NCBI GenBank assembly: GCA_012522445.1
Contig: JAAYKL010000046.1
Location: 1 to 64,000 of the forward strand
Direction of reading: 5' to 3'
Length of the DNA stretch: 64,000 nucleotides
From: Myxococcales bacterium
Lineage (GTDB): Bacteria > Myxococcota_A > Polyangia > JAAYKL01
The notes below the pieces were generated by a model that saw only the letters and a list, made by a program, of their open reading frames with translations, searched no databases and was not told the origin of the DNA. Position 1 is the stretch's first letter; every line of letters begins with the position of its first letter. Positions 1 to 64,000 of this stretch are shown here, one piece after another. The position numbers and the translations under genes are program-made.

Positions 1-634
1 CCTGCAGAAACGCGTCGGAGGCATCGACGAAGTGCAGGTGTTGGTCGAGGCCCATGTCGCGGTACATCTCGAGGACGCGGGCGCTCTCGCCTTTGCGAAT
101 CATGCCGTAGTCGACGTGCAGCAGATGCAGGCGCTCGCCGCCTATGGCCCGGGACAAGAGCTGGGCCGCCACGTTGGAGTCGGCGCCGCCCGAGGCCAAC
201 AAGAACGCTGATTGGTCGCCCTTTTGCTGTTGGATGGCCAGCACCTGGGCGTCGATGTAGGCGTCCATGGTCCAGGTGGGGGCGCAGCCGCAGGTGGTGA
301 GCGCGAAGTTGGCGAGCTGTGCCGCGCGCTCCGGTGAATCGTCGGCAGCGGCGCCGTCGGTGCCCAGGTCGAGGATGGGCACAGCGAGATCGCGAAGGGG
401 CGCGGTGACGGACGCGGTGTCGAAGTCGGTGTCGGCGTTGTTTTTGGCATCGGCGTTGGGCGTGGGTGTGCCCGCCAATACGATGCCCTTCACCCCGGCA
501 AAGGCGCTCGGCGCTTCGTGGGGATGCCGGATTTCGGAGAAGACGTGGGCGCGGCGGATGAGGGTGGCGGCGAGGTGCGCGGACGGCCCTCCCAGGTCTA
601 CTACGGCGATGGTGTCGTGCTGTCGTTTGTGCAT
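1..634 (-). CDS. GMP synthase-like protein with degenerate amidotransferase (partial)
   Basis: The first 211 residues of a protein that runs off the left edge. From about residue 115 it matches the ATP-pyrophosphatase part of GMP synthase (GuaA), which converts XMP to GMP: a Cys-x-Cys region, a WT-x(2)-xYID linker, the P-loop ASGGADSN, and the following VDYGMIRKGE stretch. In front of it, where GuaA normally has a glutamine amidotransferase domain of about 190 residues, there are only about 115. The opening VVDLGG strand is recognisable, but the position of the catalytic nucleophile elbow (GVCYGMQ in canonical GuaA) reads ILDLGTDG, with no Cys, and the catalytic His/Glu part is missing. The enzyme may use free ammonia, a separate glutaminase, or have another role. 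The start was taken at the ATG at 634, with no strong ribosome binding site. A divergent TonB-family gene starts 93 bp away. The C-terminus is not visible. Confidence 0.72.
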   Translation of the reverse strand, partial: MHKRQHDTIAVVDLGGPSAHLAATLIRRAHVFSEIRHPHEAPSAFAGVKGIVLAGTPTPNADAKNNADTDFDTASVTAPLRDLAVPILDLGTDGAAADDSPERAAQLANFALTTCGCAPTWTMDAYIDAQVLAIQQQKGDQSAFLLASGGADSNVAAQLLSRAIGGERLHLLHVDYGMIRKGESARVLEMYRDMGLDQHLHFVDASDAFLQ

Positions 635-727
635 TTCGGACTCGCTTGCGGTTTGTATATAGGATGGATACCTTACATTACAGGCAGCGGCTATACCCCA
701 ATTTTTGCCGCCGCAGATAGGCAGAAA

Positions 728-1558
728 ATGACGAAACCCACGCCCCAGCGCCCCGCGATTTTTCGCTCGCCGATGCCGCCCGAACCGGGTCACCGTCGGC
801 GCGCGGCGATCTTCGCGCTGGTGTCCACCCTGGCCCACGCGGCGGTGGTGCTGGCCCTGGGGCAATTCTTTTCGCCCGCGGCGGTGCCCGAGGCGGGGTA
901 CACGTTTCTCGTCCCGGCGCCCAAGGAAATCGAGCCCCCCGCGTTGCCGCCAGAGCCCGAACCCGAACCCGAACCCGAACCGGAGGCCGAGCCCGAGCCC
1001 GAGGTCATTCCGCCCAAGCCGCCCCCGAAGCCGCTCCGCGCCCAGGCGACCCCCAAGCCCGCGCCCGCGCCCGAGCCCCAAGCCGCGCCCAAGCCCCGGC
1101 GCATGCTCGACATCGACATGGGCGCCACGGTGAACGCCGGCGACGGCCCCTTGGTCAATGTGGGCAAGTACCAGCGCGGCGTGCCCGGCGGCACCGGCAT
1201 CGGACCGGGCAAGGGTGGCGAAGGCGACAGCCCCACGGCGAACCGCGCGGCCACCAGCGTGCCCACCGCCGCCGCCAAGCTCGACCGTCCCAAGCGCCTC
1301 GGCCAATCGACGCAGCCCGCCTACCCGCCCCAACTGCGCGCCCAGGGCATCGAGGGCAACGTGGTGGTCGTCATCGACATCGACAAATCCGGCGCCGTCA
1401 CCCAGGTCAAGGTGCTGCAGAGCTCGGGCTATCGCGAGCTCGACGACGAAGCCGTGGTGGCGGCCAAACGCGACCGCTACACCCCAGCGGCCATGGGCGG
1501 CACACCGGTGCCCTACTCCCTCAAATACACCTACAAATTCCGAATCCGCGGAGCCTAA
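728..1558 (+). CDS. TonB family energy transducer
   Basis: A 276-residue protein with classic TonB architecture. A short cytoplasmic N-terminus is followed by one membrane anchor (about residues 28-48), a long Pro/Glu/Lys-rich periplasmic linker with EPEPEP repeats (about 60-125), a Gly-rich stretch, and a C-terminal TonB_C domain (about 190-276) with the typical YPPQLRAQGIEG and SSGYRELDDEAV motifs. It should couple the proton motive force (through ExbB/ExbD, not seen here) to outer-membrane receptors. The ATG at 728 was chosen because the open frame upstream of it has no TonB-like sequence and runs across the divergent promoter region. Three genes follow closely on the same strand, including a TonB-dependent receptor, so the set is probably one uptake operon. 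Confidence 0.88.
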   Translation: MTKPTPQRPAIFRSPMPPEPGHRRRAAIFALVSTLAHAAVVLALGQFFSPAAVPEAGYTFLVPAPKEIEPPALPPEPEPEPEPEPEAEPEPEVIPPKPPPKPLRAQATPKPAPAPEPQAAPKPRRMLDIDMGATVNAGDGPLVNVGKYQRGVPGGTGIGPGKGGEGDSPTANRAATSVPTAAAKLDRPKRLGQSTQPAYPPQLRAQGIEGNVVVVIDIDKSGAVTQVKVLQSSGYRELDDEAVVAAKRDRYTPAAMGGTPVPYSLKYTYKFRIRGA

Positions 1559-1561
1559 TTT

Positions 1562-2614
1562 ATGCCCCACGCCCCCCGACGACGCCGACACACCCCCGCT
1601 TTGCCCCGACCATCCCGGCTGTCCCGGCTGCCGTTGCTGCTGCCGTTACTGCTGGCGCTCCTCGGCACGTCCCTCGGCTGCAACGAGTCCTTCGAAGCCT
1701 TCACCACCGTGAGCGACCTGCGCCTGCTCGGCATCGCCGCCACCCCGCCCGACCTCCACAGCGGCGACGCGGCCCAACTCACGGCCCTGGTGGTCCAATC
1801 CCCAACCGACGCGCGCCCCCTCAGCTACCACTGGCGCTGGTGTCCGGTGGGCGCCGATGCCCAGGGCCACACCGACTGCCCCATCTCGCAGGCGCAATTC
1901 GACGACCTGCTCCGCACCGCTGGCCTCGACCCCCGCGACACCTTTGCGCCCTTCGATCTCGGCGACGCCCCCGAGGCGACCCTTGGCCACACCCTGCCCG
2001 CCGCCGCCCTGCGCGCCCTGTGCACCCTGGCCTTTTCGCAAGCCGCCCCGACCTTTATGTCGCTGCCCCGCTGCGCGCACAGCCTGCCCATCACCGTCAC
2101 CCTCGACGTCACCGACGGCGACAAAACGATCCGCGCCACCAAAAAGATACGCCTCCTCACCGACGACGCGCTGCCCCCCAACGCCAACCCGCGCTTCGGC
2201 ACCCGCATCACCGCCACCGACAGCGACGGCCGCACCATCACCCTGCGCCCCGACGCGCCCACAACTTTGGCGGGGCACCGCACCTGGCGCATCCGCGTCG
2301 ACATCCCCGAGGACGCCTCCGAGTCATTTGTCCCGCTGCCCGACGACGACGGCGACAGCGGCGCGACAGCCCCTGACCCGGTCCGCGAAATTCTCTTCAT
2401 GACGTGGTTTGTCGGCGGCGGCGAAATGAAGTTCTCGCGCACCGGTTTTTACGACGGCGCGACGCCCTTCGACGACCTGCGCCACAACGAGTGGACCGCG
2501 CCCAAGGCCGCAGATGCGCCAGATGTCGTGCCGCTCTACTGGGTGCTGCAAGACGAGCGCGGCGGCGTGGCCTGGACCTCTCGCGACATCGTCCTGGCGG
2601 AGGAGACCCCGTGA
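1562..2614 (+). CDS. predicted lipoprotein of the TonB receptor operon
   Basis: A 350-residue exported protein of unknown function. The N-terminus is basic (RRRR), followed by a Leu-rich hydrophobic segment (about 20-37) that ends in a lipobox-like TSLGC, which suggests lipid attachment. The mature part is Asp/Ala/Pro-rich with no catalytic motif I recognise. It starts 4 bp after the TonB gene and its stop codon overlaps the GTG start of the TonB-dependent receptor. That coupling suggests a surface or periplasmic accessory factor for the receptor, for instance substrate capture. This role is inferred from position only. Confidence 0.7.
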   Translation: MPHAPRRRRHTPALPRPSRLSRLPLLLPLLLALLGTSLGCNESFEAFTTVSDLRLLGIAATPPDLHSGDAAQLTALVVQSPTDARPLSYHWRWCPVGADAQGHTDCPISQAQFDDLLRTAGLDPRDTFAPFDLGDAPEATLGHTLPAAALRALCTLAFSQAAPTFMSLPRCAHSLPITVTLDVTDGDKTIRATKKIRLLTDDALPPNANPRFGTRITATDSDGRTITLRPDAPTTLAGHRTWRIRVDIPEDASESFVPLPDDDGDSGATAPDPVREILFMTWFVGGGEMKFSRTGFYDGATPFDDLRHNEWTAPKAADAPDVVPLYWVLQDERGGVAWTSRDIVLAEETP

Positions 2615-5325
2615 GGCGCGCCCGGTTTGCAAAGCGCGCGCTGATCTTGGCGGGTGTCTTCCTGTTGGTGTCCACCGGTGCCTGGGCGCAAAACACCGGC
2701 GCCAAAACAAAAGAAGCCGAAGCCAAAACAAAAGAAACCGAAGCCGACGCCCCGGTCATCGTCCCGCCGGTGCTCGAAGCGCACATCGACGCGCCCTACC
2801 CCGAGGACGCCCTGCGCGACGGCATTGAAGCCGAGGTGGTGCTGGCCATCGACATCGACGAACGCGGCGCCGTGGAGGCGGTCTCCGTGCTCACCCCCGC
2901 CGACCCGCCGGGATACGGCTTCGACGAGGCCGCAATCAAAGCCGCCGAGCAGTTTGTGTTTGCCCCCGCCACCGAAGACGGCGTGCCCATCCCCGTCCGC
3001 ATCGCCTACCGCTACGGCTTCGCCCTACCCGCGGCCCCAAGCGACGAAGGCGACCCAACCGCTGCCGACACCGACGACACCGACGACACCGACGCGCCCG
3101 CCGCTGCGCCCCGGCCCGACCCCGTCATCAACTTTCGGGGCGTGCTCAAAGAGCGCGGCACGCGTCTGCCCATCTCCGGCACCACGGTGACCCTCTTCCG
3201 CGACGACAGCGACGAGGCCTGGGAGACCCTCACCGACGCCGACGGCGCCTTCGCCTTCGCCGACCTCACCCCCGGCGACTGGAAGGTCTTCGCCCATCCC
3301 CCGGGCTACTACCCCTTGCGCACCACCGACCACGTGGCCCAAGGCGCGCGCACCGACGCGACCTACCACATCGAAAAAGCCGACTACAATCCCTACGACG
3401 TGCTCGTCGAGGGCGACCAAATCAAAAAGGAAGTGAGCCGCACCACCCTGGCCACCCGCGAAATTGAAAAAATCCCCGGCACCTTCGGCGACGTCATGGC
3501 CGTGGTGCAAAACCTCCCCGGCGTGGCCCGCAGCAATCCCCTGACCGGGCAAATCGTCGTGCGCGGCTCCTCGCCCGAAGACACGCAGGTCTTCATCGAC
3601 GGCGTGGCCATCCCCATCATCTATCACTTCGGCGGCTTCCGCAGCGTCATCCCCCTGGGCATGCTCGACAAGCTCGACTTCTACCCGGGCAACTTCACCG
3701 CGGAGTTCGGCCGCGGCACCGGCGGCATCGTCGACGTGGGCATCAAACGCCTGCGCCCAACCAAGATCGGCGGCTACGTCGACCTCAACCTCATCGACGC
3801 CGGGGTGTACCTCGAGGCCCCCATCGGCGACAAATTCGCCCTCGCCGCTGCCGTGCGCCGCAGCTACATCGACGCCATCATGAAGGGCGTGGTGCCCGAC
3901 GACGCCGGCGTCAACCTGCTGGCCGCCCCGCGCTATTACGACTACCAGTTCCTCGCCTCCTGGCACCCCAACCCGCGGCACGAGCTGCAAGTCTTCGTCT
4001 TCGGCTCCGACGACCGCTTCGAAGTCGTGGTCGACAACCCCGCAAACCTCAGCCCCCTCTTGCGCGCCAACGACGCCGCCACCTCCACCACCTTTTACCG
4101 CACGGTGCTCTCCTACCGCTTTGCGCCCTCGGAGCGCTTTCACAACACCCTCAAAATCTCCGCGGGCCACAACTGGGTCTACCTAGGCCTCGGCGACCAG
4201 TTCTTCCTCGACACCGACACCTACGTCGCGCAAATCCACGACGCCGCGCGCATCCACCTCAGCCACGGCATCGCCCTGGTCACCGGCGTCGACTACCTGC
4301 TGAGCCGCTCCGACGTCTCGCTGCGCATCCCGCAGTTTCCCAAAGAGGGCGAGACCGCCAACATCGACCCCTCGCAAACCCGCACCACCACCGTGAGCGG
4401 GCAATACCACCACTACCCGGGTTTCTTCTTGCAACTGGAGACGCGCTTCTTCGACCGCCTGACCCTCATCCCCGGCGTGCGCTTCGACTACTTCTCCCGC
4501 GTCGACACCGTGGCCCTGGGGCCGCGCTTCAACGCCCACTTCGACCTCACCGAGCAGTGGCGCCTCAAGGCCGGAGTGGGCCTCTACCACCAGGAGCCCT
4601 CCTTTGACGAGACCGACCCGGTGCTGGGCAACCCCGCCCTGGGCCTGGAGTCCGCCGTGCACTACGCGGCGGGCTTCGAGTACCGCCCCTGGCCCCACGT
4701 CGTGGTGGACGCCACGGGCTTCGTCAAAACCATGCGCGACCTGGTGAGCCGCAGCGACGAGCTGGTCACCCGGGACGGCCACACCGTGCCCCGCAACTAC
4801 GCCAACGACGGCGCCGGGCTCGTCTACGGCCTCGAGCTGCTGCTGCGCCACGACCTCCACCGGCATTTCAGCGGCTGGGTGAGCTACACCCTGTCCCAGG
4901 CCCTGCGCAAGGACGCACCCGGCGACGACTGGCGCGACTTCGACTTCAACCAGGCCCACATCCTGGCGGTGGTGGGCACCTGGCACCTGCCGCGCAACTG
5001 GGGCATCAGCGGGCGCTGGCGGCTCGTGAGCGGCAACCCCTACACCCCCGTGGTGGGCAGCATTTACAACGTCGAAGAGGCGGGATACCGGCCCGTGTAC
5101 GGCGCGTCCAACAGCAAAACCTATCCCCCCTTTCACCAGCTCGACGTCCGCATCGACAAGCGCTGGGTGTACCGCCTCTGGATTCTCGAGGCCTACCTCG
5201 ACGTGCAAAACATCTACAACAGCCCCAACACAACCGGCTACAGCCACAACTACGACTACAGCCAGCGCCGGCCGCAACAGGGCCTGCCCATCCTGCCGGT
5301 CATCGGCCTTAAAGGAGAGTTCTGA
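2611..5325 (+). CDS. TonB-dependent outer-membrane receptor with N-terminal TonB_C domain
   Basis: A 904-residue receptor. Domains in order: signal peptide (about 1-27, ending AWA), a TonB_C-like domain (about 45-135, with APYPEDALRDGIEAEV and a conserved VLAIDIDERG strand), an Asp/Thr-rich linker, a carboxypeptidase regulatory-like domain (about 165-250), a plug domain (about 270-385, with NLPGVARSNP and QIVVRGSSPEDTQVFIDG) and a beta-barrel to the C-terminus. It should take up an unidentified substrate across the outer membrane. A TonB C-terminal domain fused to the receptor itself is unusual, because that domain normally sits in the inner-membrane partner. The GTG at 2611 was chosen: it overlaps the previous stop codon, has AGGAG seven bases upstream, and gives a clean signal peptide. 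The stop codon overlaps the next ATG. Confidence 0.9.
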   Translation: MRRARFAKRALILAGVFLLVSTGAWAQNTGAKTKEAEAKTKETEADAPVIVPPVLEAHIDAPYPEDALRDGIEAEVVLAIDIDERGAVEAVSVLTPADPPGYGFDEAAIKAAEQFVFAPATEDGVPIPVRIAYRYGFALPAAPSDEGDPTAADTDDTDDTDAPAAAPRPDPVINFRGVLKERGTRLPISGTTVTLFRDDSDEAWETLTDADGAFAFADLTPGDWKVFAHPPGYYPLRTTDHVAQGARTDATYHIEKADYNPYDVLVEGDQIKKEVSRTTLATREIEKIPGTFGDVMAVVQNLPGVARSNPLTGQIVVRGSSPEDTQVFIDGVAIPIIYHFGGFRSVIPLGMLDKLDFYPGNFTAEFGRGTGGIVDVGIKRLRPTKIGGYVDLNLIDAGVYLEAPIGDKFALAAAVRRSYIDAIMKGVVPDDAGVNLLAAPRYYDYQFLASWHPNPRHELQVFVFGSDDRFEVVVDNPANLSPLLRANDAATSTTFYRTVLSYRFAPSERFHNTLKISAGHNWVYLGLGDQFFLDTDTYVAQIHDAARIHLSHGIALVTGVDYLLSRSDVSLRIPQFPKEGETANIDPSQTRTTTVSGQYHHYPGFFLQLETRFFDRLTLIPGVRFDYFSRVDTVALGPRFNAHFDLTEQWRLKAGVGLYHQEPSFDETDPVLGNPALGLESAVHYAAGFEYRPWPHVVVDATGFVKTMRDLVSRSDELVTRDGHTVPRNYANDGAGLVYGLELLLRHDLHRHFSGWVSYTLSQALRKDAPGDDWRDFDFNQAHILAVVGTWHLPRNWGISGRWRLVSGNPYTPVVGSIYNVEEAGYRPVYGASNSKTYPPFHQLDVRIDKRWVYRLWILEAYLDVQNIYNSPNTTGYSHNYDYSQRRPQQGLPILPVIGLKGEF

Positions 5326-5978
5326 TGCGCTGCCGCCCCGCGAAGGTCTTGTTTGTCGCCGCCCTACTGCTGGGAAGCGCGCTCTTGGCCGTCCCCCAGG
5401 CCCGCGCCTTTGACGACCTCATCTCGCCCCGATCCCGGCAGGGTTACTACATCTCGGCGGGGCCCACCTTCGGCATGTCCCTGGTGCGCTCCGAGGGGCG
5501 CAACACCGGTCCCTGGCCCGGGCCCGGCATGCAATTTCGGGTGGGCGAAACCCTGGCGCCTTGGGTGGCCTTGGGCGTGGGCTTCGCGTCGGGTTGGGGC
5601 TTCCAGGACAACTACCGCATCACCTCGGGCAGCGTCTCCCTGGAGGCCACCTTCACGCCGTTGCCGTCCTTCTTCGCCGTGGTGGGCGCGGGGGCGGGCT
5701 GGCTCGACGTCACCCGGCGACAATCCGGCATGGACGAAATCATCGGCCGCTTCAGCGCCAGTTACTCCCTGGCCGTGGGCTGGGACATCTTCTTCAAGGC
5801 GCGGCGTCCCAAGGCCTACCAAAGCGGCGGCGTCTCGCTGGCCCCGATGTTGGGCACCCAGCTCTCGCCCTCCAATGCGGCGACCTCGTCTTATTTGTTT
5901 TGGGTGGGGATGAATGTGACGTGGTGGAGCGGCTACGCCCGCAATCGCCTCGACCTGCCCCCCGAAGTGGCGTTTTAA
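5325..5978 (+). CDS. predicted outer-membrane beta-barrel protein
   Basis: A 217-residue exported protein. It has a signal peptide (about 1-28, cleaving near ARA-FDD) followed by alternating hydrophobic and polar strands rich in Gly and aromatic residues, as in small outer-membrane barrels. No family-specific catalytic motif is seen. Its ATG overlaps the receptor stop codon (TGATG), with AAAGGAGAG just upstream, so it is translationally coupled to the TonB-dependent receptor. It may help the same uptake system, but the substrate is unknown. Confidence 0.72.
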   Translation: MRCRPAKVLFVAALLLGSALLAVPQARAFDDLISPRSRQGYYISAGPTFGMSLVRSEGRNTGPWPGPGMQFRVGETLAPWVALGVGFASGWGFQDNYRITSGSVSLEATFTPLPSFFAVVGAGAGWLDVTRRQSGMDEIIGRFSASYSLAVGWDIFFKARRPKAYQSGGVSLAPMLGTQLSPSNAATSSYLFWVGMNVTWWSGYARNRLDLPPEVAF

Positions 5979-6052
5979 CCCGCGGCGTTTTCAGCGATAT
6001 TTTGAACGGCGGTGTTGGGCGAGGCGGCGTTGTCAACGGCGGCGCCCAGGGC

Positions 6053-6409
6053 TTACATCAGGGCGTTTTTCACCAGCATGTCCATGTCGTCGGCCTCGAC
6101 CCCCAGGGCCTGGGCCACCTGCATGAGCAGGTCGCGCTCCGTGGCCGAGAGCTCGCCGTCCGCTGCCACCGCCATCACGAGCTCGACCATCAGCGCGTTG
6201 CGCGAGGCAAAGCCCTCAATGCCCGCCACCAGCGCCTCGACGTCGTCGTCCAGATTGCGGCGCAGCACCTCCTTGCGCTCCGCGTCGGTGAGCTCCCAAC
6301 GCGCCATCAGGTTGTCGATGAATGCGCGCTCGTCGTCGGTGACCTGTCCGTCGGACAAAATGGCCTGGGCCACGGCGCTGCAAATTTTAACGCGGTCTTC
6401 GTGCTGCAT
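6053..6409 (-). CDS. TerB-like (tellurite resistance B domain) protein
   Basis: A 118-residue, all-helical acidic protein with the TerB pattern: two repeated helical units, each with an Asp-Gly-x-x-Ser/Thr-x-x-Glu-Arg loop (LSDGQVTDDERAF near 23-35 and AADGELSATERDL near 84-96). Such proteins are cytoplasmic, are thought to bind metal at these acidic loops, and are linked to stress responses. The biochemical role is not established. The ATG at 6409 is favoured because AAGGAG lies seven bases upstream. Longer in-frame extensions run into an intergenic repeat. The gene is convergent with the uptake operon. Confidence 0.8.
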   Translation of the reverse strand: MQHEDRVKICSAVAQAILSDGQVTDDERAFIDNLMARWELTDAERKEVLRRNLDDDVEALVAGIEGFASRNALMVELVMAVAADGELSATERDLLMQVAQALGVEADDMDMLVKNALM

Positions 6410-6517
6410 GTTGCTCTCCTTAAAAGGGCCCGCTGCGGGGCGACAGATAACTCCCAATCTCTCGTGTGGAACACGCGCAATGTAGTACAAGCGCCGCCCT
6501 TCTTCAACTCGCAACCC

Positions 6518-6557
6518 ACCGCTCTCCGCGCCCCATCTTTGCCGCAAATTTGAGACG
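6518..6557 (+). repeat. left copy of 40-bp direct repeat
   Basis: It is identical at 39 of 40 positions to 8865-8904 in the same orientation (the one difference is A/G in the GCRAATTTGAG part). The two copies bound the accessory patch that contains the DUF1566 lipoprotein and the decayed Rpn-type gene. Confidence 0.9.
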
Positions 6558-6661
6558 GACAGTTAATCTTGTCCGCATCATAAGCAGTTTAAAATGTCCG
6601 CACGTTGCTCATTTTCTCACCCTGTTTTCTTCTCGGTAGGAAACGACACGGCACCGCCAAA

Positions 6662-6693
6662 GTGTGCGAGCGGTTCGCGAACCGTCCGTACAC
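6662..6693. repeat. palindromic intergenic repeat, most complete copy
   Basis: A 32-bp near-palindrome centred on CGGTTCGCGAACCG with arms reading towards CCGTACAC. Related half-copies lie at 7648-7662, 11204-11221 and 13903-13925. All four copies are between genes. It is a REP/STIRR-like dispersed element, and no function is visible. Confidence 0.75.
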
Positions 6694-6831
6694 CGAATAT
6701 GTCAATGAAAACAAAGTGTTGAGGCGTGATTATGCGGGTGTTTTGAATCGCACAGAGTCATTCCTTGGGCTCAAATGCTCCTCAATTGGCAACGCAATGT
6801 AAACGCAAACCGCCTCGAAGGGGAGTGAGGG

Positions 6832-7512
6832 CTATTTCACCCGACGGAGACACGTGAAAAAGATATTCATGTCTTTCAACTGCCCTGCAATTTGTACATT
6901 GCTCTTCCAGGCTACGTCATCCCGGTCTTTAACTGTTTCTGACGTCCAGCCCCGGGGAATGTGAGTCCAAGTAGGTGCAAACGAAAACAAGCTGTTGCAA
7001 CGGCTATCGACATTGCCAAAGCAGGTGTCGCAATATCCGCTTCGCATCTGCAAGACATCGTCATCGCAACCCCCAAGGAGGTTTACGAAATCTTGTCGGG
7101 TGGGCAGTATCCAATCGGAGTGACCGCCAAGCACTAGATCGTCACATGCTTCAAGGGCTTGGTACCAAGTGTCTTTAAAAACCTCTCCCCTTCGCCAACA
7201 CACCCCGAATTCGGCGTCATAGACGCCCCAACTGGAATTGCACGCGGTTTCGAGGTCTACTGGACCAGATGGGACGCTGTCGCTGTTCGTGTCACGGCCA
7301 CTGTCGTCTGGCTTGCCGGTGTCGCTGCCGTTGTTCTTTCCGGTATCGCTATCATCTGGCTTGCCGGTGTCGCTGCCGTTGTTTGTGTCACCACCGTTGT
7401 CGTTGCTATCTCCGGAGCCATTACCACCATCGTTCGAGCACCCCAGGGCGATGACAAACAGCCCCAAGACACCCAGCAACGCCAAAACAGTGTGTGATTT
7501 TAAAAGACGCAT
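6832..7512 (-). CDS. DUF1566-type lipoprotein
   Basis: A 226-residue lipoprotein. It has a signal peptide with lipobox ALGC (Cys at about 25), then a low-complexity Asn/Gly/Ser/Asp-rich spacer (about 26-85) built from DTGK-PDDS and NNGSDTG repeats, then a cysteine-rich domain. That domain has the DUF1566 hallmarks: an EACDDL-x-LGGHSDW segment followed by LPTRQDF, and a C-terminal CLRRVK. DUF1566 domains are common on secreted or surface proteins of Myxococcota and relatives, but their function is unknown. It lies in the accessory patch between the 40-bp repeats, and its codon use looks less GC-biased than the core genes. Confidence 0.82.
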   Translation of the reverse strand: MRLLKSHTVLALLGVLGLFVIALGCSNDGGNGSGDSNDNGGDTNNGSDTGKPDDSDTGKNNGSDTGKPDDSGRDTNSDSVPSGPVDLETACNSSWGVYDAEFGVCWRRGEVFKDTWYQALEACDDLVLGGHSDWILPTRQDFVNLLGGCDDDVLQMRSGYCDTCFGNVDSRCNSLFSFAPTWTHIPRGWTSETVKDRDDVAWKSNVQIAGQLKDMNIFFTCLRRVK

Positions 7513-7647
7513 AAGTCCCTCCCCACGGTGATGTCACCAGCAACAAGTAAATGATGCAAACATCGTATGCGAAACACAGCGTCCAAGACATCCCCAAAGT
7601 TTGGTGTGCACCCGCCAGGGGCAAAACGGAACGAAGGGCGAGAAGGA

Positions 7648-7662
7648 GAACCGCCCGTGCAC
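7648..7662 (+). repeat. half-copy of palindromic intergenic repeat
   Basis: GAACCGCCCGTGCAC matches the right arm of the dispersed palindrome at 14 of 15 positions. A loosely complementary GTGCACCCGC lies about 45 bp upstream. Apart from this, nothing is recognisable in the 291-bp gap 7513-7804 except short GCGAAATGCA-like repetitions near 7780-7850. Confidence 0.5.
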
Positions 7663-7804
7663 ATCATCAATATCGCTTCAGCGATCATTTCATTTGGGCA
7701 AATCTGCACAAAAAGAATCTTTTTTGCGCTCAACAGGAAACTTTCCCGAAAAGCGGCCGATGTACCAGTAGCGGAAACGCGCGCAGCGAAATGCATGAAG
7801 TGAC

Positions 7805-8551
7805 ATGAGGCGAAATGCAAAACGCGACATGCAGCGAAAAGCACGACGCAACGCGCAGCTACCCTTCCGCCAAAAGGAGGCCACTTGCCCAACCACGATG
7901 CGGGATTTGCCGCGGATGGAGTTCTTTTTGCTCCAAATGAAAGACCTGCAAGAAGAGGACCTCGCGGAAATGTCGCCGGAAAATTTTGTGGCGGCGTTGT
8001 TTCGGGTTGAGCATGCGCGCACCGAGGGTGTTATATTGGAACGAGCGAGCGAGTTGCACGCCTTGGTGCGGCAGTCATCCACTGCGGAGACGCTGCTACC
8101 CGCTATCGGCGCTTGGTTTGACGGCGTGTTTCGCACGACGCTAACGTCACGGGGAGTCGACGCTGCGCGGATTCCCCGATTTGAGAACTTGGAGGGAGAG
8201 CAGACCATGTTGGCCGAAACCTTGGGTAACATCCTGGACGAAAGACATGAGAAGGGCCTGCAAGAGGGCCTGCAGAAGGGCGAAGCCCGAGGGATCGCCA
8301 AGGGCCGTGAGGAGGGCCTGCAGAAGGGTGAAGCCCGGGGGATCGCCAAGGGCCGTGAGGAAGGCCGTGAGGAAGGCCGTGAGGAAGGCCTGCGTCTCGG
8401 TGCATTGTCGAGCCTGTTGAAGCTCGTCGAAATGAAATTCGGTGCGATTGCAGATGCCGACAAAGAACGCCTTTCGCAGCTCGACCGCAACCAAATCACC
8501 CACGCCCTCTCTCGCATTTTAACCGCCACCACCCTTGAGGAAATTTTGTAG
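7805..8551 (+). pseudogene. truncated Rpn/YhgA-type nuclease-transposase remnant
   Basis: An open frame of 248 codons. The C-terminal two thirds resemble the tail of Rpn (recombination-promoting nuclease, PD-(D/E)XK) proteins: a helical region, then EG-QKG-EARG-IAKG-REEG repeats, then a short helical end (KLVEMKFGAI, LSQLDRNQI). The N-terminal PD-(D/E)XK catalytic domain, which normally fills the first 150 or so residues, is absent. In its place are about 30 Arg/Lys-rich residues with no family similarity, and a stop codon lies just upstream. I read this as a remnant. A later ATG at 7898 is an alternative start. It is inside the repeat-bounded accessory patch. Confidence 0.65.
8264..8383 (+). 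repeat. tandem repeat inside the Rpn-type remnant
   Basis: Two near-identical 48-bp units (8264-8311 and 8312-8359) are followed by two 12-bp GAAGGCCGTGAG units (8360-8383). They encode the Gly/Glu/Lys-rich repeat region. All unit lengths are multiples of three, so expansion keeps the frame. Confidence 0.85.
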
Positions 8552-8598
8552 CCATAAAACCCGTCCTGGACGCAGTTCGATGCGGGGGAGAAAACAGG

Positions 8599-8616
8599 TC
8601 TGCACATATGTGCAGA
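8599..8616. repeat. 18-bp perfect palindrome
   Basis: TCTGCACATATGTGCAGA is a perfect inverted repeat in an AT-richer spot just after the Rpn-type remnant. It could be an operator or a relic of a mobile element end. No gene next to it suggests which. Confidence 0.55.
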
Positions 8617-8760
8617 TGTTAACCTATTGAAATCATTGCACATTATTTTACGTTTTTGAAATTCGGCCAAATACTGTCCCGGTGCGAGACAGATATTGTC
8701 CCATTCTGGACGGCAGAAAAGTAGGACCAGCGGGACCCGTAGAATGCCGCGGGGAAAGTA

Positions 8761-8806
8761 GGACTGGTGGGACCAGTTGGACCGGTGGGACCAGTTGGAC
8801 CGGTGG
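8761..8806 (+). repeat. 18-bp tandem repeat
   Basis: Two and a half units of GGACYGGTGGGACCAGTT. Read on the minus strand it would encode Gly-Pro-Thr triplets, but no credible gene surrounds it. Confidence 0.8.
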
Positions 8807-8864
8807 ATGCCGAGGGGAAATCGGAAAACGGACACAATTAACTGCTGGTGGTCCGGACATTTAC

Positions 8865-8904
8865 ACCGCTCTCCGCGCCCCATCTTTGCCGCGAATTTGA
8901 GACG
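8865..8904 (+). repeat. right copy of 40-bp direct repeat
   Basis: It matches 6518-6557 at 39 of 40 positions and ends 28 bp before the lytic transglycosylase start codon. Confidence 0.9.
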
Positions 8905-8932
8905 CCGCCTCCTTTCGGGCTACCATACGTCC

Positions 8933-9772
8933 ATGCGCTTTGTTTTTCACACACCAACGCTCCTCCTCGCCTGTGTCTCGGCCCTGATCGCTGCCGCCTG
9001 CGGTGCCCCTGCCGCGCCCCGCCACACCACGCCATCCGCCGCGCCCCAAACCCAGACACCGGGCCAGCGCCCCGCCGTGCGCCTCGACCCCAGCGAGGAG
9101 ACCATCGCCCTCAAGGGCAACCAGAGCCCCGCAGCCGCGCAGTCCAAGGAGAACACCGACAAGCGCATGCAAGGCTGGGACGTCACCGCCGAGAAGGTCC
9201 AGGCCGTGGCCGATATCGTGCGGCGGGCAGCGGCGCAAAACGGCATCGGCGCCGACCTGATTTACGGCGTCATCTGGGTGGAGTCGCGCTTCAACCCCAA
9301 GGCCGTCTCGCCGGTGGGGGCCCAGGGCCTCATGCAGCTCATGCCCAAGACAGCCGAGTACTTGGCGGGGCTTATCTCCTGGAGCGGCAAGTACGACGCC
9401 TTCGACCCGGAGTTCAACATCGCCGCGGGCAGCTACTACATCGCGCGCCTCATCAAGCAGTTCGACGGCGACCTCGACCTGGCCCTGGCCGCCTACAACG
9501 CCGGTCCCACCAATATCCGCCGCTGGATGAACAACACCGGGCTGCCCAAGGTGTCCATCGAGTACTACACGATGGTCCAGACCGCGCGGCACTACTTCGG
9601 CGGCGACGCACAGGGCCCAGGCGCGACACACAGCTCCGGTACCGCCGTGGCCGAGGCGGTCATCCCCACCAGCGCCGCCCTAGATCGCCTGGGGCTCGCC
9701 ATCCTCATCTCGGGGTATTCGCTAAACGCCGTGGGGCGCGACCGGCCCAACGAAATCGAACCGCTCAACTAG
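8933..9772 (+). CDS. lytic transglycosylase (SLT family) lipoprotein
   Basis: A 279-residue periplasmic muramidase-like enzyme that should cleave peptidoglycan glycan strands. The N-terminal signal peptide ends in a lipobox-like IAAAC (Cys at about 23). A Pro/Thr/Gln-rich spacer is followed by the SLT domain (about 85-225). It has the catalytic Glu in IWVESRFNPKA, the substrate motifs GAQGLMQLMPKTA and AYNAGPTNIRRW, and the conserved FDPEFNIAAGSYYI stretch. The ATG at 8933 gives a proper signal peptide, whereas upstream in-frame codons read through the 40-bp repeat. The gene converges with, and overlaps by 8 bp, the aminotransferase gene. Confidence 0.93.
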   Translation: MRFVFHTPTLLLACVSALIAAACGAPAAPRHTTPSAAPQTQTPGQRPAVRLDPSEETIALKGNQSPAAAQSKENTDKRMQGWDVTAEKVQAVADIVRRAAAQNGIGADLIYGVIWVESRFNPKAVSPVGAQGLMQLMPKTAEYLAGLISWSGKYDAFDPEFNIAAGSYYIARLIKQFDGDLDLALAAYNAGPTNIRRWMNNTGLPKVSIEYYTMVQTARHYFGGDAQGPGATHSSGTAVAEAVIPTSAALDRLGLAILISGYSLNAVGRDRPNEIEPLN

Positions 9773-11075
9773 CCAGGTAGGTCTCAATGGCCTTGGAAAT
9801 GGTGCGCCAGGTCCACACGCGTTTCTCGTCGTCGACCTCGAGCACCGTGACGCGAAAGCCGAAGCGCTCGGAGCAAAAGCCCGTCAGGGGCACGACGCAG
9901 ATACCCTCGGCGGCCAGCAGGTAGTAGGCAAAGCGCTTGTCCGCGGGCACGCCCTGCACCTTTTCTTCGACAAAGGCGCGCGCCTCGGGGTTGGCGATGG
10001 GCAGGGTTTGGCGGTCGTTGAGCACGCCCTCGTCGAAGAGCACCGGCATGTAAAAGGCGCCCTGGGGACGGATGACGTGCACGCCCTTGGTCGCCTCGAA
10101 GATGTCCACGGCCTCGTTGACGCGGTGTTCGAAGGCGCGCAGGCGGTGCTCCATGTGGCCGGGGTAGCGCGGGTCGGACATCACGATGGGAATGGAGTGC
10201 TGCGGCAGGCTGGTGGAGCACACCTCGAGCATCTTGGCGTTGATGACGCTGGTGATGTACTCGGCGAAGTCCTGGTCGCGGTCCTGGTTGAACACTTCGA
10301 TCCAACCGCAGCGCCCGCCGGGCCAGGGGTACTCCTTGGAGATGCCCTTGAGCGCGATGCCCGGCAAGTCGCCGATGACCTCGGAGAGGTGGGCGGTTTG
10401 GGCGCCGTTGTACAGGATGTTGCAGTAGATTTCGTCGGCGATGACCATCACCCGGTAGCGGCGGGCAATGGCGACGATTTTTTCGAGGATGTCGCGCGGG
10501 TACACCGTGCCGGTGGGATTGCCCGGGTTGATGAGCAGGATGCCGGCGATGGTGTCGTTGTAGCGGATTTTGTTTTCGAGCTCTTCGAGGTTGGGCATCC
10601 AGCCCTTTTCGGGCACCAGGTCGTAGGTCAGGTGCTCGTAGCCCGAGTGGGCGGCCTCCGCCGAGGAGTGCGTGGGATAAGCGGGCGACGGTCCGATGAT
10701 GCGGGCCTCGCGCTTCATGGTGCCGAAGAGGCGCGCCACGGCGTCACCTAAGCCGTTGAAGAAGATGATGTCCTTGGGGGTGATTTGGCAGCCGCCCCGG
10801 GCGTTGACCTGGCGGCTCAAGAACTCGCGTGCTTCGAGCAGGCCTTGGGTGGCGGTGTAGCCGTAGGTCTCGTCGGTGGCCACGAGCTTGCCGATGATTT
10901 CTTTGATCCACTCCGGCAGGGCCTCGCCCTTGTGTACCGGGTCGCCGATGTTCTCCCACGACTTCATCTCCACGCCCAAGGCGCGCAGGGTTTCGGCCAC
11001 GGCCACAATTTCGCGAATCTCGTATTTGAACCGTCCGGCATCCAGGTGGACAATGCCTCTTCTCAAGTATCTCAT
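9765..11075 (-). CDS. pyridoxal phosphate-dependent aminotransferase (class I/II)
   Basis: A 436-residue fold-type I aminotransferase. Visible motifs are ETYGYTATQGLLEARE (substrate and cofactor entry), NPGNPTGTVYP (PLP phosphate region), VIADEIY (Asp that binds the pyridine nitrogen), and SKEYPWPGGRCGW with the Schiff-base Lys. It probably transfers amino groups between amino acids and 2-oxoglutarate or pyruvate. Similarity is to the AspC/AlaA-like group, but the exact substrate cannot be fixed from the sequence. An aromatic aminotransferase role is possible given the aro/trp cluster nearby. The ATG at 11075 has GGAGGC about ten bases upstream. Confidence 0.88.
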   Translation of the reverse strand: MRYLRRGIVHLDAGRFKYEIREIVAVAETLRALGVEMKSWENIGDPVHKGEALPEWIKEIIGKLVATDETYGYTATQGLLEAREFLSRQVNARGGCQITPKDIIFFNGLGDAVARLFGTMKREARIIGPSPAYPTHSSAEAAHSGYEHLTYDLVPEKGWMPNLEELENKIRYNDTIAGILLINPGNPTGTVYPRDILEKIVAIARRYRVMVIADEIYCNILYNGAQTAHLSEVIGDLPGIALKGISKEYPWPGGRCGWIEVFNQDRDQDFAEYITSVINAKMLEVCSTSLPQHSIPIVMSDPRYPGHMEHRLRAFEHRVNEAVDIFEATKGVHVIRPQGAFYMPVLFDEGVLNDRQTLPIANPEARAFVEEKVQGVPADKRFAYYLLAAEGICVVPLTGFCSERFGFRVTVLEVDDEKRVWTWRTISKAIETYLAS

Positions 11076-11203
11076 GTTGTTCCCGCCTCCAGCGTCGCGG
11101 CGCCGCCAACATCGGGCGCCACAAGTTCGCCTGGAAGCTATTATAAATGCGGCGACTTTGACAAGCGCTTCCCCAAAAAGATCGCCCCGCCCCACCCGGT
11201 CAT

Positions 11204-11221
11204 GTGTACGGGCGGTTCGCG
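11204..11221 (+). repeat. half-copy of palindromic intergenic repeat
   Basis: GTGTACGGGCGGTTCGCG is an exact left arm of the dispersed palindrome, in the 212-bp gap between the aminotransferase and the cysteine-rich lipoprotein gene. Confidence 0.7.
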
Positions 11222-11287
11222 TTCCCCTGCATTTCCAGTTCACGTGTATGAATTGATGTAATTGTAGTCAGTATGGGTCAGGGGTGG

Positions 11288-13732
11288 TCAGGGGACGATG
11301 CAGAGCCAGTTCTCATCGGGATGCGGCACAGTGCCAGAGGCACACATGTTCCCGCGACAGTAGTTGGCCCCGGGACCAGCGCAGTCGTAGTCGAGCGCGC
11401 CGCACCCGCAGTCGCAGTCACCGTCGCCATACCAATAATCGGAACAGGTCCACTCAGCGGGCACGGGAGGAAGGGGTACACAGAGCCAGTTCTCGTCGGG
11501 ATGCGGTACCAGCCCTTGGTTGGTGCAGGCGTCACTCCATTCACAATCCGTGGCATAGGGGCCGGCGCAGCCGTAATCCAGCGCGCCGCAGCCGCAATCG
11601 CAGAAGCCATCACCGTACCAATCGGGATCGCAGGTCCACTCAGCGGGCACGGGAGGAAGGGGTACACAGAGCCAGTTCTCGTTGGGGTCTACCGTTAGCC
11701 CTTGGTTGGTGCAGACGTCAACGTAGCGGCAATAACTGCTCTCGGGGCCGGCGCAGTCAACGTCGAGGGCGCCGCAGCCGCAGTCGCACTCGCCGTCGCC
11801 GTACCAAGAGTCGTTGCAGGTCCAACCTGCGTTCTTGCAGACATTGTCGACGCAAGCCATCTCACTACCGACGCAGTGGTCGTCCTCTAGGCACGCGACG
11901 CACCTGCCCCCCACGCTGAGATCGCAGAACGCGCCCCTGGCATGGCCCACACAATCGTCGTCGACGCTGCAATCTGGGGACGCCATGTAGCAGCGCCAGT
12001 TCTCACCGTCGACCGGTGCGGTGCCGCTGGGACAATCGTCTTGGTCGCACTGGCTGGCTTCGGGCCCAGCGCAGTCGTAGTCGAGCGCGCCACAGCCGCA
12101 GTCGCATTGGCCGTCGCCGTACCGATTGGCAGGGCAGGTCCAATCAGTCGGCACGGATAGATACTCACAGCGCCAATTTTCGTCGGCGTCGGGGAGCTTG
12201 CCCAATGTGCAAAATATGTTGTCACATTGGAAGTTCTCGGGCCCAGCGCAGTCGTAGTCGAGCGCGCCGCAGCCGCAGTCGCATTGGCCGTCGCCGTACC
12301 GATTGGCAGGGCATGTCCAGGCATCAGATAGGCAAAATTTGGTTTTGGGGGCGCAAGATTCACCGTCCAAGCAGTCGCCATCCGCCAGACACGCGACGCA
12401 CCGGCCGGTGTCGACATCGCAAAATGCGCCGTTGGCGTGGCCCTCACAGTCGGCATCGACGCTGCAATCTGGGTTCGCCATGGTGCAGCGCCAGTTCTCA
12501 TCGTCGACCGGTGCGGTGCCGCTGGGGCAATCGTTTTGGTAGCAGTGGCTGGCCTCGGGACCCGCGCAGTCGATGTCGCGCACGCCGCAGCCGCAGTCGC
12601 AGTAATCGTCGCCGTACATGTGTGGCGGGCAGGTCCAATTGGGGGGCGTGGCCAGCGGTTCGCAGCGCCAGTTCTCGTCGGCGTTGGGATAGCTGAACAT
12701 GCTGCAACCGTGATATTCGCAAGACCCGACGGTATCGTCTGCGCAATCGATATCGCGCGCGCCACAGCCGCATTCGCAGAGGCCGTTATCGTACCAAAAG
12801 GGGGCGCAGATCCAATCCGCCACCGGCGCGCAAAAGCCGCCGGGGCCACACACCGGCGCGCTGCTGTCGCAATCGTCGTCGTCGAAGCACAGATCAGGGT
12901 TGTTCAGGAAGGCGGCGATCTCAAAGTCGTTGATACACAAGGTGCTGACCATGTCGTCCAACAGCAGGACGACGTTGCGGAACCACGCGTGGAAGGGTGC
13001 GCCATAGGTGACGTCGATCTCCGTGACCTCCATGGTTCCCGATACCAGCAAGTAATTCATTATCTGCATCCCGGATTGCACATGGAGCATGAAGTAGTGT
13101 TCGGTGGTGGTCGCCAAATCGACCATGCCCGGCGCGATGACGTTCGGAAGGAACCCGATGCTCAGGTCAGCCATCGCGTCACCAATCTCGAACCCCCCAT
13201 GATAGATGAGCGGATCATTGCGACCTCCCATGGACTGGTAGTTCTGACCAATCAGGACCGGCGTCCCTTGGGCATCGCACCTGGCCTCGCAGGTGTTGTC
13301 GTTGCAAACATCAGGTCCGGGGCAGTCTTCGTCTTCTGCGCACATGACGCATTCGCCGGTGGCGACGATGCAAAGGCCCAAGCCGGGCTCGGTGCAGTCG
13401 GCGTCGGAGGCGCAGCCTGGGGGCGGGGTCTCGGTGTCGCCCGGGTCATCGGTCTCCGTATCGCCCGGGTCATCGGTCTCCGTGTCGCCCGGGTCATCAC
13501 TCGCGGTGTCGCCCGGGTCATCGGTCTCGGTATCGCCCGGGTCATCACTCGCCGTGTCACCCGTGGGGTCACTCGCTGTGTCGCCCGTGGGATCACTCGC
13601 TGTGTCGCCCGTGGGATCACTTGCTGTGTCGCCCGGGTCGGCATCCGCGCTCCCTTTTGAATCCTTGTCGCAACCCGCGGATAGCAGCAGTGCCGCGAAC
13701 AAGGCGCCCAACAGAGCCATTCTCTTTGCCAT
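11288..13732 (-). CDS. large cysteine-rich repeat lipoprotein
   Basis: An 814-residue predicted lipoprotein. It has a signal peptide ending LLLSAGC (Cys at about 20), then a low-complexity DPTGDTAS / DDPGDTET region (about 25-105), a Cys-rich segment of CxxDxDC type (about 106-155), and a non-repetitive domain (about 156-300). From about residue 307 to the end there are seven copies of a roughly 51-residue repeat. The repeat core is W-x-C, YGDG-x-CDCGCGALD-x-DCAGP, two more Cys, then DENW-x-C. Two CxxDxDC-like inserts interrupt the array. The spacing suggests disulfide-bonded, perhaps metal-binding surface modules. It starts at an ATG with AAGGGAG upstream, and it is probably a single-gene unit. 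No catalytic function is claimed. Confidence 0.8.
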   Translation of the reverse strand: MAKRMALLGALFAALLLSAGCDKDSKGSADADPGDTASDPTGDTASDPTGDTASDPTGDTASDDPGDTETDDPGDTASDDPGDTETDDPGDTETDDPGDTETPPPGCASDADCTEPGLGLCIVATGECVMCAEDEDCPGPDVCNDNTCEARCDAQGTPVLIGQNYQSMGGRNDPLIYHGGFEIGDAMADLSIGFLPNVIAPGMVDLATTTEHYFMLHVQSGMQIMNYLLVSGTMEVTEIDVTYGAPFHAWFRNVVLLLDDMVSTLCINDFEIAAFLNNPDLCFDDDDCDSSAPVCGPGGFCAPVADWICAPFWYDNGLCECGCGARDIDCADDTVGSCEYHGCSMFSYPNADENWRCEPLATPPNWTCPPHMYGDDYCDCGCGVRDIDCAGPEASHCYQNDCPSGTAPVDDENWRCTMANPDCSVDADCEGHANGAFCDVDTGRCVACLADGDCLDGESCAPKTKFCLSDAWTCPANRYGDGQCDCGCGALDYDCAGPENFQCDNIFCTLGKLPDADENWRCEYLSVPTDWTCPANRYGDGQCDCGCGALDYDCAGPEASQCDQDDCPSGTAPVDGENWRCYMASPDCSVDDDCVGHARGAFCDLSVGGRCVACLEDDHCVGSEMACVDNVCKNAGWTCNDSWYGDGECDCGCGALDVDCAGPESSYCRYVDVCTNQGLTVDPNENWLCVPLPPVPAEWTCDPDWYGDGFCDCGCGALDYGCAGPYATDCEWSDACTNQGLVPHPDENWLCVPLPPVPAEWTCSDYWYGDGDCDCGCGALDYDCAGPGANYCRGNMCASGTVPHPDENWLCIVP

Positions 13733-13902
13733 TGCATCTCCCTTTCGGTGGTTTTCGCATCCGTTCCCATGCGAGACAGAAAGCGCCCGATGTCGGCGTT
13801 TTCAATTGTCGGTCATATTCCAAATTGTGCTGTCTTTTCCGCGCGCCCGTCAATCGCTTTACGTTTTATCCGGCGTCTTCGTGCCGCGGGAAAACGGCGG
13901 GA

Positions 13903-13925
13903 CGGTTCGCGAACAGCCCGTACAC
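13903..13925. repeat. partial copy of palindromic intergenic repeat
   Basis: CGGTTCGCGAAC followed by AGCCCGTACAC matches the palindrome centre and right arm at 22 of 23 positions. Confidence 0.7.
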
Positions 13926-13940
13926 AGGAGCGGGGCCGGG

Positions 13941-14009
13941 AAAACGTAGGGCGGTACCTGCGTGTCTGCCCTGGTCTTGCGGGTACCCACCCTGTGGAGA
14001 TGCCCCTAC
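13941..14009 (-). terminator. candidate terminator of the aromatic supraoperon
   Basis: Downstream of pheA the transcript can fold with GTAGGG pairing CCCTAC and an inner GGTACC pairing GGTACC, followed by CGTTTT. The loop is long and the U-run short, so it is a moderate candidate. The arms also resemble a common type of dispersed GTAGGG...CCCTAC repeat element. Confidence 0.45.
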
Positions 14010-14046
14010 ACCGGTAATCGATATGTGACTGAAATGAATGAGGGGC

Positions 14047-15102
14047 TCAGCCGTTGAAGCGGGGATAGCAGCCCAGTAGCAGCATGCTGGGGGTGAAGGC
14101 GCGCACTTTGTCGAGCACCTCGAGCACCTTGGCGTCCTGATCGGAGCCCTCGAAATCCAAGAAGAAATTGTAGGTGCCGCTCTCGGTGCGGTGCGGCATG
14201 GAGGCGATGCGGGTGAGGTTGATGTGCGACTCGGCGAAGATGCGCAGGGACTCGAGCAGCTCGCCGGACTTGTGCGCCGTGGCAAAGACGATGGAGCACT
14301 TGTCGCCCGGCACCTTCGAGGGCTCGCGCGAGAGCAGCAGGAAGCGCGTGGAGTTGGTGGGGTCGTCTTCGATGTGCTCTTTGAGGATTTCGAGGTCGTA
14401 GAGCTGGGCGCAGAGGGGCGAGGCGATGGCCGCAGCACGCGTCTTGGCGGTGTTGAGCATGCGCGCCGCACCCGCCGTGTCGTAATAGGGTCGCGGCTCC
14501 AAGCGGTTGCGCTCCAAGAAGGCCGCGCACTGGGCCAGGGCCTGCGGATGCGAATACACCTCGCGCACCTCGCGATAGTCGGTGCCCTTGGCCACCAGCA
14601 AGCAGTGGTGCACCGGCACAATCGTTTCGCCGATGACCTTGAGCGTTGTGTGGGTGAGCAGGTTGTTCACCTGTGTCACGGCGCCCTCCAGGGAGTTTTC
14701 GACCGGCACCACGCCGAAGTCGAACGCGCCCTCGGACACGCCCTCAAAGACCTCGGAGAACTTCGCGCAGGGGATGTAGGCGCTGCCCGGCATGAACGCC
14801 CGCGAGGCCATCTCGCTGTAGGCACCGTGTTCGCCCTGAAAGGCCACCAGGGGCAATTTGCGCTCTTGGAGATTTTTGCTCTCGTCCATGATGCGCTGAA
14901 AGAGCTGCTCGATAAAGCTCTCGTCCAGCAAGGCGAGGCGCGAGCGCTGGGCGTGTTCGATCACCGCGGCTTCGCGCTCTTCGTCCTTGGTGGCGGTCTT
15001 GAATGGCCGAGTGCGCAAGGACATCTCCATGCGGGCTTCGAGGAGCGAGACCAACTCTCTATCGATTTCATCTATGCGTTTGCGAATGGCTTCGAGTTTC
15101 AT
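14047..15102 (-). CDS. pheA: bifunctional chorismate mutase / prephenate dehydratase
   Basis: A 351-residue P-protein that converts chorismate to prephenate and then phenylpyruvate, the phenylalanine branch. The N-terminal chorismate mutase domain (about 1-85) has the IDEIDRELVSLLEAR helix. The prephenate dehydratase domain (about 90-270) has AFQGEHGAYSE, VPVENSLEGAV and NSTRFLLL. The C-terminal ACT domain (about 275-345) has GELLESLRIFAESHINLTRI. The ESRP motif usually needed for Phe feedback binding here reads ASMP, so allosteric control may be altered. It is the last gene of the aromatic supraoperon and starts 4 bp after aroC, with a GAGG site upstream of the ATG. Confidence 0.95.
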   Translation of the reverse strand: MKLEAIRKRIDEIDRELVSLLEARMEMSLRTRPFKTATKDEEREAAVIEHAQRSRLALLDESFIEQLFQRIMDESKNLQERKLPLVAFQGEHGAYSEMASRAFMPGSAYIPCAKFSEVFEGVSEGAFDFGVVPVENSLEGAVTQVNNLLTHTTLKVIGETIVPVHHCLLVAKGTDYREVREVYSHPQALAQCAAFLERNRLEPRPYYDTAGAARMLNTAKTRAAAIASPLCAQLYDLEILKEHIEDDPTNSTRFLLLSREPSKVPGDKCSIVFATAHKSGELLESLRIFAESHINLTRIASMPHRTESGTYNFFLDFEGSDQDAKVLEVLDKVRAFTPSMLLLGCYPRFNG

Positions 15103-15106
15103 TTCA

Positions 15107-16108
15107 TTACCTCGGTTTTTGGGTTGTGGCGTTGGTCGCCCGCGACATTGCGAGCAGATCGGCCAGACCAATGGCCGTCATGGATTCTAAAATGGGGGGA
15201 AAACGCAGTCCGATGCACGCATCGTGACGACCGCGCACTTCGAGCACGTCGGGCTCGCCGGTCTTCAGGTTCACCGTGTCTTGGACCATGCCGATGCTCG
15301 ACGTGGGGCGTACGGCCACGCGAAAGACGATGGGGTTGCCATTGGTGATGCCGCCGTTGATGCCGCCGCTGTGGTTGGTGCGGGTGGTGCCGTCGATGTG
15401 CACAAAGGGATCGTTGAATTGGCTGCCCCGCATCTTGGCGCACGCGAAGCCCGTGCCGAACTCAATGCCCTTGACGCCGGGCACCGAAAACATCAGGTGG
15501 CTCAACACGGCTTCTACGGAGTCGAAGAAGGGCTCGCCCAAACCCGCGGGGACGCCCTCCACGCGCACCTCCACCAAGGCGCCCACGGGGACCATCTCGC
15601 GCTGCGCCGCCACCGCGGCCGCCACGGCATCTTTTTCGCCGCCGGCCTCCAACACCTGGGCGGTGATCTTCATGTCGCCCAGCAGTTTGCGCGCCACCAC
15701 GCCAGCCGCCACGATGCCCACGGTGATGCGGCCCGAAAAGTGCCCGCCCCCGCGGTAGTCGTTGTAGCCGCCGTGCTTGCGGTAGGCCGCGTAATCGGAG
15801 TGCCCCGGCCGCGGCGTGTTGCGGATGTTGTCGTAGGAGCTCGGGTCCGTGTCCGCGTTGTAAAACTGAATCATGATGGGCGCGCCCGTGGTGGTGCCCT
15901 CAAAGACGCCGTTCATGATGTTGGGAATGTCTTTTTCGGCCCGGGGCGTGGTGCCGGGTTTCCCCGCACGACGCCGCTCGATGTCGGCAGAGAAGTCGGC
16001 CTCGGAGAGCGGGACGCCGCCCGGACAGCCGTCGACGCTGATGCCGACGCCTTTGCCGTGGGACTCGCCAAAAATGGTGACGCGAAATAACCTGCCAAAG
16101 CTGTTCAT
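15107..16108 (-). CDS. aroC: chorismate synthase
   Basis: A 333-residue enzyme that makes chorismate from 5-enolpyruvylshikimate-3-phosphate using reduced FMN, the last common step of the shikimate pathway. Signatures are FGESHGKGVG near the start, RPGHSDYAAYRKHG, YRGGGHFSGR and the C-terminal RHDACIGLR. It is somewhat shorter than the usual 350-390 residues, with no obvious lost motif. The ATG at 16108 overlaps the aroA stop codon (ATGA), so translation is coupled. The intermediate passes from the aroA product straight to this enzyme. Confidence 0.95.
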   Translation of the reverse strand: MNSFGRLFRVTIFGESHGKGVGISVDGCPGGVPLSEADFSADIERRRAGKPGTTPRAEKDIPNIMNGVFEGTTTGAPIMIQFYNADTDPSSYDNIRNTPRPGHSDYAAYRKHGGYNDYRGGGHFSGRITVGIVAAGVVARKLLGDMKITAQVLEAGGEKDAVAAAVAAQREMVPVGALVEVRVEGVPAGLGEPFFDSVEAVLSHLMFSVPGVKGIEFGTGFACAKMRGSQFNDPFVHIDGTTRTNHSGGINGGITNGNPIVFRVAVRPTSSIGMVQDTVNLKTGEPDVLEVRGRHDACIGLRFPPILESMTAIGLADLLAMSRATNATTQKPR

Positions 16109-17358
16109 GAGATGTGTACCCCTAGCGCTGTCAAATCCGAGAAAAAACCCGGATAGGATTTGTGCACGGCGTCGTCGCCGCGAATCGACAATGGCCCGTC
16201 TCCGGGCAGCGCCGCCACGGCACAGGCCATGGCGATGCGGTGATCTCCGTGGGCGTCCACGGTGGCTGCGCGCGGCCGACCACCGGTGATGTGCAGGCTG
16301 TCGTCTTGCACGGACAAGGCGATGCCCATGTGGCCAAATTCGCTCTGCAGTGTTTTGGCGCGGTCGCTCTCCTTGGTGGCGAGCCGGTGCACCCCCGCGA
16401 TGCGCGATGTCCCTGCGGCGTTGGCGGCCAAGGCCACCAGTGGCGGGAAGAGATCGGGGCAGTGGGCCGCGTCGAAATCGAAGGCCTGCAGGGCACCCCG
16501 GCGCACCGTGACACAGTCGCCGTCGATGTGCACGCGGGCACCGCACTGGGCCAGGGCGTCGAGGATGGCGCGATCGGCCTGGGCGGACTGGGCATCGAGG
16601 CCACACACGGAGACCGGTCCGGACAAGGCGCCGGCCACCAGCAAGGACGCCGCACCCGACCAATCGCCGGGCACCTGGTAGCGCAGGGGCGCGTAGGCCG
16701 TGTTGCCCGCAACGACGTAGTTTTCGAGTCGCTCGTCGGCCTCAATTTGGGCGCCGGCACTGCGCAGCAGGTCGAGGGTCATCTGCACGTACGGGCGGCT
16801 CTTGAGCCCGGGCGACTGAATGCGCAGCGGTTGGGCAGCGCGCGTGGCCGCCATGAGCAACCCCGTGAGAAATTGCGAGCTCGTGGTGCCGTCCACCGCG
16901 ACCTCGGTGCCCCGCAGCGGTCCCTGGATGTCGAGTGGTGGGAAGCCGCCTTGGGTGTGGCACGTCGTGCCCAGCGCGCGCAGGGGCGCCACCACCATAT
17001 CGACGGGACGCCGCTGCAAGGTGCCGCGCGCCACCAAGCGGTGGGGGCGATCAAAGAGGGCGGCGATGGCCGAAAACATGCGCAGGCAGAGACCGGATTC
17101 GCCGCAGGGGATCTCGACCTGGGGCGCATTGACACCGCTGTGTACGACGATCTCGTTGGGGTGGCGGGTGATGTCGGCGCCCAGGGCCAAGGCGGCACCC
17201 AAGGCGCTCTCGATGTCGTCGCAGAGGGCGCGGGTGTTGAGTTGGATGCGATTTTCGCCGGGGATGAGCGTCGCCAGCGCGATGGCGCGTTGGGCCATGC
17301 TCTTGGAGGGCGGCGCGTTCAATGTGCCGCTTGCGGTTCCCGGTGTGACGTGTTTCAT
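16105..17358 (-). CDS. aroA: 3-phosphoshikimate 1-carboxyvinyltransferase (EPSP synthase)
   Basis: A 417-residue enzyme that joins PEP to shikimate-3-phosphate. Motifs are APPSKSMAQRA at the N-terminus, CGESGLCLRMF (phosphate and PEP binding), DGTTSSQFLTGLL, RLATKESDR and HGDHRIAMA near the C-terminus. Length matches the family. It sits 50 bp after aroD in the supraoperon and overlaps aroC by four bases. The CGESGLCLRMF loop differs from the common GNAGTA(M/T)RP form, so it is not the textbook class I variant. I make no claim about inhibitor sensitivity. Confidence 0.93.
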   Translation of the reverse strand: MKHVTPGTASGTLNAPPSKSMAQRAIALATLIPGENRIQLNTRALCDDIESALGAALALGADITRHPNEIVVHSGVNAPQVEIPCGESGLCLRMFSAIAALFDRPHRLVARGTLQRRPVDMVVAPLRALGTTCHTQGGFPPLDIQGPLRGTEVAVDGTTSSQFLTGLLMAATRAAQPLRIQSPGLKSRPYVQMTLDLLRSAGAQIEADERLENYVVAGNTAYAPLRYQVPGDWSGAASLLVAGALSGPVSVCGLDAQSAQADRAILDALAQCGARVHIDGDCVTVRRGALQAFDFDAAHCPDLFPPLVALAANAAGTSRIAGVHRLATKESDRAKTLQSEFGHMGIALSVQDDSLHITGGRPRAATVDAHGDHRIAMACAVAALPGDGPLSIRGDDAVHKSYPGFFSDLTALGVHIS

Positions 17359-17408
17359 CGGCGTTCAGTCCCTGGTTTTGGGGCGGCGTACACCGCCGTC
17401 TCGGCATC

Positions 17409-18056
17409 TTACATGCCGGTCATTTCCCTGTATATGCCTTTCAAATGCGCCAGCGCGAGCTGCCCCGGCGCCGTGGCAGAGGCCGCATCCAGCGCGGCGA
17501 ATGTAAACGGCGCACCGAGGAAGGGCGCCGCAACGCGGGTGATGCGTCCGGGCGCTCCCATGCCGATGGCCAACACCGGCCGCGTACTGTCCATCAGCCC
17601 CAACAGCCGCGCGGCGTCGGCGGGGGAGTGGGCCTGGCACGCCACCTTGGCGCAATCGGCCCCGCGGGCAAAACACGCGTCGACAATTTCACGCAGGGTT
17701 CTCTCGTCCGGCGTGGCGTCGTAGTTGTGATACGAGACGATAACGCGGCGGTGCAGGGCCCGCGCCTGCTGCAAGACCGCCGTGCAAAACGCGTCGTCGG
17801 CCTCGACCTCGATGTCGACCCAGTGCGCCCCGGCTTTGAGGGCGTCGATGAGCACCGCGGCGCGCTCGGCCTCGGAGCGGTTGGGCGTGGGACGACAGGT
17901 GGCCAGCGTGGGCAAGTTTGTGCCGAAGAGCCGCGCCAGATCGCCGTCGCGCAACACCATGCCGTCCAGGCGGATCTCGGCCATCTCGAGCTCGGGCTGC
18001 CGCAGGAGGCGACACACCACATCGGCATCTTCATGCAACAGGGAGACGCAGATCAT
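17409..18056 (-). CDS. aroD: type I 3-dehydroquinate dehydratase
   Basis: A 215-residue Schiff-base dehydratase that converts 3-dehydroquinate to 3-dehydroshikimate. Seen are EIRLDGM (substrate-binding Glu/Arg), SYHNYDATP (catalytic His), CAKVACQA (Schiff-base Lys) and PGRITR. It is shorter than the usual 220-250 residues but has all key residues. The start overlaps the end of aroB by 26 bp, which suggests coupling. There is no aroE domain fused, and no separate aroE or aroK in this window. Confidence 0.92.
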   Translation of the reverse strand: MICVSLLHEDADVVCRLLRQPELEMAEIRLDGMVLRDGDLARLFGTNLPTLATCRPTPNRSEAERAAVLIDALKAGAHWVDIEVEADDAFCTAVLQQARALHRRVIVSYHNYDATPDERTLREIVDACFARGADCAKVACQAHSPADAARLLGLMDSTRPVLAIGMGAPGRITRVAAPFLGAPFTFAALDAASATAPGQLALAHLKGIYREMTGM

Positions 18057-19077
18057 CGAGTGTCCTTTCGAGTTCGTCGTAGGCGATGGGCACGGTCACC
18101 GCGTGGCCGATGGCGTCGAGCAACACGTAGTTCACGGTGTCGCTGGCGCGCTTTTTGTCCTTGCGCATGGCGTCCATCAGCGCGCGGCGGGGCACGTCGG
18201 CAGACACCGGAAGCCCGAGGCGCCGCAGTACGTTTTCGATGCGCTGCGCGTCTTCGGGCGCGAGCATTTGGCGCTGCACCGACAGATGTGCCGCCACCAC
18301 CATGCCGATGGATACAGCAAACCCGTGGGGCATCTGCGTGCGCTTTTCAACGGCGTGTCCGTAAGTGTGCCCCAAGTTGAGCAGGCGCCGCTCGCCGGTT
18401 TCAAACTCGTCGCGGTTAACGATATCTACCTTTACTTTGGCCGCCCGGGCCAGCACCTCGGCCAGGTGCCCGTCGCGCTGGGTGGCGACCAATTGCGGAC
18501 CGTGCGCTTCGAGGCGCGCGAACAGCTCCGCGTCGGCGATGAGCCCCGACTTGACCACCTCGGCGAGCCCGTTGACGAACTGCTGCGCGGGCAGGGTGGC
18601 CAACAGCGATGTGTCGTTGATCACAAACGCGGGCTGCCGGATGGTGCCCACCATGTTTTTGTAGCCCTGGATGTTCACGCCGTTTTTGCCGCCGATGGCC
18701 GCGTCGACCTGGGCGAGCACCGTGGTGGCCACAAAGCCGCAGGGCAGTCCGCGCAATAGGGTTGCGGCCACAAAGCCCGCCAAGTCGGTCACCATGCCGC
18801 CGCCAATGCCCACGATGAGCGCGTCGCGATCGATTTCGGCGGCGATGAGGCGCTCGTAAATGCGTTCGACATCGGCGAGGTTTTTGCTCGACTCCCCCGC
18901 CGGCACCACGACCACATCGTCGGCAGCGGGGAAGCGCGCCCCGTGGTGTTGAAACACGTTTTCATCGGTGATGATGAAGAGCCGCCGCGCCCCGCGCAGT
19001 TCGGCGAGGGCATCGATGGACCCGTCGACGTAAATGGTGCTGCGCCCATTGCGGCCGTCGATGTGCAAGGGGCTCAT
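18031..19077 (-). CDS. aroB: 3-dehydroquinate synthase
   Basis: A 348-residue NAD- and metal-dependent enzyme that cyclises DAHP to 3-dehydroquinate. Motifs are PAGESSKN, GIGGGMVTDLAGFVAAT (NAD binding), TTVLAQVDAAIGGKNGVN, GLAEVVKSGLI, and the zinc ligands in NLGHTYGHAVE. The ATG at 19077 overlaps the last base of the aroF stop codon. Longer in-frame starts lack conserved sequence. It is the second shikimate step and directly follows the first-step gene. Confidence 0.95.
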   Translation of the reverse strand: MSPLHIDGRNGRSTIYVDGSIDALAELRGARRLFIITDENVFQHHGARFPAADDVVVVPAGESSKNLADVERIYERLIAAEIDRDALIVGIGGGMVTDLAGFVAATLLRGLPCGFVATTVLAQVDAAIGGKNGVNIQGYKNMVGTIRQPAFVINDTSLLATLPAQQFVNGLAEVVKSGLIADAELFARLEAHGPQLVATQRDGHLAEVLARAAKVKVDIVNRDEFETGERRLLNLGHTYGHAVEKRTQMPHGFAVSIGMVVAAHLSVQRQMLAPEDAQRIENVLRRLGLPVSADVPRRALMDAMRKDKKRASDTVNYVLLDAIGHAVTVPIAYDELERTLDDLRLPVA

Positions 19078-19889
19078 CACGGCAGGGACTCCATGGCGTG
19101 CTGCAGCGCGCGGATGTTCTTCATGTAGCGCACGAAGAGCTCGGGCGGCATGGACTGCTCGCCGTCGCACAGCGCCTCGTCGGGACAGGGATGTACCTCA
19201 ACGGCCAGACCGTCGGTGCCGCTGGCAATGGCCGCCAACGACATGGGCTCGATGAGGCTCAGGCGCCCCGTGGCGTGGGTGGGGTCGACGATGACCGGCA
19301 GGTGCGAGAGCTGACGCGCCGCTACCATGGCGCTGAGGTCCAGCGTGTTGCGCGTGTAGCGCTCGAAGGTGCGGATGCCGCGCTCGCACAGCACGACATT
19401 GGGGTTGCCCTCGCTCAAGATGTACTCGGCGCAGTTGAGCCACTCCTCGATGGTGGAGTACATGCCGCGCTTGAGCAGCACCGGCCGCTCCTGGCGCCCC
19501 ACTTCGAGCAGCAGCGAAAAGTTTTGCATGTTGCGCGCGCCGATTTGCAGCATGTCGACATATTCGGCGACCCACGAGACATCGCGCGTGTCGATGACCT
19601 CGGTCACCGTGGGCAGGCCGGTGATCTCCGAGGCCTTGCGCAAAATCTTGAGGCCTTCCAGGCCGAGTCCCTGAAAGGCATACGGCGATGTGCGGGGCTT
19701 GAAGGCGCCGCCGCGCAACATATCGGCGCCCGCCTCTTTCACGGCGATGGCGGCTTCGATGGTCTGCTTCTCGCTCTCGACGCTGCACGGGCCGGCGATG
19801 ACCACCAGGCGATCGCCAAAGACCGCGGTGCCCGCTTGCACCAGCGTGCGTTTTTTGTTCCCGAGTGTTGCCATTTTCAAGTTTTTCAT
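19077..19889 (-). CDS. aroF: 3-deoxy-7-phosphoheptulonate (DAHP) synthase, type I-beta
   Basis: A 270-residue enzyme that condenses PEP and erythrose-4-phosphate, the entry step to aromatic biosynthesis. It has [41 protein letters not shown] and DPTHATGR, as in the KDO8P-synthase-like beta class. It has no N-terminal ACT-like domain and no fused chorismate mutase, which are the usual feedback modules of this class. The enzyme core may therefore be unregulated by allostery, and control may fall on the operon attenuator (inference). It lies 4 bp downstream of trpA. Confidence 0.93.
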
Positions 19890-19893
19890 TTCG

Positions 19894-20727
19894 TCACTCT
19901 TTCCATACGTTGGGTTCGCGTTTTGTAACGCGTTTCATTTTTTCGACAAAGGGTGAAAGTGCCACCCGCAAATCTCCGCGTTGCAAAAAAACCTGGTGTA
20001 CCATGTCGACGACTCTGGAACCGCTGATGGCGCCCGCAGCACCGGCCTGCACGACCTGGGCGACGTGGGACGGTTCGCCGATGCCAAACCCCACAACGGG
20101 ACGCACGGCACCCGCGGCCTTGAGCCGGGCAATGGTGGCGCGAAAATCGCCCGTCAGGTGCGCGTTGCAACCCGTCACGCCGCTGCGCGACACGACATAC
20201 GTGTAGCCCCGGGAGCGCTGGGCAATGCGGCGCAGCGCTTCGTCCGGGGCGTCGGGGGGCGCGATAAAGACCGGGCACACGCCGCACTGTTCGGCCTGGG
20301 CGGCATACGCGTCCGCTTCGGCGATGGGCAGATCCGCGGTCAGCACGGCGTCGATGCCCGCCGCAAAGACGCGTTGAAAGTACACGTCGAACGGCTGCTG
20401 AAACACCGCGTTGGCATAGGTGAGAATGCCCACGGGCACCGCGCTGTTTTGCCGGCGCAATTGCGCGATGAGCGCAAAGCAGTCACCGGGTGTTACGCCA
20501 GCGGCCAGCGCGCGGTTGACCGCCGCCTGCACCACGGGTCCATCCGCCGTGGGGTCCGAAAAGGGAATGCCCAACTCCAGGGCATCGGCGCCGGCATCTA
20601 TCAACCCCTGGGCCGCCGCCAGAAACAACTCCGGCGTCGGATCGCCCACCACGAGAAAGGGGATGAACGCCCCGCGGTTTTCCGCATCTGTGCGCGCAAA
20701 CATCTCGGCATAGCGATGCCCTATCAT
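19894..20727 (-). CDS. trpA: tryptophan synthase alpha chain
   Basis: A 277-residue TIM-barrel subunit that releases indole from indole-3-glycerol phosphate and channels it to TrpB. The catalytic Glu is in [11 protein letters not shown] and the second acid is in [16 protein letters not shown] and GFGIGEP form the phosphate site. The start overlaps the trpB stop codon (ATGA). It is the last trp gene before the aro genes of the supraoperon. Confidence 0.96.
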
Positions 20728-21911
20728 GGACCCACCTCTCTTTCTTTCAGCGCCTGGGACACGGTGTCCAGGTCCTTGTCTCCGCGGCCCGACAAATTCA
20801 CGACCAACACGGTTTCCCGCGTCGCCGCTTGGGCCATCTGCATCGCAAAGGCCAGCGCGTGCGCCGATTCCAACGCCGGGATGATGCCCTCCTGACGCGA
20901 CAGGGCCACAAAGGCGTCCAGGGCCATGTCATCTGTGACGCCGACGTAACGCGCCCGGCCGCTCTGCATCAAGTGCACGTGCTCGGGACCGACGCCCGGA
21001 TAATCCAATCCCGCCGAGATGGACCACGACTCCTGCACTTGCCCATGGGCGTCCTGCAGCACATAGGTGTGGGCGCCGTGCAGCACACCGGGACGTCCCT
21101 TTTGCAGCGTGGCGCCGTGGTGTTCGGTATCCAGACCGCGACCGGCGGGTTCGACGCCGATCAACGCCACATCCGCATCCGGTACAAACGCGTGAAAGGC
21201 GCCGATGGCATTGGAACCGCCGCCCACACAGGCGATCACCGCGTCGGGCAAGCGCCCTTCGGCAGACAGCATTTGTCTTTTGATCTCCGCGCCGATCACC
21301 TTTTGAAAGTCGCGCACCATCGTGGGAAAGGGATGGGCGCCCGCCGCCGTACCCAATAGGTAATGGGTGTCGGCATAATGCTGCGACCAATCGCGCAGGG
21401 CTTCGTTGATGGCGTCTTTCAGCGTGCGCGATCCGGCGTCGACGCGCACCACTTCGGCGCCGAGCATCTGCATGCGGAACACATTGGCCGCCTGCCGCTC
21501 CGCATCCTTGGCCCCCATGTAAATGCGCGTGGTCATCCCCAACAGGGCGCCGACCAAAGCCGTGGCCACGCCGTGCTGTCCCGCTCCGGTCTCGGCGATC
21601 AGGCGGCGCTTGCCCATGCGCTTGGCCAACAAGCCCTGGCCGAGCACCTGGTTGGTTTTGTGGGCGCCCCCGTGCAGCAAATCTTCGCGCTTGAGATAGA
21701 GGCGCACCCGGGTGTCGGCGCAGAGGTTGCGGCAGCGGTACAAGGGCGTGGGACGTCCCGCATAGTCCCGCAGCAACAGCGCGAGCTCCGCCTGGAAGGA
21801 CGCATCGTTTTGCGCGTCCAAAAACGCCGCTTCGAGCTCCTCCAGCACGTGGTACAAAATCTCGGGCACATAGGCGCCGCCAAACACACCAAATCGGCCG
21901 TTCTCTCTCAT
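20724..21911 (-). CDS. trpB: tryptophan synthase beta chain
   Basis: A 395-residue PLP enzyme that condenses indole and serine. The PLP Lys is in [20 protein letters not shown] and the Gly-rich phosphate loop GGGSNAIG are present. Length and the [12 protein letters not shown] opening fit TrpB1, the TrpA-dependent type. The ATG at 21911 overlaps the trpCF stop codon by four bases, and the stop codon in turn overlaps trpA. Confidence 0.97.
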
Positions 21912-23305
21912 CCCGGTATCTCCTCGTTGTTTTCGGGGCCTGGGGTTTTGGGCGACAACGCCCTGCCGGTGCCGCGCAGCGCCTGCATGAAGCGCGACAA
22001 TGCACCGACATCTTTCACGCCCGGCGCCGATTCCACCCCCGAGTTGACGTCCAGGCCAAACGCGCCGCATCCCGCCGCCGCATCCGCATTTTCCGGCGTC
22101 AGCCCACCGGCCAAAAGATGTTCGGACAAATCGATGCCGCGCAGCAGCGACCAATCAAAGGCGACGCCACCGCCCGGCTGCACCGCATCGAAGAGCACGC
22201 GATCGGCGCAGGACACCAGCGCGGGGGGCCTTCCATTTACCGGCACCGCCTTCCATATCTCGCCGTCGCCGATGCGCGACCGCAACGGCGCCACAAACGA
22301 CGCGTCTTCGCGCCCGTGCAACTGAACGGCGTGCAGGCCGAGTTCTTCCACGCACGACGCGATGAAGTCTGCTGGCTGATCCACAAACACCCCCACGAGC
22401 GGCAGCGAGACCTCGCGAGCGATTTGTGCGGCTTGGGTGCGCGACACACACCGCGGCGACGCCGGCGCGAAGATCAGCCCTCCCCACGTAACCCCCGCCG
22501 CATGTGCGTACTGCGCGTCTTCGGCGCGGGTCAATCCACACAGCTTCACGCGGCCGTACACCAGGGCGTTCACGGCGGCGCGCAAGTCGCGTTGCGCCAT
22601 CAACGCGCTGCCCACGAGAAATGCATCCACCTGGGGACGGAGACGGCGCACATCCCGGTGGTGGGCGATGCCCGACTCGGACACCAGCACCCGGTCGGCG
22701 GGAATGCGCGAGGCCAATCGCTGCGTGGTGTCGAGGTCGACGCGAAACGAATCGAAGTCGCGGTTGTTTATGCCGATAATGCGCGCCCCAAGCCGTACGG
22801 CGCGATCGATCTCCATCTCGTTGTGCACCTCCACCAGCGCGTCCATTCCCAGCGAACGGGCCGCCGCAAAACAACGCGAGAAGGCAGCGGCGTCCAACAA
22901 GCGCATCATCAGCAACACCGCATCGGCGCCGTATTGCCGCGCTTCATACACCTGGAACACATCTACGACGAAGTCTTTGCAGAGCACGGGCACGGACACC
23001 GCCGAGCGCACCCGCGACAGAAACGACAAATGCCCCTGAAAGAAGGTCTCGTCGGTCAGCACCGAGATGGCGTCCGCGGTCTCGCTGTAAACGCGGGCAA
23101 TGGCGGCGGGATCGAAATCCGCCCGGATCAAGCCGCGGGACGGCGATGCCTTCTTGCACTCCAAAATGAAACCGGTGTGCGGCTGCCGCAAGACGTCCTC
23201 CAGGCTTCGTTCAGAGGGCGCGAGATGCGTCGGAGGCCGCCAATTCCGGGGTTTGCGCGCCGCTACCTCCTGGCGTTTGCGCGCCGCGATGTCTTCAAAC
23301 CGCAT
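21908..23305 (-). CDS. trpCF: fused indole-3-glycerol phosphate synthase / phosphoribosylanthranilate isomerase
   Basis: A 465-residue two-domain enzyme. The N-terminal TrpC half (about 1-250) has [25 protein letters not shown] and VSESGI. The C-terminal TrpF half (about 255-450) has [25 protein letters not shown] and [15 protein letters not shown]. It catalyses two successive steps. The fusion order is that of enteric bacteria. The start was taken at the ATG at 23305, which overlaps the end of trpD by 11 bp and begins at the conserved helix. Confidence 0.96.
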
Positions 23306-24305
23306 GGGACAACCTCGCGAAATGCTCCAGGCGCGCTGCACAACCGCCGCCTGTCAACGCGTCCATCGCCAAATCTGTTCCCTCGCGGATGTCGGCCGCC
23401 AATCCGGCCACCATGGCCAACGCACCCGCATTCATGGCCACCACCGCGTTTTGCGCATCGGTGCCCTGCCCTTCAAAAATGCGCCGCAAGACGACGGCAT
23501 TTTCACGGGCGCCTCCCCCGCGGATCTCGGTGAGACAAAAGCGCTTGAGGCCTGCATCCGTTGGCGAAAATGTCAACCGCTGCAACGCGCCGTCCCGGTA
23601 CCAGACCGCCTGCGTCGGGCCGTGAACCGCCACTTCATCGAGGCCGCTGCCGTGCACCACCATGGCACTGCGGCACCCCAAGGCGCCGAGCACCTTCGCA
23701 ACGGGTTCCAGCAACGCCGGATCGTACACCCCCATGATCTGCACGGACGGCCGCGCCGGATTGACGAGTGGTCCCAAGAGGTTCATCACCGTGCGCACCC
23801 CCAACGCCTGGCGCACCGGCCCGGCAAAGCGCAACCCCGGATGATTTTGCGGCGCGTACAAAAAGCAAATGCCCGCCTCGTCCAGACAGCGCCGCGAGGT
23901 GTCGTTCGCGGCGTCGATGCGCACCCCCAAGGCCTCGAGCACATCGGCCGAACCGCACTGCGACGAGACGGAGCGGTTGCCGTGCTTCACCATGCGCACG
24001 CCCATCTCGGCGGCCACCACGGCTGTCGCTGTCGAGACATTGATGGTGTGAGCGCCATCGCCGCCCGTTCCACAGGAGTCTGCCGTGTCGTAATGCGGCC
24101 GTTCAAAAGGCGCGCAGGAGTTTCGCAGCGCGCGCGCGGCACCGATCACCTCGGTGGTGTGTTCGCCCTTGGTGCGCAAACCGATGAGCAGCGCCGCAAT
24201 TTGTGCCGCGTCGAGTTCGCCCTGCACCATGGCGCAGAAGGCCCTCTCCGCTTCGTCGGCAGAGAGATCTTCGCGATTGCTGATTTTGTCGAGAAGCACC
24301 TTCAT
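23295..24305 (-). CDS. trpD: anthranilate phosphoribosyltransferase
   Basis: A 336-residue enzyme that joins anthranilate to PRPP. The PRPP-binding CGTGGDGAHTINVST, the VKHGNRSVSSQCGSADVLEALG motif and the LGPLVNPARP stretch are all present. It is a separate protein here, not fused to TrpG as in enterics. The ATG at 24305 overlaps the trpG stop codon. Confidence 0.96.
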   Translation of the reverse strand: MKVLLDKISNREDLSADEAERAFCAMVQGELDAAQIAALLIGLRTKGEHTTEVIGAARALRNSCAPFERPHYDTADSCGTGGDGAHTINVSTATAVVAAEMGVRMVKHGNRSVSSQCGSADVLEALGVRIDAANDTSRRCLDEAGICFLYAPQNHPGLRFAGPVRQALGVRTVMNLLGPLVNPARPSVQIMGVYDPALLEPVAKVLGALGCRSAMVVHGSGLDEVAVHGPTQAVWYRDGALQRLTFSPTDAGLKRFCLTEIRGGGARENAVVLRRIFEGQGTDAQNAVVAMNAGALAMVAGLAADIREGTDLAMDALTGGGCAARLEHFARLSHAV

Positions 24306-24937
24306 GGCCGCCCCCGTACATCTTCGGCGTCCATGTCTGCCGCCCACGAAATGACGTTTTCGATGATGCGGCCGCCCTGGGGCGTCAGGATGGACTCCGG
24401 GTGAAACTGCACGCCAAACATCGGACGCACGCGGTGTGTCACCGCCATGGGAATGTCGTCGCAGCGGGCTGCGATCTCAAACAGCCGCTCATCTGGATAC
24501 GCCACCAAGGAGTGGTAACGCCCCGCAGTGATCTCGCCGCCCAGACCCTGAAAGAAAGGCGCGGAGGCGTTGACCGCAATGCGCGAAGCTTTGCCATGCG
24601 CGATGACAGGGCTGCGCGTCACGGTGCCACCCATGGCCGCGACGATGACCTGGTGCCCCAGGCACACCCCGAAGACGGGCACTTCCGCTGGCACGCACTG
24701 CACCAACGCGAGGCTACATCCCGCGGTTTGTGGCGTCCCAGGGCCGGAGGAGATCACCAACAGCCGCGGCTTGGGCATGTCGTCCAATATCCGCAAGGCC
24801 TCCGCCGCCGGAATATCGTTGCGGTGAACCGCGGTGTGGCATTCTCGTTTTGCGAATTCATCGACGAGGTTGGCGGCAAAGGAACCGCGGTTGTCGATGA
24901 ACAAAACATTGACTTTGGATTGAGGGCGCGGGCTCAT
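24302..24937 (-). CDS. trpG: anthranilate synthase glutamine amidotransferase subunit
   Basis: A 211-residue class I glutaminase that feeds ammonia to TrpE. The catalytic Cys is in GVCLGHQ, the His/Glu pair is in GVQFHPESI, and the oxyanion-type SSGPGTPQ is present. Length fits stand-alone TrpG. The start overlaps the trpE stop codon by four bases, so the two subunits are made in a coupled way. Confidence 0.95.
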   Translation of the reverse strand: MSPRPQSKVNVLFIDNRGSFAANLVDEFAKRECHTAVHRNDIPAAEALRILDDMPKPRLLVISSGPGTPQTAGCSLALVQCVPAEVPVFGVCLGHQVIVAAMGGTVTRSPVIAHGKASRIAVNASAPFFQGLGGEITAGRYHSLVAYPDERLFEIAARCDDIPMAVTHRVRPMFGVQFHPESILTPQGGRIIENVISWAADMDAEDVRGRP

Positions 24938-26532
24938 ACGGCACCTCCCTCTGCAATGGCGATGGCGCGCAAAACCGCCATGGCCTTGGCGCGCGTTTCA
25001 GCGGTCTCCACGTCGGCATCGGAGTCAAACACCACCCCGGCACCAGCGCGAACATAGGCCTTGTTGTCGCGTACCAGCGCCGCCCGAATGACGATGGCCG
25101 TGTCCAATGCGCCATCGGAGGTGAGGTAGCCCACCGCACCGCCGTAGGGTCCGCGTTTGTCGTATTCGCGTTCGCGCAGCAGCTTGGCGGCTTCGATTTT
25201 GGGCGCGCCCACCAGGGTGCCCATGTTGGACGACGCGAGCAGGGCCTGGAGCGCGTCACGGTCGGGATGCAGCTCGCCTTCCACCACCGAGACCAAGTGC
25301 ATGACATGGGCATACCGCTCCACCTCCAAGAGCGACGTGACGACACGCGTTCCCACGCGGCTAATGCGCGCGATGTCATCGCGGGCCAGGTCCACCAGCA
25401 TCATGTGTTCGGCCACCTCTTTCGCATTTAGCTTGAGCTCTGCTTCGAGGCGGCTGTCGAGGTCGCTATCCACCTCGCCCTGAGCGTTCACCCCGCGCGG
25501 GCGCGTGCCGGCAATGGGATGGATGGAAACCCGCAAGGGCCGACCGCGCACCTTGACGCTGGTCTCCGGCGAAGCGCCGAACAAGGCGAACTGCGGCGTT
25601 TGCACATAAAAGAGATACGGACTCGGATTGCACTGGCGCAAGGCGCCGTAGGCGCGAAACGCATCGCGGCACGGCATGCAAAACGTGCGCGACGGCACCA
25701 CTTGAAAGATATCTCCACGCGCGATGTGCGCCACCATGTCATCCACGCATTTGGCATACGCCGCGTCGTTCAGGTCCACGCCAATCGACGCCTCCCAATC
25801 GCGCGGCAGCGCCTTGTCCACGGCCTGCAGCGGCGCGGACGAGACACCGGCGATCACATCCACCAGACCGTCGGCGCGTCGACCGTCCTCGGCGTAGCGC
25901 TTGTCGTAACTGGTGGCGTGATAACCGTGGATCAACACGTGCGCGGTGTGGGTCTCGTGTGCGACCACCACCACGATCTCCGGCAGATAAAACACGAAAT
26001 CGGGAAAGCCGTGGTTGTCCCGCTGGGCGTGGGGCAACGCCTCCAGGTAATCGATGTGGTCGTAGGCCAAAACCCCCGGCAGGTGCAGACGCTTTCGCAC
26101 ATCGTCACTGCCCAGGTTCCATCCGTAGGCAAACAGGCGGATCACATCGGCGGGTGCGGGTGACGACACGAGGCCCGCCACAGAAGACGACGTCTTCACA
26201 TCGGTGGTGTCGCGGAAGTGAACGGTGACGTCGCCGCCCTCTTCGACCAGATCGCCGAGCTGCTGCAACGACGGGCGCAAGGCCGCAATGGCCCCCCGTC
26301 CATTCACCGACAGGGCCTGCACCGCCACGCTTCGGGCACGGCATTCCAGGCGAACGGCGTTCTGAATAAACAGCAAACTCTGCGTGTTGTTGCGACCGTT
26401 GCCATCCATGGATTCAAACAGCAGCGTATCGTTGCGCGTCCCCGAAAGCGCTCGAAACAACGCGTGGGAATCCGCGCAGCACGAACCGCTGCGCAAGACG
26501 GTGTAAGCGTTCATTTTGTTTTTCTGCTGCAT
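24934..26532 (-). CDS. trpE: anthranilate synthase component I
   Basis: A 532-residue chorismate-binding enzyme that starts the tryptophan branch. Similarity to the enteric TrpE runs full length. The N-terminal tryptophan-binding motif (LLES in E. coli) reads LLFESMD with the key Ser kept. The catalytic domain has IFQVVPSRTF, NPSPYLFY, GASPETSVK, PIAGTRPRG, LVDLARDD, MGTLVGAPK, YGGAVGYL and RAGAGVV. The ATG at 26532 was chosen because AAAGGG lies eight bases upstream. An ATG at 26514 is an alternative. It is the first enzyme gene of the supraoperon, 20 bp after the attenuator U-run. Confidence 0.96.
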   Translation of the reverse strand: MQQKNKMNAYTVLRSGSCCADSHALFRALSGTRNDTLLFESMDGNGRNNTQSLLFIQNAVRLECRARSVAVQALSVNGRGAIAALRPSLQQLGDLVEEGGDVTVHFRDTTDVKTSSSVAGLVSSPAPADVIRLFAYGWNLGSDDVRKRLHLPGVLAYDHIDYLEALPHAQRDNHGFPDFVFYLPEIVVVVAHETHTAHVLIHGYHATSYDKRYAEDGRRADGLVDVIAGVSSAPLQAVDKALPRDWEASIGVDLNDAAYAKCVDDMVAHIARGDIFQVVPSRTFCMPCRDAFRAYGALRQCNPSPYLFYVQTPQFALFGASPETSVKVRGRPLRVSIHPIAGTRPRGVNAQGEVDSDLDSRLEAELKLNAKEVAEHMMLVDLARDDIARISRVGTRVVTSLLEVERYAHVMHLVSVVEGELHPDRDALQALLASSNMGTLVGAPKIEAAKLLREREYDKRGPYGGAVGYLTSDGALDTAIVIRAALVRDNKAYVRAGAGVVFDSDADVETAETRAKAMAVLRAIAIAEGGAV

Positions 26533-26551
26533 TAACGCGTCCCTTTTTGGC

Positions 26552-26580
26552 AAAAAAAAAGGCCCACCGTTTGGTGAGCC
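26552..26580 (-). terminator. trp/aro attenuator terminator hairpin
   Basis: In transcript direction, GGCTCACC (26580-26573), loop AAAC, GGTGGGCC (26568-26561), then nine U (26560-26552). The eight-pair stem has one G-U pair. It lies between the leader peptide and trpE, so it is a regulated, intrinsic terminator (segments 3 and 4). Confidence 0.92.
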
Positions 26581-26670
26581 TTTGGTTGTTTTGGTTGTAA
26601 ATTAAGTCAGCGCAAACTATGGCCCACCGCGGTTGTTACGTCGCGCCAAAAGCCAAAATAATAGTTTGCG
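26573..26670 (-). promoter_or_regulatory. trp/aro attenuator: segments 1-3 (alternative RNA pairing)
   Basis: Segment 1 CGCAAACTAT (26670-26661) is perfectly complementary to the 3' part of segment 2, ATAGTTTGCG (26620-26611). The 5' part of segment 2, GGTGGGCC (26628-26621), is identical to segment 4 and can pair instead with segment 3, GGCTCACC (26580-26573), to form an antiterminator. Segment 1 lies under the aromatic codons, and the leader stop codon directly follows segment 2. A ribosome stalled on the aromatic codons masks segment 1 and frees 2:3. A ribosome at the stop codon masks segment 2 and lets 3:4 terminate. Confidence 0.88.
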
Positions 26671-26684
26671 TGCAAAGCGTTCAT
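26607..26684 (-). CDS. aromatic leader peptide of the trp/aro supraoperon
   Basis: A 25-codon open frame ending in TGA at 26609-26607. Residues 8-13 are Tyr-Tyr-Phe-Gly-Phe-Trp, so five of six residues are aromatic and all three aromatic amino acids are present, with a single Trp codon. The codons overlap RNA segment 1, and the stop codon follows segment 2, which is the geometry of a translated attenuator. Its ATG lies seven bases downstream of a candidate -10 element (TATAGA), so the transcript may begin at the start codon. The peptide itself probably has no separate activity (inference). Confidence 0.9.
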   Translation of the reverse strand: MNALHANYYFGFWRDVTTAVGHSLR

Positions 26685-26691
26685 GCCTCCC

Positions 26692-26719
26692 TCTATAATC
26701 ATTTGAAAATTTCGGTCAA
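26692..26719 (-). promoter_or_regulatory. candidate promoter of the trp/aro supraoperon
   Basis: TTGACC (26719-26714), a 16-bp spacer, then TATAGA (26697-26692). The expected start point falls on or next to the leader ATG at 26684, so the leader would be leaderless. The GGGAGG between -10 and ATG is too close to serve as a normal ribosome binding site. Confidence 0.65.
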
Positions 26720-26875
26720 GCATTCTCCGCGAAAGACTTCGTTTTTTTACGCGGACGCATTCACCCGGTCCGCCGCTGCAAAATACAACGGCGACCCGAC
26801 GCCAACAGGGCTTATAATGAAAGACATAAAGACATTCGGTGCGACGCCCCGCACCTGCGCCAAGGAGGTCCTGTG

Positions 26876-27640
26876 ATGTCACAAACCCGTTTTCATCCGC
26901 CGCTGTCGGTGTGGCGCTGCGCCGCTTCCTGTCTCGCCCTGGGGCTGCTCTTGCTCGCGGGCTCAGGCGTGCACGCCGACGAATTCGACATGGACGACGA
27001 GCTGCTCAACGCCGAGCTCGACAAAGGACAAGCCCTCATCTTGGTCACCATCGAAAACAAAAACGGGCAACCGATGGAGGGCGTCATCGTCTCGGTGCGC
27101 AAAAACCGCGTGCCACAAACCACCTCCTACGTCTCCAACACCCGCGGAAAAATCGTCCTCACCGTCCCAATCAACGCCGTCTACACGCTCTCCTTCTTGT
27201 CCCTGGACAGCTCGGTGAAGAGCCACGAAGAGCGCTTCGAAATCGACCGACGCGAAGACCAGCGCCACTCGCTCATCATGACCTACGATCCCCCCACCAC
27301 GAGCACCTTCATCCTCAAGGGCGTCTCCTTCGAAACCGGCAAGGCCATCCTCACCAAGGCCTCCTTCGCTCGCCTCAAACCCCTGCTCGAATACCTCACC
27401 CTCAAACCCGACATCGGCATCGAGCTCTCCGGACACACCGACAACGTCGGCGACGACGACGCCAACCTCCGCCTCTCCGACGAGCGCGCCAACGCCGTCA
27501 AGAGCTGGCTCGTCTCCAATGGCGTTGCGGCCGAGCGCATCTTCGCCGTCGGTTATGGCGCCGAGCGTCCCTTGGCCGACAACAGCACCGCCGCAGGCCG
27601 CAGCCAAAACCGCCGCACCGAAGTGCGCATCATCGACTAA
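26876..27640 (+). CDS. OmpA-family exported protein
   Basis: A 254-residue protein with a signal peptide (about 1-34, ending VHA), a short acidic stretch, an Ig/carboxypeptidase-regulatory-like domain (about 50-130, VTIENKNGQPMEGVIVSV), and a C-terminal OmpA domain (about 145-254). The OmpA domain has ELSGHTDNVGDDDANLRLS and RSQNRRTEVRI, the peptidoglycan-binding signature. It probably anchors an envelope structure to the cell wall. The ATG at 26876 is preferred over the adjacent GTG at 26873 because AAGGAGG is then seven bases upstream. It is divergent from the trp/aro leader. Confidence 0.88.
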   Translation: MSQTRFHPPLSVWRCAASCLALGLLLLAGSGVHADEFDMDDELLNAELDKGQALILVTIENKNGQPMEGVIVSVRKNRVPQTTSYVSNTRGKIVLTVPINAVYTLSFLSLDSSVKSHEERFEIDRREDQRHSLIMTYDPPTTSTFILKGVSFETGKAILTKASFARLKPLLEYLTLKPDIGIELSGHTDNVGDDDANLRLSDERANAVKSWLVSNGVAAERIFAVGYGAERPLADNSTAAGRSQNRRTEVRIID

Positions 27641-27660
27641 TCTAATCGGGATTGCCGTGC

Positions 27661-29379
27661 CTAACGCGGCGCGCTGGAGATGCCCAGGGGGACTTCGAGG
27701 GCGGGGCGGATAATTTCGGCCAACTCATTCATGTCGACTGGCGTCGTGAAAAAATGATGAACGCCCAAGGCGTACAAGAGCGCCGCATCTTGGCTGTGGC
27801 CCGCGCTCGACACCACAACAATTAACATGTCGGCGAAGTCGGGATCGCCCGCACAGGCCGCCACCACTTCAAACCCGTTCACCACCGGCAGGGCCTGGTT
27901 GATGATGAGCACCCGGGGCTTTAATTTTTGCAGCATGTCCAAGGCCGTGGCGCCGTCCGCCGCCGAGTAAATGCGACTGCCGGGCACCGCGGATTTGGCC
28001 AGGTTCATCACCTCGGTGCGAAAGGGTTCGCTCTCGTCGGCCACCAACAGACGCCCCCGGGCGCCAGAGGGCGTGGAGCGAAAGGCGCCGTGGGGGTTGG
28101 TGGAGATGCGGTTGCGGGAGGGCGTGGATTTTCGGTGCGCTGTGGGTGCCCCCGAGCGTCGCGCAGGGCGGGTGGCGGCGCGTCCACTGGGAGTGGCTTG
28201 CTCGCTGACCATGTCGCGCAGCGCGATGAGATCATCAAGAAAGTCGTCGCTGCTTTGGTAGCGCTCGCGCGGGTCTTTGGACATCGCCCGCAAGATGACT
28301 TCGTCAAATGCCTCGGGCAACCCCGGTCGCCGCACCGACGGATGCACGGGCATCTCCGCGATGTGCTTTTGCAATATCTCGACCCAGGAGTCGCCGCCAA
28401 AGGGGATGGAGCCGGTGATCAGCTCGTAAAAGGTGGTGCCCAGCGAGTAGATGTCGACCAGCGGAGAGCGATCGGCGTCCGGGCGTCCCTCCACCAGTTC
28501 CGGCGCAATGTACGCGGGTGTCCCCGCCAGGGTGCGCATGTCGTCTTCGAGTTGCACGTCGCGCACCAAGCCAAAGTCCATGATCACGGCGCGCATGGGA
28601 TCGATGGTGAGCATGATGTTGGCGGGCTTGATGTCGCGGTGCACCGCGTCGGCGCGATGAATGGCCGAGAGGCCGTACAGCACGTAAATCATGATGTCGG
28701 TGGCGTCTTCGACGGGCACAAAGAAACCGCGCCGGTTGTGCGAGTCGATGAGGTTTTCAACGGTCTCGCCGTCCAGGTACTCCATGACAAAGTACGGGGT
28801 GCCCGCGTCCTCGCCGTAGGCAAAAATTTGCGCGACATTTTCGTTGCGGATGGCGGCCATGGCGATGGCCTCGCGCTTGAACCGCACGGCGCACTCCACC
28901 GAATCGGCGAGCTCGGGCAGCAAAAACTTCACCGCCACTTTGCGTTTGAGCATCAAGTCTTCGGCCATGAACACCGTGCCCATGGCGCCGCGTCCCAGCT
29001 CGTTGAGCAAGCGGTACTTGCCCTCGAGCACCACGCTGCTGGGCAACACCGAGGAGCGCTCGGCATCGTCGGGCAGGGGCAACTCTACGCGCACCGCTGG
29101 CGCCTCTGAGGCCGCTTGCGGTCGCACCGAAATGTGGCGGCGCGAAACCCGGGGATAACCGGCGGTGGTGCTGGTGATGCTGTCGATGGTTTCGAGCGCG
29201 GAGAGCGGTGGGGGCGACGACGCCGAGGATGCCGAGTCCGGCCGAGACGAACGCTGCAACGGCGCGACCGGTGTCGCCGATTGGGATGTCCGCCCGAAGG
29301 CCTCTTTTTCGCGACAGCGCAAGCAGCGGGTCTCGTCGTGAACCTGCGCAAACGGTGCGCCACAAACTTCACATCTCAT
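27661..29379 (-). CDS. Ser/Thr protein kinase with zinc ribbon and pseudo-receiver domain
   Basis: A 572-residue cytoplasmic kinase. The N-terminus has a four-Cys zinc ribbon (C3, C6, C19, C22), then a Ser/Pro-rich linker. The kinase domain (about 120-385) has GRGAMGTVF, VAVKFL (ATP-binding Lys), VHRDIKPAN and DFGLVRD, and should be active. A basic linker follows. The last 120 residues fold like a response-regulator receiver, but the phospho-acceptor Asp is Asn (IINQALP) and the conserved Lys is Thr (FTTPVD). Phosphotransfer there is unlikely, so it may be a protein-binding module. There are no membrane segments. It is the last gene of the phoH operon and converges with the OmpA-family gene. 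Confidence 0.88.
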   Translation of the reverse strand: MRCEVCGAPFAQVHDETRCLRCREKEAFGRTSQSATPVAPLQRSSRPDSASSASSPPPLSALETIDSITSTTAGYPRVSRRHISVRPQAASEAPAVRVELPLPDDAERSSVLPSSVVLEGKYRLLNELGRGAMGTVFMAEDLMLKRKVAVKFLLPELADSVECAVRFKREAIAMAAIRNENVAQIFAYGEDAGTPYFVMEYLDGETVENLIDSHNRRGFFVPVEDATDIMIYVLYGLSAIHRADAVHRDIKPANIMLTIDPMRAVIMDFGLVRDVQLEDDMRTLAGTPAYIAPELVEGRPDADRSPLVDIYSLGTTFYELITGSIPFGGDSWVEILQKHIAEMPVHPSVRRPGLPEAFDEVILRAMSKDPRERYQSSDDFLDDLIALRDMVSEQATPSGRAATRPARRSGAPTAHRKSTPSRNRISTNPHGAFRSTPSGARGRLLVADESEPFRTEVMNLAKSAVPGSRIYSAADGATALDMLQKLKPRVLIINQALPVVNGFEVVAACAGDPDFADMLIVVVSSAGHSQDAALLYALGVHHFFTTPVDMNELAEIIRPALEVPLGISSAPR

Positions 29380-29424
29380 TTCAAAGTTCCACTCATCCGA
29401 CTCGTTTCACAATGTTGTATTTTG

Positions 29425-30075
29425 CTACAGCCACTTGCGGGCTTCGGGCGATAAATACGGGTTGTGATGTCGTTCAAAACCAATGGTCGTCGACGGGCCG
29501 TGACCGCTGTGCGCGCGCATCTCATCGTCGAGCACAAAGAGGCGTTCGGTCAATGACCTCAAAAGCTGAGGCCCATCGCCACCAGGCAAATCCGTTCTGC
29601 CAATTGAACCGTAAAATAGTGAATCACCTACGAATAAGTCTTTGTCAAACAGAAAACAAACGCCTCCCGGTGTATGTCCCGGCGTGTGTATCACTTGCGC
29701 CACAAGCGCCCCAACCCCAATGGATTGACCGTCCACCAAAGGCTCAAAATGAGTGGGCACCACAAAGGTTTCGGACAAGCCAAACATCTGGGCTTGGGCG
29801 GGCAGCGAGGCGAGCACCGGCGCCTCCTCGGGGTGGATGAAAAAGGGCACCGACAGCGCGTCGCAGATCGCCTGCACAGCGCCCACGTGATCGATGTGAC
29901 CGTGGGTATTGTAGACGCCCTGAATCGCCACCCCGTGCCTGTGGGCTTCGGCGAGCAGGCGCTCTGGGTCCGAACCCGGGTCGATGAAGATGCCCTGGCG
30001 GCTGGCGTCGTCCCAAACCAGGTAGCAGTTTTCGGCAAAAGGCCCGTTGACGATTGTTTCAAAGCGAAAGCTCAT
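29425..30075 (-). CDS. MBL-fold metallo-hydrolase (glyoxalase II-like)
   Basis: A 216-residue metallo-beta-lactamase-fold hydrolase. Metal ligands are in THGHIDHVG, HTPGHTPGG and VGDSLFYGSIGRTDLPGG, with a last His in GHGPSTTIG, which is the pattern of YcbL/GloB-like thioester hydrolases. The likely substrate is S-lactoylglutathione or another thioester, but this is not certain. The ATG at 30075 begins the conserved first strand. It lies between an outer-membrane protein gene and a kinase gene in the phoH operon. Confidence 0.9.
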   Translation of the reverse strand: MSFRFETIVNGPFAENCYLVWDDASRQGIFIDPGSDPERLLAEAHRHGVAIQGVYNTHGHIDHVGAVQAICDALSVPFFIHPEEAPVLASLPAQAQMFGLSETFVVPTHFEPLVDGQSIGVGALVAQVIHTPGHTPGGVCFLFDKDLFVGDSLFYGSIGRTDLPGGDGPQLLRSLTERLFVLDDEMRAHSGHGPSTTIGFERHHNPYLSPEARKWL

Positions 30076-30091
30076 GCGCACATCCTGTTGT

Positions 30092-31051
30092 CTAAAATGC
30101 AAAGACCAGCCCCAGCGAAATGGCCGGGAGCCAGCGGTATCGAATGTCTTTGCCACGGTCCCAGTCGTAGACGTCTTTGTCGTAACGCTCGTACATGGCG
30201 AGCGCCTGCACTTTGAGGCCGAGGTGCTCGGACATCATGGTCACCGCGCCGCCGCCTACGCCAACCAACCAAGCGTTCACCGCCACGTATCCATTAAACG
30301 TCATCCCGGTAAACGACTCGGTGGCGCCGCCCCATTCGAAGTGCCTGCCCCCGCCCACCAAAATGTACGGCGCAAAGCTATAAGAGCGGATGAGGACGAA
30401 TTTCAGAAAGGGGAAGACGCGCAGCGCTTGCGGATAGGACACATCGCCCCAGGTGGCCTGGTAGTAAACCTCGAGTCCCGGTGCCAGCCGCGATACGACG
30501 TAGTAGGCGAAGTCCGCGCCGATGCCCAAAGAGAATGCCCCCGCGTAGCCGCCGAAGCCCAGCCCCAGCGACAACTCCATATCGCCGCGGCCATAGGGCT
30601 TGGGCTCCTCATCGGCTTGGGCGACACGCACCGAGGGTTCGTGGGAAGCGGGCACATGTGGCGTGGGCGTCAGTGAAGCGGCGGTGGGCCCCGTCGGCGT
30701 ATCGAGCGAGAACGGGCGAAGGTGATCCACATCCGTCCCGTCGTCATCGATGTCATCCGCAGCAACGCCCGCGTCGTCATCGATGTCATCCGCAACAACA
30801 CCCGCGTCGGCGTCAGTGTCGGCATCGGCATCGGCTTCGGTCTCGGTGTCGGCAACGCCAGTGTCAGCATCAACATCGGTGTCGGCAACGTCAACGCCCG
30901 CATCGGCATCTCGCATCTCGGGCGCCAGGGCCTGGACGGTCCCCCATGCGCCGCCGCCAAGCCACACAGCGAACAGCGCCGCTAGACCCCAAATCTTCGC
31001 TAGGCCCCCATGACCCAACCAATACCCCTCGCGGTACGCGGCATCATTCAT
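30092..31051 (-). CDS. outer-membrane beta-barrel protein with acidic linker
   Basis: A 319-residue protein. A hydrophobic N-terminal segment (about 18-40) serves as signal or anchor. An Asp/Ala/Thr-rich low-complexity region (about 48-105, DADTDAD and ADDIDDDAG repeats) follows. The C-terminal 165 residues alternate as outer-membrane strands (LSLGLGFGGYAG, YILVGGGRHFEWGG) and end in Phe (LGLVFAF), as is typical of porin-fold proteins. No substrate is known. Its start overlaps the end of the HD-GYP gene by eight bases. Confidence 0.75.
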   Translation of the reverse strand: MNDAAYREGYWLGHGGLAKIWGLAALFAVWLGGGAWGTVQALAPEMRDADAGVDVADTDVDADTGVADTETEADADADTDADAGVVADDIDDDAGVAADDIDDDGTDVDHLRPFSLDTPTGPTAASLTPTPHVPASHEPSVRVAQADEEPKPYGRGDMELSLGLGFGGYAGAFSLGIGADFAYYVVSRLAPGLEVYYQATWGDVSYPQALRVFPFLKFVLIRSYSFAPYILVGGGRHFEWGGATESFTGMTFNGYVAVNAWLVGVGGGAVTMMSEHLGLKVQALAMYERYDKDVYDWDRGKDIRYRWLPAISLGLVFAF

Positions 31052-32960
31052 GGCCCGACACCCCGGGGTGAAACTCTGGCGCCGTCGCCTTGTCGAGTTC
31101 TTGGTACACCTTGTAGGTTTTGAAAATCTCGAGCAGCTCGCCGTCGATGTGGTTGTCGCGCGCTTCGTAGTCGAGAATTTGCAGCGCCTTCTCGAGGGAG
31201 ACGGCCTTTTTATAGGGCCGGTCCGACGCGGTGAGGGCGTCGTAAATGTCGCAGATGGCCATCATCTTGGCGGGCAGCGGAATATCTTTGTCGGTGAGCT
31301 GTCGCGGGTATCCCGTGCCGTTGAGTTTTTCGTGGTGACAGCCCGCATAGCGCGGGATGTTCTTCATGGAACGCCCCCAGGGGATGCGCTCCAAAAACGA
31401 GATGGTGTGCGCCGCGTGGCTGCGGATCTCTTCGAGTTCGTCCGGGGTGAGGCTGCCCTTGGCCACCAACAGCGCGTCCAGCTCGGAGGCCTCCAGGTAC
31501 GGGCGCCGCTTGCCGTTTAAGTCGAAGTAGGTGCGCGCCGCGACATCTTCGACCTTGGCAAAATCGCCGGAGCTCAAGATGGTCGGCTCATTGGCGGAGT
31601 TAATGATGCGCCAGCATTCGTCTAGGTCCTCGACGGCCCGCGTCCTCGCCTGGTCGAGAATGGCCAGCTCTTCGGTGGGCGCCCCCACCTCCATCATTAA
31701 CAAGCGGCGCTGCAGGTGGTCGTTTTCAATGGACGTGCGGATGAAGTCGATGCGCGAGCGGATGATGCGCAGATTGGGCGGATACAGCTTTTTGGCCTTG
31801 AGCAGCACCTCTTCGCGTACGCCGACCTTGCCGAAGTCGTGCAGCAAGCCCGCAGTCTCAATTTCGCGCAACTCCGCTTCGCCAAATTGCGTGTCCGCAT
31901 ACTTGCCGCTGTCGTGCTGGTTCACGGCCTCGGCGAGCTTGCGCGTCAGCAAGGCCACGCGAAAGGAGTGGCCCGACGTGGTGGGATCGCGCTGCTCAAT
32001 GGCGTGCACCGACGCCTTGATGAAGCCCTCAAAGATGCGCTGAATCTCGGCGTAGAGCCGCGTGTTCTCCATGGCGATGCCCGCCTGCGACGCCAAGGTT
32101 TCCACCAGGGTGCGGCCGCGGGCGTCCATGGGCACCACCTCGGTTTCGAAGTCCCGGGGGGTGAGCAGGCGCACCGACGGGTTTTGCTTTTTGTTGATGA
32201 GCTGCACCACGCCCATCACCTCGCCCTCCTGGTTGATCATGGGCACGGCCAACACCGAGATGGTTTGGTAGCCCGTGCGCAGGTCCCAGCTCGCGTCGAA
32301 GCGATAGGGGGCGTCTTCGGGGATCACGCGCACGTCGGGGATGTCGATGGAGCGTTTCATCACGACGGCGGCGCCCGCGATCGACGTGGCGGAGACCGGC
32401 AGGACAAACTCCTGCGACGGGTAATCGATGCTGTCGTTTTGCGAAAACTTGAACCGCAGGGTGCGCTCGGTCACGTCGTCGGCATCGCCCTCGATGACAT
32501 AAATGCTGCCGGCATCTGCACCGATGAGGTGGCGCGCCTTTTCGAGGATGGTGATGAGCAGGACGTCCAGGTCTTTGAAGGTGTTGAGGCTCTTGCCGAT
32601 CTCGATGAGCTCGCGCAGCTCGTAGTCGCGGCGGCGCAAACTCTTCTCGCGGTCGACGTCGTTGCGGCGCAGCATGTGAAACTCGAAGCCGCGGTCCAGG
32701 GCGCGCAGCAGCGCAGCGCGCGTGACGTCACACGGCAAAATTTCAAACCACTCACCGGGGTGTTCTGCATCGGGATCCTCGGCCATGAGGATCCGGGGTC
32801 TCTCGCCCACGTTTCCGGCGCGCGCGCTCTCGGATTCGATGACCAACTCGCTCTCGTCGGCACGCCGCATGAGCAGCAACGCGCCTTCGGGCAACGCGCG
32901 GATGTGCAGTGCGTCTTGGGATGAACCGAGCAGTTCACCGAGCCATTCATTTAGATTCAT
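31044..32960 (-). CDS. GAF / HD-GYP phosphodiesterase
   Basis: A 638-residue predicted cyclic-di-GMP phosphodiesterase. The N-terminal region (about 1-100) is of unknown fold and is followed by a short coiled coil. A GAF domain (about 115-310) has GADAGSIYVI and GVVQLINKK. The HD-GYP domain has HSFRVA, LLHDFGKVGVREE and HEKLNGTGYP, so both the metal site and the GYP motif are intact. About 100 extra residues separate the HD and GYP motifs compared with the minimal family. The start at 32960 follows GAGGTG, and an ATG at 32972 is possible. It overlaps phoH by 14 bp. Confidence 0.93.
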   Translation of the reverse strand: MNLNEWLGELLGSSQDALHIRALPEGALLLMRRADESELVIESESARAGNVGERPRILMAEDPDAEHPGEWFEILPCDVTRAALLRALDRGFEFHMLRRNDVDREKSLRRRDYELRELIEIGKSLNTFKDLDVLLITILEKARHLIGADAGSIYVIEGDADDVTERTLRFKFSQNDSIDYPSQEFVLPVSATSIAGAAVVMKRSIDIPDVRVIPEDAPYRFDASWDLRTGYQTISVLAVPMINQEGEVMGVVQLINKKQNPSVRLLTPRDFETEVVPMDARGRTLVETLASQAGIAMENTRLYAEIQRIFEGFIKASVHAIEQRDPTTSGHSFRVALLTRKLAEAVNQHDSGKYADTQFGEAELREIETAGLLHDFGKVGVREEVLLKAKKLYPPNLRIIRSRIDFIRTSIENDHLQRRLLMMEVGAPTEELAILDQARTRAVEDLDECWRIINSANEPTILSSGDFAKVEDVAARTYFDLNGKRRPYLEASELDALLVAKGSLTPDELEEIRSHAAHTISFLERIPWGRSMKNIPRYAGCHHEKLNGTGYPRQLTDKDIPLPAKMMAICDIYDALTASDRPYKKAVSLEKALQILDYEARDNHIDGELLEIFKTYKVYQELDKATAPEFHPGVSGHE

Positions 32961-33972
32961 GCACCTCGTCATTTTGTCCCTCGTTTGCTTTCACAACCTT
33001 GCGCGACGGCCCTTGGGCTTCGTAGGCCTCGATGATTTGTTGCACCAAGGCGTGCCGCACCACATCCACACCCGAAAAATGGCAGAACGAAATTTGCGGC
33101 AGATGCGCCAGTGTTCGCTGTGCGTCGATCAAACCCGACTCTGTGTGCGGCGGCAAGTCAATTTGCGTTGTATCGCCAGTCACCACGGCTTTGGACGAAA
33201 ATCCGAGGCGGGTCAAAAACATCTTCATCTGCGCGCGGGTGGTGTTTTGCGCCTCGTCGAGAATGACAAAGGCGTCATTTAACGTGCGGCCCCGCATAAA
33301 CGCCAGGGGCGCGATCTCGATTTGTCCCTGCGCGATGAAGTGCTGCGTGCGCTCGTAGTCGAGCATGTCGTTGAGGGCGTCGTAGAGCGGGCGGACATAG
33401 GGGTTGATTTTTTCGACCATGTCGCCGGGCAGAAACCCGAGTTTTTCGCCGGCCTCCACCGCGGGACGCGTCAGCACGATGCGCCGGTAGCGCCCCGCCA
33501 GCAGCTCGTTGACCGCCACCGCCACCGCCAAATACGTTTTGCCCGTGCCCGCCGGACCGATGCCAAAGGTCAGGTCGTGGCGGCGCATGGCGTCGACGTA
33601 GCGCTTTTGGGCAGCGCCCTTGGGCGTGATGAGCCGCCGGCTGGCGGTCACGTGCACCACGTCGTTAAAGATGCTGTGCAGCTCCGCCTTGGGGTCGCTG
33701 GCCAAGATGCGGACGCCGCGGATGATGTCGCCCTCTTTGAGCGAGTGGTTGTCGCGACAGGCGCGCGAGAGCTGGTCGACGAGCCGCATGCCGGCGTGCA
33801 CGCGATCCGCCGCGCCGCGAAAGATCACGGTTTCGCCCCGGTGCCCCATCTCCACCCCGAGTTCCCGGGCGATGCTCGAGATGAACTCGTTGCCCGGCCC
33901 CAGGACGCGCAACATCACATCGCGATCCGAAAAAGTATATTCATCTAAGAGTTCTGCTGCCTGTTTTTGCAT
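32947..33972 (-). CDS. phoH: PhoH-family ATPase
   Basis: A 341-residue P-loop ATPase of the PhoH/YbeZ group, linked to RNA metabolism and phosphate stress. The N-terminal KH-like part (about 1-90) precedes the ATPase domain with GPAGTGKTYLAVA (Walker A), VILDEAQNTTRAQMKMFLTR (Walker B) and VTGDTTQIDLP. It is the first gene of a minus-strand operon with the HD-GYP, outer-membrane, MBL and kinase genes. In many genomes phoH is followed by a different HD protein (the PgpH type, with membrane helices) and ybeY. Here a GAF-HD-GYP protein takes that place. Confidence 0.93.
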   Translation of the reverse strand: MQKQAAELLDEYTFSDRDVMLRVLGPGNEFISSIARELGVEMGHRGETVIFRGAADRVHAGMRLVDQLSRACRDNHSLKEGDIIRGVRILASDPKAELHSIFNDVVHVTASRRLITPKGAAQKRYVDAMRRHDLTFGIGPAGTGKTYLAVAVAVNELLAGRYRRIVLTRPAVEAGEKLGFLPGDMVEKINPYVRPLYDALNDMLDYERTQHFIAQGQIEIAPLAFMRGRTLNDAFVILDEAQNTTRAQMKMFLTRLGFSSKAVVTGDTTQIDLPPHTESGLIDAQRTLAHLPQISFCHFSGVDVVRHALVQQIIEAYEAQGPSRKVVKANEGQNDEVHESK

Positions 33973-34048
33973 TCACTGCTCCGCAAGGGTTCGGGACGAT
34001 TTCGGCCACTGCGTACGCCGCATGTGGCGCGCCAATGCCTCTGTATTC

Positions 34049-34076
34049 TTTATAACTACAAAAATTTCGCTTCCAA
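34049..34076 (-). promoter_or_regulatory. candidate phoH operon promoter
   Basis: TTGGAA (34076-34071), 16-bp spacer, TATAAA (34054-34049), about 75 bp upstream of the phoH ATG, in an AT-rich divergent region shared with the PilZ gene. Confidence 0.55.
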
Positions 34077-34095
34077 TAGTTCATTGTTCGAGAAT

Positions 34096-34124
34096 TTGAC
34101 AGGTGTGCGCCGATGTAGGACAAT
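34096..34124 (+). promoter_or_regulatory. candidate PilZ gene promoter
   Basis: TTGACA (34096-34101), 17-bp spacer, GACAAT (34119-34124), 25 bp before the ATG, with GGAGG between. Confidence 0.6.
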
Positions 34125-34148
34125 GTGCTCAAACAATTGGAGGACACC

Positions 34149-34616
34149 ATGACCCAAAATCGACGCACGAGTTTTCGCATGCCCCAAGATCGGCTGATCA
34201 CCGAGTTCGTCAAAGATCGCCCATTCCTTTCCACCGCCGTCAACCTGAGCCGAACCGGCATGTACACCCTGCGGTCCAACGGCTTCTTTTCGCCGCCACC
34301 GCGCATTGTACAACTGCAATTCGATGTGCCGGAGGCCAACGAGACCATCTGGGCCAGCGCGGAGATTCTCTACTTTCAGCGCCACGGACAGGACATCGGC
34401 ACCGGCATTCGCTTTCGCAACATGGCCCGCTGCCACCGAGAGCTGCTGGCCGATCTCGTGGAAGACGGTCGCCGCAAAATGATGCGCGCCCTCTTGGGCG
34501 ACATTTTGAGCCAGCGGAAAAACGCGCCGCACCTCGCACCGCCGCCCCACATCACCGCGCCGCTTCCGACGCCGCGCGACAGTGCATCCGCCATTCGCTG
34601 GCCCCGCGTTTTCTAA
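34149..34616 (+). CDS. PilZ-domain protein
   Basis: A 155-residue protein whose first 105 or so residues form a PilZ domain, which binds cyclic-di-GMP. The Arg-rich RRTSFR motif near the start and the VNLSRTGMY motif (N/D-x-S-x-x-G type) are present. The tail is Pro-rich and unstructured. The ATG at 34149 has GGAGG six bases upstream. It is divergent from the phoH / HD-GYP operon, so a second-messenger phosphodiesterase and a likely receptor are controlled from one intergenic region. Confidence 0.85.
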   Translation: MTQNRRTSFRMPQDRLITEFVKDRPFLSTAVNLSRTGMYTLRSNGFFSPPPRIVQLQFDVPEANETIWASAEILYFQRHGQDIGTGIRFRNMARCHRELLADLVEDGRRKMMRALLGDILSQRKNAPHLAPPPHITAPLPTPRDSASAIRWPRVF

Positions 34617-34654
34617 ACCGCCTCCCGGACAACCGCCCGGGGCGAGCGACCGCG

Positions 34655-36907
34655 TCAACCGATTTCCAAATAAGAGAACAGCAGCACTTTGCGGCCAAAG
34701 GCGGGAAACTCCACCTCGACCTTGGGGTTGGCGCCGGGTTGCACCGATACCACGCGCCCCTTGCCGAAGCGCGCGTGTCCCACGATTTGCCCGGGCACCA
34801 AGACGCTGCCGGATTCGGGCAACTGCGAGTACTCGGGATCGACCCAGATGTCGGTCTTGGGCCGCGGCGGCGCCGGGCGGGGCGTCATGGCCGATCGAAA
34901 AGGGGTCCCAGCGCCCACCGGTGCGCGGTAGTCGCCATAGGAGCGGCGCGTTGACGGCGGTGACAAGAGCTCGGTCTTCACGCCCTCTGCCGCCAGGTGG
35001 CGGACGATGTCCGATGGGATGTTGCCGATGAAGCGCGAGGGGGGATTGCTGCGCGTGTTGCCGTAAAGCCGGCGCTCCCGGGCCCGCGTAATGTACAGTT
35101 TTTGGCGCGCGCGCGTCAGGGCCACGTATCCCAGGCGCCGCTCTTCGTCGATGGCGTCGGTGTCGCCCAGCACGGCATCCTCGCTGCGCACCAGGGGAAA
35201 CAACCCCTCCTCCATGCCCGTGACAAACACCGTGTTGAACTCGAGCCCCTTGGCCGAGTGCACGGTCATCAGCGTGAGCTGATCGGCGTTGAAGTTCGCC
35301 GCGTCGATGTCGGTTTGCAGCGTGATGAGCTCGAGAAAATTATCGAGGGTCGGCTCTTCGGCGTCCGCGACAAAGTCCTCGATGGAGCCGACGAGCTCTT
35401 GCACGTTTTCGATGCGCGCGTCGGCCTCGGCGGTGTTTTCCAATTCGAGGCGCGCGACGTAGCCGCTGTCTTCAATGACGCGCCCCGCCAAAAAGAACGG
35501 CCCCTCGGCGATCTCGTTTTGCCAGCGCTGCACCATCTGCTTGAACGCCGCCAGCTTGGGGATGGCCGCGGCGCCCAGGGTGTCGCGATCGGCGAAGTCA
35601 ATGGCGTCAAAGGCGCTGCACTCCTTGGCCACCGCGAGCTCGATCAGCCGGTCGATGGTGGTCTTGCCGATGCCCCGGGGCGGGGTGTTCACCACGCGCA
35701 CAAAGGCCGTGTGATCGGCGGGGTTTTGAATGAGGCGCAGGTAGGCGATGATGTCCTTGACCTCGGCGCGCTCGTAAAACCGCATGCCCCCCACCACGCG
35801 ATGGGGGATGTTCATGGCGCGCAGCACTTCTTCAAGAACGCGCGACTGTGCGTTGGTGCGGTAGAAGACGGCTTGCTCCGACAGCGCCGTGCCCTTGGCA
35901 GCCAGCTCCTTGGCTGTCCGCGCGACAAAGCGCGCCTCTTCGCGCTCATCCGGGGTCGCCATCACCGAGATGCGCTCGCCCGCCGCGTTGTCGGTCCAGA
36001 GGTTTTTGGGGCGGCGCCCGGCGAGCTGTGACACCACGCCGTTGGCCGCAGACAAGATGTTTTGCGTCGAGCGGTAATTGCGGTCCAGGGTGACCGAGAC
36101 CGCGCCGGGGAACAGCTTTTCGAACTCCAAAATGTTGGTCACGTCTGCGCCGCGCCACGAGTAGATCGACTGGTCGTCGTCGCCCACCACGCAGATATTT
36201 CCGTGGGGCGTCAACATGCGCACCAGCTCCAACTGCACCTTGTTGGTGTCCTGAAATTCGTCCACCAGCACAAAGTCGAACATGCCCGCGATCTCTGCGG
36301 CCAAGGCGGCGTCGGCGCGCATGGACAACACCGTGCGGTACAGCAGGTCGCCAAAGTCCAGGGCCGAGGCCTCGCGCATGCGCTGCTCGTACAGGGCGTA
36401 AAGCTGCTGCACGTGCCTGCGGTAGAAATCGGTTTGCGGGTACTCATCGGGGCCTTGCAACACCTGCTTGGCGCGGTTGATCTCCGCGGCCACGGCCTTC
36501 GCCGGGAACTGGGTCGTCGACAGGTTGAGCTCCTTGAGCACCCGCGTCACCATGGCCCGCTGGTCTTGGTCGTCGTAAATCGTAAACTTGGGGTCCACCC
36601 CCATGCGCGGTCCATATTGCCGAAGCAAGCGCGCACAGCTCGCGTGAAACGTGGACACCCAGCACCGCGCGTCCTCGCCGAGCAGGGTCGCGACGCGGTC
36701 CAGCATCTCTTTGGCGGCCTTGTTGGTGAAGGTGACGGCCATGATGCGCCACGGGGCGACGCCGTGGTTGCGCACCAAATTGGCGATGCGGTACGTGATG
36801 ACCCGCGTCTTGCCGGATCCCGCGCCGGCCAGCACGAGCAAGGGCCCCTCCACGTGGCGGGCGGCCTGACATTGTTGTTCATTGAGCTCCGAAGACAGAT
36901 CAAACAT
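34655..36907 (-). CDS. UvrD/PcrA-type DNA helicase
   Basis: A 750-residue superfamily 1A 3'-5' helicase for DNA repair and replication. Motifs are AGAGSGKTRVITYR (Walker A), TFTNKAAKEM, STFHASCAR, VDEFQDTN (motif II), GDDDQSIYSWRGA (III), NYRST (IV), VHSAKGLEFNTVFV (V) and ALTRARQKLY (VI). The C-terminal 60 residues form the PcrA-type KOW/Tudor-like end (VGHARFGKGRVVSV), which contacts RNA polymerase in relatives. Length fits PcrA. It is convergent with the PilZ gene and divergent from folC. Confidence 0.95.
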   Translation of the reverse strand: MFDLSSELNEQQCQAARHVEGPLLVLAGAGSGKTRVITYRIANLVRNHGVAPWRIMAVTFTNKAAKEMLDRVATLLGEDARCWVSTFHASCARLLRQYGPRMGVDPKFTIYDDQDQRAMVTRVLKELNLSTTQFPAKAVAAEINRAKQVLQGPDEYPQTDFYRRHVQQLYALYEQRMREASALDFGDLLYRTVLSMRADAALAAEIAGMFDFVLVDEFQDTNKVQLELVRMLTPHGNICVVGDDDQSIYSWRGADVTNILEFEKLFPGAVSVTLDRNYRSTQNILSAANGVVSQLAGRRPKNLWTDNAAGERISVMATPDEREEARFVARTAKELAAKGTALSEQAVFYRTNAQSRVLEEVLRAMNIPHRVVGGMRFYERAEVKDIIAYLRLIQNPADHTAFVRVVNTPPRGIGKTTIDRLIELAVAKECSAFDAIDFADRDTLGAAAIPKLAAFKQMVQRWQNEIAEGPFFLAGRVIEDSGYVARLELENTAEADARIENVQELVGSIEDFVADAEEPTLDNFLELITLQTDIDAANFNADQLTLMTVHSAKGLEFNTVFVTGMEEGLFPLVRSEDAVLGDTDAIDEERRLGYVALTRARQKLYITRARERRLYGNTRSNPPSRFIGNIPSDIVRHLAAEGVKTELLSPPSTRRSYGDYRAPVGAGTPFRSAMTPRPAPPRPKTDIWVDPEYSQLPESGSVLVPGQIVGHARFGKGRVVSVQPGANPKVEVEFPAFGRKVLLFSYLEIG

Positions 36908-37016
36908 GGCGGCACCTTAGTCAGAAGCCCCAAGGGGTGCAATCCCGTTTTTCAAAGTGCTGCGGCGCGCGTTTTGCCGTATGCTCCGGCGAATTCGCAA
37001 CCCAGAAAGACCGCCC

Positions 37017-38291
37017 ATGAGCGCCCCTCCCCATTCGCCGACGTCCCCACACCACAGCGATTACCAGCAGGCGCTCTCCGCGCTCTACGCCCTGTCTCCC
37101 AAGGGCATACAGCTCGATCTGTCGCGGGTCTTAGCGGCCTCTCACCGCCTCGGCGACGTCCACCAGCGCCTGCGCGCCGTGCAAATCGCCGGCACCAACG
37201 GCAAGGGGACGGTCACCCGCGTCTTGGCACATGCGGCCCACCGCGGCGGGCTGCGCGTGGGCATGTTCACCTCGCCGCACCTGCACCGCTTTGCCGAGCG
37301 CGTGCAAATCGACGGGCAATGTGCCGACGACGACGCGTTGGCCCGAGCGCTGGGGCGGGTCCTGCAGCTCACCCGGCCGCCCGACGCCATCCCGCTCACG
37401 TTTTTTGAGGCCGCCACGCTGTGTGCCCTCTTGGTGTTCGCGCAGGCTCAAGTCGACATCGCCTTCTTGGAGGTGGGACTCGGCGGACGCCTCGACGCCA
37501 CGAGCGCCGTACCGCCCATCGCCACGACCATCACCTCCATCGGCCTGGACCACACCGCCCTGCTGGGCGACACCGAAGCCGCCATCGCCGCCGAAAAGGC
37601 CGCCATCGCACGTCCCGGCATTCCGATGTTCACCGGCGCGCTCCCAACAGAAGCCCACAACGCGGTGGCCGCCATTTGCCGCGCACGCCAGACGCCCTTG
37701 CGGGTCCTGGGCCGCGACTTCCACGTCGACGACACGCTCACACCGCCGTGGCCCGGCGCGCACCAGCGGCAAAACGCCCACCTGGCCCTGGCCATCTACC
37801 GGCACTTGCAACAACGCCACTTCCCCACCCTCGACGACGCCAACTTCCGCCGCGCCCTGGGCAGCGCCACCTGGCCGGGGCGATTCGAACGCATCGGCAC
37901 CCGCCCCACCTTCTTGCTCGACGGCGCCCACAACATGCCCGCCGCGCGCGCGCTGCTGGACGCCCTCGACGAACAGCGCACCCCGGTGGACACCCTGATC
38001 TTCGGCGCCCTATCCGACAAGCCCTTCGCGGAGATGTTCGCCCTGCTGCGCCCCATCTGCCGCCGCGTTATCTGCGTGGCGCCGCCCATCCAGCGCGCCT
38101 TCGATGCCGCGGCCTTTGCCCAACAGCATCACCTGCACCTGGCCCGCGATATGTCTGATGCATTGCAACAAGCCGCGCGCCTGTCTCCGGAGGCGTCATC
38201 CACGGTGTTGGTGACCGGTTCGTTTTTTACCGTGGCCGAAGCCCGGCGCCTGCTCACCGACGCGCCCAGCGATCCCCCGGTGGGATTGTAG
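37017..38291 (+). CDS. folC: bifunctional folylpolyglutamate / dihydrofolate synthase
   Basis: A 424-residue Mur-ligase-fold enzyme that adds glutamate to dihydropteroate and folates. Seen are the ATP loop GTNGKGT, TSPHLHRFAERVQI (the conserved SPHL motif), FLEVGLGGRLDATS, the SIGLDHTALLGDT motif, and DGAHNMPAA in the C-terminal domain. Length matches FolC. The ATG at 37017 was chosen at the start of conserved sequence. It is a single gene between divergent pcrA-like and convergent htrA-like genes. Confidence 0.93.
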   Translation: MSAPPHSPTSPHHSDYQQALSALYALSPKGIQLDLSRVLAASHRLGDVHQRLRAVQIAGTNGKGTVTRVLAHAAHRGGLRVGMFTSPHLHRFAERVQIDGQCADDDALARALGRVLQLTRPPDAIPLTFFEAATLCALLVFAQAQVDIAFLEVGLGGRLDATSAVPPIATTITSIGLDHTALLGDTEAAIAAEKAAIARPGIPMFTGALPTEAHNAVAAICRARQTPLRVLGRDFHVDDTLTPPWPGAHQRQNAHLALAIYRHLQQRHFPTLDDANFRRALGSATWPGRFERIGTRPTFLLDGAHNMPAARALLDALDEQRTPVDTLIFGALSDKPFAEMFALLRPICRRVICVAPPIQRAFDAAAFAQQHHLHLARDMSDALQQAARLSPEASSTVLVTGSFFTVAEARRLLTDAPSDPPVGL

Positions 38292-38329
38292 GCAACCGCA
38301 CGCAGCAAATGATGTGGCGGACTCCGCGC

Positions 38330-39490
38330 TTAGCGGATGGCGGGGCGGGCCTCGACGCGCACTTGGTGGACCGCGCGTTTGCCGTCGCGCAAAACCTCGA
38401 TGGCCACCACGTTGCCCACCCCGGCGGTGTTGGTCATCCAGGCCAGGGCCTCGACGCCTTTCACGGGTTGCTGGTTGAACGACACGATGATGTCGCCCGG
38501 TTGGATGCCCGCGCGGTGGGCCGGGCTGTTTTCGTAGAGCTCGGTCACCATGATGCCCTCGGTGGCCCCGGTCATCCGCCGCAGCTCGTCGTTGAGCTCG
38601 CGGATGCCCACGCCGATCCACGCCGGCACGATGCGCCCCGCGTTTTTCAACTGCGGCAATATGGTGCGCAGCATGTTGATGGGCACCGCAAACCCGATGC
38701 CCTGCCCCTCGGCGGAGATCGCCGTGTTCATGCCGATGACCTCGCCGGCGGTGTTCGACAGCGGCCCCCCGGAGTTGCCCGGGTTAATGGAGGCGTCGGT
38801 TTGGATGAAGTTTTGGTATCCCTGGGTGCGCATGCCGACGTCGCGCCCGCCGCGTCCCTTGGCGCTGACAATGCCCGCGGTCACCGTGTGCGAGAGGCCA
38901 AAGGGATTGCCGATGGCGAGCACCCACTCGCCCACCTCCAGCGCGTCGGAGTCGCCAAGCGTCACCGGGGTCAACTGCGGGGCGTCGATGTGCAGCAGGG
39001 CCACGTCCAAGGCCGCGTCGGCCCCCACCGGCGTCGCGGGCACCTCGCGTCCGTCCTCGAGCTGAATCATGATTTCGTAGGCGCCCTGCACCACGTGAAA
39101 ATTCGTGAACACATAACCCTGGGCGTCGATGACAAACCCCGTCCCCAGCGAGCGCCGCACGCGGTCCTGGTTCGGCAGGCCAAAGAGCTCGCCGAAGATA
39201 TTTAGGCCCCGGGGCCCCTCCCCCACCAATTGCTTGGCAAAGATGCTCACCACCGAGGGCTTGAGCTTTTTCACCGTGGCGACAAAGGACCCCGGCACAT
39301 TGGGATACACCACGCGCACCTCGGGGGGCGCAGACAGCGGCGCGGGGTCGGGCGTGGGTGTGGGCGCAGGAGAAGACTCGGAGAGGGGGCGGCATCCCGC
39401 GGGGCCGCTCAGACACAGCAGCAATCCCAGCAAGCCCAGCCAGACAGGGGAACGGCGTTTTGTCGGGCGGCTGTTCAGCTCTCGGAACAT
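38330..39490 (-). CDS. HtrA/Deg-type periplasmic serine protease (lipoprotein)
   Basis: A 386-residue trypsin-fold protease with one PDZ domain. The signal peptide ends SGPAGC (Cys at about 33), so it is probably lipid-anchored. A Pro-rich spacer follows, then the protease domain (about 75-285) with triad residues in TNFHVVQG (His), ALDVALL (Asp) and GNSGGPL (Ser). The C-terminal PDZ domain (about 290-380) has SPAHRAGIQPGDII. This is the DegS/DegQ single-PDZ layout. It overlaps DUF1844 by 16 bp and probably works in envelope quality control. Confidence 0.94.
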   Translation of the reverse strand: MFRELNSRPTKRRSPVWLGLLGLLLCLSGPAGCRPLSESSPAPTPTPDPAPLSAPPEVRVVYPNVPGSFVATVKKLKPSVVSIFAKQLVGEGPRGLNIFGELFGLPNQDRVRRSLGTGFVIDAQGYVFTNFHVVQGAYEIMIQLEDGREVPATPVGADAALDVALLHIDAPQLTPVTLGDSDALEVGEWVLAIGNPFGLSHTVTAGIVSAKGRGGRDVGMRTQGYQNFIQTDASINPGNSGGPLSNTAGEVIGMNTAISAEGQGIGFAVPINMLRTILPQLKNAGRIVPAWIGVGIRELNDELRRMTGATEGIMVTELYENSPAHRAGIQPGDIIVSFNQQPVKGVEALAWMTNTAGVGNVVAIEVLRDGKRAVHQVRVEARPAIR

Positions 39491-39795
39491 TCGGCCTTCG
39501 CAGAGGCGGCGATGAAGGCGGTGCGCAGGTTGTAGTGCACCTCGCGGATCAGGCGCTCCTCTTCGGTGGTGAGGTTGCCCTGCGTTTTGTGCATCAGCAT
39601 TTTCAGCATGTCGATGGTTTGACGCGCCATGCAGAGGTTGATGGATGTGATGTTGGTTTCGGGGTGCGGCACAAGCCCCAGGTGGTAGGCGGCAGAGGAG
39701 CTCAGTGACAGAACGAATGTGTTGAAATCAATGGGAATCCCGGGCTCGTCGAGTGGGTCTTTTACTTCGGGGATGTCCTGCAGGTTTTCGGTCAT
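39475..39795 (-). CDS. DUF1844 protein
   Basis: A 106-residue soluble protein of the DUF1844 family. It has the typical opening DFNTFVLSLSSSAAYHLG, a middle NLCMARQTIDML helix, and TQGNLTTEEERLI near the end. The function is unknown in the family. It is coupled to the downstream HtrA-like gene and follows a 60-codon gene by 23 bp. Confidence 0.85.
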   Translation of the reverse strand: MTENLQDIPEVKDPLDEPGIPIDFNTFVLSLSSSAAYHLGLVPHPETNITSINLCMARQTIDMLKMLMHKTQGNLTTEEERLIREVHYNLRTAFIAASAKAECSES

Positions 39796-39818
39796 GCCAA
39801 ACGCTCGTTTCTGCGATG

Positions 39819-40001
39819 TTACTCCGCGTCTTTTTGCGAATCGCTGCCGTTTTCAGCGTCGCCCATGACGATGGGTTCGCTCTCGCTCGCTTTGTCTGGC
39901 AGCGCCGCCAGATAGGTTTTTAGCTGTTTTTCGGAAACGACGCCGCTGCGGATATTTCTATCGAGGATGCGTCGGTCCATCTGTGTTTCAGGAATACTCA
40001 T
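39819..40001 (-). CDS. small conserved-looking protein upstream of DUF1844
   Basis: A 60-residue acidic, cytoplasmic protein. The segment MDRRILDRNIRSGVVSEKQLKTYLAALPD is typical of short helical proteins, and the tail is Asp/Glu/Ser-rich and disordered. I recall similar short proteins near DUF1844 in related bacteria, but this could not be checked here. No function is known. Position and codon use support it as real. Confidence 0.6.
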   Translation of the reverse strand: MSIPETQMDRRILDRNIRSGVVSEKQLKTYLAALPDKASESEPIVMGDAENGSDSQKDAE

Positions 40002-40088
40002 GTGAAAATCTCCGTAACCAGTGGGTTAATCAACTCCGAAGGAATATGGCCAAAAATCGGTGTTCGTCAACCCAAGGAAGCGATTTCT

Positions 40089-41327
40089 TCATCTATCAAA
40101 TAACATGGAAAGAAGTTGCGGCGCCAGGACTTCCCATTGGCGCAGTGCGGCCGATGCCGCGCCGGCGTGCGCCCATTTTTGTGTAACGGCGGGATTGCCC
40201 ATCGCAAACGACAGGGCCTGGCGCAGTGCCGCGGCGTCTCCGGGCGCGGTCAACCAGCCATTTTCCCGGTGCGAGATCACTTCACCGATACCGCCTGTGT
40301 CCGAGGCGATGACCGGGATTTGCGCGGTGAGGCCTTCGAGCACGACGAGGGGCATGCCTTCGTGGCGGCCATCGGGCATGGGCAAGGAGGGGACGACGAG
40401 CGCGTCACACGCGTGCAGCAACCGCGCGCGCATCCGCGGATCGGCGCTACCGGTAAACAGGGCGCGCACAGCGGTGTCCTTGGCCATCGCCTCCCAGGCA
40501 GGGCGCTGTTGTCCATCGCCGGCGGCCACCAACATGGCGCCCTCCAGACCCGCGAGGGCGCGCAGCAACACGTCCAGTCCCTTAATGGGCACCATGCGCC
40601 CCAAGAACAACACGGCGAAGCCCTCGATGCCCAACGCGTCGCGGACCGCTTCGCGCGGCATGTCTGTGCGCAGCTCGTCCCCAAAGCACCCCATGGGCAC
40701 CACGCGGTGATGCGGCAACGCGGCGCTGGGAGTTCCCAAAATCGCGGCGTACTCCGCGCGTAGCTGCGCCGAGACAAAGCCCACGTGACGGGCGTGGCGC
40801 GAAATTCTGCGGGCCATGGGCGCCCCCAACGGGATGCGCGACAACAGGTGCACGTCGCCGGAGTGGGCCAGTGCCAGGTGCGGCAATCGAGCGGGCGCAA
40901 ACACTGAGGCCAGGAGCGCCGAGGGCAACAACCAGTGGCTGATGAGGCCGTCCCAGTCGTTGGCGTGGCGTGCCAGGGATGTGCCCAGGGCAGCCAGGGC
41001 CGCGGGCATCTGCCACAGGCGGTGGGGTGCGCGGCGGAGGTTGTCGAGTACGCCGTCTCCGTAGAAGAGCGTCTGCCACCGGCGGGGGCGCACATAAGGC
41101 ACCCGCACAACCCGCACCCCGTCCATTGCCTCCGGTGTGATCGGCGATGCGGGCACAGGGGCACCGGCGGGAGACACCGGCGCGGGCTGCGGCGCCAACA
41201 CGGTCACCCGGTGTCCGCGCTGCACCAGGGAGCGGGCCATGCCGTGCACGAAGGCCCCCGGGGCATCGCCCAAAAAACGCGGATACGAAGTGGTGAGAAA
41301 ACCGATGTGCTTCGGCGCGTGGCTCAA
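40089..41327 (-). CDS. glycosyltransferase family 4 protein
   Basis: A 412-residue GT-B glycosyltransferase. The N-terminal Rossmann half begins HIGFLTTSYPRF with GDAPGAFVHGMA. The C-terminal half has VLFLGRMVPIKGLDVLLRA, AMLVAAGDG, and the nucleotide-sugar motif EGMPLVVLEGLTAQIPVIASDTGGIGE. It probably adds a sugar to a surface glycan or glycolipid. The start is TTG at 41327, overlapping the TGA stop codon of the GT2 gene (TTGA), with GAAGGGG upstream. No in-frame ATG fits. Confidence 0.88.
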   Translation of the reverse strand: MSHAPKHIGFLTTSYPRFLGDAPGAFVHGMARSLVQRGHRVTVLAPQPAPVSPAGAPVPASPITPEAMDGVRVVRVPYVRPRRWQTLFYGDGVLDNLRRAPHRLWQMPAALAALGTSLARHANDWDGLISHWLLPSALLASVFAPARLPHLALAHSGDVHLLSRIPLGAPMARRISRHARHVGFVSAQLRAEYAAILGTPSAALPHHRVVPMGCFGDELRTDMPREAVRDALGIEGFAVLFLGRMVPIKGLDVLLRALAGLEGAMLVAAGDGQQRPAWEAMAKDTAVRALFTGSADPRMRARLLHACDALVVPSLPMPDGRHEGMPLVVLEGLTAQIPVIASDTGGIGEVISHRENGWLTAPGDAAALRQALSFAMGNPAVTQKWAHAGAASAALRQWEVLAPQLLSMLFDR

Positions 41328-42142
41328 AGTTCGGAGGCCCCTTCGGCGAGCCCCGCCTTGGGACGCAACGCCATGCGGCGGCGCATCCACCAAGAGCGCA
41401 CAATGACCTTGGGCACGCGAAACACGCCGGTGGTCAGCGAGATGCCCGACACCTCGTCGCCGTAGAGCGGGCGCACACACACCTGCGCCAGGCGCGCGTC
41501 GATGCCGTGCAGGTGCGCCAGGATGTCGTTGGGGAAGCCGTAACGCGGCCACAATGATGCGAGCGGCAGTTGCGAAATGGCGGCGGCGCTGATGGCGGTA
41601 AAGCCGCACTGGGAGTCGCGCACGTCCCGGTAGCCCGAGGCATAACGCGTGGCAATGCTCAGCACGTGATTGCCGACAAAGCGCGACAGGGGCATGCGCC
41701 AAAACACCCCGGGATAAGAGAGCCGGTCGCCCTTGGCGTAATCCGCGGTGCCCGCAGCCACTGGCGCAATGAGGGCGGCCAGGTCATCGGGGTCCATTTG
41801 GGCGTCTCCCGCCATCACCGCCACGACGTCGGCGCGCCACTCCAGCGCGTGGGCATAACCCGTGACGATGGCCCCGCCCACGCCGCGGTTTTCGCCGTGG
41901 ACAACGAGCGTCAGCCGCGCGTTTTGCGGTTGCAGGCCGCGCACGATCACCGCGGTGTTGTCGGTGCTGGCGTCGTCGACCACGATGATGCGATCGACGT
42001 AATCGGGGATGGCGGTCACCGCGCGGGCGATGAGCTTTTCCTCGTTGTGTGCGGGCACCACCACGGCGATTTGTTTGTCAGCAAACATCGCCGCCATATA
42101 CCACAGCAGCGCCGCGTCGCAACGGTATAGATGGGCGGGCAT
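41324..42142 (-). CDS. glycosyltransferase family 2 protein
   Basis: A GT-A glycosyltransferase of up to 272 residues. It has VVVPAHNEEKLI, IIVVDDASTDNT, GENRGVGGAI and MAGDAQMDPDD (the DxD-type metal site), then a C-terminal region with amphipathic basic helices (SWWMRRRM) that may touch the membrane. The start at 42142 overlaps the MATE stop codon (TGATG). ATGs at 42097 or 42088 are closer to the conserved domain and are real alternatives. The likely partner is the GT4 protein next to it. Confidence 0.85.
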   Translation of the reverse strand: MPAHLYRCDAALLWYMAAMFADKQIAVVVPAHNEEKLIARAVTAIPDYVDRIIVVDDASTDNTAVIVRGLQPQNARLTLVVHGENRGVGGAIVTGYAHALEWRADVVAVMAGDAQMDPDDLAALIAPVAAGTADYAKGDRLSYPGVFWRMPLSRFVGNHVLSIATRYASGYRDVRDSQCGFTAISAAAISQLPLASLWPRYGFPNDILAHLHGIDARLAQVCVRPLYGDEVSGISLTTGVFRVPKVIVRSWWMRRRMALRPKAGLAEGASEL

Positions 42143-43509
42143 CAGGCCGCGACATCGTGCACCAGGCGCCGAATCCAAGCGCGGGAGCGGAAGCGCCACG
42201 CCCAGATGAAGAGCTTGACGAACTCTTCGCCGAAGGCCGCCAAGTAAACCAATGCGATGGGCCAGTGCCACGAAAAGGCCGCCAGATAACAAAAGGGAAT
42301 GCCCACCAACCACTGGCAAGAGACGTCCATGAACAAGACAAAACGCGTGTCCGCCCCGCTCTGCAAAATGCCCACGACACCCACCACATTGGCGGCGAGG
42401 ATCGGCGTGGTCAGCAGCATCGCCCACAGCACCGAACGGGCCGCCTCCAGGGTCTCTGCGGTCATCTGTCCGTAGAGCGAAAAGATGAGCGGCTCGCCGA
42501 GCCAAACCAACAAGACGGCGATGAGTGACGCGCCCACGCCAAAGGCCACCAAGACCTGGCTGCGGTACCACGCGTGCTGAAACTCTCCGGCCCCGAGGTG
42601 GTGCCCCATGATCACGCCTGTGGCCGTGGAGATGCCCCAGAAAAAGGCGAACATAATGGTGCGCATCGGCTGCACCATGCTGACGCTCGCCAGCTCGAGG
42701 GTCCCCATGTGGCCGTAAATCGCTTGGTAGACAAAGGCGCCCACGTGCCACGCCACGCCGCCGATCGTCAGCGGCACGCTGATGCGCAAAAAGTGGCGCA
42801 CCGCCTGGCTGTCCAGGGCGCGCCAGACGCGCAGCGGGGTGACGCGAATCGCCGTCTTGGCCACGGCCAAGTAAACGAAGATGAACGCCACTTCGATGAG
42901 CATCGACAAGAGGGTGGCCAGGGCCGCGCCGTCAATGCCCAGCGCCGGAGCGCCGAGGTTGCCGAAGATCAGCACCCAGTTGAGGAAGATGTTGGAGAGC
43001 ACCGCCACCGTCGTGAAGATGAAATTGACGTGCGGCCGCCCCATGGCATTGAGCCCCGCTCCCACGCTGGCGACGATGGTCATCCCCAAGGGCAACAGCG
43101 CGGTGATGCGCAAGTAGCGCGCCCCCAACGCGATGATCTCCCCCTGATCGGTGCCGATGCGCATGACCCCTGCGGGCCACAAAAACAGCAGCAGGCAAAG
43201 CGGCAACATCAGCAGCGCGCTCGCGGCCACGCCGATGTTCACGGTTTGCGCCAGGCGTTTCGTTTGCTTGGCGCCGAAAAACTGCGCGCCCAAAATGCCC
43301 ACCCCCGCGGCCAGCCCCCAGACAACGCTGTTGAAGAGCATGTGCAGGTTGGTGCAGAGCCCCACCGCGGCCAGCGAGTTTTCACCGATCTGCCCCAGCA
43401 TGAACATATCGGCGATGTAGCGCGACGAGTGCAGCAGGTACTGCAGGCTCACCGGGATGGCCAAGCGGAAGAGCTTTTGAAAAAACATTCTATCGAGGTA
43501 CGCGCGCAT
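42142..43509 (-). CDS. MATE-family transporter
   Basis: A 455-residue inner-membrane protein with about twelve hydrophobic segments and the MATE repeat layout. SLQYLLHSSRYIADMFMLGQIGENSLAAVGL opens helices 1-2, and the related second half begins near ISVPLTIGGVAWHVGAFV. It could export drugs or a polymer precursor. Two glycosyltransferase genes directly downstream make a role in glycan or lipid-linked export worth considering (inference). An ATG at 43488 is the alternative start. Confidence 0.85.
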   Translation of the reverse strand: MRAYLDRMFFQKLFRLAIPVSLQYLLHSSRYIADMFMLGQIGENSLAAVGLCTNLHMLFNSVVWGLAAGVGILGAQFFGAKQTKRLAQTVNIGVAASALLMLPLCLLLFLWPAGVMRIGTDQGEIIALGARYLRITALLPLGMTIVASVGAGLNAMGRPHVNFIFTTVAVLSNIFLNWVLIFGNLGAPALGIDGAALATLLSMLIEVAFIFVYLAVAKTAIRVTPLRVWRALDSQAVRHFLRISVPLTIGGVAWHVGAFVYQAIYGHMGTLELASVSMVQPMRTIMFAFFWGISTATGVIMGHHLGAGEFQHAWYRSQVLVAFGVGASLIAVLLVWLGEPLIFSLYGQMTAETLEAARSVLWAMLLTTPILAANVVGVVGILQSGADTRFVLFMDVSCQWLVGIPFCYLAAFSWHWPIALVYLAAFGEEFVKLFIWAWRFRSRAWIRRLVHDVAA

Positions 43510-43564
43510 ACACACTGTCCAGTTTGTCGCGTGACGGGGCTGCGGTGCTATCGGTGCACCGCAA

Positions 43565-44491
43565 TTAGGGCGACAGCAACGAGATCGCCACGCCCACGCG
43601 GAGGCCGTAGGTCGACACCACAAAGCGTTGCAAGCCGAGAAAATCGAGCATCTCCAAAATGATCGCGATGCCCGCCGGAAAGACATCGGCACGTTGGGCG
43701 CGGAGTCCGGTGCGGGCCATCCGCTCCTCGGTAGAGAGGGCGGCCATGCGGTAGAGCCAGCGCCGCACGGTGTCGCGCTCCAAGGCGAGGCGATGGATGC
43801 GGTCGCGGTCAAATGTTTCCAGCCCTTGCTCCAGGCAGCCCAGCGTCGTCGCGGTCCCACCCACGCCCACCAGCCGCGGCGCCGACCGGGGCGAAAACGG
43901 AAACGCCGCCTCGGCCAAAGCGTCGCGCACCAAGCCGCGCATGGCTTCGATGCGGGCCGTTGTCAGGCGCTCCCCCCCGGAGACGCGCTCGGTCAAACGC
44001 ACCACCCCCAAGGGCAAGCTCAAAAACGACCACGCGCCATCGCCGAGGCAGAGGCTCAGCTCCGTCGATTGTCCCCCCACGTCTAGCACCGCTGCATCTG
44101 CGAATTCCGGCATGTCCAGCAACGCCCCGCGGCTGCTGTATTGCGCCTCGGTTTTTGCGTCGATGATGTCGATGGGATGCCCGAGGAGCTGCCCCGCTGG
44201 CTCGGTGAACGCCGCTGCGTTGGACGCCATGCGCAGCACCGCGGTGCCCACGGCCTTCACCGGGACACGCGCCATATCAAAGGTGTCGCGCAGCTCGCGC
44301 AGCCCTGCCAATCCCCGGGCCATCGCCGTCTCCGACAGCCGCCCGTCGCGCGTCACGCCCTCGGAGAGGCGCACCGGCAAGGAGATGTCGCGCAGCACCG
44401 AAAACTGCCCCGCCGCATTGCGCTGCAGCCAGCATGCCGCAAATGTATTGGAGCCGATGTCGAGACCGATGGCGCTACGCAGGCCGTGCAT
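43565..44491 (-). CDS. Ppx/GppA-family phosphatase
   Basis: A 308-residue ASKHA-fold enzyme. It has GLDIGSNTF (phosphate 1), TEAQYSSRGAL (catalytic region), VLDVGGQSTELSL (phosphate 2) and GVGGTATTLG. It lacks the C-terminal HD-like domain of full-length E. coli Ppx, so it is the short exopolyphosphatase / pppGpp phosphohydrolase type. It should act on polyphosphate or pppGpp. It follows an OmpA-like lipoprotein by 26 bp. Confidence 0.92.
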   Translation of the reverse strand: MHGLRSAIGLDIGSNTFAACWLQRNAAGQFSVLRDISLPVRLSEGVTRDGRLSETAMARGLAGLRELRDTFDMARVPVKAVGTAVLRMASNAAAFTEPAGQLLGHPIDIIDAKTEAQYSSRGALLDMPEFADAAVLDVGGQSTELSLCLGDGAWSFLSLPLGVVRLTERVSGGERLTTARIEAMRGLVRDALAEAAFPFSPRSAPRLVGVGGTATTLGCLEQGLETFDRDRIHRLALERDTVRRWLYRMAALSTEERMARTGLRAQRADVFPAGIAIILEMLDFLGLQRFVVSTYGLRVGVAISLLSP

Positions 44492-44517
44492 GGAAGAGGG
44501 GGTGCGGCAAAGGGGGG

Positions 44518-45339
44518 TTATTTTTTGACGTCTTTTTCGAGGTCGCTCAAGTCGGGGAGTTCGTCCCAGTTGGGCAACAGGGTGATTTCGATGCGGCGAT
44601 TGGCCGCCTGGCCCTCGGCCGTGTCGTTGGTATCGGCCGGCGAAAACTCCGCATATCCCGCCGCAGAAATCGAGGTGGGATTGACGCCGTTGTCCTGCAT
44701 GTACTTGACGACGGTCACGGCGCGCGCCGTGGAGAGCTCCCAGTTGGAGGGGAATTTCTTCGAGCGGATGGGCACGTTGTCGGTGTGGCCCGCCACCTGG
44801 AATTTGCGGTCGTCGATCGTGGCCAAAATGGCGGCCAACTGCAACAAAGCCTCCTTGCCCTCTGCGGAGAGCTCGGCCTTGCCCGTGTCGAACAAGATGT
44901 TCGAGGCCATCTCCACGACCATCTGGCCGTTGACCAGGCGAATCTTCAGTTTTCCGGAGTCGACCAGCGTTTTGAACTTCTCAATGATCTCGCGGTATTT
45001 GGCCATGCGCGCCACCTGGGCTTCGCGTTCGGCACGCAGGCGCGCTTCGCGGGCGCGGGTCTCTTCTAAGTCGCTCGACAGCATGCTTTTTTCGCCCAGC
45101 AGGGACTGCACGTCTTGGCCCAATTGCGCGAGCTTCGCCGACATCAACTGGTGCTCTGCGCGCATTTGGTTCAACTGATTTTGCAGTTCAATGTTGTGCT
45201 TGGCCGCGGCGTCGAGGCTGTCTTTCAATTGCTGGGCCTCTTGCACCTTGGCGTTGTACTGATCTTTGGGGATGCCACAGCCAGCCAGGCCGCAACACAG
45301 CAGCGCACCGAGAATGAGCGCGGTCTTTTTCGTTGTCAT
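44518..45339 (-). CDS. OmpA/MotB-domain lipoprotein with coiled coil
   Basis: A 273-residue lipoprotein. The lipobox is GLAGC (Cys at about 21). A long coiled coil (about 28-115, many Gln/Leu/Glu/Arg heptads) is followed by an OmpA-like domain (about 125-260) with FDTGKAELS, VAGHTDNVPI, NWELSTARAVTVVKYMQDNG and NRRIEITLLP. This peptidoglycan-binding layout matches PAL/OmpA-type tethers. It is directly downstream of mglA, 74 bp away. Confidence 0.9.
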   Translation of the reverse strand: MTTKKTALILGALLCCGLAGCGIPKDQYNAKVQEAQQLKDSLDAAAKHNIELQNQLNQMRAEHQLMSAKLAQLGQDVQSLLGEKSMLSSDLEETRAREARLRAEREAQVARMAKYREIIEKFKTLVDSGKLKIRLVNGQMVVEMASNILFDTGKAELSAEGKEALLQLAAILATIDDRKFQVAGHTDNVPIRSKKFPSNWELSTARAVTVVKYMQDNGVNPTSISAAGYAEFSPADTNDTAEGQAANRRIEITLLPNWDELPDLSDLEKDVKK

Positions 45340-45413
45340 AATTTGCCTCCGTTGGGGAATGTTAGGGAGTGATTGGGGCGTCGGTGTGCCCCAAATTCGC
45401 GAGCTGATGCGGG

Positions 45414-46001
45414 CTACGAACCTTTTTTCAGCTCATTTAGCACCAATTTTGCCACGGCTTTGAGGGTGTCGAAGACCCCTTGTCCCGTGGGGCAGACCGC
45501 CTCAAAATCCGGCACGCCATTGGGATTGAGCAAGGCGCGCATTTCGGCCACATCGGCGATGTTGGGCAGGTCGCGCTTGTTGTACTGAATCACGTGGGGC
45601 AGTTTATCGAGGTCGTATCCCTGCTCCTGCAGGTTGTAGCGCAGGTTCTCCATGGACTCCATGTTGGCTTCCATGCGCTCGATTTGCGAGTCCGCCACAA
45701 ACACCACGCCGTCGACCCCCTTGAGGATCAGCTTTCGCGACGCGTCGTAAAACACCTGTCCGGGAACGGTGTAGAGGTGAAAGCGGGTTTTGAAACCGCG
45801 AATCTCGCCCAGCGCCAATGGGAGAAAGTCGAAAAACAGCGTGCGATCGGTTTCGGTGGCCAGTGAAATCATCTTGCCCTTCGCGTCGGGCATTGTCTTG
45901 TTGTAGATGTACTGCAGGTTTGTGGTTTTGCCGCACAAGCCCGGCCCGTAGTAGACGATTTTGCAGTTGATTTCACGCGATGAATAGTTAATGAATGCCA
46001 T
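45414..46001 (-). CDS. mglA: MglA Ras-like polarity GTPase
   Basis: A 195-residue small GTPase, the same length as I recall for Myxococcus xanthus MglA and very similar throughout. Visible are [16 protein letters not shown] (P-loop), [14 protein letters not shown] (switch I), [19 protein letters not shown] (switch II), QYNKRDLP and a C-terminal LNELKKGS. In myxobacteria MglA-GTP sets the leading pole and drives gliding and type IV pilus motility. Here it is 13 bp downstream of mglB, its GTPase-activating partner. Motility itself is inferred, as no motility genes are in the window. Confidence 0.97.
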
Positions 46002-46014
46002 TAGTTAACATCCT

Positions 46015-46497
46015 CTAATCGTTGAACAAATTGTCGATATCATCATCCGTGATCTCAGAGAACGGCGTGGTGGTGTTGGGGTCTTGTACTTTTTGCAACA
46101 GGGACTCAAAAATGGCGTTTAGCGCCTCGTTGGCCTTGCGCACGCGCAAGCGGACGAGCCCCAGAGAAGAGCGCTCGTCGAAAATCACCACGAGGATCAC
46201 CCGCTGTCCCACGATTTGTATGTGGATGTTTTGGCGTTCGCCCTCGTGGAATTGGGTGGCGAATTCGTTTTCTTTTAGCAGCTTTGCCATGCCACCGGTG
46301 GCGGCGATGTTGCCAGCGGTCAGCGATGCCAACGATGTGGTATCAATGGTTTCGTACTCGCCGGAGGTGGCGATGAGCTGTCCGTTTTTGTCGATGATAA
46401 AGACGACGATGGCATTGGCATCCCGAACGAGTTTGTCGCAGACCTCTTGGATCTGATTGAACTCCTGCTCGAACATGACCATGTTGGATTCGATCAT
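46015..46497 (-). CDS. mglB: MglB roadblock/LC7 GTPase-activating protein
   Basis: A 160-residue roadblock-fold protein that stimulates GTP hydrolysis by MglA. Characteristic are DTTSLASLTAGNIAATGG, QFHEGERQNI, SLGLVRLRV and the C-terminal EITDDDIDNLF. The ATG at 46497 is favoured because AGGAG lies seven bases upstream and it matches the known N-terminus. An ATG at 46575 would add 26 residues. It is first in a run with mglA, the OmpA-like lipoprotein and ppx. Confidence 0.96.
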   Translation of the reverse strand: MIESNMVMFEQEFNQIQEVCDKLVRDANAIVVFIIDKNGQLIATSGEYETIDTTSLASLTAGNIAATGGMAKLLKENEFATQFHEGERQNIHIQIVGQRVILVVIFDERSSLGLVRLRVRKANEALNAIFESLLQKVQDPNTTTPFSEITDDDIDNLFND

Positions 46498-46723
46498 TCT
46501 CAACTCCTGCAGGTTGCGTTTCAGCGGCAAAAAAGCAAGCGCATCTGCTTGTTTAGCCGTGGTTTTAACAGACATGCAGACGCTCTTCAAGATGCGATCG
46601 GGACACGCCCGCGGATTCTCGTTGTTCCCCTTGGCCTGGGAGTTCTTGCGCGCCCGCGAGGCGTATGATACGGAAAACAATCTTTTGGCGCAGCGTTTCG
46701 CGCCTTCTGCCAAAAGCCGACGC

Positions 46724-47650
46724 ATGAAAAACAACAAACCCAAACAAAACAGTCCCTCGGCCGCCACAAAACCCTTCGAAGCGCTGGCCGAAGAGCTCGG
46801 GGCGGCTTACGAGGCGGCGAGTTTGGGCGCCGCGTTGCCCATCGCCGTCGACCCATCATCGCCCGATTCTTTGCTGCGCGCCCTCCACCACATTTTGATG
46901 ACGCCCCGGCCGGACTGGGGGCTCAAAACCCTGGCCCGCACCGGCGCGTTGGCCGCCGTGCTGCCCGAGTGCCAGGCCATGGTGGGCTTTGGGGAGGGCA
47001 TCCGGCACAAGGACGTCTGGGCTCACACTTGCCAGGTCGTCCGCCAAACGCCCCCACGGCTCATCGTCCGATGGGCGGGGCTCCTCCACGACATCGGCAA
47101 GGTGCCCACGCGGCGCTTCGCCCCGAGCGGCGAGGTGACCTTCATCGGCCACCCGGAGGTCGGCGCCAAAATGTTTGGCCGCATCGCCAGGCGCCTGCCC
47201 TTCTCCGCGTCCATGGCCGCGCAACTGCGCTTCCTCATCGCCGCACACCTGCGGGCCGCTGCCTACGACACCTCCTGGACCGACTCGGCGGTGCGCCGCT
47301 TCGCCCGCGACGCCGGAGAGTCCCTCGACGACCTGCTCGACCTCTCCCGCGCGGACATCACGAGCAAGTACGCAGAAAAAGTGCGCCGGGGCCTCGCGCT
47401 CATCAACGCCCTGGCCGAGCGCATCGACCGCGTCACCCAGCAAGACCGCCAGCCCCCTGCCCTGCCCGCGGGACTCGGCCACGCCATTATGCAGCACTTT
47501 CAGCTCTCGCCGGGGCCGGCCTTGGGCCGCGTTATGCACACTTTAAAAGAGCGGGTGGAGGACGGCGAATTGCCGGTGGGCGCCGATTTTTCGGTCTACC
47601 TGGCGTTTATCGAAGCGCAGCGACTGCTGCCACAACCGCAACACCGCTAA
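46724..47650 (+). CDS. HD-domain protein related to CCA-adding enzyme C-terminus
   Basis: A 308-residue protein with an HD hydrolase domain of the kind fused to tRNA nucleotidyltransferases: the His in RHKDVWAHT, then LLHDIGKVPTRR (HD), GHPEVGAKMFGRIARRL and a helical RNA-binding-like tail. The nucleotidyltransferase head (GGxxRD motif) is absent. The N-terminal 45 residues are low-complexity. It may be a stand-alone phosphohydrolase on 2',3'-cyclic or phosphate ends. The ATG at 46724 begins after the divergent mglB region. It is convergent with a kinase gene 4 bp away. Confidence 0.82.
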   Translation: MKNNKPKQNSPSAATKPFEALAEELGAAYEAASLGAALPIAVDPSSPDSLLRALHHILMTPRPDWGLKTLARTGALAAVLPECQAMVGFGEGIRHKDVWAHTCQVVRQTPPRLIVRWAGLLHDIGKVPTRRFAPSGEVTFIGHPEVGAKMFGRIARRLPFSASMAAQLRFLIAAHLRAAAYDTSWTDSAVRRFARDAGESLDDLLDLSRADITSKYAEKVRRGLALINALAERIDRVTQQDRQPPALPAGLGHAIMQHFQLSPGPALGRVMHTLKERVEDGELPVGADFSVYLAFIEAQRLLPQPQHR

Positions 47651-47654
47651 AGAG

Positions 47655-49064
47655 CTAAAAAATGGCGTTGGGATCGCGCTCAATGGCGCGCCGCGGCTTG
47701 GTGTCCTTGGCCGCAGGGGGCGCCGCATCGGGCGGGGAGTAGGGCCGCTCCCGAGAGATGACGCGGTGGGGGCGTTTGGCGGGCGGCGCTGCGGGTCGGT
47801 CGCCCTGTTCGGCCTTGGGGACTGCCGCGGTTTCGGGGGGCAGCGCGGTTTCGGGGGCGGCGGCTGGGGCGTCTGCGGAGGTGGCTTCGGACGCACCGGT
47901 CGGCGGCGTTTCGGGAGGGGGCGCGGACAAGGGCAAGACCGCCGTGCCCGCCGAGAGGTGCACCGTGATGTCGTTGTTCATGACGCGGTGCTGAACGACA
48001 AAGAACCCCGCCACGACCCAACAAAATACGCCGATCAACCAAGGCACCCAGGTGACATCGCCGCTGGGGTGGGCCGTCGCATGCGCCGTCGATGGCACCG
48101 ACGCGTTTTGCGTGGTGGAGAAATGCAGCGGTCGCTTGTGGGGCAACGCGCTGGGCATCGCCGTGGTGCGGTCGCGCGCTTCGCCGCCTTGCAGCGCTTT
48201 CAACAGGGCGTCGCGCATGGCGTGGGCGTTGTCGTAGCGCTCGTGCGGACGGCGGGCCATGGCCTTGAGGATCACCGCCTCCAGGGCGGGAGAAAACCGC
48301 GGGTCCACCGATGTGGGGCGCGCGAAATCCTGCGTGCAAATGTTGATCATCACCTCGCTGTTGGAGGCCCCTTCGTAGGGACGCCGCCCCAGGAGGGCCT
48401 CGTACAACACCGCCCCCAGCGCGTAGATGTCGATGCGGTGATCGATGTTGGTTTCGCCGCGCGCCTGCTCCGGCGCCATGTACAGCGGCGTGCCCATCAC
48501 CGTACCGGTGCGCGTCAACGACAGGGCGTTTTCGGCGTCGAGGTATTTGGAGACGCCAAAATCGAGCAGCTTCACGAAGTGGCGGCGATCGCCCACCCTC
48601 GTGATGAAAATGTTGTCGGGCTTCAAATCGCGGTGAACGATTTGGTGATCGTGCGCCGCCTGCAAGCCGAGCAGGGTTTGGGCAAACACATCGACGATGG
48701 CCGCCAATGTGGCCTCGGGCGTCTTCAGCCAGTGCCCCAGGGACGTGCCCTGCAGCAGCGGCATCACCGTGTAGTAGACCTGGTCCCCCGCGACGATCTC
48801 GGCGCCGAAATCCAGCACCTCGCAGATGTTGTCGTGTCCCAGGGCCCCCGCCATGCGCGCCTCTTGCTGAAAGCGCTCCAACGCCACCCGGTGGTCGTCG
48901 CCGCCGCCCAGCAATGTTTTGATGGCCACCTGCCGGTGCACCGCGACGTGCTCTGCGCGGTACACGTGCCCCATGCCGCCCGAGCCGATGACCTCCTGCA
49001 GGCGGTACTTGCCGCCCAAGAGGGTTCCAGCGGGAAACACGGGGTGGTGATGGTGACGGGCCAC
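47655..49064 (-). CDS. membrane-anchored Ser/Thr protein kinase
   Basis: A 469-residue Hanks-type kinase. The kinase domain (about 15-285) has GSGGMGHVYRAEH, VAIKTL (Lys), VHRDLKPDNIF, LLDFGVSK and GTPLYMAPEQARGE. A linker rich in Ser/Thr/His precedes one membrane helix (about 330-350, VPWLIGVFCWVVAGFFVV). The outer part (about 120 residues) is Pro/Ala/Glu-rich and disordered, so no ligand domain is visible. It follows the calcium-loop outer-membrane protein gene by 10 bp. Confidence 0.92.
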   Translation of the reverse strand: MARHHHHPVFPAGTLLGGKYRLQEVIGSGGMGHVYRAEHVAVHRQVAIKTLLGGGDDHRVALERFQQEARMAGALGHDNICEVLDFGAEIVAGDQVYYTVMPLLQGTSLGHWLKTPEATLAAIVDVFAQTLLGLQAAHDHQIVHRDLKPDNIFITRVGDRRHFVKLLDFGVSKYLDAENALSLTRTGTVMGTPLYMAPEQARGETNIDHRIDIYALGAVLYEALLGRRPYEGASNSEVMINICTQDFARPTSVDPRFSPALEAVILKAMARRPHERYDNAHAMRDALLKALQGGEARDRTTAMPSALPHKRPLHFSTTQNASVPSTAHATAHPSGDVTWVPWLIGVFCWVVAGFFVVQHRVMNNDITVHLSAGTAVLPLSAPPPETPPTGASEATSADAPAAAPETALPPETAAVPKAEQGDRPAAPPAKRPHRVISRERPYSPPDAAPPAAKDTKPRRAIERDPNAIF

Positions 49065-49074
49065 GGGCGGTGGG

Positions 49075-50298
49075 TTAGCGAGCGGTGTAGGGCTCGTATG
49101 CGGGCTTCAGTTGCTTGGGTTCTGCCCACGTCGGTGTGAAGGTAAAATTGAGCAGCAGGCCGATGTTGTCCCGGGCAGCGCCTTCGGTGCCCAAGACGGG
49201 GATCCAGAGGCTGCCGCCGACGGCAAAGCGCCGCTCGATGACAAAGGCATCGACGCCCGGCTCCAACGCCAGGGTAAAATGCCCGCCTTGGCGATACACT
49301 TCATCTGCGGCGACGCGGCCATTGTCTTCCCACCAGCCGCCGATATCCTCCCAGGTGTGGCGGGCGTTGTAGGTGTACCAATGATAGCGGACGGCCGAAT
49401 AGCCAAAGGCGATGTCGACGTAGGGTACCACGCGGCGCACGGGCACCTGCAGGCGCACCACGCCGCCCAAGTGGCCAAAGGTTTTGATGCCGTCGTATTT
49501 GTACTCATTGGGATCGTCGAGCACGGAGATGAAGTCTTGTCGGTTCGAGGCATAGGTAAATCCGCCGCGCAGGTTGAGCCCCACCCCCAGCCAACGCACC
49601 GGGACGGCCAGGAGTTTGAGGCCGATGCTCCAGCCGATGTCGGGGTCGAACGGAATGCTGTCGCCGTACACCGATGCGCCGCGCACATCCTTCCAGTGAA
49701 AGTTGGGCAGGGCCAAGCCCAGGTGCGTGTTGATGACGAACCCCTGGGTTTTGTGCTGTGGCGTCGGGCGTTCGTACATTTGTTTTTTGCAGTACTTCGT
49801 GGCCTGGCAGGCGGGCTCTTGGCAGTCGATCAAACCATTGCCGTCGTTGTCGATGCCGTCGCGACAGGCCGCGCCCACCTCTGCAGGGGCAGAGACGATG
49901 ACCGGCACCGGCAGGGTGGGTGATGGTTGCACGCAGATGGCGTAAATTTGGCAGTCGGGATCGTCGCAGTCGACCAGGCCGTCGCCGTCGTTGTCGAGGC
50001 CATCTTGGCAGGCCGCCAGCGATTTTTGGGCCGTGGCCAGCGCCGCGTCATCCTCGGCAGGCGCTTCGCCCTCGGCAGGCGCTTCGCTCTCGGCAGGCGC
50101 TTCGCTCTCGGCAGGCGCTTCGCCCTCGGCAGACACTTCGCCAACGACAGGCGCTTCGCTCTTGGCAGACACTTCGCCCGCGGCAGTCGGCGCCGCTGTC
50201 ACATCGCCGCCAGGTGCCGTCTCCTGTGCCATCCCCGGCGACGCTGCGCCCACCATTCCCAGCAAAAAGACAAGTCCGAATACTTTAAAACGCGCCAT
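49075..50298 (-). CDS. outer-membrane protein with calcium-loop (MopE-like) repeats
   Basis: A 407-residue exported protein with a signal peptide (about 1-24, ending GMA), a tandem-repeat acidic region of APAESE / APAEGE type (about 45-85), and two DG-xDNDGDGLVDC-xxPxC loops (about 95-170) like those of MopE and thrombospondin type 3 repeats, which bind calcium. A beta-barrel part follows (about 185-400, strands such as GFVINTHLGLALPNF and WLGVGLNLRGGFTY). It is probably a surface-exposed outer-membrane protein. It lies just upstream of the kinase. Confidence 0.82.
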   Translation of the reverse strand: MARFKVFGLVFLLGMVGAASPGMAQETAPGGDVTAAPTAAGEVSAKSEAPVVGEVSAEGEAPAESEAPAESEAPAEGEAPAEDDAALATAQKSLAACQDGLDNDGDGLVDCDDPDCQIYAICVQPSPTLPVPVIVSAPAEVGAACRDGIDNDGNGLIDCQEPACQATKYCKKQMYERPTPQHKTQGFVINTHLGLALPNFHWKDVRGASVYGDSIPFDPDIGWSIGLKLLAVPVRWLGVGLNLRGGFTYASNRQDFISVLDDPNEYKYDGIKTFGHLGGVVRLQVPVRRVVPYVDIAFGYSAVRYHWYTYNARHTWEDIGGWWEDNGRVAADEVYRQGGHFTLALEPGVDAFVIERRFAVGGSLWIPVLGTEGAARDNIGLLLNFTFTPTWAEPKQLKPAYEPYTAR

Positions 50299-50446
50299 GA
50301 GTGCCTCCCGAATCTTTGGTTGAAACAGTCTGTGATTTTACAAGAAAAGCGCCAGATGTCCATCGGAAGGGGCGAAGGGAGGGCGGCGCAGCGCGCGACA
50401 AAAGACAGAAAATGGAGCGGAGGAGAAAATGCGGGGCAGAGCGGGG

Positions 50447-50881
50447 CTACTGGTTTTGGTAGCTCTCGAGGATCTCTTCGGCTTTTTGCTTGGCGCTCTC
50501 CAAGGCGCTGGGCGCTTCGCCCTCGTCGCCGCTGGTGGCTTCGCCTTCGCTGGATGCGTCGTCTTCCTGTGCCGCGTCGCCGCCGCTGCCGGTCTCTCCG
50601 GGGCGTCCGGCGCGCTTCAGGCCGCTCTTTTTGACCGCTTTGTCCGGCGCTTTCACCGCCGGTGTTTCGGCGTCGTCGCCGTCGGTGGCTTCGCCGTTGT
50701 CGCCGTCGGTGGCTTCGGCATCGTCGCCATCGCCATCGGTGGCTTCATCGGGAGCGGGTTCGCTTTTTTTGGCGCTGCTGGCCGTGGCCGAACCCGTCAT
50801 TTGAAATGTGCACCCCGACAACCAAAACAGGGCAAGCACGGATGCGATCACCGTAAATAGACTTCGAAAACGCTTTGTCAT
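50447..50881 (-). CDS. small low-complexity lipoprotein
   Basis: A 144-residue predicted lipoprotein with lipobox WLSGC (Cys at about 24). The mature part is mostly Asp/Glu/Ala/Gly/Ser/Lys and disordered, with EATDGD repeats, and a short amphipathic helix closes the protein (ESAKQKAEEILESYQNQ). Function is unknown. It lies alone between the calcium-loop protein gene and nrdJ. Confidence 0.75.
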   Translation of the reverse strand: MTKRFRSLFTVIASVLALFWLSGCTFQMTGSATASSAKKSEPAPDEATDGDGDDAEATDGDNGEATDGDDAETPAVKAPDKAVKKSGLKRAGRPGETGSGGDAAQEDDASSEGEATSGDEGEAPSALESAKQKAEEILESYQNQ

Positions 50882-51001
50882 GGGGCAACTCCTTGTGTGA
50901 TTAAATATTGCACCGTCACAATATACTGAAAAAAGACGCGCTGTTGGGGCAAAAATTCTGCGGGGCGTCTGCGGGGCATCTCGCGGGGCGCTGCGACACG
51001 C

Positions 51002-53752
51002 TCAGCTACATCCCGAAGTGGCGCCGCAGTTGATGCAGCGGTGACACGCACCGGAGCGCACCATAATCGAGCCGCAATCCGAGCACGGTGGGGCGTCGAC
51101 CTCGGTTTGAAAGCCCAGATCTTCGCTGTGCAGCGGGGGAATGGAAGAGACCGATGTGGGCATGGGCGGCAGGCTCGTCAGACCGGTGGTCATGGAGGAT
51201 ACCGCGGCGATCTCTGAGCCCTCGGGCATGAATTTGATCTGCAGCCAGCGGAACAGGTAATCCATGATGGACTTCGCCATGGGGATCTCTGGGTTGCGCG
51301 TGATCCCCGAGGGTTCGAAGCGCGTGTGGGCGAATTTGTCGACGAGCACCTTGAGGGGCACGCCGTATTGCAGGGCGAGGGAGATCGCCGTGGCAAAGGA
51401 GTCCATCAGGCCGGAGACCACGGAGCCCTCCTTGGCCATGCGGATGAAAATTTCGCCCACGGTGCCGTCGTCGTACATGCCCGCCGTGATGTAGCCCTCG
51501 TGGCCGGAGATGTCGAACTTGTGCGTCACGCTTTGGCGCTCGTCGGGCAGGCGGCGGCGCGCCATTTCGGGGGTGGTCGTGCGCTGCTGCTGAAACTCCT
51601 TCGCCTTCTCGGAGGTGGTGAGCGGCTGCGTGCGCTTGGAGGCGTCGCGGTACACGGCCACCGCTTTCAGGCCCAGCTTCCACGCATCGACGTAAACATT
51701 GAAGATGTCGTCGGCCGTGGCCTCTTGGGGCACATTGACCGTTTTGGAGATCGCCCCGGAGAGGAACGGCTGCGCGGCGGCCATCATGCGGATGTGTCCC
51801 ATGGGTTCGATGGTGCGCACGCCCTTGTCGGATTTGAACGCGCAGTCGAACACGGGATAGTGGTCGAATTGCAGGGCGGGTGCGCCCTCCACGGTGCCGG
51901 AGTCGTTGACGTACTCGACGATGGATTGGACGTCGCTCTCGGCGTAGCCCAATTGCCGCAAGGCCTCGGGCACGGACTGGTTCACGATTTTGAGCACGCC
52001 GCCGCCCACGAGTTTTTTGTACTTCACCAGCGCGATGTCGGGCTCGATGCCGGTCGTGTCGCAGTCCATCATGAAGGCGATGGTGCCCGTGGGCGCCAAC
52101 ACGGTGGTTTGCGCGTTGCGAAAGCCCTTTTGATCGCCCAAGGCCAGCGCGGTGTCCCAGGCCTCCTTGGCCGCTTGGATCATCATCGGCGGCGCCAGCG
52201 CTTCGTCGATGTCGTCGACGGCCCGGCGGTGCAGTTGGATGACCTCGAGCATGGGCGCTTTGTTTTCGTCGTAGCGGGCAAACGGCCCCATGGACGCGGC
52301 GATGCGCGCCGATTGGGCATACGCTTCGCCCGTCATCAGGGCGGTCACGGCCGAGGCATAGGCGCGTCCGGCGGCGCTGTCATACGGCAAGCCGCGGCGC
52401 ATGAGCAGGGCGCCCAGGTTGGCGTAGCCCAGGCCGAGCGGGCGAAAGTCGTGGCTGTTCACGCGGATTTTTTCGGAGGGGTACTTGGCGTTGTCTACGA
52501 TGATCTCCTGGGCGGTGATCATGATGTCGATGACGTGCTTGTACATGTCGGCGTCGAAGTCGCCGTCGGCATTGATGAAGCGCATGAGGTTCATCGAGGC
52601 CAGGTTGCAGGCCGAGTCGTCGAGGAACATGTATTCGGAGCAGGGGTTGGACGCGTTGATGCGCCCGGAGTTTTTGCACGTGTGCCACAGGTTGCAGGTG
52701 TCGTCGAACTGCATGCCGGGATCGCCGCACTGGTGCGTGGCCTCGGCGATTTGCTGCATGATGTCGCGGGCCCGGAGGGTGTCGACGGGCTGTTGGTCCA
52801 CCACGGAGACCGTTTGGTACTCGCGGTCTTCCACGACGGCGCGCATGAAGGTGTCGGAGGCGCGCACCGAGTTGTTGGAGTTTTGAAAATAGACCGAGCT
52901 ATAGGCCTCGCCGTTGAGGTCGCCGCTGTAGCCCGCCTCGATGAGCGCCCAGGCCTTCTCCTCTTCGCGCACCTTGCAGGTGATGAACTCTTCAATGTCG
53001 GGGTGTTCGGTGTTGAGGATGACCATTTTGGCCGCGCGCCGCGTCTTGCCGCCGCTCTTGATGACGCCGGCAAAGGCGTCGAACCCGCGCATGAAGGAGA
53101 CGGGGCCCGAGGCCTGTCCGCCCGTCGAGAGGGACTCGCGGGAGGAGCGGATGGTGGAGAGGTTGGAGCCCGACCCCGAACCGCCCTTGAACAGCGTGGC
53201 CTCGGTGGAGGCCAGTTCCATGATGGAGTCCATGGTGTCTTCGACGGAGTTAATAAAGCAGGCCGACATTTGGGGATGGGGATCGATGCCGACGTTGAAC
53301 CAGACGGGGCTGTTGAAGGTGGCCATCTGGTGCAGCAAAATGTGCGTCAGCTCGGACTCAAAGGTTTCGGCATCTGTCTCGGAGGCGAAGTAGCCGTCGC
53401 GGCGCCCCCAATCGCAAATGGCGCCCACAACGCGGTCGATGATTTGCTTCACCGACTGCTCTTTGTCGCCCTTGCTGGACTTGGTGCGAAAATACTTGGA
53501 GACCACCACGTTGGTGGCGAGCTGGCTCCAAAAAGAAGGCATCTCGACATCGTGGGCGTCGAGAATTTTTTCGCCTTTGTCATTGGTAATCGTGGCGCTG
53601 CGATAGTCCCACGAAATGGCGTCGTAGGGGTGCTGCCCCGTGCGCGTCAGCCGCCGGGCGAACTTCAGGCCGCTGTTAATGCCCAAAGTGCGCTGCTCGT
53701 GGCCCGCGCGTGTTTTGTCCGTCTTGTTTTTGTCTCGCTCTGTCGTGTTCAT
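51002..53752 (-). CDS. nrdJ: class II (vitamin B12-dependent) ribonucleotide reductase
   Basis: A 916-residue enzyme that makes deoxyribonucleotides with adenosylcobalamin and works with or without oxygen. Conserved stretches are SPVWFNVG, QMSACFINSVEDTMDSI, KGGSGSGSNLS, NPCSEYMFLDDSACNLAS (catalytic Cys/Glu), PTGTIAFMMDCDTTGIEPD, and AVYRDASKRTQPL. A C-terminal CSDCGS / CHRCINCG zinc-ribbon tail follows, as in bacterial NrdJ. No intein is seen. It has a long 5' leader with NrdR boxes upstream. It is a single gene, and no class I or III reductase is in the window. Confidence 0.96.
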   Translation of the reverse strand: MNTTERDKNKTDKTRAGHEQRTLGINSGLKFARRLTRTGQHPYDAISWDYRSATITNDKGEKILDAHDVEMPSFWSQLATNVVVSKYFRTKSSKGDKEQSVKQIIDRVVGAICDWGRRDGYFASETDAETFESELTHILLHQMATFNSPVWFNVGIDPHPQMSACFINSVEDTMDSIMELASTEATLFKGGSGSGSNLSTIRSSRESLSTGGQASGPVSFMRGFDAFAGVIKSGGKTRRAAKMVILNTEHPDIEEFITCKVREEEKAWALIEAGYSGDLNGEAYSSVYFQNSNNSVRASDTFMRAVVEDREYQTVSVVDQQPVDTLRARDIMQQIAEATHQCGDPGMQFDDTCNLWHTCKNSGRINASNPCSEYMFLDDSACNLASMNLMRFINADGDFDADMYKHVIDIMITAQEIIVDNAKYPSEKIRVNSHDFRPLGLGYANLGALLMRRGLPYDSAAGRAYASAVTALMTGEAYAQSARIAASMGPFARYDENKAPMLEVIQLHRRAVDDIDEALAPPMMIQAAKEAWDTALALGDQKGFRNAQTTVLAPTGTIAFMMDCDTTGIEPDIALVKYKKLVGGGVLKIVNQSVPEALRQLGYAESDVQSIVEYVNDSGTVEGAPALQFDHYPVFDCAFKSDKGVRTIEPMGHIRMMAAAQPFLSGAISKTVNVPQEATADDIFNVYVDAWKLGLKAVAVYRDASKRTQPLTTSEKAKEFQQQRTTTPEMARRRLPDERQSVTHKFDISGHEGYITAGMYDDGTVGEIFIRMAKEGSVVSGLMDSFATAISLALQYGVPLKVLVDKFAHTRFEPSGITRNPEIPMAKSIMDYLFRWLQIKFMPEGSEIAAVSSMTTGLTSLPPMPTSVSSIPPLHSEDLGFQTEVDAPPCSDCGSIMVRSGACHRCINCGATSGCS

Positions 53753-53953
53753 CCCCGCACCTCGATCAAATGTTTGCCCTATGTGCGACGCCCCGTGCGC
53801 CGCGCTTCTCTTTGAAAATGTAACCCCACCGACGCAAAAGACACCTCGACAGCGAGAGCAGATTTCTCCGCCCCCAACACAGTTCGTTGCGTCTGTAATT
53901 GTTCAGTGTTTTGACAAGAAAGGTTCTGCCCCTTTCCGTAGGGTGTGTCAAGA

Positions 53954-53982
53954 AAAATACCACTACATCTTGTGCTTCTCAA
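53954..53982 (-). promoter_or_regulatory. candidate nrdJ promoter
   Basis: TTGAGA (53982-53977), 17-bp spacer, TATTTT (53959-53954). The proximal NrdR box fills the spacer exactly. A TTGACA at 53952-53947 is a second -35 candidate without a good -10. Confidence 0.55.
53960..53975. promoter_or_regulatory. NrdR box, promoter-proximal
   Basis: CCACTACATCTTGTGC matches the NrdR consensus (acaCwAtATaTwGtgt) at 13 of 16 positions, including all six invariant ones. It lies 31 bp from a second box, the spacing known for NrdR pairs. Confidence 0.75.
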
Positions 53983-53990
53983 AAAGAAAA

Positions 53991-54006
53991 GGCCCACATC
54001 TTGTGA
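53991..54006. promoter_or_regulatory. NrdR box, distal
   Basis: GGCCCACATCTTGTGA keeps all six invariant NrdR positions and shares ACATCTTGTG with the first box, 31 bp away. Confidence 0.65.
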
Positions 54007-54132
54007 AAACGCTGCATTAACAACGGGTTGTGGCACATGCGCTCCGCTGCCGATTTCGCCGCGAAACAACTGCGCAACGGTACAGCTTGTTCAGTGATGT
54101 ACCGAAATCATCCCGCATTTCGCGCCATTTTT

Positions 54133-54162
54133 TTGCCAAGGGCGCGTCGGGCTTCTTATATA
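54133..54162 (+). promoter_or_regulatory. candidate ftsE promoter
   Basis: TTGCCA (54133-54138), 18-bp spacer, TATATA (54157-54162). The expected start point falls at the ftsE ATG (54170), suggesting a leaderless transcript. A GAGG before the ATG is very close. Confidence 0.5.
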
Positions 54163-54169
54163 GAGGATT

Positions 54170-54934
54170 ATGATCGATGACAGACATACCCAAGCCCCCG
54201 CATCCGAGGGGCTGCGCGTCTCCCTACAGCGGGTGAGCCGCTTCTTCAAACCCGAAAAACCCGCGCTCTTCGACGTCTCCCTCGACATCGCGCCGGGCGA
54301 GTTCCTCTACGTAGCGGGCACCTCTGGCGCGGGAAAGAGCACGCTGCTCAAGCTCCTCCACCTCTCGGAGAGCCCCGACACCGGGACGCTGTGCTTCAAC
54401 GGCCACGACGTCGCCGGGCTCACGCGGAAGGTGGTCGCCGTGCTGCGCCGCTCCATGGGCGTCGTGTTTCAAGACTTCAAGCTCATCGAGGACCTGAGCG
54501 TGGCCTCCAACATCGCGCTGGCCCTGGAGGTTCGCGGGGCGTCTCCGGCCATGATCCGCTGGCGCGTCGCCGAGGTGCTGGCCGAAGTGGGGCTCAACGG
54601 CAAAGAGAAGGAGCTGGCCGGCGCCCTATCCGGTGGCGAGCAACAAAGGGTGGCCATCGCGCGGGCCATCGCGCCCAACCCGCAGCTCATTTTGGCCGAC
54701 GAGCCCACCGGGAGCCTGGACACCTACAGCGCCAACTTCGTGCTCGACATGCTCGAGAAGGTAAACGCGCGGGGCGCCACCGTGGTGGTGGCCACCCACG
54801 ACCGCATGCTGATGGCCGCCCGACCCCATCGCACCGTGGTGCTCGACGCGGGGCGCGCGGTCGGCATCTCGCAAAACGGCGACTTCCGCAGCCGCAGTGA
54901 GCGCCGCAAGACCAACCTCGAAGAGGCCGTATAA
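54170..54934 (+). CDS. ftsE: cell-division ABC transporter ATPase FtsE
   Basis: A 254-residue ABC ATPase with intact motifs: AGTSGAGKSTLLK (Walker A), VFQDFKLIEDLS (Q-loop), LSGGEQQRVAIARAI (signature), LILADEPTGSLD (Walker B) and VATHD (H-loop). With FtsX it controls septal peptidoglycan hydrolysis. The N-terminus has about 15 extra residues and the C-terminus is basic. Its stop codon overlaps the ftsX start codon (TAATG). Confidence 0.95.
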   Translation: MIDDRHTQAPASEGLRVSLQRVSRFFKPEKPALFDVSLDIAPGEFLYVAGTSGAGKSTLLKLLHLSESPDTGTLCFNGHDVAGLTRKVVAVLRRSMGVVFQDFKLIEDLSVASNIALALEVRGASPAMIRWRVAEVLAEVGLNGKEKELAGALSGGEQQRVAIARAIAPNPQLILADEPTGSLDTYSANFVLDMLEKVNARGATVVVATHDRMLMAARPHRTVVLDAGRAVGISQNGDFRSRSERRKTNLEEAV

Positions 54935-55854
54935 TGTCTGCTCCGCCCCGACACCGCTGGCTGTACTTGGCGACGCACATTCTCCGCAGGGCCCCGAGCG
55001 GCATCCGCCGAAAGCCCTGGATTCACCTGCTCTCCATCCTCACGCTGTCGGCGGCCTTTCTCAGCTTTGCCGCCACCCTCACCGCCGCGATCAACATCAA
55101 CGAAGTGGTCGCCCGGTGGATCGGCAGCGCCGAGATGACGGTCTACCTGCACAAGGGCACCACCTCCGCGCAACTCGACGAGCTGCGCGACGCCGTGCTC
55201 GCCCTCGACGGCATCGCCAAGGTGGACACCGTGACGCCCGCGCAGGCCCGCACCGACTTTTCGCGAGACCTGGGCGCGCTCAACGAAATCAACGCCTTCA
55301 TCTCCGACGAGGCCTTTCCCGCCTCCCTCGACATCTACTTAACCCCCACCGCCTCCAGCGACGGACAGGCGCGGCAAGCCCTGGCCAAGCGCCTCGGAGA
55401 GGTCAAGATCATCGAAGAGGTGGAGCTGTACGACGACTGGTTCAACCGGCTCCACGCCCTCTCCACCATGGGGCGGACGGCGGCCCTCGGCCTGGGCGTC
55501 TTGGCCCTGGTGGTCTCCATCCTCGTGGTGGCGGCCACGATTCGCCAGGGTGTCAGCGCGCGCCGCCGCGAGATCGAAGTGATGCGCTTTGTCGGCGCCA
55601 CCGAGCATTACGTGCGCGTCCCCTTTTTGATCGAAGGGGCGCTGGAGTCCCTGCTCTCCATGCTCATCGCCTTGGTCGCCCTGCACTTCTTGCTCAACCA
55701 CGTGCAGGACTTGGCCGGGGACATCTTGCCCATGCTCGGCAGCGCCACCTTGATGCGGCTGCCGGGCAGCGTCCTCCTCGCCCTCATCGCCGGGGGCCTG
55801 CTGTCGGGGTTGTTGGGCGCCCGCATCTCCCTGCGCAAACTCGAAGAGGTGTGA
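54934..55854 (+). CDS. ftsX: cell-division ABC transporter permease FtsX
   Basis: A 306-residue membrane protein with the FtsX layout: a basic cytoplasmic N-terminus, helix 1 (about 30-52), a large periplasmic loop (about 55-180, with MTVYLHKGTTSAQLDELRDAV and INAFISDEAFPASLDIYL), then three helices (about 182-205, 228-255, 275-297). It transmits ATP hydrolysis by FtsE to a periplasmic effector. The coiled-coil gene downstream encodes the likely effector. Confidence 0.94.
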   Translation: MSAPPRHRWLYLATHILRRAPSGIRRKPWIHLLSILTLSAAFLSFAATLTAAININEVVARWIGSAEMTVYLHKGTTSAQLDELRDAVLALDGIAKVDTVTPAQARTDFSRDLGALNEINAFISDEAFPASLDIYLTPTASSDGQARQALAKRLGEVKIIEEVELYDDWFNRLHALSTMGRTAALGLGVLALVVSILVVAATIRQGVSARRREIEVMRFVGATEHYVRVPFLIEGALESLLSMLIALVALHFLLNHVQDLAGDILPMLGSATLMRLPGSVLLALIAGGLLSGLLGARISLRKLEEV

Positions 55855-55856
55855 GC

Positions 55857-56408
55857 GTGTTTCGTTGGCGCCACCGCATGGGGCTGTTCTGCTTGTGCAC
55901 CGCGGTATCGCTGGCCGCCACCGCCGGAGACTTTGGCCACATCGCGTCCGACGAGCTCGCCGAAGAAGCCGACGCGCGCCGACAAGATCTGCAGCGCACC
56001 GAGGAGCGCCTCCAGCACCTCGAGGCGACGCTAGCGACCTTGCAAGCACAACAGCACGCCACCGAAGAGGAACTGCGCGCGCTCACCGAAACCCTGGAGG
56101 CCCACGCCGCCATCTTGTACCGCATCTCCCGCGGCGGAAAGGCCCTGCGCTACCTCATGTCCGCAGAGACCGACGCCTCGTTCTTAAAGCGCGCCAACAC
56201 GCTGAAGCGGCTGTTCACATCCCAGGTCAAGGCGCGGCGCGAGAAGGGCCTGCACCTCTCGTCCATCGAGGCGGACATCGCCCAGCGCGAGGCGGAGATA
56301 GGCACCGCCCAGGGCCTCGCCGAGGAGCTGCGCGAGACCATCGCCGAACTCGAAGCCGCGGTACAACAACGCGGCGCGGCGTCGTCACAACTGAGCGCGC
56401 GCCACTAG
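55857..56408 (+). CDS. EnvC-like coiled-coil protein lacking a LytM domain
   Basis: A 183-residue exported protein. A signal peptide (about 1-25) is followed by an almost continuous coiled coil. The segment AILYRISRGGKALRYLMSAE with the following helices resembles the coiled-coil half of EnvC-like murein hydrolase activators, the usual FtsX partners. The C-terminal LytM/M23 domain that binds amidases is absent. The frame ends cleanly and no such domain appears downstream. The GTG at 55857 has GAGG seven bases upstream. A GTG at 55851 overlapping the ftsX stop codon is possible. Confidence 0.8.
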   Translation: MFRWRHRMGLFCLCTAVSLAATAGDFGHIASDELAEEADARRQDLQRTEERLQHLEATLATLQAQQHATEEELRALTETLEAHAAILYRISRGGKALRYLMSAETDASFLKRANTLKRLFTSQVKARREKGLHLSSIEADIAQREAEIGTAQGLAEELRETIAELEAAVQQRGAASSQLSARH

Positions 56409-56452
56409 TCCGCTGCGGTCATCTCCCGGCGCCGACTTCTCGCCGCACGCCC

Positions 56453-57220
56453 TCACGCCAACGATTTGATTAGGTCTGCCAGACGCGCGGGCGCCTCCAG
56501 CATGGGCAGGTGCCCGATGCCCTCGAGCCACTTCACCTCGGCGGATGGGAGCAGCGCCGACATCTCCTGCGCGGCGGCGGGGATCACCAGGCGGTCGGCG
56601 GTGCCGTGCACAATCCAGATGCGCCCGGCAAAATCGTCGGGGAGCGGGGTGGCGCGGTGCTGTGCCACAGCGGCGCGCTGGGCGGAAAAGCCGCGTCCAG
56701 GGCCGAGGTGGTGCAGGCGGTCGTCGACCAGCAGGGCAAACTCGTCGCTGCGGTGATGCAAAAAATCTTCGGACACGCTGCAGGAGAGATTGCGGCGCAC
56801 AATCTCGTCGGGGGTGCCGCGGCGCGATGCCAATGCCGCTGCGACCTCGGGGAGACGGTGGCGAAACAACCACTCCCCCGAGGGAAAGGCACCGCACAGC
56901 ATGATGTGGGGCGCGTGTTCGCGGTGCTGCTGGGCCAGCGACAGGGCGATGAAGCCCGACATGGAGTGCCCCACCAGGACGTCCGCCGAGAGCCCCTCCG
57001 CCGCCAGCACATCGCCGACGGCCCGGGTCATTTGGGGGATGTCATATGGGCCATGTGGCGCCGGACTCGCCCCGCTGCCCAGGTTGTCGATTTGCACGCA
57101 GGTGAAGGACTTTTGCAGCAAGAGGATCGCGGTGTCGTAAATGTGCATGTCGAGCCCCATGCCGGGCAACAACACCACCGTCGGACCGTATCCCGTGATC
57201 GCGTAATGCAGGGCGTTCAT
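56453..57220 (-). CDS. alpha/beta hydrolase
   Basis: A 255-residue alpha/beta-hydrolase-fold protein. The nucleophile elbow is GHSMSG (Ser), the acid is in HGTADRLV (Asp), and the His is in GIGHLPML. LLPGMG near the N-terminus forms the oxyanion region. The substrate is unknown; relatives include esterases, C-C hydrolases and BioH-like proteins. It is alone on the minus strand between two plus-strand operons. Confidence 0.9.
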   Translation of the reverse strand: MNALHYAITGYGPTVVLLPGMGLDMHIYDTAILLLQKSFTCVQIDNLGSGASPAPHGPYDIPQMTRAVGDVLAAEGLSADVLVGHSMSGFIALSLAQQHREHAPHIMLCGAFPSGEWLFRHRLPEVAAALASRRGTPDEIVRRNLSCSVSEDFLHHRSDEFALLVDDRLHHLGPGRGFSAQRAAVAQHRATPLPDDFAGRIWIVHGTADRLVIPAAAQEMSALLPSAEVKWLEGIGHLPMLEAPARLADLIKSLA

Positions 57221-57333
57221 ATTGGTTTGCGCTGCTCCTTTCGCCGTATTATGTCGTTTGCCGCGCGGGCGTGTTATATTCGCGGACGACGGATTCCGCT
57301 ACAGAATCGCGCCGTGCTCCAAGGGGTGAACCG

Positions 57334-58152
57334 TTGAACATCTTCGACAAAACCGGAAAGGCGTTTTTCAATTTCGTCCGGTACATCCTCGTCTTGTTCA
57401 CCCTGTTCTACCTGTCTTTAAAGGTACTCTGGACCAATCGCAAACTCGGACACCGCGAATTTCTCCGGCAGGTCTTGATGCAAATTTACTTCACGGGCAT
57501 CCAGGCCATCCTGCCCATCCTCGTCCTCGCGCTGCTCGTCGGCACATTCGCCATCATCAGCGCCATGGGAGGCGCCGCCTTCTCCGGGGCCGAACAAGTG
57601 GGGCGCGTGGTCACGGTGGTCCTCATCCGCGAGCTCGCGCCGCTGCTCACCGGCAGCATTATTATCGCGCGCTCGATCACCGCCATCACCACCGAGCTCG
57701 GCACCATGCGGGTGCAGCGCGAGATCGAAGCCCTCGAGGCCATGGGCATCTCCCCCATCCATCATTTGATTACGCCGCGCCTCGTCGGCGGCGTCCTCTC
57801 CTTTGCGGCGCTCACGGTCTTCTTCGGCTTCGTCGCGCTGATCAGCGGCTTCCTGATCGCCCAGACGATGGTGCCCATCCCCATCGAGCTCTTCGTCCAC
57901 TTCGTCTTCTCCGCCGTGCAACCCACCGACATCCCCGCCCTGGGCATCAAGGTGCTGGGCGGCGGCGCCGGCATGTTCATCATCGCCTGCTACCACGGGC
58001 TCTCGGTTCGGCGCGCCTCCACCGAGGTGCCGGTGGCGGTCTCCACCGCAGCGCTCAACGCCTTTGTCTTCCTCATTGCGCTGCACGTGGGGGTCTCCGC
58101 CAGCATGTTTCTGCGCAGCAATTCCTTCGAGTTGCTCGGGGTCGTCCTATGA
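57334..58152 (+). CDS. MlaE-type ABC transporter permease
   Basis: A 272-residue integral membrane protein of the MlaE/YrbE family that moves phospholipids between the membranes. Typical stretches are GTFAIISAMGGAAFSGAEQVG, LIRELAPLLTGSIIIARSITAITTELGTMRVQREIEALEAMGI and RLVGGVLSF. The TTG at 57334 was chosen because AAGGGG lies seven bases upstream; a GTG at 57271 lies in a likely promoter. It is first in a three-gene ATGA-overlapping operon with an ATPase-like and an MCE protein. Confidence 0.92.
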   Translation: MNIFDKTGKAFFNFVRYILVLFTLFYLSLKVLWTNRKLGHREFLRQVLMQIYFTGIQAILPILVLALLVGTFAIISAMGGAAFSGAEQVGRVVTVVLIRELAPLLTGSIIIARSITAITTELGTMRVQREIEALEAMGISPIHHLITPRLVGGVLSFAALTVFFGFVALISGFLIAQTMVPIPIELFVHFVFSAVQPTDIPALGIKVLGGGAGMFIIACYHGLSVRRASTEVPVAVSTAALNAFVFLIALHVGVSASMFLRSNSFELLGVVL

Positions 58153-58865
58153 GACCGGCATTGGTACAAGTGCTCGACGCCCTGCAGTTCTGCGTCAGCG
58201 ACACGCACTGGCACGTGCCGCCTTTCCACCTTCGCCCCGGCGAGTGGGCGACCCTGGTGTCCGGCGACAGCCCCGATTTGATCGACCCTTCGGGGCCCTT
58301 AATCCGCACGCTGTTCACGCTGCGCTCCCCGGAACACGGCACGGTCTTCCTGCACAACCAGGACGCCTACGCCTTGCCCTACGTGGGCCAGCAGCGCCTG
58401 CGCGCCGAGATGGGCTTCGTCCCGAGCTCGGGCGGCCTGCTGTCCAACCGCACCCTGCGCGACAACATCGCGCTGCCCCTCTCGCTGCACGCGCGCCTCA
58501 CCTTTAAAGAGGAGGCCCTGCGCGTCGACGAACAGCTCGACCGCTTTGGGCTGCGCGCCGCCGATCACATGTTTCCCCACGAGGTCAACGGTTACACGCG
58601 GTGGCGGGCCTGCCTGGCGCGTGCCCTCATCCTCTCCCCGTCCATCGTGATGCTAGAGGGGCTGGGCGACTGGGACATCGAGCGCGGCCAGGGGCTCGGA
58701 TGGCAGCGCCTGCGCGAATACCGCCAGCGACAAGACAACGCCATCCTCATCGCCTTGCCCAGCGCGCATCCCGAATTTGAACAGTGGTTTCAACAGCAAG
58801 GCGGACACATCATCCGCTACCGCATCGCCGCAGAATTGCCCCTGCAAGGAGCCACCCACCGATGA
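58149..58865 (+). CDS. degenerate Mla-type ABC ATPase-like protein
   Basis: A 238-residue protein in the MlaF position of an Mla operon. It aligns along its length with ABC ATPases, with MGFVPSSGGLLSNRTLRDNIALPL matching the Q-loop region and ACLARALI following the signature site. All catalytic motifs are gone: Walker A reads SGDSPDLIDPSGPLIRT (no GKS/T), the signature is VNGYT instead of LSGGQ, Walker B is VMLEGLGD (no DE), the Q-loop Gln is Pro, and the H-loop His is missing. The open frame and the four-base overlaps on both sides argue against a simple pseudogene. It may be a structural pseudo-ATPase, with the active subunit encoded elsewhere. Confidence 0.82.
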   Translation: MRPALVQVLDALQFCVSDTHWHVPPFHLRPGEWATLVSGDSPDLIDPSGPLIRTLFTLRSPEHGTVFLHNQDAYALPYVGQQRLRAEMGFVPSSGGLLSNRTLRDNIALPLSLHARLTFKEEALRVDEQLDRFGLRAADHMFPHEVNGYTRWRACLARALILSPSIVMLEGLGDWDIERGQGLGWQRLREYRQRQDNAILIALPSAHPEFEQWFQQQGGHIIRYRIAAELPLQGATHR

Positions 58866-59986
58866 AGTTTTACCTCAGCTACCGAGAGCGCATCGCCGGC
58901 TTCTTTTTGCTGGCCTCGCTGGTCTTCGTCATCTTGTTTGTCATCGGCGCCGCCATCGAGAACCAATGGCTCGTCCCCACCACGCACTACACCGTCTACG
59001 TGGAGCGCGCCGACGGCCTCCGCACCGGCTCTCCCGTGTTGTGGTCCGGCGTCAATGTCGGCTCTGTCAAAGAGCTCTCCATCCAGAGCAACAGCCGCGT
59101 GGCCGTCACCCTCTCCATCAAGGACGAACACACGCCCCAGCTCACCAGCGCCACCCGCGCCTCGGTGCAGCGCCACATGGGCATCGGCGAAAAGCGCATC
59201 CTGCTCACCAACCCCGCACCCCACGGCCGGCTCCGCGCCCACCCGCTGCAGCCCGGCAGCAGCATCCCCCTCGAAGAGCCGCGCGATCTGCTGGAGGTCT
59301 TGTCGTCCCTCGACCTCGGGCGCTACCTCGACACCCTCGATCGAGCGGTGAACTCCATCGACGTCGTCCTGATCAAGCTCGAAGAGGAGAACCGCATGAT
59401 GCGCATGTTCGAAGCCTTCGACCAGATGGGGCCCACCCTCGCCAACGCCAACCTGCTGCTCACGGAGATGCGCGAGCCCATGGTCTCCCTCCTCACCGAC
59501 CCCGCCTTGTCGCGATCGCTCCAGGGCGCCTCGCGCGTGTTCAACGACCCGCAAATCCAGCCGATGATCCGCAACATGTCGCAGTCGTTTGACCCCGAAA
59601 AGATCAACGAGCTGCTCGACCGCATCCACAAGCTCTCTGTCGACTTCGAGCGCGTACTCGCCGACGACGCGCCCTTCAACCAGTCCTTTGCCCGGCTCAA
59701 CGCCCTCATGGACGACCCCAGCACCAACGACCTGATCCAGCAACTAGCGCACCTCGCCGATCAAGTGGGGCACCTCACGTCCGACCTGCCCCAGATGGCC
59801 CAGGAGACCGGCAAAATTCTCAAGGACGTCTCGATTGTCTTGCGCGCCCTGCAGCGCTCGTGGCCCTTGAAGCGCCAATCGCGAAAAATCATTCAAGAGG
59901 ATCTGGACGCCGCCGCCACCGCCACCGCCGATACCACCGCCGCCGACACCGCCGATGGCTCCCCCGCCACCCGCGAGAACCCCTAG
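58862..59986 (+). CDS. MCE (MlaD-type) lipid-binding protein
   Basis: A 374-residue protein with one N-terminal membrane helix (about 11-33), an MCE domain (about 38-120, YVERADGLRTGSPVLWSGVNVGSV), a long helical region with coiled-coil tendency (about 150-340), and a disordered Ala/Thr/Asp tail. MCE domains form rings that carry phospholipids from MlaE across the periplasm. The helical tail suggests a longer needle or tube than in E. coli MlaD. The start overlaps the ATPase-like gene stop codon (ATGA). Confidence 0.92.
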   Translation: MKFYLSYRERIAGFFLLASLVFVILFVIGAAIENQWLVPTTHYTVYVERADGLRTGSPVLWSGVNVGSVKELSIQSNSRVAVTLSIKDEHTPQLTSATRASVQRHMGIGEKRILLTNPAPHGRLRAHPLQPGSSIPLEEPRDLLEVLSSLDLGRYLDTLDRAVNSIDVVLIKLEEENRMMRMFEAFDQMGPTLANANLLLTEMREPMVSLLTDPALSRSLQGASRVFNDPQIQPMIRNMSQSFDPEKINELLDRIHKLSVDFERVLADDAPFNQSFARLNALMDDPSTNDLIQQLAHLADQVGHLTSDLPQMAQETGKILKDVSIVLRALQRSWPLKRQSRKIIQEDLDAAATATADTTAADTADGSPATRENP

Positions 59987-59995
59987 GCTTTGGGC

Positions 59996-60559
59996 ATGCG
60001 ACTCGCGCACAACCAATTCATCAAACACGGGCTGCGCTTCACCTGTCAGCGCTGCGGAAACTGCTGCCGCGCACGGGGCAATGTGCAGGCGGTCTTGGTG
60101 CCCGCATCCGAGGTCCCGCGCATCGCGGCGTTTTTGCAATTGTCGCCCAATGACTTCCTCAACGCCCACTGCGACATCGACGCCGCAGGGGCTGTCTTCC
60201 TGCGCAGCGAGCGACGCGACTGCCGTTTTCTCGGCGCCGACAACCGCTGTTACATTTATTCGGTGCGCCCCGCCCAATGCCGCGCCTGGCCGTTTTGGAT
60301 CGAGAACCTCAACCCCGAGTCCTGGCAAAACAACGTGAAGACCGTGTGCCCGGGCGCCGACGTCGGGCGGTTGTGGCGAGCGAGAGACATCGACCGCATC
60401 GCCGCCGCACGCGATCGCGCCGAGGGGTTTTGCGCGGCGTCCCTCGCAGAGAACGAGCCCGCGAATCACGACTTCATTTATTTGTCAAGGCTGAATTTTG
60501 AGAATCGTTTCTCCCGCCGGCGGCGTCCCCAGCGGGCGTATTATCCATTTGCCAAATAA
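59996..60559 (+). CDS. YkgJ-family cysteine-cluster protein
   Basis: A 187-residue protein with the YkgJ pattern: CQRCGNCCRARG near residue 20, then CRFL, C-YIYSVRPAQCRAWPFW, and another Cys at VCPG. These Cys bind zinc or an iron-sulfur cluster. The family's role is unsettled. The ATG at 59996 starts the conserved region, 9 bp after the MCE gene stop codon, so the gene may belong to the Mla operon. The tail is basic (RRRRPQR). Confidence 0.85.
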   Translation: MRLAHNQFIKHGLRFTCQRCGNCCRARGNVQAVLVPASEVPRIAAFLQLSPNDFLNAHCDIDAAGAVFLRSERRDCRFLGADNRCYIYSVRPAQCRAWPFWIENLNPESWQNNVKTVCPGADVGRLWRARDIDRIAAARDRAEGFCAASLAENEPANHDFIYLSRLNFENRFSRRRRPQRAYYPFAK

Positions 60560-60681
60560 AATTACCCTGCTAGTGTCCCTGCCGGTTTTCCCTTGGTGGA
60601 TTTCGCCGCCACACAATCTGTGAACTGCGGCGTTCGATATAAAAATTACGCTCTCGCGCTTACACCACCTAAGGAGAAACT

Positions 60682-61587
60682 ATGCCCAAAAACCCGGTTC
60701 CCCCCCTATTTTTTCCATTTTTACCCCGTTTTTTCTCACTGCGTTACACCCCGACTGCACACCGCACCGCCGCTGGATTGCTGCTGTGCCTCGCGCTCAC
60801 CGCGTCACTTTCGGCCCACGCCCTGCCCAAGAGCGACCACCTCTTCGGCAGAGAAGACGGCCGCGTCTGCGAATACCAGGAGTCCCTGGCGGAGCCTTGG
60901 CCCGTGACCGAGATGGGCGATTTGAGCGCCTTTTACCTGCCGGACGAGAGCGAAGTCGCCCTCATCGAGCGGCTGGCCCAGGGCATCTACCGCTGGAAGA
61001 CCAAGCGCGATCACGGCTGGTGGGAGTGCGGCGAATTTTATCCCAAGGGGCCCGAGACTGAGGACCGCGCCATCCTGCTGGCCTACCGCATGGTGCGCGC
61101 CGTTCACCTGTTTGGTCTCGGCCGCGACAACGGAGACCTCACCCCGGAGGCGCTGGCCCACCACGTGTGGGGATTCGCCGGCACCATCGCCAACGAGTCC
61201 TCCTTTGATCGCTGCGCCGTGGGGTACTACTTTCGCAAGTGGGCGATCTCCAAAAAGATGGTCAAGGCCCGCACCCGCACCATCTCGTACGGCGAAGAGG
61301 AGATGCTCTCCGCCCTGACGGACCCGCGCTCATTCGGCTGGCTGCAGAGCACCGGAGTGGACATCGGCTACTGCCAACTGCTGACGCGCTTTCACAAAGG
61401 CCCCTTGCACGAGATGATGCACCCCGAGCAGGGCCTGGAGATCTGCGCCTTTCACTTTCACGAGCGCGCGAAAAAGCTTGGCACCACGCGTCCTTGGCGC
61501 TATTGGCGGGGCTACGGGGCGACGTATTACGAGTCGCGCGTCGTGCAGCGCGCCAGGGCCATGGGGGCCTTGCCCGAAGAGATCTAA
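60682..61587 (+). CDS. exported lysozyme-like protein
   Basis: A 301-residue exported protein of unknown family. A long signal peptide (about 1-48, ending AHA) is preceded by a Phe/Pro-rich start. The middle resembles a lysozyme/lytic-transglycosylase fold: FAGTIANESSFDRCAVG has a candidate catalytic Glu, FGWLQSTGVDIGYCQLLTRF looks like the GLMQ region, and YWRGYGATYYES is like the AYNxG end. Several Cys could form disulfides. The assignment is by pattern only. An AAGGAG site precedes the ATG. Confidence 0.62.
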   Translation: MPKNPVPPLFFPFLPRFFSLRYTPTAHRTAAGLLLCLALTASLSAHALPKSDHLFGREDGRVCEYQESLAEPWPVTEMGDLSAFYLPDESEVALIERLAQGIYRWKTKRDHGWWECGEFYPKGPETEDRAILLAYRMVRAVHLFGLGRDNGDLTPEALAHHVWGFAGTIANESSFDRCAVGYYFRKWAISKKMVKARTRTISYGEEEMLSALTDPRSFGWLQSTGVDIGYCQLLTRFHKGPLHEMMHPEQGLEICAFHFHERAKKLGTTRPWRYWRGYGATYYESRVVQRARAMGALPEEI

Positions 61588-61609
61588 TCGATCCAACCCG
61601 CTTCACTTC

Positions 61610-62725
61610 ATGACGACGACGCCCTTTTCATTTCGCATCACCCACACCGACGGTCACGCGCGCACGGGCTTCATCGAGACGCCGCACGGCACCGTGCCCA
61701 CGCCCGCCTTCATGCCCGTCGGCACCCGCGCGACGGTCAAGGCGCTCTCCCCCGAGGACGTGCGACAGAGCGGGGCCGCCATCTTGCTCGGCAACACCTA
61801 CCACCTCATGCTGCGCCCCGGCGAAGCCCTCATCCAGCGCGCTGGCGGACTGGCGCGCTTCATGGCCTGGCACGGGCCCACCCTCACCGACTCCGGGGGC
61901 TTTCAAATTTTTAGCCTGAGCGCGCGCACCAAGGTCACCGATGACGGGGTGGTCTTCGCGTCGCACATCGACGGGCAACGCGTGCATTTGACCCCCGAAC
62001 GCGCCATTGCCGTACAGGGCGCCCTCGGCTCAGACATCGCCATGGTCCTCGACGAGTGTCCGCCGGGCGACGCGCCGCTGTCCGCGATTCAGCGCGCCAT
62101 GGAGCGCACCACCCGGTGGGCAGAGCGCCAAATCGACGCGCCCAGGCCCGCGGGGCAAGCCCTCTTCGGCATCGTCCAGGGCGGGACGCACACCGCGCTG
62201 CGCCGGCAACACCTGGCGCAAATCGCCGACATGCCCTTCGACGGCATCGCCCTTGGCGGCTTGTCGGTAGGAGAGCCCATCCCGGAGATGTACCGCATCT
62301 TCGCCGAGATCGGCCCGCACATGCCCGCCCAGCGGCCGCGCTACGTCATGGGGGTCGGGACGCCCGCCGATCTGTTGACGGGCATCGAGTGCGGCATCGA
62401 CATGTTCGACTGCGTGATGCCCACGCGCAACGCGCGCAACGGGCAGGTCTTTGTCCGCGGCGGCAAACTCAACATCAAGCACGCGCGCTTCGCCGACGAC
62501 CCCGCGCCCCTCGACCCGCAATGCCAGTGCTACACCTGCCGCACCTTTGAGCGCCGCTACTTGCGCCACTTGTTCATGAGCCAGGAGCTGCTCATCCACC
62601 GCCTGCTGACCCTCCACAACCTGCAGCACTACGGCGACATGACCGCGCAGGCCCGGCAGGCCATTGCCACCGGCAATTTTGCGGCGATGAAAAAGGATTG
62701 GCTCGAAAGCGGCGAGGGCGACTGA
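61610..62725 (+). CDS. tgt: queuine tRNA-ribosyltransferase
   Basis: A 371-residue enzyme that exchanges guanine-34 of tRNAs for preQ1. Visible are LGNTYHLMLRPG, LTDSGGFQIFSL (Asp nucleophile region), QGALGSDIAMVLDECPP, FGIVQGGTH, GGLSVGEP, and the zinc site CQCYTC with the downstream His. DCVMPTRNARNGQVF has the catalytic Asp. Length matches bacterial Tgt. It is not linked to other queuosine genes here. Confidence 0.96.
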   Translation: MTTTPFSFRITHTDGHARTGFIETPHGTVPTPAFMPVGTRATVKALSPEDVRQSGAAILLGNTYHLMLRPGEALIQRAGGLARFMAWHGPTLTDSGGFQIFSLSARTKVTDDGVVFASHIDGQRVHLTPERAIAVQGALGSDIAMVLDECPPGDAPLSAIQRAMERTTRWAERQIDAPRPAGQALFGIVQGGTHTALRRQHLAQIADMPFDGIALGGLSVGEPIPEMYRIFAEIGPHMPAQRPRYVMGVGTPADLLTGIECGIDMFDCVMPTRNARNGQVFVRGGKLNIKHARFADDPAPLDPQCQCYTCRTFERRYLRHLFMSQELLIHRLLTLHNLQHYGDMTAQARQAIATGNFAAMKKDWLESGEGD

Positions 62726-62760
62726 GCGCGCGCTCCCCAAACGCACGCCCCTCTCAGCGA

Positions 62761-63291
62761 TTACCGCGACAACCCGGAGAGCCGTTCGCGCTCTTGGCGT
62801 TCGTGGGCCAGCAGGGCGCGCTTCATGTCCAGGCCGTAAAAGTAACCGCCCAGCCCCGCCGTGCCGACCACGCGGTGACAGGGCACCACAATGGCCAGCG
62901 AATTGGTGCTCATGGCGGTGCCCACGGCCCGCGCGGCGCCGGGACTGCCCGCGGCCGCAGCGACCTCGCCGTAGGTGGCGGTCTCGCCGTAGGGGATGCG
63001 CATCGTCGCACGCCACACGCGCTGTTGAAAGTCGGTGCCGCGCAGGAGGACCTCGCCCGGGGCAATGGCGCCAGGGCCCGGGGGCAAGAAGAGGCGCTCG
63101 GCCCACGACGCTGCCCGCGCGTCGTCGCGTTGGAAGCGCGCCTTGGGGAAGCGGTGCTGCACCGAGTAGCACAGCGCCGCAAGCTCCGTGGGATCGCCGC
63201 GCTGCACCGAGACCAGGCGGGTCGCGGTGGCGGCGATGAAAAACGTGTTGTATGGCGTGGGGGAGAAACCGATGTAGAGGTCGAGGGACAT
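62761..63291 (-). CDS. ogt: methylated-DNA-protein cysteine methyltransferase
   Basis: A 176-residue suicide enzyme that removes O6-alkyl groups from guanine. The active-site motif is IVVPCHRVVG (Cys), preceded by FQQRVWRATMRIPYGETATYGEVA and SPGAARAVGTAMSTN, the Arg-finger helix-turn-helix. Length and the short N-terminal domain fit Ogt. It overlaps nothing and is convergent with tgt. Confidence 0.94.
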   Translation of the reverse strand: MSLDLYIGFSPTPYNTFFIAATATRLVSVQRGDPTELAALCYSVQHRFPKARFQRDDARAASWAERLFLPPGPGAIAPGEVLLRGTDFQQRVWRATMRIPYGETATYGEVAAAAGSPGAARAVGTAMSTNSLAIVVPCHRVVGTAGLGGYFYGLDMKRALLAHERQERERLSGLSR

Positions 63292-63309
63292 GGCGAGCAG
63301 TGGCGAGGC

Positions 63310-63960
63310 CTAGAAGAGGCTGTCCGCGGCCTTTTTGTTGCGCTGTTCCTCTTCGCGCTTTTGCTGTTCCTCTTGCTCTTTGGCCTTGCGCTCCAGATCC
63401 TTCATGGACTCTTCCATCTTCTTCACTTCGGCTTCGTAGCGCTTCTGCTCGTCGATCTGCTCTTGCGAGATGCCCTTGGTGCTGAAGAACCCCGTGGCCA
63501 CCTCTTCGCTGTGGCGCTGCACCACCACCATGTACTCCCGGTTGGCGTCGAAGCTCGGGCGGGTCAGGATGGCGCGTCCCAGCAGGCTGCGGGTGTTGCG
63601 GTCCTGCGTGTACTGCGTGAAGGAGTTGACGAAGCGGCGCTTGTCTTTGCTTTTGCCGTTCTTCACGTCGAAGAAGACCATCTCGACTTCGTAGTCGCCC
63701 AGGGGCCGTTTGAAGAACGCCATCGACTGAAACATCCACTCGTGGTTTTCATCGGCGTGCAGAAACTTGACCGAGTGATTGCGCAAGAACTGCACAAAGC
63801 CGTTTTGCGTTGGGAAGTAGGTGGGGGGCAGTTTTTTGATGACGACCACCTTGCCGGCAAACACGTTTTCGGCGTTGGCGGCCACATTGTAGACGGCGCC
63901 AAAAATAATGGTTAGCGCCGCCAAAATTCCCAAGTAGCGATAAATGGTTTTCTTTGGCAT
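63310..63960 (-). CDS. membrane-anchored coiled-coil protein of unknown function
   Basis: A 216-residue protein. One membrane helix near the N-terminus (about 8-28) is followed by a folded part (about 32-150, KVVVIKKLPPTYFPTQNGFV) and a C-terminal charged coiled coil (about 158-205, Glu/Lys/Gln/Arg heptads). I do not recognise the family. GGAG sits close upstream of the ATG. It may work with ogt, 18 bp downstream on the same strand, only by position. Confidence 0.7.
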   Translation of the reverse strand: MPKKTIYRYLGILAALTIIFGAVYNVAANAENVFAGKVVVIKKLPPTYFPTQNGFVQFLRNHSVKFLHADENHEWMFQSMAFFKRPLGDYEVEMVFFDVKNGKSKDKRRFVNSFTQYTQDRNTRSLLGRAILTRPSFDANREYMVVVQRHSEEVATGFFSTKGISQEQIDEQKRYEAEVKKMEESMKDLERKAKEQEEQQKREEEQRNKKAADSLF

Positions 63961-64000
63961 GGACTCCGACTCCTCTTTTTGGTTGGGGTGACCCGTCAGC

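Follow-up and report, generated by a model that had tools for sequence, protein, structure and literature searches.

A candidate mixed-control attenuator with Tyr, Phe and Trp codons upstream of a fused trp-aro-pheA operon in a Myxococcales bacterium

The window analysed here is a stretch of 64,000 nt from a Myxococcales metagenome assembly (G000; 3.1 Mb, 88% complete), whose minus strand carries an unbroken operon of twelve genes, trpE-G-D-C/F-B-A-aroF-B-D-A-C-pheA. The tryptophan genes come first: trpE (24934-26532, starting at 26532, or at 26514 by homology; NCBIfam NF010079, 549 bits), trpG (24302-24937; TIGR00566, over its cut-off), trpD (23295-24314), a trpC-trpF fusion (21908-23305; NF006945, 547.8 bits), trpB (20724-22019, start approximate) and trpA (19894-20727). 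They are followed by aroF for a type I DAHP synthase, which begins 4 nt after trpA (19077-19889; TIGR01361), aroB (18031-19083; TIGR01357), a type I aroD (17409-18056; TIGR01093, under its cut-off), aroA (16105-17358; TIGR01356), aroC (15107-16186, start approximate) and, as the last gene, pheA for a chorismate mutase-prephenate dehydratase (14047-15102; NF008865, over its cut-off). The genes trpB, trpA and aroC were recognized from their open reading frames and from relatives; the trpD frame has trpD orthologues in the same position in relatives, and we take it to be trpD from this position and from what is known of the family. Neighboring genes mostly overlap or sit a few bases apart, the widest gap (~ 50 nt) lying between aroD and aroA, and a scan for terminator sites across 13500-26800 revealed no strong terminator between trpE and pheA. 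We infer that the twelve genes, trpE to pheA, are co-transcribed. Downstream of pheA, the minus strand at 11288-13732 encodes a secreted-looking protein of 814 aa, in which repeated Cys-rich modules (CDCGCGALDYDCAGP) come after a Thr/Asp-rich repeat stretch.

The operon thus holds genes of the common pathway, the Trp branch and PheA, and it is without aroE, aroK and tyrA. Its aroF is the sole DAHP synthase detected in G000 by PF00793 and PF01474 searches, a second PF00793 match reading as KDO-8-P synthase, and its pheA is the sole PheA detected. In this 88% complete genome, neither TyrA (searched with the family model and with a relative's protein) nor a Phe hydroxylase as a source of Tyr was found.

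Upstream of trpE, minus-strand positions 26719-26552 present, in order, the promoter-like TTGACC-16 nt-TATAGA, the leader ATG, MNALHANYYFGFWRDVTTAVGHSLR, segments 3 and 4 and a run of nine T, after which trpE follows. The putative promoter (26692-26719) consists of TTGACC (26719-26714) and TATAGA (26697-26692) and is assigned from its sequence and from a kept distance between the -35 element and the ATG. The leader peptide frame MNALHANYYFGFWRDVTTAVGHSLR (26607-26684) has 25 codons and a TGA, with homologous leaders in five other genomes, and codons 8-13 (26646-26663) read Tyr-Tyr-Phe-Gly-Phe-Trp (YYFGFW). Segment 1 (26650-26670) is made up of CGCAAACTAT (26670-26661) and TGGCTT (26655-26650); segment 2 (26611-26628), made up of GGTGGGCC (26628-26621) and ATAGTTTGCG (26620-26611), can take segment 1 or segment 3 as its partner. 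Segment 3 is GGCTCACC (26573-26580), segment 4, the 3' arm of the terminator, is GGTGGGCC (26561-26568), and the U9 tract of this intrinsic terminator lies at 26552-26560.

The pairing between CGCAAACTAT and ATAGTTTGCG comprises 10 perfect pairs and is extended by UGGCUU/GGGCCA. The copy of GGTGGGCC within segment 2 (26628-26621) is identical to segment 4 (26568-26561), and 8 pairs, one of them G-U, make up the terminator stem (11 with flanking A-U pairs) before the nine T. The leader with YYFGFW at residues 8-13, the ten segment 1/2 pairs, the duplicated segment and the 8-pair terminator with nine U had all been reported in a first-pass annotation of this DNA, and each was found again; the same annotation placed trpE 20 bp further on, which holds for the ATG at 26532, but homology with relatives favours the ATG at 26514, 38 nt from the U-run. 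The computed folding energy of the 156-nt region is -47.6 kcal/mol, compared with -36 ± 3.4 in dinucleotide shuffles (z -3.4), and its terminator is the strongest terminator-like site within 13500-26800.

TATAGA ends 7 nt upstream of the leader ATG, and the distance from the start of the -35 element to the ATG is 35-37 nt in all six family leaders that precede trpE. With this spacing, transcription is expected to begin right at the ATG or next to it, so that the leader mRNA is probably leaderless, as the trpL mRNA of S. meliloti is. A GGGAGG upstream of the leader was considered as a Shine-Dalgarno site and is an unlikely one, since the RNA is expected to start at or beside the ATG.

Homologous leaders with the motif [F/Y]-W-[F/Y]-W-R lie before trpE in five more genomes of the family, namely, G008 (MSFYSTNKFWFWRSANYCGGPPIV), G003 (MTFVAFNTFWYWRSVNSRGGFRMR), G013 (MSFLFNRYWFWRGWMSQGGPVLR), G004 (MNFLINSFWFWRGSVSQGGPVLR) and G011 (MNFLVNNFWFWRGSMSHGGPGLR). 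A covariance model built from these and the G000 leader revealed two additional leaders, in the sister genera G002 (MYGIFLKENWRWWRSDAIRSGPASD) and G006 (MFVMRQKIYWRWWRHGNSRGGPPMM), both of which are Trp-only (WRWWR) and stand before aroF-trpEGDCFBA. In total, the model matches 8 of the 318 genomes of the class (E ≤ 2e-6), all within the family of the window and all just upstream of trpE or aroF-trpE; elsewhere in the class, and in a phylum sample of 379 genomes, only terminator-like matches appeared, and viral contigs gave no match. Among the trpE-bearing loci searched, a full-length significant match was found in the gammaproteobacterium Aliikangiella alone, where it is weaker and belongs to a Trp-only leader, NLRWWRW. 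This leader stands before aroF-trp in Aliikangiella sp. G2MR2-5 (L050:8440-8581), and a second terminator behind HWWWHSH follows ~ 140 nt downstream (L050:8723-8776), possibly forming tandem attenuators. Within the family of the window, five genomes (G001, G005, G007, G010 and G012, four of them over 88% complete) are without a trpE or pheA match, and aromatic amino acid synthesis has possibly been lost in them.

Across the eight aligned leaders, standard pairs account for 94% of the terminator stem, where both partners differ in three pairs, and for 92% of the segment 2:3 pairing, where both differ in two; in G003, segments 2, 3 and 4 are altered together (GGTGGGTT/GACCCACC/GGTGGGTT). The two aromatic sites beside Trp are occupied by TTT, TTC or TAC, that is, by F or Y in 12/12 codons from six genomes, and change only between F and Y or synonymously, while the flanking residues vary. 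The window leader has one Trp control codon, compared with two or three in its close relatives. The first-pass annotation had proposed this covariance search and had made its idea depend on conservation of the aromatic codons and of the alternative pairing; in the family, both [F/Y]-W-[F/Y]-W-R and the 1:2, 2:3 and 3:4 pairings are kept.

The element thus combines mutually exclusive 1:2, 2:3 and 3:4 pairing and a U-run terminator with a short leader frame that contains codons for the product amino acids and is kept in six genomes, as expected of a ribosome-mediated attenuator. A plain terminator or a chance reading frame, with no control coupled to translation, is very improbable given that eight genomes keep the leader, the promoter-to-ATG distance, the triplication of segments 2/3/4 and compensatory changes. 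We are nearly certain that minus-strand 26684-26552 is a real ribosome-mediated attenuator.

A key question is which of the control codons can act in the switch. In our computations, the ribosome hid the RNA to 12 nt beyond the first A-site nucleotide, and 2:3 pairing was evaluated for a transcript that does not yet contain segment 4. For the window RNA, the computed probability of 2:3 pairing was 0.03 without a ribosome, 0.98-1.00 with a ribosome stalled anywhere from Tyr8 to Asp15, and 0 with one stalled at Val16 or later. The permissive window from Tyr8 to Asp15 takes in all five aromatic codons, and a change of ± 3 nt in the footprint shifts its limits by one codon. Thus, by computation, segment 2 is free while the ribosome waits on the control codons and is covered once the ribosome reaches the stop codon. 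In six leaders (G000, G013, G004, G008, G002 and G006), the permissive window opens where the aromatic run begins: at a Trp codon in the sister genera (in G006, the Trp that opens WRWW, one codon past a Tyr) and at a Phe or Tyr codon in the others. The contrast with RNA free of ribosomes is weak in G004 and absent in G003 and G011, whose ribosome-free RNA is computed not to hide segment 2. In a simple race model, run with assumed rates, the window RNA was predicted to respond more to Tyr or Phe, with two codons each, than to Trp, with a single codon; for G002 and G006, the model gave a strong Trp response and zero response to Phe or Tyr. The permissive windows of these two leaders also hold Arg codons, together with some for Gly or His.

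Single-amino-acid attenuators are textbook systems. The window element shares with the trp attenuators (trpL of E. coli, Sinorhizobium and Corynebacterium) the leader peptide, segments 1-4, the U-run terminator, the place before trp genes and a promoter near the AUG, but it has one Trp codon together with two Tyr and two Phe codons, and its operon also includes aroF-B-D-A-C-pheA. The region has fewer than the at least two Trp control codons of RF00513-type (trpL) leaders and scores 18.2 bits against the RF00513 cut-off of 41; its best Rfam match is Phe_leader (RF01859; 28.7 bits, under the cut-off of 55), and at gathering scores Rfam has no match in the whole 64,000-nt window. The E. coli pheA attenuator (pheL) likewise has Phe codons in its leader and pheA in its operon, whereas here there is no Phe run and pheA comes twelfth in the operon. 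In the ilvGMEDA and thr attenuators, too, a single leader has control codons for several of the amino acids that its operon makes, although the codons there are branched-chain or Thr/Ile rather than aromatic. The C. glutamicum aroR-aroF leader (Neshat et al. 2014, cited in PMC11802643) also combines different aromatic amino acids (Phe-Tyr-Phe) and also precedes the gene of a DAHP synthase, but it has neither Trp codons nor trp genes and is reported to respond to Phe and not to Tyr. In open-access papers, we found no description of a leader with Tyr, Phe and Trp control codons before a trp-aro-pheA operon, in line with the first-pass annotation, to which no such tri-aromatic attenuator was known. 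What appears new is the multi-aromatic design of the leader, attenuation itself being classical.

Might this attenuator, nevertheless, answer in practice only or mainly to Trp, its Tyr and Phe codons being due to pairing or descent? The leaders of the sister genera do carry Trp alone, and Phe codons (FWFW or YWFW) are retained before the trp-only operons of the genus g5 (G004, G011 and G013), for which responding to Phe would be metabolically pointless. Pairing could account for part of the run: UGG-UUU is able to pair with GGGCC of segment 2, although G003 has UAC for UUU at this putative site, and a codon scan showed Tyr8 to be tied to the hairpin (4/61 codons tolerated). Gly11 tolerates 15/61 codons, and the pairing of its GGC with segment 2 may lie behind one Trp to Gly swap. 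Codons 9, 10 and 12, however, are free of pairing constraint; at Tyr9, Phe10, Phe12 and Trp13, the hairpin tolerates 49/61, 48/61, 40/61 and 52/61 codons, respectively, so that pairing leaves their aromatic identity unexplained. Moreover, the window leader has dropped one of two Trp codons (FWFW to FGFW) and added two Tyr codons, whereas control by Trp should have favoured keeping the Trp codons. With the sole detected DAHP synthase and PheA behind the attenuator, Phe and Tyr synthesis would be starved if Trp were the one signal: an excess of Trp would switch off the common pathway together with the synthesis of Phe. We consider control by Trp alone, or mainly by Trp, improbable.

A switch that answers to Phe and Trp, or to Phe alone, and ignores Tyr is likewise unlikely. 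It has a precedent in what is reported for the C. glutamicum aroR leader (PMC11802643), and G004, G008 and G011 have no Tyr codon in their permissive windows. The failure to find TyrA in G000 points in the same direction and makes the use of sensing Tyr less clear, in a genome that is 88% complete. In the window leader, however, two adjacent Tyr codons open the permissive window, and Tyr9 is free of pairing constraint. The sister genera G002 (C253, L129:2239-2380) and G006 (C71, L126:2687-2806), in addition, have Tyr-run leaders (MNRPRLYNYHYYYYCAPRAPDR and MKKQYRYFYYFSPNSPDR, respectively) with a terminator before an aroF (DAHP synthase)-tyrA operon, which makes it plausible that Tyr-dependent stalling is used in the family; no published account of such apparent Tyr attenuators before DAHP synthase-tyrA was found in the open-access literature. 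G006 also has a Phe-rich leader (MTIIFFTVRFFYFGRFFFKSVHPGD) and terminator before pheA (C155, L125, reverse strand).

Control codons for all three amino acids before an operon of the shared pathway, the Trp branch and Phe synthesis suggest that the window element probably senses a shortage of any of them. We put at roughly 0.6 the probability that it is a mixed-control attenuator of the fused trp-aro-pheA operon that responds to lack of Tyr, Phe or Trp, and we infer that read-through would respond to each amino acid. Stalling on any of the three had been proposed in the first-pass annotation; the codons, the pairing, the permissive window and the operon content fit that proposal, while the Tyr-insensitivity reported for aroR and the Phe codons kept in g5 speak against it. 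In the proposed switch, transcription would begin at or beside the leader AUG, and RNA polymerase would make segments 1 and 2, which pair. With Tyr-, Phe- and Trp-tRNA all charged, the ribosome would reach the stop codon and cover segment 2, the 3:4 terminator would form, and transcription would end. With any of the three in short supply, the ribosome would stall at codons 8-13 and cover segment 1, and segment 2 would pair with segment 3, allowing all twelve genes to be transcribed. Having two codons each for Tyr and Phe and one for Trp, the switch should be less sensitive to Trp than to either of the others. According to Elf and Ehrenberg (PMC1183508), a control region of mixed codons has a lower sensitivity to each amino acid than a pure one.

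How did such a leader arise? The operon of G000 joins trp to aroF-B-D-A-C-pheA, that of G008 joins trp to aroB-aroD-pheA and that of G003 joins trp to aroB, while in g5 the operon is trp only and aroF-B-D-A-(C)-pheA stands separately with its gene order kept; no leader was seen in the 400 nt before this separate operon. A tree of concatenated trp proteins gave (G000,(G003,(G008,g5))) with G002 and G006 as sisters and in-family supports of 91-100, so that the outgroup has WRWWR and the first branches of the clade with F/Y codons have aro/pheA genes behind trpA. The simplest account of these sequences is that trp and aro/pheA were joined once in the ancestor of the six and split later in g5. On the tree, the Trp-only leader turned into [F/Y]W[F/Y]WR on the same branch as the operon joining; WRWWR in the sister genera and [F/Y]W[F/Y]WR in the family suggest that the Phe/Tyr codons entered the leader in the clade in which aro and pheA were joined behind trp. 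This rewriting is one evolutionary event and is suggestive rather than a statistic. The reverse order, with FWFW first and three separate fusions later, is conceivable, and the Phe codons kept before the trp-only operon of g5 argue against codon content strictly tracking operon content.

From these comparisons, the sister genera appear to use separate leaders for Trp, Phe and Tyr, whereas the window organism appears to unite their control in one. We tentatively suggest, at somewhat less than even odds, that when trp and aroF-aroB-aroD-aroA-aroC-pheA were joined, the Trp-only WRWWR leader was re-coded to Tyr/Phe/Trp on the same RNA frame, replacing the separate Trp, Phe and Tyr attenuators of the sister genera. 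The family thus offers a before-and-after series, WRWWR to FWFWR to YYFGFWR, in which the leader is re-coded and the hairpins are kept, and if all three amino acids act, a single RNA would integrate the end products of a branched pathway.
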